From positions 1 through 36,047 of the forward strand of contig MGDT01000002.1 of NCBI GenBank assembly GCA_001791045.1: DNA of 36,047 bases, read 5' to 3'. Numbering within the stretch: the first letter of the stretch is position 1; each line of letters opens with the position of its first letter. A model generated the notes under the pieces. The model did no database searches. It had not been told where the DNA came from and saw only the letters and a program-made list of their open reading frames with translations. Both the position numbers and the translations under genes were made by a program. The stretch is from Candidatus Uhrbacteria bacterium RIFCSPHIGHO2_01_FULL_63_20. Its GTDB lineage: Bacteria; Patescibacteriota; Patescibacteriia; UBA9934; GWF2-40-263. Below are positions 1-36,047 of the stretch, piece by piece.

Positions 1-584
<584 letters not shown>

Positions 585-702
585 CCAGGGATATCACTCC
601 GACCTCGCGTCGGAGTCAGTCCTAGGTCGAGATCAGTCTCACTGATCGGAGCCTCGCAAGAGGCACACCAACCTTAAGACGTTGCAATCACCCAGCAGAT
701 AA

Positions 703-736
703 ACGCCCCGCCGGATTCCCGGCGGGGTTTGGTTTT
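703..736 (+). terminator. Intrinsic terminator after 16S
   Basis: CCCCGCCGG-attc-CCGGCGGGG followed by TTTGGTTTT, between 16S and tRNA-Ile. Confidence 0.8.
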
Positions 737-741
737 CGGGG

Positions 742-770
742 TTGACCTTTGGGGCGGTTTTCCCTACACT
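742..770 (+). promoter_or_regulatory. Sigma70-type promoter for tRNA-Ile
   Basis: TTGACC (742-747), 17 bp spacer, TACACT (765-770); tRNA starts at 785. Confidence 0.75.
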
Positions 771-784
771 GTCGGCACCTTTAC

Positions 785-861
785 GGGCGTGTAGCTCAGT
801 TGGTTAGAGCGCGACACTGATAATGTCGAGGTCCCAAGTTCGACTCTTGGCACGCCCACCA
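785..861 (+). tRNA. tRNA-Ile(GAT), CCA encoded
   Basis: Acceptor GGGCGTG/CACGCCC, anticodon loop CTGATAA, T-arm with TTCGA, ACCA end. Confidence 0.95.
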
Positions 862-918
862 GGGACTATGTTCAGGGGTTAGGATATACTGCACGATGTA
901 TCCTGACCCCTGAACCAT

Positions 919-1365
919 ATGTCTGACCTCAGCACTCTCGACATCCTCACGCGCCTCGTGGTCGCGGCCGCGATCGGTGCCGCGATCGGCCTCGAGCGCG
1001 AGTACCGCCACAAGCCCGCGGGCGTGCGCACCGACGTGCTCGTCGCGATCGGCACCTGCGTGATGACCATCGTGTCGCTGCAGATCGCGCAATTCTCCGG
1101 ATCCGTGGAAGCGGTCGACGTGAGCCGCATCGTGAGCCAGATCCTGCCGGGCATCGGGTTCATCGGCGCCGGCACCATCATCCAGGCGCGCGGGCACGTG
1201 GAAGGGCTTACGACCGCGGCGAGCATCTGGCTCGTGGCCGGGGTGAGCATGGCCGTTGGGCTGGGATTCTTCTCCCTCGCCGCGACCGCCGCGGCCCTAG
1301 GTATCACGTCATTGCTCCTCCTGCATGCCGTACGGGTCCCCGAGGACGACCGTCCGAGAAAATGA
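919..1365 (+). CDS. MgtC/SapB family membrane protein
   Basis: MSDLSTLDILTRLVVAAAIGAAIGLEREYRHKPAGVRTDVLVAIG...GIGFIGAGTIIQ..VEGLTTAASIW: MgtC family motifs. Confidence 0.9.
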   Translation: MSDLSTLDILTRLVVAAAIGAAIGLEREYRHKPAGVRTDVLVAIGTCVMTIVSLQIAQFSGSVEAVDVSRIVSQILPGIGFIGAGTIIQARGHVEGLTTAASIWLVAGVSMAVGLGFFSLAATAAALGITSLLLLHAVRVPEDDRPRK

Positions 1366-1423
1366 ACGTTCAAACAAACGGCCGACCATCATGGGAGACT
1401 TCGTTTAGACGAAGCCTTCAAAC

Positions 1424-1498
1424 GCCGAGGTAGCTCAGTGGTAGAGCGCAGGCCTGAAGAGCCTGGCGTCGTGAGTTCAATTCTCACCCTCGGCACCA
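1424..1498 (+). tRNA. tRNA-Phe(GAA), CCA encoded
   Basis: Acceptor GCCGAGG/CCTCGGC, anticodon arm CAGGC-CTGAAGA-GCCTG, T-loop TTCAATT. Confidence 0.9.
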
Positions 1499-1550
1499 TG
1501 ACGGTCGGCCGTTTTTGATTTCCGCGGACCCCTGGTATCCTGTCCTCAAT

Positions 1551-2651
1551 ATGAAGAGACTCCTCCCCTTCCTCGCGTCCGCCATCGCGTTCGTGCCGCT
1601 CGCGGCATCGGCCGTGAACGGCGACGCGTACGCGGACGCCGTGTACCAGGCATCCAATCATCTGTACCGGCCGCTCAACGCGCTGGGGGCGCCGGACCAG
1701 GTCTACGCCGACTTCTTCGATCAGGACGCGTCCGTCATCCTCGACATGGGCGCGGGCGAGGAAGGCACCGGCGACCTCACCGTCTCCTACGTCCTGCTCG
1801 ATTTCGGAGCCGGATACCGCGTCGAGTTCCTGGACGTCTCGTTCTCGAAGCTGCAGGAGTCGCGGGGCGCGGTGCCGCTCTCCCAAAGCGCGTTCGTCGT
1901 GGACTACGCCTCCTCGACGCCGTATCGATACGTGAGCGTCACGAGCACCGAGGACGAGCAGTGGCGGCTCGACGCGATCGAGGCCGAAACGGTCTCTCTC
2001 CCGCCACCGACCGAGGAGCCGAGCCTCGAACCGACCGAGGAGGGCGTTCCGCGCGGGCTGCTCGTGAAGCTCCCCGACGATGGGAACCCGGCCACCGACA
2101 TGGACAGCGCCGTGTACGTGATCGGCGGAGACGGCAAGCGTCACGCCTTCCCCTCCCTCCAGGTATACCGCTCTTGGTACGCGGACTTCTCGGAGGTGGC
2201 GTACATCGACGCCGAACATCTGGCCTCCTATCCGCTGGGCGGCAACGTCACCGTGCGGCCGGGCACCTATCTCGTCAAACTCACCACCGACCCCAAGGTC
2301 TACGCGGTAGAGCCAGGCGGCGTGTTGCGCTGGGTGCCGTCCGAGGCGGTGGCCGTCGCGCTGCATGGACCCGAATGGAGCAAGCGGGTGATCGACGTCG
2401 CGGACGTGTTCTTCGGCAACTACCAGCCGGGGCCGGACCTCAATGACCTCGCACATCCGGACGGCACCATCGGGTTCCTCCCGAGCGGCCAGGTGGTATA
2501 CGTGGAGAACGCCACGTCCCACGCGATCGCCAGCATGAGCGCCTTCCGTTTCCGCCAAGAATTCGTCGTCGCGATTTCCCAGGCGCTCGCGGACCTCTAC
2601 GTCGACGGCGGGACGCTCGAGGAGGATCCGGACATCAAATTCCCGTATTAG
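1551..2651 (+). CDS. Secreted protein of unknown function with signal peptide
   Basis: MKRLLPFLASAIAFVPLAASA signal peptide; C-terminal half with VYAVEPGGVLRWVPSEAVAVALHGPEWSKRVIDV-type segment that I associate with CPR exported proteins; extended -10 just upstream. Confidence 0.8.
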   Translation: MKRLLPFLASAIAFVPLAASAVNGDAYADAVYQASNHLYRPLNALGAPDQVYADFFDQDASVILDMGAGEEGTGDLTVSYVLLDFGAGYRVEFLDVSFSKLQESRGAVPLSQSAFVVDYASSTPYRYVSVTSTEDEQWRLDAIEAETVSLPPPTEEPSLEPTEEGVPRGLLVKLPDDGNPATDMDSAVYVIGGDGKRHAFPSLQVYRSWYADFSEVAYIDAEHLASYPLGGNVTVRPGTYLVKLTTDPKVYAVEPGGVLRWVPSEAVAVALHGPEWSKRVIDVADVFFGNYQPGPDLNDLAHPDGTIGFLPSGQVVYVENATSHAIASMSAFRFRQEFVVAISQALADLYVDGGTLEEDPDIKFPY

Positions 2652-2673
2652 GCAGGAGGACGCAGGGAGGAGA

Positions 2674-2697
2674 ATCCCTTGTTGAAACAAGGGATTT
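2674..2697 (+). terminator. Inverted repeat, probable weak terminator
   Basis: AATCCCTTGTT-ga-AACAAGGGATT followed by TCT; short T-run only. Confidence 0.45.
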
Positions 2698-2719
2698 CTG
2701 ATACCTTCCGCTGGTATTT

Positions 2720-2795
2720 CGGGCTGTAGTTCAGTTGGCAGAACGCCTGCTTTGGGAGCAGGAGGCCGCCGGTTCGAGTCCGGCCAGCCCGACCA
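2720..2795 (+). tRNA. tRNA-Pro(TGG), CCA encoded
   Basis: Acceptor CGGGCTG/CAGCCCG, anticodon arm CCTGC-TTTGGGA-GCAGG, T-loop TTCGAGT. Confidence 0.95.
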
Positions 2796-3655
2796 TGCGT
2801 ATGAAAAAATTTTCCTTCACCCTTACAACCCTTATCACCCTTACCACCCTTCTCCCCCTGGGTGCGTTCGCGAACGATGCCGGCCAGGCTGGCACCGACG
2901 ACCACCTCCGGGACGAGCTCGGCATGACCGACGAGCAGCTCTCGCGGGCCGTCGCGACCGAGGACCGCGAACCGTTCGGCGCCCTCTCCGGAGCCGACGA
3001 GGTCACGGATCCGCTGGGCGACGTGCTGGACCGCTGGGGACGCGCCACGGCCCTGCATCAACCATGGGGAGACATCGAGCGCGTTTCGGTATCGCGCGAC
3101 GCCGGGGGCGAGAGTTGGGATTTCACCGTGAAGCTGGGAGCGGAGCTTCCGAACAGGCCGACCGACAAGGTGACGCTGTACGTGTACGCGGACGCCGACG
3201 GCCTGGCAGACAACGATGCGCCGGGAAACGGCGTGCGAGGCGGCATGGACAGCGAATTCGCGCTCCAGCACAACGCCGATGCCGGCTGGTACGCTGATTT
3301 CCGCTGGTATAACCCCGAACCGGCGGCGCGGACCTGGGCCATCAACAGGGAGACGGCCATGCGCTGGCGCATGAAGGGCGACACCGTGACCATCAACATC
3401 CCCTTCTCCGAGATGCCCGGGCAGGCGCCGCGTTGGCGCGTGGTCATGGGCATCTCCGACGGCGAACGGACGGAAGTGGACGTCGCCCCGGGCATCGGGT
3501 TCCCGCCGCCGATCGGCGAAACGGCCCCGACCGCGCCCGCCTGGTACCAGCCCATCTTCGACCTGCACGACAGGACCTATCCTGCGGACGTCATCGTAGG
3601 CCTCGCGATGCTCGCTTCCATCGGTTACCTGGTTGTGAAGCATGTTCGTCCGTAG
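2795..3655 (+). CDS. Secreted protein of unknown function with C-terminal hydrophobic segment
   Basis: MRMKKFSFTLTTLITLTTLLPLGAFA signal peptide; start may be 2795 or 2801; C-terminal DVIVGLAMLASIGYLVV. Confidence 0.75.
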   Translation: MRMKKFSFTLTTLITLTTLLPLGAFANDAGQAGTDDHLRDELGMTDEQLSRAVATEDREPFGALSGADEVTDPLGDVLDRWGRATALHQPWGDIERVSVSRDAGGESWDFTVKLGAELPNRPTDKVTLYVYADADGLADNDAPGNGVRGGMDSEFALQHNADAGWYADFRWYNPEPAARTWAINRETAMRWRMKGDTVTINIPFSEMPGQAPRWRVVMGISDGERTEVDVAPGIGFPPPIGETAPTAPAWYQPIFDLHDRTYPADVIVGLAMLASIGYLVVKHVRP

Positions 3656-3656
3656 T

Positions 3657-4211
3657 ATGCCGTTCGTCTCCCGCGCGGGGGAAAAGCTCGCGCACGCGCT
3701 TGCCGCGTTCCGGCTGGATCCGACCGGACTCACGTGCGCGGATTTCGGCGCCTCCACCGGCGGGTTCACCGACTGCCTGCTCCAGCACGGGGCCGCGAAG
3801 GTCTACGCCGTGGAAACCGGATACGGCACGCTCGATTGGAAACTGCGGAATGACCCGCGCGCGGTGGTGATGGAACGCACGAACGCGATGCATGTCGAGC
3901 TCCCCGAGGCGGTCGACGTCGTGACCATGGACACGAGCTGGACCAGACTCGCCAAGATCCTTCCGAACGCGCTCAAGAACCTGAACCCCGACGGGCGCGT
4001 CATCGCGCTCGTGAAGCCGCATTACGAGGCCGGTCCGAAAGATCTTCGCTCCGGCAAGCTTCCGGACGAAAAAATCGAAGAGGTGCTCGGACGCGTCAGG
4101 GCCGACGCGGCTCACGCTGGAGCCAAGATCCTTCAGGAAACCGAATCCCCCATCGTGGGCGGAAAAGGCGGGAATCGCGAGTTCCTTTGGCTCCTGGAGG
4201 CCGCCGGATGA
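3657..4211 (+). CDS. TlyA/FtsJ-like RNA methyltransferase lacking the N-terminal S4 domain
   Basis: MPFVSRAGEKLAHAL, DFGASTGGFTDCLLQHGAAKVYAVETGYGTLDWKLRNDPR, LVKPHYEAGPKD, GGNREFLWLL; alternative start at 3642. Confidence 0.85.
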   Translation: MPFVSRAGEKLAHALAAFRLDPTGLTCADFGASTGGFTDCLLQHGAAKVYAVETGYGTLDWKLRNDPRAVVMERTNAMHVELPEAVDVVTMDTSWTRLAKILPNALKNLNPDGRVIALVKPHYEAGPKDLRSGKLPDEKIEEVLGRVRADAAHAGAKILQETESPIVGGKGGNREFLWLLEAAG

Positions 4212-4214
4212 CCC

Positions 4215-4243
4215 TGGACAGGACGCGGGGTTTCTGCTATAGT
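4215..4243 (+). promoter_or_regulatory. Promoter for tRNA-Gly
   Basis: TGGACA (4215-4220), 17 bp, TATAGT (4238-4243) with TG extension. Confidence 0.7.
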
Positions 4244-4265
4244 GCGGCCATCGGAATTTCAAAAC

Positions 4266-4339
4266 GCGGGCGTAGTTTAGTGGTCAAACGACTCTCTTCC
4301 AAGGAGTAGTCACGGGTTCGATTCCCGTCGCCCGCTCCA
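4266..4339 (+). tRNA. tRNA-Gly(TCC), CCA encoded
   Basis: Acceptor GCGGGCG/CGCCCGC, anticodon loop CTTCCAA, T-loop TTCGATT. Confidence 0.93.
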
Positions 4340-4485
4340 CGCGGGTCCCACTAACGGTCCGAGGAGCGTCCGAACAAGGGTCGGATGGTCCCTGGATCGC
4401 AAACGACCCAGACATCTAAGTGCCATACGCTGTCGGAACACCGCACGTATGAGTCTAACCGGAGACAGGGTCTCCAAGTCAGCGT

Positions 4486-4758
4486 ATGAGTGACATGTCT
4501 CTTAACTGCCGCGACTGCGGGAAGGAATTCGTCTTCTCCGATCGCGACCAGGCGTTCTTCGCGGAAAAGGGTTGGCAGAACCAGCCCACCCGCTGCCGGG
4601 ACTGCGCCCGCGCCAAGCGCGCGAACATGCAGGCCCCGCGCCAGATGTTCCCGGCAGTGTGCGCCGCGTGCGGAAAGAACTGCGAAGTGCCGTTCGAGCC
4701 CCGCGAAGGCGGCCGCCCGGTGAAGTGCCTGGAGTGCTTCCGCGCCGATCGCCCGTAA
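4486..4758 (+). CDS. Double zinc-ribbon protein
   Basis: CxxC motifs: CRDC...CRDC...CAAC...CLEC. Confidence 0.8.
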   Translation: MSDMSLNCRDCGKEFVFSDRDQAFFAEKGWQNQPTRCRDCARAKRANMQAPRQMFPAVCAACGKNCEVPFEPREGGRPVKCLECFRADRP

Positions 4759-4770
4759 GCAGAAGAAAAA

Positions 4771-4796
4771 TCGTCCCTCACGGGGCGATTTTTCAT
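4771..4796 (+). terminator. Terminator between convergent zinc-ribbon gene and ruvC
   Basis: AATCGTCCCtcacGGGGCGATTTTTC. Confidence 0.75.
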
Positions 4797-5299
4797 TTAG
4801 GAAATTGTCTCGGTCGGGACAATTTCGGAAATGAGCGCATGGAGGAAGCGGTAAGGGCCAGGGCCAGCGCATCGGCCGCGTCGTCGAGCTTGGGGGCCTT
4901 CTTGAGGCCGAGCAGCTTCGTGACCATCATGATCACCCCTTTCTTGTCCGCGCTCCCGCTCCCCGTGACCGCCATTTTCACCTGACCAGGAGTAAGCTCG
5001 ACGATCTTCACGCCCCGTCGCGCCGCCGCCGCGAGAATGACGCCGCGCGCTTCCGCCACTTGCATGGCCGTCTTCACGTTTTTTGAAAAGTAGAGTTTCT
5101 CGACCGCCACAAGATCCGGCTTGTGCGTCTTAATGAGTTCGTCCGTATCGTCCGAAATTTGAAGGAGGCGCTTTGCGTGCGGTTCGTTCTTGTTCGTCGT
5201 GGCAACCCCATAGTCCAGCACATGCGTCTTTCCACGACCGACGGACACGCATCCGAAACCCATTCTTCCAAAACCCGGGTCAATTCCAAGGACTATCAC
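4793..5299 (-). CDS. ruvC: Holliday junction endonuclease RuvC
   Basis: MIVLGIDPGFGRMGFG, AVEKLYFSKNVKTAMQVAEARGV, ELTPGQVKMAVTGSGSADKKGV, LDDAADALALAL. Confidence 0.95.
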   Translation of the reverse strand: MIVLGIDPGFGRMGFGCVSVGRGKTHVLDYGVATTNKNEPHAKRLLQISDDTDELIKTHKPDLVAVEKLYFSKNVKTAMQVAEARGVILAAAARRGVKIVELTPGQVKMAVTGSGSADKKGVIMMVTKLLGLKKAPKLDDAADALALALTASSMRSFPKLSRPRQFPK

Positions 5300-5303
5300 A
5301 CGT

Positions 5304-5573
5304 TTATTCGTACACTTCGTTTCGATGCTTCACCGACAAGATAATCAACAGGATGATCGTCCCGTCAACAGTTTTTCGAAAAAGAACACGCCAGTCCCCC
5401 ACTCGGAATCGATACACGCCCGACAACGATCCTTTGAGAGCCTTCGCGTTACGCATCGGATCGTCTGTAGAACAGAAAAAACGGATCTTTTTTGAGATCC
5501 GTCTTGCAACAGTCTTATCCAAGGAACGCATGTCATCTGACGCCTCCTTTGAATACGCGTACGGGAGCGCCAT
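5304..5573 (-). CDS. RelE/ParE-type toxin
   Basis: 89 aa: RISKKIRFF...NAKALKGSLSGVYRFRVGDWRVLFRKTVDGTIILLIILSVKHRNEVYE. Confidence 0.88.
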   Translation of the reverse strand: MALPYAYSKEASDDMRSLDKTVARRISKKIRFFCSTDDPMRNAKALKGSLSGVYRFRVGDWRVLFRKTVDGTIILLIILSVKHRNEVYE

Positions 5574-5579
5574 AACGGC

Positions 5580-5822
5580 TTATCGGAGCATGCGTTCCAT
5601 CTGTTCTGCCGTAACGAGTCGTCCGGCCTTCATCTGCCGTTCAGAGGCATTCACGCGCTTCAGGATATCGGTCTCGAAATCCGCTTTGGATGGGGAGTGC
5701 AATTCAAACAGCGGCTCATCATTCTGAAGCACCACCAAACGCTGCTTGCGTGTTCGAGCGAGCTTGGCGAACTTTGTCATGTTCTGTCGGAATTCCGTAA
5801 CCCCGATGAATCTCGTCGTCAT
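5580..5822 (-). CDS. Phd/YefM-type antitoxin
   Basis: 80 aa: MTTRFIGVTEFRQNMTKFAKLARTRKQRLVVLQNDEPLFEL, immediately upstream of the RelE-like gene. Confidence 0.82.
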   Translation of the reverse strand: MTTRFIGVTEFRQNMTKFAKLARTRKQRLVVLQNDEPLFELHSPSKADFETDILKRVNASERQMKAGRLVTAEQMERMLR

Positions 5823-5838
5823 AGAAGAATGTATCTTA

Positions 5839-5866
5839 AGTGTACACCGTCACTCCTGCAGGTCAA
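5839..5866 (-). promoter_or_regulatory. Toxin-antitoxin promoter with palindromic operator candidate
   Basis: On minus strand TTGACC (5861-5866), 16 bp, TACACT (5839-5844); palindrome GTGTACAC at 5840-5847 overlaps the -10. Confidence 0.6.
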
Positions 5867-6494
5867 CGTCCAGCATGAGCGGCGCATGGTCGGACACCTC
5901 GTCCGGCAACACGCGGAAATCCTTCACGTTCACCCCCTCGGAAACCATGACGTAATCCGCCCCGGCTTCGCATATAAGCTCGTCCGTGTACTCGTGATCC
6001 CATATTCCTTCACGAGGTTCCGAAGCCCGGCCGCTTCGACGATGGCCATGCTCTCCGTATTCGGATTCAAGTTAAAGTCACCGCACAAGATAATCTCGCC
6101 ATCGATCTTCTTGATCGTCTCGACGATTTTTCGGGATTGCTCCAATCGGTCCGGCGAATCGTCCTTCCCGAGCCCGTTCCAGAGGCCGTGGAAATTCACG
6201 ACGTGGACGAAGGTTTCCGTGACGGTTACGGGCGAAAGCGGAGGCCGCACGAACGTGGCGAGTCCGTAATAGTCGCGAAAATGCATGATAGTATCCATCG
6301 TATTTGGGAATCGCTTTCCCGATGTCCGAATACAGCTCGTAGACACAATCTTGCCACTCGTTCGTCTTCCCGGTGGCACCGTGAAAAAATTCCTGGAAAC
6401 AAAAGATGTCCGTCTCCGTCGCTTCTCGACGCACGAACTCTACGAGCGCGTCGCGCCGCCGTCCGGACCAGGTATTGAGGGTGATGAGTCTCAT
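5850..6494 (-). pseudogene. Endonuclease/exonuclease/phosphatase family protein, two compensating frameshifts
   Basis: Frame 1 MRLITLNTWSGRRRDALVEF..FCFQEFFHG; frame 2 DYYGLATFV..HVVNFHGLWNG..ILCGDFNLNPNTESM; frame 3 ADYVMVSEGVNVKDFRVLPDEVSDHAPLMLDVDLQE*. Confidence 0.85.
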
Positions 6495-7216
6495 AATTCG
6501 TTCGTGTATACGGCTTCGACGTCGTCGTGGTCGTCCAAAACCTCAAGGAGCTTGTCGAGTTGCTCCTTGGCCGCCGCATCTTCAACCGCAACTGGCGTCT
6601 TCGGGACGTAGCCTATTCGCACGTCGTCGGTTTTGAGCCCTTGGGATTCGACCTCGGAGGCCACCTTCTGAAGATCCTTCGCTTCGCTCAGGATGACAAC
6701 GAAGTCGCCATCCCAACGGATGTCCGAGGCGCCGGCCTCGATCATGGCGAGCTCGAACGCGTCGCGGTCCTTCACGGCCGACGCGTCGCCGATCGCCACC
6801 ATCCCCTTGCGATCGAACATCCAGGCGACGCTCCCCGCGGCGCCGATCGTCCCGCCATTTTTGGACGCAAGCGTCTTCATCTCCGCGACGCTCCGGTTGC
6901 GGTTGTCGGTCACGCACACGATCATGAGCGCGACGCCGGATGGACCGAACCCTTCGTACACCACCTCCTCGAGCGTCGCCCCATCGCCCGCGCCCGTGCC
7001 GCGGTCCACCGCGCGCTGGATGTTGTCCTTGGGCATGTTCGCGGCCTTCGCCGCCTCGATTGCCATGCGCAGCTTGAAGTTGAACCCCGGGTCGCCTCCC
7101 CCTTCCTTTGCCGCCACCGTGACGTTCTTGGCCAGCTTCGAAAACACCCCGGCCCGGCTCTTGTCCGCCTTGCCCTTCTTGAGCTGGATGTTGTGCCAGT
7201 GGCTGTGACGGGCCAT
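6491..7216 (-). CDS. yebC: YebC/PmpR family protein
   Basis: MARHSHWHNIQLKKGKADKSRAGVFSKLAKNVTVAAKEGGGDP..NMPKDNIQRAVDRGTG. Confidence 0.95.
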   Translation of the reverse strand: MARHSHWHNIQLKKGKADKSRAGVFSKLAKNVTVAAKEGGGDPGFNFKLRMAIEAAKAANMPKDNIQRAVDRGTGAGDGATLEEVVYEGFGPSGVALMIVCVTDNRNRSVAEMKTLASKNGGTIGAAGSVAWMFDRKGMVAIGDASAVKDRDAFELAMIEAGASDIRWDGDFVVILSEAKDLQKVASEVESQGLKTDDVRIGYVPKTPVAVEDAAAKEQLDKLLEVLDDHDDVEAVYTNEL

Positions 7217-7226
7217 AGATGGCCCT

Positions 7227-7254
7227 ACTCTAGCCCACGGGACGGAATTGGCAA
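7227..7254 (-). promoter_or_regulatory. yebC promoter
   Basis: TTGCCA (7249-7254), 16 bp, TAGAGT (7227-7232), then 10 nt to ATG. Confidence 0.6.
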
Positions 7255-7255
7255 G

Positions 7256-7284
7256 AAAAAACCGCCCCTTTCGGAGCGGTCTTG
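7256..7284 (-). terminator. Terminator of 7289-7534 gene
   Basis: GACCGCTCCgaaaGGGGCGG followed by TTTTTTC on minus strand. Confidence 0.8.
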
Positions 7285-7288
7285 GCTG

Positions 7289-7534
7289 TCAGGCGAGCTT
7301 CAGGTGCTCTCTCATGAACCGGATGTCCCGTTCGTGACGGTCGGAGGCCTCCTGGAGGCGGTTCAACCAAGCGGCCCTGAATGACTGCTCTTCATGTCTA
7401 TCCTTCACCATAGAAGCGACGCCTTCGAGCAGATCCATCATGCGACGACCATCATCCTTGTTCATCATGTTCTCACGGATATCTCGATGTTCCGCCTCGT
7501 GCTCGATGAGCTTCTGGATGATCTTGTCTTCCAT
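7289..7534 (-). CDS. Small charged helical protein of unknown function
   Basis: MEDKIIQKLIEHEAEHRDIRENMMNKDDGRRMMDLLEGVASMVKDRHEEQ; extended -10 TGTTAGGAT 8 nt upstream. Confidence 0.7.
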   Translation of the reverse strand: MEDKIIQKLIEHEAEHRDIRENMMNKDDGRRMMDLLEGVASMVKDRHEEQSFRAAWLNRLQEASDRHERDIRFMREHLKLA

Positions 7535-7570
7535 ACGATTCCATCCTAACAGACGCGTTTTCCAAACGCA

Positions 7571-7600
7571 AAACCGCCCCACATGGGGCGGTTTTTCATA
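7571..7600. terminator. Bidirectional-looking terminator
   Basis: AAAACCGCCCCacatGGGGCGGTTTTTC. Confidence 0.75.
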
Positions 7601-7603
7601 GAG

Positions 7604-8431
7604 CTACTTTCGAGAAATGGAACGGAAGAATTCGTCGAATAGGTTCAGCCCAGCGAAGAAAGAGAGCTTGGACTTAGGCGTACTTTCAAGGAGCGCCTTA
7701 ACCTTGACCTTTCCCTGCTCGTCACGCGTCTGGATCTCCTTGCTCGAAAGTCCGTTCATGTCCTCGAGCCAAGCGTTGATCCCGACCACCTCCTTGGCCG
7801 ATGCCGGGACGCCATACCAGCCGTAGACGATCATGTCGCTCGTCGGGTCGTACAGCGAAACGTGATACACCGGATACGCGCCCGCTGCCTGCCCTTGGAG
7901 GTTGTAGAACGAGATGCCCCGGAACGTGCCGTCGGCGCTCGCGAAATACTGCAGCGAGGCGCGGACCTGCGAATACCCGAGGAACTCTCCGACTCCGGCC
8001 TCGAAGTTCGCCCGGTCCGCGGCCGTGACGGCCTTATGCTCGTAGGCCCCCTTGAGAACCTCGAGCGCGGCGGGGCGGTCTTCATGCGCGATCACATATC
8101 CTTCGTCCGGCGACGGCCCTTTCAACCATTCGCTCACATGGATCGCCCCCAAGCCGACATTCTGCGAAACGGAGGTGGTCACGTCATAGTTCGTGTACTG
8201 CGGGACCGGGACGTAGGCCTGGACGGTCCAGCCTGCCGGAATCTTCGCCGTGACGGCAGGAGAGAACTGCAGGGTGTCGGGGCCGGTCTGCGCTGGAGGC
8301 CTTTCCTGCGTTTCCCAAGCCGTCGTCATGTCCGGGACGTCCGTCACGGCCGGGGACGCGGGAGCGCATCCTGCCCCCAAGAACATGGAGGCGCCGAGGA
8401 TGGAGGCAAGCAACTGTTTCTTTGAAATCAT
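7604..8431 (-). CDS. Lipoprotein of unknown function
   Basis: MISKKQLLASILGASMFLGAGCAPASP: signal peptide with lipobox LGAGC. Confidence 0.75.
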   Translation of the reverse strand: MISKKQLLASILGASMFLGAGCAPASPAVTDVPDMTTAWETQERPPAQTGPDTLQFSPAVTAKIPAGWTVQAYVPVPQYTNYDVTTSVSQNVGLGAIHVSEWLKGPSPDEGYVIAHEDRPAALEVLKGAYEHKAVTAADRANFEAGVGEFLGYSQVRASLQYFASADGTFRGISFYNLQGQAAGAYPVYHVSLYDPTSDMIVYGWYGVPASAKEVVGINAWLEDMNGLSSKEIQTRDEQGKVKVKALLESTPKSKLSFFAGLNLFDEFFRSISRK

Positions 8432-8468
8432 ATCGCTCAATAAGATTAATCCGGAATCCTTCGAGCAA

Positions 8469-8497
8469 AACCACCCCACGAGGGGCGGTTTTTTCTC
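8469..8497 (-). terminator. Terminator after rpoC
   Basis: CCGCCCCtcgtGGGGTGG followed by TTTTGC on the minus strand; AAAACC on one side and GGTTTTTT on the other. Confidence 0.6.
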
Positions 8498-8500
8498 GGG

Positions 8501-12430
<3,930 letters not shown>

Positions 12431-12440
12431 ATGGGCGGCG

Positions 12441-15698
<3,258 letters not shown>

Positions 15699-15861
15699 AG
15701 GGGGATTATCAGGGCTCAAAAAACAAAACGCACCGGGCCCAAGGCCTGGTGGTTCATTGGTTGTTTACGGCGGATGCGGACATCTGGAAAACGGTTAGTT
15801 CCCTAGAGTTCCGCGTGTCCCGGTAGACCGATCTGCCGAAAACGGAGATACGCTTGGCCGG

Positions 15862-15890
15862 AGAGTACCAAAGGGCGAAAAAGGCGTCAA
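15862..15890 (-). promoter_or_regulatory. Promoter for rpoBC
   Basis: Minus strand TTGACG (15885-15890), 17 bp, TACTCT (15862-15867). Confidence 0.7.
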
Positions 15891-16138
15891 GTTACCTTCC
15901 TTAGGCTGCAAGGGATGGCCACGGTTTTCGAAGAGCCGGATGAGCATCTGCCAAGCGTCGAGGAGAGAGATTTTGCCCGGTTGCCCAGGCGAAACGCTTG
16001 CGACCGTCACCCGACGGAACCGTACCACCCTTCGCAGCCTGCGAAAGGCGACCTGCTGGTACCTTACACCTCTATCGTTCGAAAAGGACAATCGGTGCGG
16101 TCCGGGAGAGGAGTTCCTCCCCCGGACCGCGAGACGCT

Positions 16139-16834
16139 TCAGGACGCGTTGCGGCGTCGCGTCGGCAGCTCCTCGATGTGCATGAATCGCGACTTGCCGA
16201 GCCTCGCTTCGACGCCGACCGCCCTGTCCTTCTGCTTGAAGTCCTTGGCGACCTGCTTCGTGAGCTTGGCTTCCTCGGCGACGATCGCTTCGTGCGCGCG
16301 GAAGGCCATGGAGCCGAACGACGCATCCTTCGACTCGCGCAGGTCGTCCGAGCCGTGCCGCAGAGGCTGCGGACGGGGCTTGGGCAACGCGACCCGCTGG
16401 ACCGTGACGGCGCGGGCGAGCGCGACGAAACCGCCGTCGTACGCCTCGACCTGCTCGGGATGAAGGACCGTGGTCCTCCAATCGAGCAGCTCGGTCGCCT
16501 CGAGCCGCGCGCACCGCCTTCGCCGCTCCTCTTGCGCGAGCAGCCGTTGCGCCACCTCGACGACCGCCCGGATGACGCGATCGGTGTCCTTGCGGATCCG
16601 ATCCTGTCCGATCACCTTGCGGATCGTCTCGGCGGCCCCCTCAGGCAAACCGGCCGTGAGCCGGACGCGGCCGGCGAGCCGGCAGCCATGGCAGACGTCG
16701 CGGCCGTCCACCTTCGCCATCATGGGCATCGTCGCGATGCGCTTTTTCGTGGAAGGATCGATCACCCCCTCGATGACCGCCCCTTCCGGCCAGGCATTCA
16801 AGCAGCCTGGAACGGAACAACGAACTTTCTTCAT
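16139..16834 (-). CDS. Hypothetical protein with Cys4 zinc-finger-like N-terminus
   Basis: MKKVRCSVPGCLNAW...DVCHGC; strong SD-like GAGGTGAGGG before ATG. Confidence 0.65.
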   Translation of the reverse strand: MKKVRCSVPGCLNAWPEGAVIEGVIDPSTKKRIATMPMMAKVDGRDVCHGCRLAGRVRLTAGLPEGAAETIRKVIGQDRIRKDTDRVIRAVVEVAQRLLAQEERRRRCARLEATELLDWRTTVLHPEQVEAYDGGFVALARAVTVQRVALPKPRPQPLRHGSDDLRESKDASFGSMAFRAHEAIVAEEAKLTKQVAKDFKQKDRAVGVEARLGKSRFMHIEELPTRRRNAS

Positions 16835-16837
16835 CCC

Positions 16838-17143
16838 TCACCTCGTCTCTGAAGCATGTCGTGAACCGGGAATGCGCCGAATTGGCCGTTTCCCGGCATC
16901 TGGCCCCTTCAAGAAAGGGACAGGTGTCGGGATTCGGTCGGATGGTACGCCCGGGAACGGGCCTTGTCGAGGCATATCAAAACCCGTACGTGAAGGAGGA
17001 GGAGTCCGCCCAGTGACCGGCAAAGCCAGTGTAAGCGGCGGATGCGAACCCTGCGGTGCGAGAGCAGCCGGAGCCGCTGTCGCATCGGGGCCGTATCCAC
17101 GTCCGTTCTCCGCATACAAGCTGCGGACAACGGGGCGTTTCAT
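16838..17143 (-). CDS. Small hypothetical protein, tightly coupled to 16139-16834
   Basis: MKRPVVRSLYAENGRGYG... with GGAGG upstream of ATG; stop 3 nt before the next ATG. Confidence 0.4.
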   Translation of the reverse strand: MKRPVVRSLYAENGRGYGPDATAAPAALAPQGSHPPLTLALPVTGRTPPPSRTGFDMPRQGPFPGVPSDRIPTPVPFLKGPDAGKRPIRRIPGSRHASETR

Positions 17144-17191
17144 GTCCTCAATCCTCCACGCACGGGTTTCAATGATCTCCATTTTAGGAAG

Positions 17192-17301
17192 AAAAAACCG
17201 TTTTTGCCGGAGAGATTGGCGGATTTCGCCAGCAAAAACGGTGGTTCCTTGTCCCCGACGACTCTCTCCAGAAACGCCGGGCACGACGGTGGAATTGTGA
17301 A
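17192..17301 (-). ncRNA. Candidate small RNA or attenuated 5' leader
   Basis: Minus strand promoter, internal hairpin CCCGGCG/CGTCGGG, then CCGTTTTTGC...GCAAAAACGG followed by TTTTTT. Confidence 0.55.
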
Positions 17302-17307
17302 CAGGCT

Positions 17308-17336
17308 AATCTAGCAGGAAAAACGGATTCCGTCAA
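17308..17336 (-). promoter_or_regulatory. Promoter for the candidate sRNA/leader
   Basis: TTGACG (17331-17336), 17 bp, TAGATT (17308-17313). Confidence 0.65.
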
Positions 17337-17349
17337 GGAGCTTCGCGAA

Positions 17350-17381
17350 GCAAAAGGCGCCCAAAGTGGGCGCCGTGGAGG
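17350..17381 (-). terminator. Terminator
   Basis: GGCGCCCA-ctt-TGGGCGCC followed by TTTTGCTT on minus strand. Confidence 0.75.
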
Positions 17382-17387
17382 GCCGCG

Positions 17388-17756
17388 TCAGGGACGCGGT
17401 TTGCGCAGGGGCCGCCGGATCGGGACGATCCGGACGGTCCCGGCGCGGACCGTCGCGGCCGGCGGCGGTTCATACGCGAGGCGGGGCGTGACCGACGGGA
17501 TGGTCCCGTCGGATCGGCGGACCACCCGGACGCGGGCGGGCGTATCCCCGCGAGGCGCGTTTCGGATGGCTCGATGGCGGTCGATGGTCGCGATGACCTG
17601 CGCTTCGACCCGGTTATGGAACGGAATGCCGACCTGTTTCACGAATCCCCCTGTGCCCTGCCGGCAGCAGGACAGGTTCGTCCCCAGCATGGAGACGCCC
17701 GAAGCGTACTCCCCATCCACAGGGGCGTCAATCGCCTCCCCCGACGCCGATTTCAT
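17388..17756 (-). CDS. Hypothetical protein (alternative start near 17690)
   Basis: ORF ending just before a minus-strand terminator; no recognised family. Confidence 0.4.
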   Translation of the reverse strand: MKSASGEAIDAPVDGEYASGVSMLGTNLSCCRQGTGGFVKQVGIPFHNRVEAQVIATIDRHRAIRNAPRGDTPARVRVVRRSDGTIPSVTPRLAYEPPPAATVRAGTVRIVPIRRPLRKPRP

Positions 17757-17773
17757 GCTAAAATGCCAACGCT

Positions 17774-20062
17774 ATGGCACGAAAACGGAAGCGGAAGCAG
17801 GAAGAAGAGGAGGAACAGGGCTATTTCGAGGTCAATCCGGAGACCAAACGAGGGATCCTGGTGGTGGCGCTGTTCGCCGCTTCCGCCCTCATGTTCCTGT
17901 CGTTCTTCCACGTCGCCGGCTCCATGGGAGCCTGGATCGACGGGACCCTCTCTTCCTTCTTCGGCTGGGACCGGTTCCTGCTCCCCGTGATCCTGATCGT
18001 GGTGGGCGCCACCCACGTGTTCCCCGAGCGCGGGTCGCTCTCGGGGTGGAATTACCTCGGGTTCCTGTTCTTCTTCCTGGCCTTCAACACGCTGATCAAC
18101 CTCATCCTGGTGAACCGCCCCGAGCCGTTCACCACCGACCTCGCGGCGGCCGGGGGGTGGCTGGGCCAGCTGCTCGGGATCGTCCTTCCCTCGGCCATCG
18201 GGTACGTGGGGGCCCTCATCGTGTCGGCATCGCTCCTCGTCGTATCCGTGCTCCTCATCTTCAACACCTCGCTGCGCCGCCTCATCGGCGTGCACGAACA
18301 CCTCACCGGCTGGTTCGGGGCGAAGCTGCACCAGGAGACGCTCGAACCGCGGGAGGTCGAGGTGAACGAAGAGCTTGCGGATGAAGAAGGGGTTGAGGAG
18401 GAAGAGGGAGAAGACGAGGACGCGGAGGAAGAGGAGACGAAGCGTCCGGCGCGACCGGTCGCGATGCCCGTGGGCGAGAAAGCCCTGCTCGTGAAAGAAC
18501 GCCGCGAGGTGATCATCCCGGTGGACCTGCTTGAAAAGCGCGCGGGCAAAGCCGATTCCGGCGACATCGAGCACCGCAAATCGGTGATCCAAAAGACGTT
18601 CGAGCAGTTCGGCATCGAGGTGGAAATGGGCGAGACCGCGGTGGGTCCCACCGTGACCCAGTTCACGCTGCGCCCGGCCCAGGGCGTGAAGCTCGCGCGC
18701 ATCGTGGGGTTGCAAAACGACCTGGCGCTCGCGCTGGAAGCGCACCCCATCCGCATCGAGGCGCCCATCCCGGGCAAGGCGCTGGTAGGCATCGAAGTGC
18801 CCAACCGCGCCGCGGCGACCGTGTCCTTGCGCGAGCTTATCGAGAGCAAGCCCTTCCAGACCCGCTCCACCGACCTTTCCCTCCCGCTGGGCAAGGACGT
18901 GTCCGGCAACGTCTCCGTGATCGCGCTCGACAAGATGCCGCACATGCTGGTCGCCGGGGCCACAGGGAGCGGCAAATCCGTGGCGCTCAACACGTTCATC
19001 CTGTCCCTGTTGTACGAGAACGGGCCGGATGACCTCAAGCTCGTGCTCATCGACCCCAAACGCGTGGAAATGGGGGTGTACGAAGGGATCCCGCACCTGC
19101 TGGTGCCGCCCATCACCAAGGCCGACGACACCGTGAACGCGCTCAAATGGACGGTGCGCGAGATGGAACGCCGCCTCGACGTGCTGTCGAAGTTCGGCGC
19201 GCGCGACATCAACTCGTTCAACGCTCGGGCCGAGGAGCGCATGCCCAAGATCGTGGTGGTGATCGACGAGCTCGCGGACCTCATGCAGACCAGCGGCCGC
19301 GAGGTCGAGGCGCTCGTGGTGCGCATCGCCCAGATGGCCCGCGCCGTGGGGATCCACCTCATCCTCGCCACCCAGCGCCCCAGCGTGGACGTGATCACCG
19401 GGCTCATCAAGGCGAACGTCCCGGCGCGCATCGCCTTCGCGGTCGCCTCCCAGATGGACTCACGCACCATCCTCGACGCCTCGGGCGCCGAGAAGCTGCT
19501 GGGCCGCGGCGACATGCTGTTCACCTGCGCCGAACTCTCCAAACCGCGCCGCCTGCAAGGCGCGTACGTCTCCGAGGAGGAGTGCGCCAAGGTGGTGTCG
19601 TTCCTCAAGAAGGAAGGGGTGCCTGACTACAACTATGCCATCACGAAACCGGCGCCCAACGGCGGAAGCGTCTTCGGCGGCAACGAGGACGACGATCCCC
19701 TCTTGAACGACGCCGTGCAGGCCGTGATCCAGGCCGGACGCGCCTCGACGTCGCTCCTGCAACGCCGTCTCAAGGTGGGATACGGCCGCGCCGCGCGCAT
19801 CATGGACCTTATGGAGGAGAAAGGGATCATCGGGCCGGGCGAAGGGGCCAAGCCGCGCGAGATCCTGGTGGACGAATGGCCGCCCGAGGGGGTCCAGGAG
19901 GAGCCAGGGGAGCTTGAAGGGCTTGGGGAAGATGGGGAGGAAACGGAAGAGAAAGGGGAAGAAAACGAGGACGAAGGCAACGAACGGGCCGGAGGAGACG
20001 ATGAAGGTGGGGATGAAGAGATTGAAGAAGACGAGGAAGAGGAGCAGAATGGAAAGGGATAA
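17774..20062 (+). CDS. ftsK: DNA translocase FtsK/SpoIIIE
   Basis: LVAGATGSGKSVALNTFILSLLY, LKLVLIDPKRVEMGVYEGIPHLL, KIVVVIDELADLMQTSGREVE, ILATQRPSVDVITGLIKAN; gamma domain LLQRRLKVGYGRAARIMDLMEEKGIIGP. Confidence 0.97.
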   Translation: MARKRKRKQEEEEEQGYFEVNPETKRGILVVALFAASALMFLSFFHVAGSMGAWIDGTLSSFFGWDRFLLPVILIVVGATHVFPERGSLSGWNYLGFLFFFLAFNTLINLILVNRPEPFTTDLAAAGGWLGQLLGIVLPSAIGYVGALIVSASLLVVSVLLIFNTSLRRLIGVHEHLTGWFGAKLHQETLEPREVEVNEELADEEGVEEEEGEDEDAEEEETKRPARPVAMPVGEKALLVKERREVIIPVDLLEKRAGKADSGDIEHRKSVIQKTFEQFGIEVEMGETAVGPTVTQFTLRPAQGVKLARIVGLQNDLALALEAHPIRIEAPIPGKALVGIEVPNRAAATVSLRELIESKPFQTRSTDLSLPLGKDVSGNVSVIALDKMPHMLVAGATGSGKSVALNTFILSLLYENGPDDLKLVLIDPKRVEMGVYEGIPHLLVPPITKADDTVNALKWTVREMERRLDVLSKFGARDINSFNARAEERMPKIVVVIDELADLMQTSGREVEALVVRIAQMARAVGIHLILATQRPSVDVITGLIKANVPARIAFAVASQMDSRTILDASGAEKLLGRGDMLFTCAELSKPRRLQGAYVSEEECAKVVSFLKKEGVPDYNYAITKPAPNGGSVFGGNEDDDPLLNDAVQAVIQAGRASTSLLQRRLKVGYGRAARIMDLMEEKGIIGPGEGAKPREILVDEWPPEGVQEEPGELEGLGEDGEETEEKGEENEDEGNERAGGDDEGGDEEIEEDEEEEQNGKG

Positions 20063-20099
20063 GGAGGCACGAGGCCTTGTTGGGGCCTTGAACGTGGGC

Positions 20100-20807
20100 A
20101 TGAGTTTCGTCATCAGGCAACTGAATGACAGCGGAACCGTTGGAGGCGCCTTGCACGCGATGCGCAAGGCGGCTGGTTGGACGCTGTCCGAAATGGCCGC
20201 GAAGACCAAGATCCCTAAGCCGGTGCTCGACGCGATCGAACGCGACGCCCACGACCGCCTCCCCGCGCCCCTCTACGCCCGGCAGTATCTCAAGACCTAC
20301 GCAAAGGCCCTGGGCGTGGACCCCGACTATCATCTGCGCCGGTTCGATGCCGAGCGCGGCACCTGCGACTTCTTGGACGCCGCTCGGCTCCCCATCGAGC
20401 GCACGCGCGCGAGCCAGCTGTTCGTGACGAGCAAGGTGCTCAAGGTCGCCGGGTTCGCGGCCGTGGTGCTCTCGGTGTGCGGCTACCTTGGCTGGCAGAT
20501 CCAGGGGATCGTGGCCGCGCCGGACCTGGCCCTCACCTCCCCCGCGGACGGGTTCACCACGGAGGAAGCGAGCGTCCAGGTGGAAGGCGAGGCCGAACCG
20601 GACGCGCGCGTGATCGTGAACGGGGAGCGCGTGCTCCTGTCCGCCGACGGCACCTTCTCGACCTATGTGATGCTCGAACGCGGGTTGAACGTGATCGCCG
20701 TCGAAGGAGCCAAGCGCTATTCGAAGACCGCGACCGTGTGGCGCCGCGTGATCCTGGACCAGGACAGCGGTAGGACCGCGAGCGCATCGACCTATCTCAC
20801 CCCGTAA
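20100..20807 (+). CDS. RodZ-like protein: cytoplasmic HTH, TM helix, extracellular beta domain
   Basis: ALHAMRKAAGWTLSEMAAKTKIPKPVLDAIERD..RQYLKTYAKALGVD; TM FAAVVLSVCGYLGW; start uncertain (20049 also possible). Confidence 0.75.
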   Translation: MSFVIRQLNDSGTVGGALHAMRKAAGWTLSEMAAKTKIPKPVLDAIERDAHDRLPAPLYARQYLKTYAKALGVDPDYHLRRFDAERGTCDFLDAARLPIERTRASQLFVTSKVLKVAGFAAVVLSVCGYLGWQIQGIVAAPDLALTSPADGFTTEEASVQVEGEAEPDARVIVNGERVLLSADGTFSTYVMLERGLNVIAVEGAKRYSKTATVWRRVILDQDSGRTASASTYLTP

Positions 20808-20825
20808 AAAGCCCATGTGGAAAAG

Positions 20826-20848
20826 CGGCCGGACAGGCCGTTTTTTGG
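20826..20848 (+). terminator. Terminator after RodZ-like gene
   Basis: CGGCCggacaGGCCGTTTTTT. Confidence 0.8.
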
Positions 20849-20888
20849 TCCTTGCGCCCGCGAAGAGGTCTGCTAGGCTGTGGGGACT

Positions 20889-21950
<1,062 letters not shown>

Positions 21951-21954
21951 AAAC

Positions 21955-21983
21955 AAAACCGGCCCGCGAGGGTCGGTTTTGTC
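21955..21983. terminator. Bidirectional terminator between recA and the convergent tRNA
   Basis: ACAAAACCGGCCCgcgaGGGTCGGTTTTGT. Confidence 0.75.
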
Positions 21984-21995
21984 GGTCCCGGGCCA

Positions 21996-22071
21996 TGGTG
22001 GACCCAGGGGGACTCGAACCCCCAATTTCCGATGTCAAAGCGGCCGAGGTTACCTTTACCTCCATGGGCCC
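21996..22071 (-). tRNA. tRNA or tRNA-like gene, identity unclear (best-fit anticodon TGA), CCA encoded
   Basis: 76 nt: acceptor GGGCCCA/TGGGTCC with G3:U70 and A73, D-stem GAGG/CCTC, T-arm GGGGG-TTCGAGT-CCCCC; anticodon stem GCCGC/TCGGA has two mismatches. Confidence 0.7.
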
Positions 22072-22091
22072 GGTATCCACGGGCCCTGGGA

Positions 22092-22128
22092 AAATACAAA
22101 ACGACCCCCGATGTTATCGGGCGTCGTT
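22092..22128 (-). terminator. Terminator downstream of efp
   Basis: ACGACGCCCGATaacATCGGGGGTCGTTTTGTATTTT on minus strand. Confidence 0.75.
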
Positions 22129-22223
22129 TCGCTGACACCGGATTTAAGCCCATGGAGAGGCCTCAACCGCTAATGATATTCAACCACGTAACGAAAGAAA
22201 AGTCAATGCCGATTTGTGGACAT

Positions 22224-22787
22224 CTAACCCGCCACGCGCTCGGAGTAGGCACCGTCCTCGGTGTTCACGACGATCACGTCGCCCTCGCCCACGAAGATGG
22301 GAACCTTCACCATGAGGCCGTTGTCCATGAACGCCTCCTTGGTGACGTTGCCCGAGGCGGTGTCGCCCTTCACGGCCGGTTCGGTGTTCTTGACCGTGTA
22401 CTGGATCTTCTTGGGCAGCTGCACGGTGAGCGGGAGGTCGTTATAGGTGAGGATGGTGACCTCGATCCCTTCCTTCAGGTACTTCACGTCGTCGCCGATG
22501 TCCGAGGCCGACAGCGCGACCTGCTCGTAGGACTGGTTGTCCATGAAGGTGTACAGGTTCCCGTCGGTGAACAGGTACTGCATCTTCTTGTACTGCACAT
22601 CCTCGAAGTCCAGGTTCTCGGCGGACTTGAAGTTGTTCTCCACCATCTTGCCGCTCTTGAGATTCTTCATGCGCGTGCGCACGAACGAGCTCCCCTTGCC
22701 CGGGGAGACGCGCTGGAAATCCATCACGATCCACAGGTCGCCCTCGTAGCGGATGACGGTGCCTTTCTTGATGTCGTTGGGGGACAT
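22224..22787 (-). CDS. efp: Elongation factor P
   Basis: MSPNDIKKGTVIRYEGDLWIVMDFQRVSPGKGSSFVRTRMKNLKSGKMVENNFKSAENL: EF-P with Lys in PGKG loop. Confidence 0.97.
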   Translation of the reverse strand: MSPNDIKKGTVIRYEGDLWIVMDFQRVSPGKGSSFVRTRMKNLKSGKMVENNFKSAENLDFEDVQYKKMQYLFTDGNLYTFMDNQSYEQVALSASDIGDDVKYLKEGIEVTILTYNDLPLTVQLPKKIQYTVKNTEPAVKGDTASGNVTKEAFMDNGLMVKVPIFVGEGDVIVVNTEDGAYSERVAG

Positions 22788-22794
22788 AGGGGGA

Positions 22795-22855
22795 GTGCGT
22801 AGGTGGTAGTGCGTAGGGTAGAAAATTCTACGTACTACAAACTACGTACTACGCA
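22795..22855. repeat. Imperfect palindrome made of GTAGGTGGTAG / CTACGTACTAC words filling the epmA-efp spacer
   Basis: gtgcgtaggtggtagtgcgtaggg-tagaaaattcta-cgtactacaaactacgtactacgcac. Confidence 0.8.
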
Positions 22856-23845
22856 CTAATTGAATAACCTCTTCGCCGGGAACAACAGCACGTCCCCGAT
22901 TTCCTTGGTGCCCACGCACAGCATGTGGAGCCGATCGAGCCCCAGGGCGTTGCCGTACGTCGGAGAACGGACGGATGGTAGCAGCGCGAGCAATTCCTCG
23001 TCAACGGGGAACGCTCTCTTTCCGGCCTCGCGCCGCTCCTCGATCTCCTTTTCGAACCGCCGGCGCTGTTCCGTCGCGTCGGTGAGTTCCGTGAAGCCGT
23101 TGGAGATCTCCAGCCCGTCCACGTACAGCTCCACGCGCTGCGCATACTTCCCATCCGGCGTAAGCGCCGCGAGCGCGGCCTGATACGCGGGGTAATCGTA
23201 GACGAAGGTCGGGGCGTTCCCGATCGCCGGCTCGGCTTTTGCCAGGAACAGCCGGTAGAACAGGTCGGACTCCGTATCAGAAGCGTCGTGATGGATACCG
23301 AGCCGGTCGCAGGCCTTTCGCAGCTCGTCCGACGTCGCCGAATCGAGGTCCACACCGGCCGTCTCGAGCAGAAGGTCTCGCACCCGGACGCGACGAAACA
23401 GTTGGACACCTACTTGTCCTGACCGGGACATGTGCGTGTCAAGCATTTCACGACACACATATTGGACCAACGCTTCGGTCTCATCCATCATTTCCCGATA
23501 ATCCCCGCCCTGCTTGTACCACTCGAGCATGGTGAACTCGGGATTATGGGTGCCGCCCAGGTTCTCGTCGTTTCGAAACACCCGCGCCAAGGTGAAGATC
23601 TTCTCCATTCCCTGGCCAAGCAGCTTCTTCATGGAAAACTCCGGGCTCGTGATGAGCGCTCCGGCGCGATCCTGCTCACCAGGCGCCTTCAGGACCGTCT
23701 CGAAATGCGTGAGATTGGGAGAAACATCCGGACTCGCGACGAGGGTGGGCGTTTCCACCTCCACGTAGCCCCGAGACCGAAAGAACGACCGGGTCAGGTC
23801 GTTCAATCGTTGGCGTTCGATGGCGATTTCCGCGACCGGACGCAT
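22856..23845 (-). CDS. epmA: EF-P lysyltransferase EpmA/GenX/PoxA-like (LysRS paralog without anticodon-binding domain)
   Basis: 329 aa; EVETPTLV, ALITSPEFSMKKLLGQG, ARVFRNDE..THNPEFTMLEWYK, APTFVYDYPAYQAALA, GLEISNGFTELTDATEQRRRFE, NALGLDRLHMLCVGTKEIGDVLLF; no N-terminal OB-fold. Confidence 0.88.
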   Translation of the reverse strand: MRPVAEIAIERQRLNDLTRSFFRSRGYVEVETPTLVASPDVSPNLTHFETVLKAPGEQDRAGALITSPEFSMKKLLGQGMEKIFTLARVFRNDENLGGTHNPEFTMLEWYKQGGDYREMMDETEALVQYVCREMLDTHMSRSGQVGVQLFRRVRVRDLLLETAGVDLDSATSDELRKACDRLGIHHDASDTESDLFYRLFLAKAEPAIGNAPTFVYDYPAYQAALAALTPDGKYAQRVELYVDGLEISNGFTELTDATEQRRRFEKEIEERREAGKRAFPVDEELLALLPSVRSPTYGNALGLDRLHMLCVGTKEIGDVLLFPAKRLFN

Positions 23846-23848
23846 GAC

Positions 23849-24076
23849 TTAGCGCTGGACGAACGGCACGAGCGCCATGATGCGCGCGCGCTTCACGGCG
23901 TTGGCGAGCTGGCGCTGGTGCTTTTGGCACACGCCGCTCCTCTTGCGGGACACGATCTTCGCGAAACTCGACAGGAACCGACGGATGAGGCCGGTGTCCT
24001 TGTAGTCGATCTCGTCGATCTTGTTCGCGCAGAAGTAGCAGTGACGCTGCTTCGCGATGGGAGACTTGGGTTTCAT
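23849..24076 (-). CDS. rpsR: 30S ribosomal protein bS18
   Basis: CYFCANKIDEIDYKDTGLIRRFLSSFAKIVSRKRSGVCQKHQRQLANAVKRARIMALVPF. Confidence 0.97.
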   Translation of the reverse strand: MKPKSPIAKQRHCYFCANKIDEIDYKDTGLIRRFLSSFAKIVSRKRSGVCQKHQRQLANAVKRARIMALVPFVQR

Positions 24077-24082
24077 ATGGAG

Positions 24083-24544
24083 TTAAAAAGGGATGTCTTC
24101 GACCTTGATTTCGTCATCGGGATTCGGGGCCGGGTCGTCCTTCGGCTTGGGTGGAGCCGCGAACGGCTTCCCCCCTTCGCTGAAGCTTCGGGGGGCTGCG
24201 GCGCCACCAGAGCCCGCTCGGTCCAGGATGATCACGTTGTCGGCGATGATCTCGGTGGTGCGGCGCTTTTGCCCGTCCTGCCCTTCCCATTCGCGGGTCT
24301 GCAAGCGCCCTTCCACGTACACCTTGCGGCCCTTGGCGAGGTAGGAGCCGCAGATCTCGGCGAGCTTGGCCCAGGCCACGCAGTTGTGGAACTCGGCCGC
24401 CTCCTGCTTGGCGCCGGCGGCGTCGGTCCAGGTGCGGTTGGTGGCGACGCCGAAGGAGCACACGCTCTGGCCCGACGCGGTCTGGCGCAGTTCCGGGTCG
24501 CGGGTGACGTTGCCCAGGATCGTGGCGCGGTTCAAGGAGTACAT
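24083..24544 (-). CDS. ssb: Single-stranded DNA-binding protein
   Basis: MYSLNRATILGNVTRDPELRQTASGQSVCSFGVATNRTW..; C-terminal DDEIKVEDIPF. Confidence 0.97.
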   Translation of the reverse strand: MYSLNRATILGNVTRDPELRQTASGQSVCSFGVATNRTWTDAAGAKQEAAEFHNCVAWAKLAEICGSYLAKGRKVYVEGRLQTREWEGQDGQKRRTTEIIADNVIILDRAGSGGAAAPRSFSEGGKPFAAPPKPKDDPAPNPDDEIKVEDIPF

Positions 24545-24545
24545 A

Positions 24546-25055
24546 CTAGATCCCCTTGGTCACGTCCGTGTCCAGGATCTCGTCGAGCTTCTTGTCGAGC
24601 TCCTCGATGGACATGGCCGGTTCGCCGACCTTCACCGCGGCAGGAGCGGCGGAAAGAACCGGAGCGGGGGCGCGCGAGGGGGCGGGGCGGCGGTCGGCGC
24701 GTTCCTCGCGGGCTTCCTCGGAAAGCGGAGCGACGTAGGCCGTGAGCTCCGCCTTCTTCTTCTCATCCCCGGGCTTGGCCGAAAGGATGGTGTGGCGCAG
24801 CACTTCGTCGCACAGCGAGAGGGCGCGATCAAGCGCGGCCATCGCGGCGGGCTCGGCCTCGAAGAAGGTGAGCACGTAGGTGCCGTAGCGCGACCCCTTG
24901 ATAGGGTACGCGAGCTTGAGGCGGCCAAGCACGGTGGTCTTCACGATGCTCCCACCCGCTCGCTCGACCATCCCGGTCACGGTCTTCGCCACGCCTTCTA
25001 TCTCGTTCTCGGCGTAGCGGCTCGGGATGATATAGAGGAATTCGTACATCTTCAT
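24546..25055 (-). CDS. rpsF: 30S ribosomal protein bS6
   Basis: MKMYEFLYIIPSRYAENEIEGVAKTV..LGRLKLAYPIKGSRYGTYVLTFFEAEPAAMAALDRALSL. Confidence 0.93.
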   Translation of the reverse strand: MKMYEFLYIIPSRYAENEIEGVAKTVTGMVERAGGSIVKTTVLGRLKLAYPIKGSRYGTYVLTFFEAEPAAMAALDRALSLCDEVLRHTILSAKPGDEKKKAELTAYVAPLSEEAREERADRRPAPSRAPAPVLSAAPAAVKVGEPAMSIEELDKKLDEILDTDVTKGI

Positions 25056-25066
25056 ACATCTGGCCC

Positions 25067-25094
25067 CCGAAGGAGCAGCCCCGGAGGGCTTCGG
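25067..25094 (-). promoter_or_regulatory. Candidate S6:S18-binding leader hairpin of rpsF operon
   Basis: CCGAAG-(GCCC tccg GGGC)-tgctc-CUUCGG type structure in the rpsF 5' UTR. Confidence 0.5.
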
Positions 25095-25117
25095 ACAGAT
25101 TAAGAATAATCGCGGGC

Positions 25118-25146
25118 ATCGTAGCGGACGCTCGCGATTCGGTCAA
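25118..25146 (-). promoter_or_regulatory. Promoter of rpsF-ssb-rpsR-epmA-efp operon
   Basis: TTGACC (25141-25146), 17 bp, TACGAT (25118-25123). Confidence 0.75.
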
Positions 25147-25150
25147 CCCT

Positions 25151-26086
25151 CTAGCGTACGACCACCCACCCCTCCCCTTCCTTCTTCAGCCGATACGGGG
25201 CGCTCTCCCCGCCGTTGCCGACGATCACGTCCACCGTCGCCTTGGGAGCATCCGTCTTCACCTCGAGGAGGTCGAGTTCCTGGTCGGAGAGGTCGCCCGG
25301 GCTCCAGATGCCGCGACTCGCGCGCGCGTCGGCGTCCACGGCGTAGATGAGCGCGTTATGCATGGCCGCGTCGAACGGGACGTAGATCGGGAAGGCGTTC
25401 ACGCGCGAGCGGTCCGCCCCGAGGACGCGCGACGAGAACCGCACGCGCAGGGCGCGCGCGAGCGCGGGGTGGGTGAGACGCATCCCCGCCGCGGCGTCGA
25501 TGTCGGAGAAGGCGAATCTCCCGGCCTCGTCGGTCCGCACGGCCGTGTCCCCCGCGGCAAGGTCCACGCCCGCGACCGGCACGGAGGAGATCGGATCCAC
25601 CACGGCCCCGGAAAGCGACAGGCGCACCGGACGCGCCGCGGGGCGCTCCGGGAAGAACCGGTCGAACGCCCCCACGCTCTGGTTCACGAGCACGCCGGCG
25701 AAGAAGGAGATCGCGAGCGCCGCGAGGCACGCGGCCATGGCGTTGCGTCCGTGCCGATGGCGCTTGCGCTCCGCCCGGTCCGCCTTCACCCCGAGACGCA
25801 CGCCGTTCACGGCGAGCAGGACGATGACGGTGAGGAACACGAACATGGACAGCGCGAACGCGGGCGGCACGACCGCGTCGGCGCGAGAGACGAACAGCCC
25901 GCCGCTCATGAGGCTCCGGACCTCCTCTGTTTCCCGATCCACGTACAGGAGCGCGTCGGAGCGCGTGCCGTCTTCCCCGACCACGGTGATCGTGTGCATC
26001 CCCGATGGCACGTCCGAGACGACCTGCGCGGACCATTCCCCGCTCTCGTCGGCCGTGGCTTGCGTGACCCATTCTTGTTCTGGCAT
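25151..26086 (-). CDS. Membrane protein with truncated N-terminal Ig-like fold; probable 3' continuation of the 26090-28534 gene
   Basis: MPEQEWVTQATADESGEWSAQVVSDVPSGMHTITVVGEDG then two TM segments (ALSMFVFLTVIVLLAVNGV; AACLAALAISFFAGVLV); in frame with the upstream ORF across a TAG. Confidence 0.75.
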   Translation of the reverse strand: MPEQEWVTQATADESGEWSAQVVSDVPSGMHTITVVGEDGTRSDALLYVDRETEEVRSLMSGGLFVSRADAVVPPAFALSMFVFLTVIVLLAVNGVRLGVKADRAERKRHRHGRNAMAACLAALAISFFAGVLVNQSVGAFDRFFPERPAARPVRLSLSGAVVDPISSVPVAGVDLAAGDTAVRTDEAGRFAFSDIDAAAGMRLTHPALARALRVRFSSRVLGADRSRVNAFPIYVPFDAAMHNALIYAVDADARASRGIWSPGDLSDQELDLLEVKTDAPKATVDVIVGNGGESAPYRLKKEGEGWVVVR

Positions 26087-26089
26087 ATC

Positions 26090-28534
26090 CTAACGGATGA
26101 TGATGGTGACGATGGATCCCGCCCGGGCGGTGCCGCGAAGCGCATAGCCGCCGAGGATGCGTTCGATGGTGCCGATGCGTGCGGGAGGCGCGAGAACGGT
26201 GATGCCGCTCGGGGCGGTGGGTGCCGCAACGGGACGCGTGACGGGCGCGGGAACCGGGACGTAGATGACGCTGGAAGGTGGTAGGGGGTAGGTGGTAGGG
26301 GGTAGGGTCGGGACGGCGGGACACGACAGCGTGGGGGCCGGGGGGCATGCCGGCACGGACGCGGCGTCCGGACAGGATTCGAACACGACGCTCGGCCGGG
26401 TGGCGAGACGCACCTCGGGGCCCGTGAACGACGCGCCGGTACGGTCGCGGTTGACCGGGAGGAACCGATAGAGGATGCCGCTTACGAGCCCGTCGATCAC
26501 CACTGAATGGTAGGTGCGGAACGTGCCGTCGGACTCGGTGGACGCGGCGTACCCGTAGTTCGGTTCGCTCCCGAGATACAAGGGCGACTGGTCGCCGTAC
26601 GCGACGCGGCCGGTGGCGTCCTGGCTTGAGCGCCAGGCGACGAGCACGGAATCCTCGTCGATCTGGGTCGCGCGCAGGTCATCGATGGTCCGCCCCGGCA
26701 GGATGATTGGGCCTCCCCCTCCGCTGCCACCGCCTCCTCCTCCCGGCGTCTCGACAACGGCGGCGTACACCTCCTGCGGCATCAGGTTGCCGTCGAGGTC
26801 GGCGGCGTACACGAGCACGGGCACCGCCTCGCCGGCGGAAAAGTCCGCGGCCGGGTCTATGGTAAAGGTGTAATCGGCGGGAGAGCCGGTGACGTCGGTC
26901 GTATCGCCCACGTAGTTGCCGCCGTTGAAATCAAGCGAGCTCCCGAAACTGATGTCCGTCCCGGTGGTGGTGACGCTCCCCGCGCCGCCCCCGTCGGTAT
27001 AGAAGGTGCCGTCCACGAAGATGACCACGCTGCCCAGGTCCACGCCGGAGCCGTTGTCCTCCACGTGCAGCACGAAGGTCGCGTCCGCCGCGATCTCGTC
27101 GTCATCCCCCGGCACCGCCCCGGAAACGAACGGCGGGTCCGAGTCGGCGGTCGTGAACGTCCAGGTGTCGGTCACGATTACGTTGGTCGCCATGTCCTCG
27201 CAGTCGAACGCGCTCACGGTGACCGTCTCGTCCTGGGCGAAATCCGACGCAGGATCGATCTCGTACTCGAATCCGTAGTCCGCGGGCGTGACCGTCACCT
27301 CCGCGTCCCCTTCCTGGAAGGTGGTGAGCGCGAAACTCGGCGAGGAGACGTTGAACTTGCAGGTCGTCGAATCGACGCCCGTGCCGGAGACGGTGCCCGG
27401 GTATGTCTTCTTGTCATGGACGACCGCGGTCACGTTCGTGCTCACGGAATTCCCCGCGCTCGTCCGCGCAGGCGTCTCGGATACGACCTGCGGCGGCACC
27501 GTGTCCGCTTCGGTCGTGAAGGAAAAGGTCTTCGGGTCCATCGCATTCGGCCCGTTGGCATCCCCAAGCTGGTCCTGGGAGGCCGAGGCGAGGTCCTCGA
27601 ACCCGGAGATGTCGATGTCGTAGCCGGTGGCGTACTCCCAGTTGCGCGTGTCGCCCGAAATGCCGCTCGGCGGGGCAGGATTCACCGTGACGTTGCACAG
27701 GTTGGTCCCCCAGGTGCCGGAACAGGAATAGCTGTCAAACGCGGTGAGGCTCGAGGGTCCTCCCCCGTCGTCCGCGGTGATGGCTCCGGGAGGGGTGGCG
27801 GTGGACACGCCGGTGCCGACGCCGGAATTATCGCCCTCGCCGTTCTTGGAATCGCGCAAGTCGAACAGGTAGTTCACCGTGACGGCGACGGCGGTCGCGG
27901 CGTCCGCCGGGGACGGGTTCAGGGCATACGGCTTTTCCGTGTCGGCCCAGACGTGGAATTGGAAATCCTCCTCGTCGTCGAGGATGTCCAGGCCGCTCAA
28001 GGAGACGTTCGACTCGGTGCTGTCCCCGATCACGCCCACGTCGATGTCGAGCGTCTCGGGAGTGCCGGTGCCGTACGCGGCGGAGGTGGGCGCCACCATG
28101 GTCCAGTCCACGGTGCCGAACGTGCCGGTGCCGCTGCTCGTCCCGCTCGTACGGAACCCGGTGAGGCGCACCTGGCCGCCCGACGTGTTCTGTCCGGCGT
28201 ACGAGCTGAAGTAGCTCCCGTCCGTAAGGCTCGACGGGGTGACGTTCACCGTGTCGTGATCGATCCAGATATTGGCCGCGTCGGTGCCGCCGCTCACGAT
28301 CTCCATCGTGGCGGTGAACGTCTGGCCCACGTAGAAGTAGTTGAGGTCCGCCGCGGCCCCGGTGCCGCCGTCGCCGGTGTTGTCAGCGCCCGTGAACGGA
28401 GAGGCGAGCAGCTGGAACGTGTCCGCGCCGGAGGGGGCGGCCGCCTGGGCCGGAATCACGAAACAAAACATGACGAAGACGACCGCGATGACTCGCGACC
28501 AACCGTGTTTCATGTTTCGTGCTATATGCTGCAT
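26090..28534 (-). CDS. Secreted multidomain protein: cohesin-like N-terminal domain, Big/Ig-like repeats, Gly-rich linker, Fn3-like domain, Pro-rich segment
   Basis: Signal MKHGWSRVIAVVFVMFCFVIPAQA; VGQTFTATMEIVSGGTDAANIWIDHDTVNVTPSSLTDGSYFSS..GTGTFGTVDWTMV; PGGGGGGSGGGGP linker; start may be further 5' at 28555. Confidence 0.75.
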   Translation of the reverse strand: MQHIARNMKHGWSRVIAVVFVMFCFVIPAQAAAPSGADTFQLLASPFTGADNTGDGGTGAAADLNYFYVGQTFTATMEIVSGGTDAANIWIDHDTVNVTPSSLTDGSYFSSYAGQNTSGGQVRLTGFRTSGTSSGTGTFGTVDWTMVAPTSAAYGTGTPETLDIDVGVIGDSTESNVSLSGLDILDDEEDFQFHVWADTEKPYALNPSPADAATAVAVTVNYLFDLRDSKNGEGDNSGVGTGVSTATPPGAITADDGGGPSSLTAFDSYSCSGTWGTNLCNVTVNPAPPSGISGDTRNWEYATGYDIDISGFEDLASASQDQLGDANGPNAMDPKTFSFTTEADTVPPQVVSETPARTSAGNSVSTNVTAVVHDKKTYPGTVSGTGVDSTTCKFNVSSPSFALTTFQEGDAEVTVTPADYGFEYEIDPASDFAQDETVTVSAFDCEDMATNVIVTDTWTFTTADSDPPFVSGAVPGDDDEIAADATFVLHVEDNGSGVDLGSVVIFVDGTFYTDGGGAGSVTTTGTDISFGSSLDFNGGNYVGDTTDVTGSPADYTFTIDPAADFSAGEAVPVLVYAADLDGNLMPQEVYAAVVETPGGGGGGSGGGGPIILPGRTIDDLRATQIDEDSVLVAWRSSQDATGRVAYGDQSPLYLGSEPNYGYAASTESDGTFRTYHSVVIDGLVSGILYRFLPVNRDRTGASFTGPEVRLATRPSVVFESCPDAASVPACPPAPTLSCPAVPTLPPTTYPLPPSSVIYVPVPAPVTRPVAAPTAPSGITVLAPPARIGTIERILGGYALRGTARAGSIVTIIIR
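26277..26308. repeat. Tandem 14-bp repeat, G-rich, inside a CDS
   Basis: ggtggtagggggta x2 followed by gggtcggg. Confidence 0.85.
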
Positions 28535-28535
28535 A

Positions 28536-29201
28536 TCAATTCTCCCCTTCCTCATCCAAGTTCGAGATCATCAAGCTCAAGTCCACGCTGTTCACCACCA
28601 CGTCCTGGTTCAGGTTCGGACGCAGCCCGTTCCCCGTGAGATCGTCATCGTCGAGCACGGCGAGCAAGGTGGAGATGTCCACGGCGTTCACCACGTCGTC
28701 GCCTAGGGTGGCGGGGGTCGTCCCTGCCCCGTTCACGTCGCCGGCGAGCAGCACCTGGCTCCCCTTTGGCGCCGAGTTGTCCGTCTGGGTGAAGTTGAGC
28801 ACGTTGTTGCCGGACGTGAGCGTGACGTCGTCGAGCACGCGGGTGAGATGCTGGCTCCCTTTGAACCCGACGTCGTACGTGCCGGGGGTGACCACCAGGT
28901 TCGTGGTCGTCGCGAAGGTACCGTCCACGTCGGTCGTGAGCAGGCTCGAGGCCGGAATCGTCTGCAAGATCACGTCGTCGAGGTCGCTTGAGGTGCGGAT
29001 CGTGAAGTAAAAATCCGTGTCATCGTTCGTCTCCGTCGCCCCCACGCGCCCCTGCGGCATGGCCCATTGCACCGTGCCCGTGACGTCGCCTGCCACGATC
29101 GCCGAGATGGTGACGTCGAGCGCCTGGGCCGCAAACGCAAAACCCGTCCCGGCGATGAGCAGGGCGGCGACGAGCGCAGATGTCCTCCTTCCGACGCGCA
29201 T
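28536..29201 (-). CDS. Secreted protein with C-terminal dockerin-like Ca-binding repeats
   Basis: Signal MRVGRRTSALVAALLIAGTGFAFAAQA; LLAGDVNGAG..DDVVNAVDISTLLAVLD...PNLNQDVVVNSVDLSLMISNLD. Confidence 0.78.
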   Translation of the reverse strand: MRVGRRTSALVAALLIAGTGFAFAAQALDVTISAIVAGDVTGTVQWAMPQGRVGATETNDDTDFYFTIRTSSDLDDVILQTIPASSLLTTDVDGTFATTTNLVVTPGTYDVGFKGSQHLTRVLDDVTLTSGNNVLNFTQTDNSAPKGSQVLLAGDVNGAGTTPATLGDDVVNAVDISTLLAVLDDDDLTGNGLRPNLNQDVVVNSVDLSLMISNLDEEGEN

Positions 29202-29204
29202 AGG

Positions 29205-32200
29205 CTATGGGGCAGGTTCCACGGGCGGCGGTTCCACGGGCGGTTCCTCGACGGCCGGCGGCTCTTCCGCTGGCGGCTGTTCAGCGACCGGCTCCTCGGC
29301 GGGAGGCGCTTCGGGTGGCGGTTCCACGGGCGGTTCCTCGACGGCCGGCGGCTCCTCGGGCAGGACTTCCACGACGACCGGGGGATCAAAGTCCTTCCTA
29401 TACGCCTCTACGTACCAGTCGAACTCCGCGTCGGACGCGCCGCCCATGGTCTCGCGCGCCGTGAAGCCGTTCCTGTCGGCCGCCTCCACGTAGATGCCGT
29501 TGGCCGGGCCGCGCAACGTGACGAGCACGCGCACCGGAGCCGTGGTGGAGGTGATGTCGTTGAACGACGGGGCGACCTCTTCGAAGACGACCGTGGCCGT
29601 CCCGCCCGAGAGCGTGCCCGCGCCCGAGAGGGTGACCTTGTGCTCGAGGGAAAGCGGCGCGACCGTCTCAACCTTTTCGTTCTGGTAGCTCGTGATCACC
29701 ACCTTGTAGCTCCCTTCCGTGGCGAACTTGCCCGAAGCGTCCACGCTCCACGCGCCGCCAAGCCCCGCGATCGCGCCCACGTTCAGGATCTGGTTCCCCT
29801 GCATGTAGATGTTGCCGTTCATCGTGAGCGCGGTGAGGTCGCCCGAGAACGCAGAGGCCGTATTGTCCGTGCCAGCGTCCGGCCGGCTGCCGCTCCCTGG
29901 CCAGTAGCCGAGGTGCACGAAGGTAATCACCGACCCGTCCTCGGCCGCCGGCTCGAGCGCGTACCCCACGATCATCCCGGCCTCCTCTGCCTTCATCGCG
30001 TAGCCGGGGCGCGTGGCGGACACGGTGAGCGCGTCGCCCACGGCGATGTCGCCGTTCTCGAGGGATACCTTGGTGGGCACGCGGCCCGCGAGCGCGATCG
30101 GGTAGGTGTTGGCCTCCTTGGTGCCGGCCAGGAATCCGGGCTTCGTGGACACGATGCCCGCGAGACGTATGGCATCCTCGCCGCTCGCACGCTTCACGAA
30201 CTCGCTGGCCGTGTCGAACGCGACCACCTCGCCGGGGACGAGCGGTTGGGAGGACGGGAACATTTCCGCAAAGTCGTAGCTGCCCGTTCCCCAGCCAGAG
30301 GCGTTGGTGCGCATGTAGTCGTCGCCCGACCCGCCGTAATAGACGTACTTGTCGGTCTGGGCGACTCCCAGGGCCGAGGGGTACAGCTTGCCACCGACGA
30401 TGACATCGGAGGCGACGCTCATCACCCCGTCGTCGGTGATGTAGGCGACCTCGGCGTCCGCTTGGTTGCGGATGGACAGCTTGTACGTGGAGGCGTCCGT
30501 CACGTCGGTCACCAGCTTCATGGCCCGTTCCTGGGCCGCGGCCCCGTCCCAGCCCGAGCCGCGCAAGGCGAGGCCGAAGGAGTCGATGCCCGGAGTGCCG
30601 GAAGAGGCGGTGCCCGTTGGTCCCTGCTCGATGGCGTCGGCCAGATGGAAGCCGGGAGAAACGAACACCATCACCGTCCCCTGCCCCGGACCGGCCCAGT
30701 CGTCGAGCGCGTAGCCCACGATGGCTCCCGGCTGGGTGGCCTTCATGCCCACGCCGGAGGTGGAGGAGGAAGTGATCGGGTCGCCGGCCGCGATGGCGCC
30801 GTTCTCCACGTTCACCTTGGTCGGGACGCGGCCCGAGATGGCGATGGGCTGCGGGTTGGTGGCCGCATCCTTCACCGCTTCGCCCATGGTCTGCAGCGGG
30901 CTGGTGGACACGACGCCGAACAGCTTCGAGGCATACGCGGCCGAAGACTTCTCGACCACGGCGGCCTCGTAGTTGGCGGAGGAGCCCGTGGGCAGGCCCG
31001 TGGCCGGATCGAACAGCTCCTCGACGTATGCGAGCACGGTCGAACCGACCGCCACGAGGTCGCCCGCCGCTTCCGCGCCGGTCGTCTCGTACCACTCGGC
31101 CACGTCTCCTGGAGTTCCGGAACACTCCACGAACTCCGTGTTGGCCGAGGTGCCGTCCGCATTGTTCTTGCACACCCCGATGGTCGTATCACCCGCGGTG
31201 GAGATGTCGAACTGGATCTGCCCCGCCACGTCGAGCTCCTGTCCCGGCGAGGTCCCGACGCCGACGTTCCCGGTGAACACGAACGTCCCGCTGGTCCCGT
31301 TGTATCCGGTGATATTCAGCGTCGCGCTCGCGTTCCAGGCCTCGTTGCCGCTTTCGAGGTAATTGGCCCCGCCGGAGCCGCCCAGCCAGATCTTCGAGGT
31401 GCCGTCGCCGACGTAGGCGCCGTTCACACCGCTTACCGCAAGGGCCGTCGAGTTGATCTGGCCCGCCACGTCCAACTTGGCGGATGGCGTGTCATCGCCG
31501 ATGCCCACGTCGCCGCCCGTGGTCGCCGTTATCACGGGGGTTGCCGCGGAGAGTCCCGTACCGGCAACAATCTCGAAATTATCGTTCAGTCCGTCATCGA
31601 GCCCCATCGCCCAGGTGTTCGTGCCGGAGAGCGCGAACCGGACGACGGCGTCGCCGTCCGCGGCCGTATTGTTGATCGTGATGCCCTCCGAGGCGTTCGG
31701 CGAGCTGATATAAAGCATGTCTGTCACCGACGGCGATGTCGTCCCGATATAGACGTAGCCGTTGTCGTCAATGACGAAAGGGCTCGAGTCCGTGAATGAG
31801 GTCGTGTCGTTCACGCGGAACGCGAAACCCGTGCCGCCATAGGCGACGTTCAGGGCCGTTCCGGAATTCGAGGTGTTGTTATGCGCGATCCGCGCCGCAT
31901 CGTTGCTGCTGGTGAGCGTCCCGGCCCCGCCGCCGTCCGCGTCACTCACGTCGAGCACGGCTCCCGTCTCGGTGATCGTCGCTCCGGAACCAGCCGTTGC
32001 CGTACGAGACAGGTCCAGGGTGTTCCCACTCAACGTGAGCGTCCCGGCGGTGTTCGCGATGGTCTGGCGCATGCGGGCCGTATCGCCGGCAAGGGTCGCG
32101 GTGGCGGAATACGTCGTGCCGAGATCGGCCACGTCCATGAGGAACCCGTCCGTACGGGTGCCATGGTTGCTCTCGATGTACATCCCGATGCCGGTAGTCG

Positions 32201-35200
32201 TGAGGCCGTCGACGTCGAGCTTGAAGGCGGTTCCGGCCGTAATCGAATCCGCATCCACTCGCAAGGCGATGCCGGTCGTCTTCGCGGAAAGGATTTGGAG
32301 GTTTGCCGTGGGTGTCGGCTCGCCAATACCGACGTCACCGTCGGGATCGACGATGAACGGGGTGGTATCCGAATCCGTCCCGTCATCGTTCACGCGAAGA
32401 GAGGCGCCGGTCCCGGCATTCGTTGACATCAAGATGGCGCCTGAAGAACCGGACACCTCAAGCAGGGCGTCGGGGGTGGAGTCGCCCACGCCCACGCTCC
32501 CCCCGTCCGCGATGGTGAACACGACCGTGCCGTTGTCGCGGGCGAGGAAGATGGGTGAGGAGATGGCGTTGTTGTCCACGAGCAAGGCGGCGGAGGTGAA
32601 CGAGGGGGAAGCCGGTGAGCCCACCAGGTCGAAGTACCCGCCCACGCTCGCCGTGGTTCCAGACCCGCCGCGGCCGACCAGCCCCACGTTGTAGGGCGGG
32701 GAGCCGTTGGAATCCATGGCATGGAACAGCCCGCCGATGTTGAGGGAGGCGGACTGCTCGGCGGTCCCGAACACGCCTACGTTGTTGCCGGACGTCGAGA
32801 CGTTCGTCTGGCTGTACGTGCCGTAGTTGCCGCCTTCGCCGCTGCTCCCGTACCCGTTGGCCGCGCCGGTGTTCGTGCCCGCAGCCAGGTCCTGGGTCGC
32901 GAAGGCGAACGTGGAGGAGGAGCCGGTGTATCCCGCGGCCATGAGGTTGTATAACCCCTGCTGGCCGAACGAGGCGCTGCCGGCCGAGGTGGTCGAGACG
33001 CTTGCCCCGGTCTGGACGGCCGCGGAGCTCGAGAGCGTGCCGGTCACGGAAAACGCCTGCACGGCGCTCGCGAGCGAGCCGGCCTCGATGTCGACGAAAT
33101 GCTCCGGGGTGGCGTCGCCTATGCCGACGCGGTCGGCGGACGCGTCGAGGAACAGGAGGTTGGCGTTGGTGTCGCCCTCCACGCGGAAGTCCCGGTCGAG
33201 GCTGTCCTCGTTGAACACGGCGCCGGCCGTCCCGTCCGTCAGGCGGAGGAATTCGCGGCTCGTGGAGACGAAATCGTTGTATCCGAACGCCAACGGGGCG
33301 GCCACGTCCGGCGTGACCATCTGGACGGAGGTGACGGCGCCGCTTCCGAAGAAGGCTGCCGTGCCGGACGCGAAGTTGTTGATCGCCGCCGTCGTCCCGT
33401 ACGCCGCATAACGCGCCGTCACGTTCCCCGCCTGCGCCATGACCACTCCCGCGCCGGCCGTGTTCGTGTTCGTGACCACGGCGAATTGGGCGGACGCGGA
33501 GCTGGCCTCGGCTTGGAGGAGATAATCCGGGGTGTTCGTGCCTATCCCCACGAAATTGTTCGTGGCGTCGATCGAGAGCGTGTCCGAATCGAAGTTGATG
33601 CCATTCGTGCCGCCGGAGAGCGCCACGGTGGTGTCGCTTGCGAACGTCCAGGCGGCGGCGTTGCTCGTGACCGTGTCGGCCCCGGCATCGCCAAGGGTGA
33701 TATTGCCGTCCACGCCAAGGGTCCCGGCCACGTCGAGGAGGTAGTCGGGGGTGGCGTCGCCGATGCCGACGTTGGCATCGAGGATGTTCACCTCGTCGGT
33801 CGCCTGGTCGTCGAACTCGATGCGGCCGGCCGCGGCACCGAGGCCCAGCCAGTCGTCGTCGGCCGTGGCGTCGGCGAAGGCGTCGCCCGAGGTCATGGAG
33901 CCGACGGCCGTGATGTCGCCGGCACCGGCGGCACTCCAGGAAAGGGTGCCGGAGCCGTTGTTGGTGAGCACGCCCGAGGCGTTCGCCGAGGGCCAGGAAT
34001 ACGCGACGCTCTTGATGCTGTCGAGATCGCCGTCGGAGCCCACCTGGAAGTCGTCTCCGTCGCCCACGGTGAGCAGCGAGGCCGGGGTGGTGTCGCCGAT
34101 GCCGACGTTGCCGGAACTCGTGATGCGCAATCTTTCAGACTCCGCACTGGCACTGCTCGTCCTGATAGTGAAGGCGCCGGGTACTTGCGTTGATGATGCC
34201 GCGGCGTCTTGCTGTACGAGAATCCTCGCGCCATAATTGCTCGTGTTGGAAGAGGTGACGCCCGCCCACCCCATCACCCCGAGAAAATCTCCGCTCTCGG
34301 TCGTGACCAAGGAACCGACGGACGTGCCGCGTGATTTTTGCCAGTTCATGTATGCGCCGCTGGAAGCGTCATTCGCATACCCGGAAATCGTCACTTGGGC
34401 CGCGGTGCTTCCCGAACCCACTTTGGCGATATCCAAGATCGTTGACGGGCTCGCCGTCCCGATGCCGATGCGGTCGTTATCCTCGTCCACGTTGAAGGTG
34501 GTGCCGTCGATGGTGAACCCGTCCGTGCCTCCGGCCGGGACGAAGTCGATATCGCCTGTGGAGTTCACTGTCGTCGCGTTCGCGAACGTCCATGTGCCCG
34601 CGTTGCTGGTGACCGTGTCGCCCGAGGCGTCGCCAAGAGTGACGTTGCCGTCCACGCCGAGGGTGCCGGCCACGTCGAGGAGGAAATCGGGGGTGGCGTC
34701 GCCGATGCCGACGTTGCCGTTGCCGAGGATGGTCGCGAAGGTGGCCGCCGAGTCGCCGATCTGGAGGAGTTCGTCGGCTGCGCCGAGATCGTTGCTCGAG
34801 ACCAGGTTGTACGCGGAGGAGGTGGTGCCGCCGGAAGCGAGCTGCGAGGTGAAGGTGAAGGCTCCCGACTCGGTGATGCCGGAGTCGGAAAGGGTGAGGG
34901 TCGAGCCGGCGATGAAGGAGCCGTCGGTGTAGACGTTCCCTTCCGCGCCGATGGAGTCCGCCACGAACAGGTCGTCGCCGTTGGGGGCAAATCCCGTGTT
35001 CGCGAGGGTCTCGGAAGAGGCTGCGGCGCCAACGCCCAGGTCATTGGTGAGGATCACGTTCCCGGAGGTGTCGATTTGAAACAGGTCTGTCCCTGCGCTC
35101 GTCTCCACCGTCACGTAGTTGGCCGTCTGGCTGGTGTTCCCTTGCACCAGGAACTGGATCTCGTCGGTGTCCCCGTCCACCGAGAACTTGGCGAGCGAGG

Positions 35201-36047
35201 CGCCGCCGATGCCCACGTTGTCCGTGGAGGTGGTGAGGGTCACGTCGGTGCCCCCGTCGGTCCAACCGCCGGCCGCAGAGAAGCTGCCGGTCCCGTCGAT
35301 CACGCAGGTCGTATCCACCTTGAAGGCGCAGTCCCAGCCGGTGCCGATCAGGATGGCGTCGGCGGTGAGGGTGCCGGCGGTCTCGGTCTGGGTGAGGGTG
35401 CCGATATTGAGGCCACGGATCGTGTCGGTGTCGCCGGTGGCGTTGATGGTGGCGGTGAAGGCGTCGATGTCAATCACGTTGAAGCTCTCGTTGGTGGCTC
35501 CGGCCGTGGCGTCTGCGAAGCTCGGGGTGATGTCGATGCCGTTCCCCGAGGCGGCCGAGGCGGTGAACGTGAGCTGGAGGCCGTCCACCCCGTCAGTAGC
35601 GGACGTGCCGGAGTTGATGGAGAAGACGTCCGCGGTTGGAGCGGCTCCCTTGGAAATGTTCACCCCGTCCCCGGCGTCCAGCACCACGTTGAAGTCCCCT
35701 CCCGAGAGGTCGAGGTCGCCGTTGGTCACCAGGATGTCCCCGGCCGTGAGGGTCAAGGCGTCGGTGCCGTCGGCCGAGCCGGAACAAGCGAGATTCCCCG
35801 AGCCGTCGATGGAGCAGCCGGTGGAACCCGAGCCGCCCACCAGGTCGATGGTCTCCGCCGAGGCGTCGAGGAAGATGCCGTTGGCGTTGCCATCGGTCTC
35901 CACGCGGAAGTCCACGTCGGCGCTCCCGTCGTTAAACGCGATTTCGGACGCGCCGACGGCGAGCTTTGCCCCGCTCCCGAGCGTGAGGGCGGTGACGCTC
36001 GCGTTACCCAGCTGCACGGAGTTGTCCGCCGCGACGGTCGCGCCGGA
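29205..36047 (-). CDS. Giant VGIG-repeat surface/fibre-like protein, 5' end outside window
   Basis: Open frame to the window edge (V at 36017 is preceded in frame by SGATVAADNS); repeats VGIGDATPDYLLDVAGTLGVDGN(I/V)TLGDA; duplicated GRVPTKV(N/S)(V/L)ENG domain; Pro/Glu-rich C-terminus. Confidence 0.88.
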   Translation of the reverse strand, partial: SGATVAADNSVQLGNASVTALTLGSGAKLAVGASEIAFNDGSADVDFRVETDGNANGIFLDASAETIDLVGGSGSTGCSIDGSGNLACSGSADGTDALTLTAGDILVTNGDLDLSGGDFNVVLDAGDGVNISKGAAPTADVFSINSGTSATDGVDGLQLTFTASAASGNGIDITPSFADATAGATNESFNVIDIDAFTATINATGDTDTIRGLNIGTLTQTETAGTLTADAILIGTGWDCAFKVDTTCVIDGTGSFSAAGGWTDGGTDVTLTTSTDNVGIGGASLAKFSVDGDTDEIQFLVQGNTSQTANYVTVETSAGTDLFQIDTSGNVILTNDLGVGAAASSETLANTGFAPNGDDLFVADSIGAEGNVYTDGSFIAGSTLTLSDSGITESGAFTFTSQLASGGTTSSAYNLVSSNDLGAADELLQIGDSAATFATILGNGNVGIGDATPDFLLDVAGTLGVDGNVTLGDASGDTVTSNAGTWTFANATTVNSTGDIDFVPAGGTDGFTIDGTTFNVDEDNDRIGIGTASPSTILDIAKVGSGSTAAQVTISGYANDASSGAYMNWQKSRGTSVGSLVTTESGDFLGVMGWAGVTSSNTSNYGARILVQQDAAASSTQVPGAFTIRTSSASAESERLRITSSGNVGIGDTTPASLLTVGDGDDFQVGSDGDLDSIKSVAYSWPSANASGVLTNNGSGTLSWSAAGAGDITAVGSMTSGDAFADATADDDWLGLGAAAGRIEFDDQATDEVNILDANVGIGDATPDYLLDVAGTLGVDGNITLGDAGADTVTSNAAAWTFASDTTVALSGGTNGINFDSDTLSIDATNNFVGIGTNTPDYLLQAEASSASAQFAVVTNTNTAGAGVVMAQAGNVTARYAAYGTTAAINNFASGTAAFFGSGAVTSVQMVTPDVAAPLAFGYNDFVSTSREFLRLTDGTAGAVFNEDSLDRDFRVEGDTNANLLFLDASADRVGIGDATPEHFVDIEAGSLASAVQAFSVTGTLSSSAAVQTGASVSTTSAGSASFGQQGLYNLMAAGYTGSSSTFAFATQDLAAGTNTGAANGYGSSGEGGNYGTYSQTNVSTSGNNVGVFGTAEQSASLNIGGLFHAMDSNGSPPYNVGLVGRGGSGTTASVGGYFDLVGSPASPSFTSAALLVDNNAISSPIFLARDNGTVVFTIADGGSVGVGDSTPDALLEVSGSSGAILMSTNAGTGASLRVNDDGTDSDTTPFIVDPDGDVGIGEPTPTANLQILSAKTTGIALRVDADSITAGTAFKLDVDGLTTTGIGMYIESNHGTRTDGFLMDVADLGTTYSATATLAGDTARMRQTIANTAGTLTLSGNTLDLSRTATAGSGATITETGAVLDVSDADGGGAGTLTSSNDAARIAHNNTSNSGTALNVAYGGTGFAFRVNDTTSFTDSSPFVIDDNGYVYIGTTSPSVTDMLYISSPNASEGITINNTAADGDAVVRFALSGTNTWAMGLDDGLNDNFEIVAGTGLSAATPVITATTGGDVGIGDDTPSAKLDVAGQINSTALAVSGVNGAYVGDGTSKIWLGGSGGANYLESGNEAWNASATLNITGYNGTSGTFVFTGNVGVGTSPGQELDVAGQIQFDISTAGDTTIGVCKNNADGTSANTEFVECSGTPGDVAEWYETTGAEAAGDLVAVGSTVLAYVEELFDPATGLPTGSSANYEAAVVEKSSAAYASKLFGVVSTSPLQTMGEAVKDAATNPQPIAISGRVPTKVNVENGAIAAGDPITSSSTSGVGMKATQPGAIVGYALDDWAGPGQGTVMVFVSPGFHLADAIEQGPTGTASSGTPGIDSFGLALRGSGWDGAAAQERAMKLVTDVTDASTYKLSIRNQADAEVAYITDDGVMSVASDVIVGGKLYPSALGVAQTDKYVYYGGSGDDYMRTNASGWGTGSYDFAEMFPSSQPLVPGEVVAFDTASEFVKRASGEDAIRLAGIVSTKPGFLAGTKEANTYPIALAGRVPTKVSLENGDIAVGDALTVSATRPGYAMKAEEAGMIVGYALEPAAEDGSVITFVHLGYWPGSGSRPDAGTDNTASAFSGDLTALTMNGNIYMQGNQILNVGAIAGLGGAWSVDASGKFATEGSYKVVITSYQNEKVETVAPLSLEHKVTLSGAGTLSGGTATVVFEEVAPSFNDITSTTAPVRVLVTLRGPANGIYVEAADRNGFTARETMGGASDAEFDWYVEAYRKDFDPPVVVEVLPEEPPAVEEPPVEPPPEAPPAEEPVAEQPPAEEPPAVEEPPVEPPPVEPAP
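29227..29354. repeat. 38-bp exact direct repeat with 90-bp period in the Pro/Glu tail
   Basis: GGCGGTTCCACGGGCGGTTCCTCGACGGCCGGCGGCTC at 29227-29264 and 29317-29354. Confidence 0.9.

Follow-up and report, generated by a model that had tools for sequence, protein, structure and literature searches.

Ig-like folds that a second chain completes with its own strands are familiar from chaperone-usher donor-strand complementation and from the engineered split CnaB domain (SpyTag/SpyCatcher). In cellulosomes, adaptor and anchoring scaffoldins such as Acetivibrio ScaB follow a chain logic that leads from a dockerin to a cohesin and from the cohesin to an anchor. The same two modules occur outside cellulosomes in Archaeoglobus fulgidus, Clostridium perfringens and ANME archaea, in few copies, in a surface or secreted setting and without cellulases; these non-cellulosomal modules are the subject of a review (Peer 2009, as cited in PMC9012536). 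In the literature that we searched, which left subscription journals mostly outside, we found no description of a cohesin-dockerin pair in Patescibacteria, a search for cohesin in Parcubacteria was empty, and a search for split Ig domains returned only the chaperone-usher work.

The locus described here resembles the non-cellulosomal systems in all of these respects, and the folds matched by its cohesin include that of the A. fulgidus cohesin 2xdh. It differs from them in being a strict one-to-one adjacent pair with a putative split Ig membrane anchor, in the insertion carried by loop 1 of its dockerin, and in that both of its modules fall below the Pfam cut-offs. With the scaffoldins it shares the chain logic, but it has no cohesin array, no cellulose-binding module and no dockerin-borne enzymes. 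Unlike donor-strand complementation and SpyTag, the proposed anchor is a natural split of three plus four strands between an exported protein and a membrane protein encoded by adjacent genes; its N-part in the window has no lysine and therefore can contribute no isopeptide bond of the SpyTag/SpyCatcher kind. The joined domain is like the bacterial Ig domains of the Big_13 and SiiE kind in sequence and fold, whereas those are single-chain domains.

The stretch of DNA analysed (the window) is one whole contig, of 36,047 bases, from an 863-kb, 98%-complete genome, which among named organisms is closest to Candidatus Uhrbacteria and other Patescibacteria. Four genes follow one another on its minus strand, the giant VGIG-repeat gene, the dockerin-type gene, the cohesin-type gene and a second half-gene, with gaps of 3, 1 and 3 nt between them. 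The giant ORF ends at 29205, the dockerin-type gene occupies 29201-28536, and the cohesin-type gene has its ATG at 28534 and its TAG at 26092-26090. Because the window is the entire contig, the giant gene is cut off. The features are:

29205..36047, minus strand: giant VGIG-repeat, tail-fibre-like protein with a Pro/Glu-rich C-terminus; 5' end open at the contig edge; PHROG tail fibre, 2.7e-10
28536..29201, minus strand: secreted dockerin protein of 221 aa, with signal peptide, beta-rich middle and C-terminal dockerin; sole match in its genome; dN/dS 0.12
28539..28745, minus strand: dockerin module with two Ca-loop repeats (GDVNGAG...DDVVNAVD; NLNQDVVVNSVD), loop 1 with an insertion; from the A2 profile against the PDB and the ligand positions
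26090..28534, minus strand: secreted cohesin protein, with signal peptide, cohesin, and Ig-like and Fn3-like domains, ending in the first three Ig strands
27926..28435, minus strand: cohesin domain, 170 aa; AF2 pLDDT 76, pTM 0.76; fold matches in the PDB
26093..26185, minus strand: N-part of the putative split Ig domain, strands A-C (model residues 13-42); AF2 model
26090..26092, minus strand: TAG stop at the conserved split point
25151..26086, minus strand: second half-gene, encoding a half-Ig N-tail, two TM helices, a carboxypeptidase-regulatory-like domain and a C-terminal alpha+beta domain; own ATG 3 nt past the TAG
25940..26086, minus strand: C-part of the putative split Ig domain, strands D-G (model residues 47-92); AF2 and Big_13 profile
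25808..25864, minus strand: TM helix 1; the loop after it is positively charged (net +6); hydropathy
25685..25741, minus strand: TM helix 2; hydropathy
25493..25618, minus strand: carboxypeptidase-regulatory-like domain, predicted outside; PF13620 at E=8.9e-05, below cut-off

The cohesin-type protein is roughly 815 aa long and the second-half protein 311 aa. An earlier note on this DNA had placed the giant gene, the dockerin-type gene and the cohesin-type gene at the same coordinates, in the same order and with the same spacing of 3 and 1 nt, and we find all of this as it stated; its count of three genes falls short, the in-frame continuation at 26086-25151 being a fourth gene with its own ATG. 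A comparison of the two genomes of the same genus puts dN/dS at 0.12 in the dockerin gene, at 0.08 in the cohesin domain, at 0.30 in the second half as a whole and at 0.05 in the 50 codons directly behind the stop, which are thus under strong purifying selection. Because dN/dS is low and the gene order is kept in many genomes, the operon is no chance arrangement. Pfam, NCBIfam and PHROGs recognise little in the window proteins themselves, and a scan for intrinsic terminators gave no excess over shuffled sequences. Downstream, at 24083-25146, lie genes that by eye are ribosomal protein S6-like and single-strand binding protein-like, as they also do in the same-genus genome G001 and in G008, and a promoter-like site is seen at 25146-25118.

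The C-terminus of the 221-aa protein contains two repeats with calcium-loop residues at positions 1, 3, 5, 9 and 12, the arrangement of type I dockerins. Across eight relatives, positions 5, 9 and 12 are invariant in both repeats (acidic and Asn) and position 1 is D or N; loop 2 begins with Asn and loop 1 carries the inserted stretch. Searched against PF00404, the window dockerin alone gives E=0.95, below the Pfam cut-off, and the more distant relatives G074, G110, L055 and G086 score 18-27 bits against a cut-off of 22.9. The profile of the dockerin family (A2) has the CelS dockerin as its top matches in the PDB (E=0.002-0.006). From these profile matches, and from the relatives near or over the cut-off, we therefore read the module, by sequence comparison, as a divergent dockerin.

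For the cohesin domain, a prediction made from an alignment of 15 sequences (the window and its relatives) yielded a model with pLDDT 76 and pTM 0.76. Foldseek against the PDB returned 25 matches at E<=0.001, and at least 23 of these are cohesins, either archaeal or of type I, II or III, with a probability of 1.00 and TM of about 0.5-0.6; the model and its matches thus predict the nine-strand jelly-roll beta-sandwich of cohesins. Sequence similarity to the PDB is weak, the ScaB cohesin being found at E=0.23, so the case for a cohesin is carried by the fold and by intermediate sequences. Among the distant family members, G086 has two cohesins over the PF00963 cut-off (E=6e-12) and L055 matches at E=0.002. 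PF00963, the family to which the earlier note had looked, gives no match for the window protein in the Pfam search.

The whole genome contains exactly one cohesin and, even at E<=10, exactly one dockerin. Of the 16 genomes of the core family, 14 have the dockerin and cohesin genes side by side on the same strand. The exceptions are G008, where a small ORF separates them, and G643, where the dockerin gene is next door on the opposite strand. The two also adjoin in three Peregrinibacteria loci and in every distant locus with enough contig. Five contigs that, judging by their length, appear under two handles (L042 and G009, L043 and G008, L048 and G050, L051 and G094, L052 and G690) were counted once; for the remaining G and L pairs, the match was made on the length of the ORFs. 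The earlier note had supposed a cohesin fold in the N-terminal region, two dockerin-type repeats and a conserved adjacency. The fold matches bear out the first; the second is upheld by the retained calcium-loop positions and by a family profile that finds dockerins first in the PDB; and the survey of relatives finds the two genes to be neighbours wherever the contig allows a check. Each observation that the note had named as fatal to its proposal (no cohesin fold, dockerin repeats without the calcium loop, no conserved adjacency) failed to appear. A cellulosome was considered and rejected, there being one cohesin and one dockerin in the genome and no enzyme domain in the dockerin protein.

Among 384 genomes sampled from the phylum, PF00963 was found in 114, PF00404 in 150 and both in 77 (Fisher p=1.8e-13). 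From these counts we conclude that cohesin and dockerin domains, as recognised by their profiles, are common in Patescibacteria and that the family in the window is a branch that Pfam misses. Several side observations were made at the relatives' loci. The small ORF in G008 (L032:6021-6443), which lies between the dockerin gene and the fused cohesin gene, encodes an endonuclease-like protein of 140 aa. Small secreted proteins recur beside the dockerin-cohesin genes at L118:8439-10990 and L116:8391-10807, and similarly in L119, L121, L125 and L126, together with a protein that ends in a TM segment (..WVIPW..); one protein of this set matches the NCBIfam CPR-type pilus protein PamT at E=1.2e-10, below its cut-off. 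At L052:5995-8162 the cohesin gene lies in two frames (549 + 210 aa), broken in the middle of an Ig-like region, through assembly error or decay.

At the end of the cohesin gene, the window and G001 both read ...VTIIIR-TAG-GAT-ATG-PEQEW. In 13 further genomes a stop is found at the same structural point, directly past a beta-strand (...LYIY, ...FIVY, ...RLEVF), so that in 15 genomes in all the cohesin gene stops inside one Ig-like domain and a separate second gene follows. The ATG of this second gene begins 4, 6, 7, 8 or 9 nt from the first base of the stop, and its frame relative to the cohesin gene is 0 in five genomes, +1 in eight and +2 in two. By our estimate an ATG in frame within three codons of the stop is expected in ~5% of cases and is present in 15 of 15, these sequences being related. 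A tree of the cohesin proteins, scored with fused as one of the frame states, requires at least seven changes of state, of which one is a fusion and at least six are changes of frame. It has a single transition between split and fused, the fused gene of L043/G008 sitting within a group of split genes. The fusion in L043 is therefore secondary and the split state is a conserved gene split. With the second gene possessing its own start codon after the stop in three different frames, a common read-through or frameshift does not account for the arrangement. Both the giant gene and the second half-gene likewise end at an ordinary TAG stop, which shows that this codon is not read as sense in this genome. 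The arrangement is what one would expect of two genes translated separately and coupled by termination-restart. The earlier note was right to associate the TM part after the TAG with the cohesin protein; its description of that protein as extended through the TAG does not hold, given the separate ATG and the three frames among the 15 genomes. Two further explanations were rejected: a random nonsense mutation or assembly error, because another assembly of the genus has this stop too and 13 more genomes have equivalent ones; and a recoded gene, by the three frames, the start codon after every stop and the frame changes on the tree. In a distant relative outside the split clade (G639, L122:3593-6838), cohesin and second-half sequence lie in one continuous frame of 1081 aa.

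When the two halves are joined, Big_13 is matched at E=3.6e-5 over profile positions 31-85 of 102, with a score below the Pfam gathering score (24.6 vs 27); the second half alone matches at E=0.032 over positions 53-85 of 102. AF2 modelled the joined halves as a seven-strand Ig domain with pLDDT of about 90-97, in which strands A-C (residues 13-42) come from the first gene, strands D-G (47-92) from the second, and the break falls between strands C and D. The model thus predicts a single seven-strand Ig domain of the Big_13 type across the stop, and its nearest folds by Foldseek include SiiE Ig domains. Because it was built as a single chain with the TAG set to Q, it is a test of the fold and not of two-chain association.

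The cohesin protein has no anchor of its own. In all 11 of the second halves tested, an N-tail of 64-88 aa with a net negative charge precedes two TM helices; the loop that joins these is positive (net charge +4 to +10), and most of the 11 have an acidic C-terminal part. The positive-inside rule thus predicts that both the N- and the C-terminal end lie outside. The second-half protein is without a signal peptide, so that its tail of ~75 aa would have to be moved to the outside as an N-tail. In the sample of 384 genomes, strong matches to the second half were confined to genomes with this cohesin gene (5/5). In the Peregrinibacteria loci L053 and L055, the homologous cohesin protein has a dockerin of its own at its C-terminus (E=8e-5 and 3e-8). 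A cohesin domain is encoded by the gene that follows (E=5e-10 and 9e-11), whose product in L055 ends in a TM segment. A second cohesin-dockerin pair thus appears, from these profile matches, to do the same anchoring job there through a different joint, and it is the best comparative support for a chain from dockerin protein to cohesin protein to membrane. The loci as a whole (L053:5093-9999 and L055:5042-11210) encode a dockerin protein, a cohesin and dockerin protein with TSP3 repeats and a cohesin-bearing protein, an order that is like that of adaptor and anchoring scaffoldins.

In the assembly that we propose, the small dockerin protein would be exported and would bind the N-terminal cohesin of the second exported protein, perhaps in a calcium-dependent manner and with a role at the cell surface. 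The cohesin protein, ending in Ig strands A-C, would be held by the product of the next gene, a separate two-helix membrane protein whose short acidic tail would present strands D-G to the outside. Outside the cell the two chains would complete one Ig domain, by which the cohesin arm would be fixed to the membrane. Weighing against this assembly are the scores of the window's dockerin and cohesin below the Pfam cut-offs, the insertion in loop 1 of the dockerin, the Asn at position 1 of loop 2, and the passage of the ~75-aa tail across the membrane that the assembly demands of a protein lacking a signal peptide. On balance we favour the view that this Patescibacterium bears on its surface a non-cellulosomal cohesin and dockerin dedicated to each other one to one, with the cohesin arm anchored via a split Ig domain. 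Taken by itself, the proposition of a natural split Ig domain is one on which we are evenly divided: two chains from adjacent genes, one exported by its signal peptide and the other as the N-tail of a membrane protein, would rebuild one domain outside the cell as a membrane anchor for the cohesin arm, and a clade of Patescibacteria would have retained the split through at least six changes of relative frame.

Cohesins and some carbohydrate-binding modules share the jelly-roll fold, and the two domains could share folds with cohesins and dockerins without binding each other, the cohesin-like domain then being a glycan-binding or spacer module. The weak sequence similarity to PDB cohesins would allow this, but the fold matches specifically cohesins, the genome has exactly one of each module, side by side, and the two families co-occur in the phylum; we consider it improbable. 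We give still less credence to one continuous membrane-anchored protein made by stop-codon read-through or a programmed frameshift. It would provide a signal peptide for the whole outside part in a single chain, the window frame does continue past the TAG with only GAT before the ATG, and one relative has a continuous gene of 1182 aa. Against it, frames 0, +1 and +2 are all present, with no shared slippery site and always with an ATG just past the stop, at least six changes of frame are counted on the tree, and TAG ends the giant and second-half genes in the ordinary way; we regard it as very improbable.

The split may also be real and the halves not reassemble; the cohesin protein would then be set free, and the second half would be a membrane protein in its own right or one in decay. 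That the second half as a whole is less constrained than the cohesin gene is in keeping with this, whereas its half-Ig part is the most constrained stretch measured, the halves co-occur, abut and are fused in L043, and the break always falls at the same strand boundary; this alternative is, to us, unlikely, though the least so of those weighed here. More doubtful is the idea that the cohesin-dockerin complex holds the giant fibre and that the whole serves to attach the cell to a host. Many relatives have the giant gene next to the pair, upstream in G000, G001, G009 and G008 and downstream in G094, L045, L047 and others, and the surface proteins that a Saccharibacterium needs for epibiotic growth include the dockerin protein SEML1_0315 (PMC10633639). 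Yet a domain search of the giant protein found neither a dockerin or cohesin module nor any module linking it to the pair, the gene was not seen in the examined stretch of several relatives, and its counterpart in G001, an ORF of 4,306 aa, has an N-terminal hydrophobic stretch of its own.

The source organism is tiny and probably host-dependent, and by analogy with Southlakia epibionticum, in which that dockerin-domain surface protein is essential for epibiotic growth (PMC10633639), a host-contact role for dockerin proteins in the phylum is plausible. Most of the surface machinery of Patescibacteria is still without names. A dockerin protein with a defined partner, the adjacent cohesin, and an anchor makes an assembly that is directly testable. 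The pair and its anchor offer a possible explanation for dockerin proteins elsewhere in the phylum, where the two families co-occur strongly. The two-chain Ig anchor, if true, would clearly illustrate how selection can keep a protein split and would give protein engineering a useful new part.
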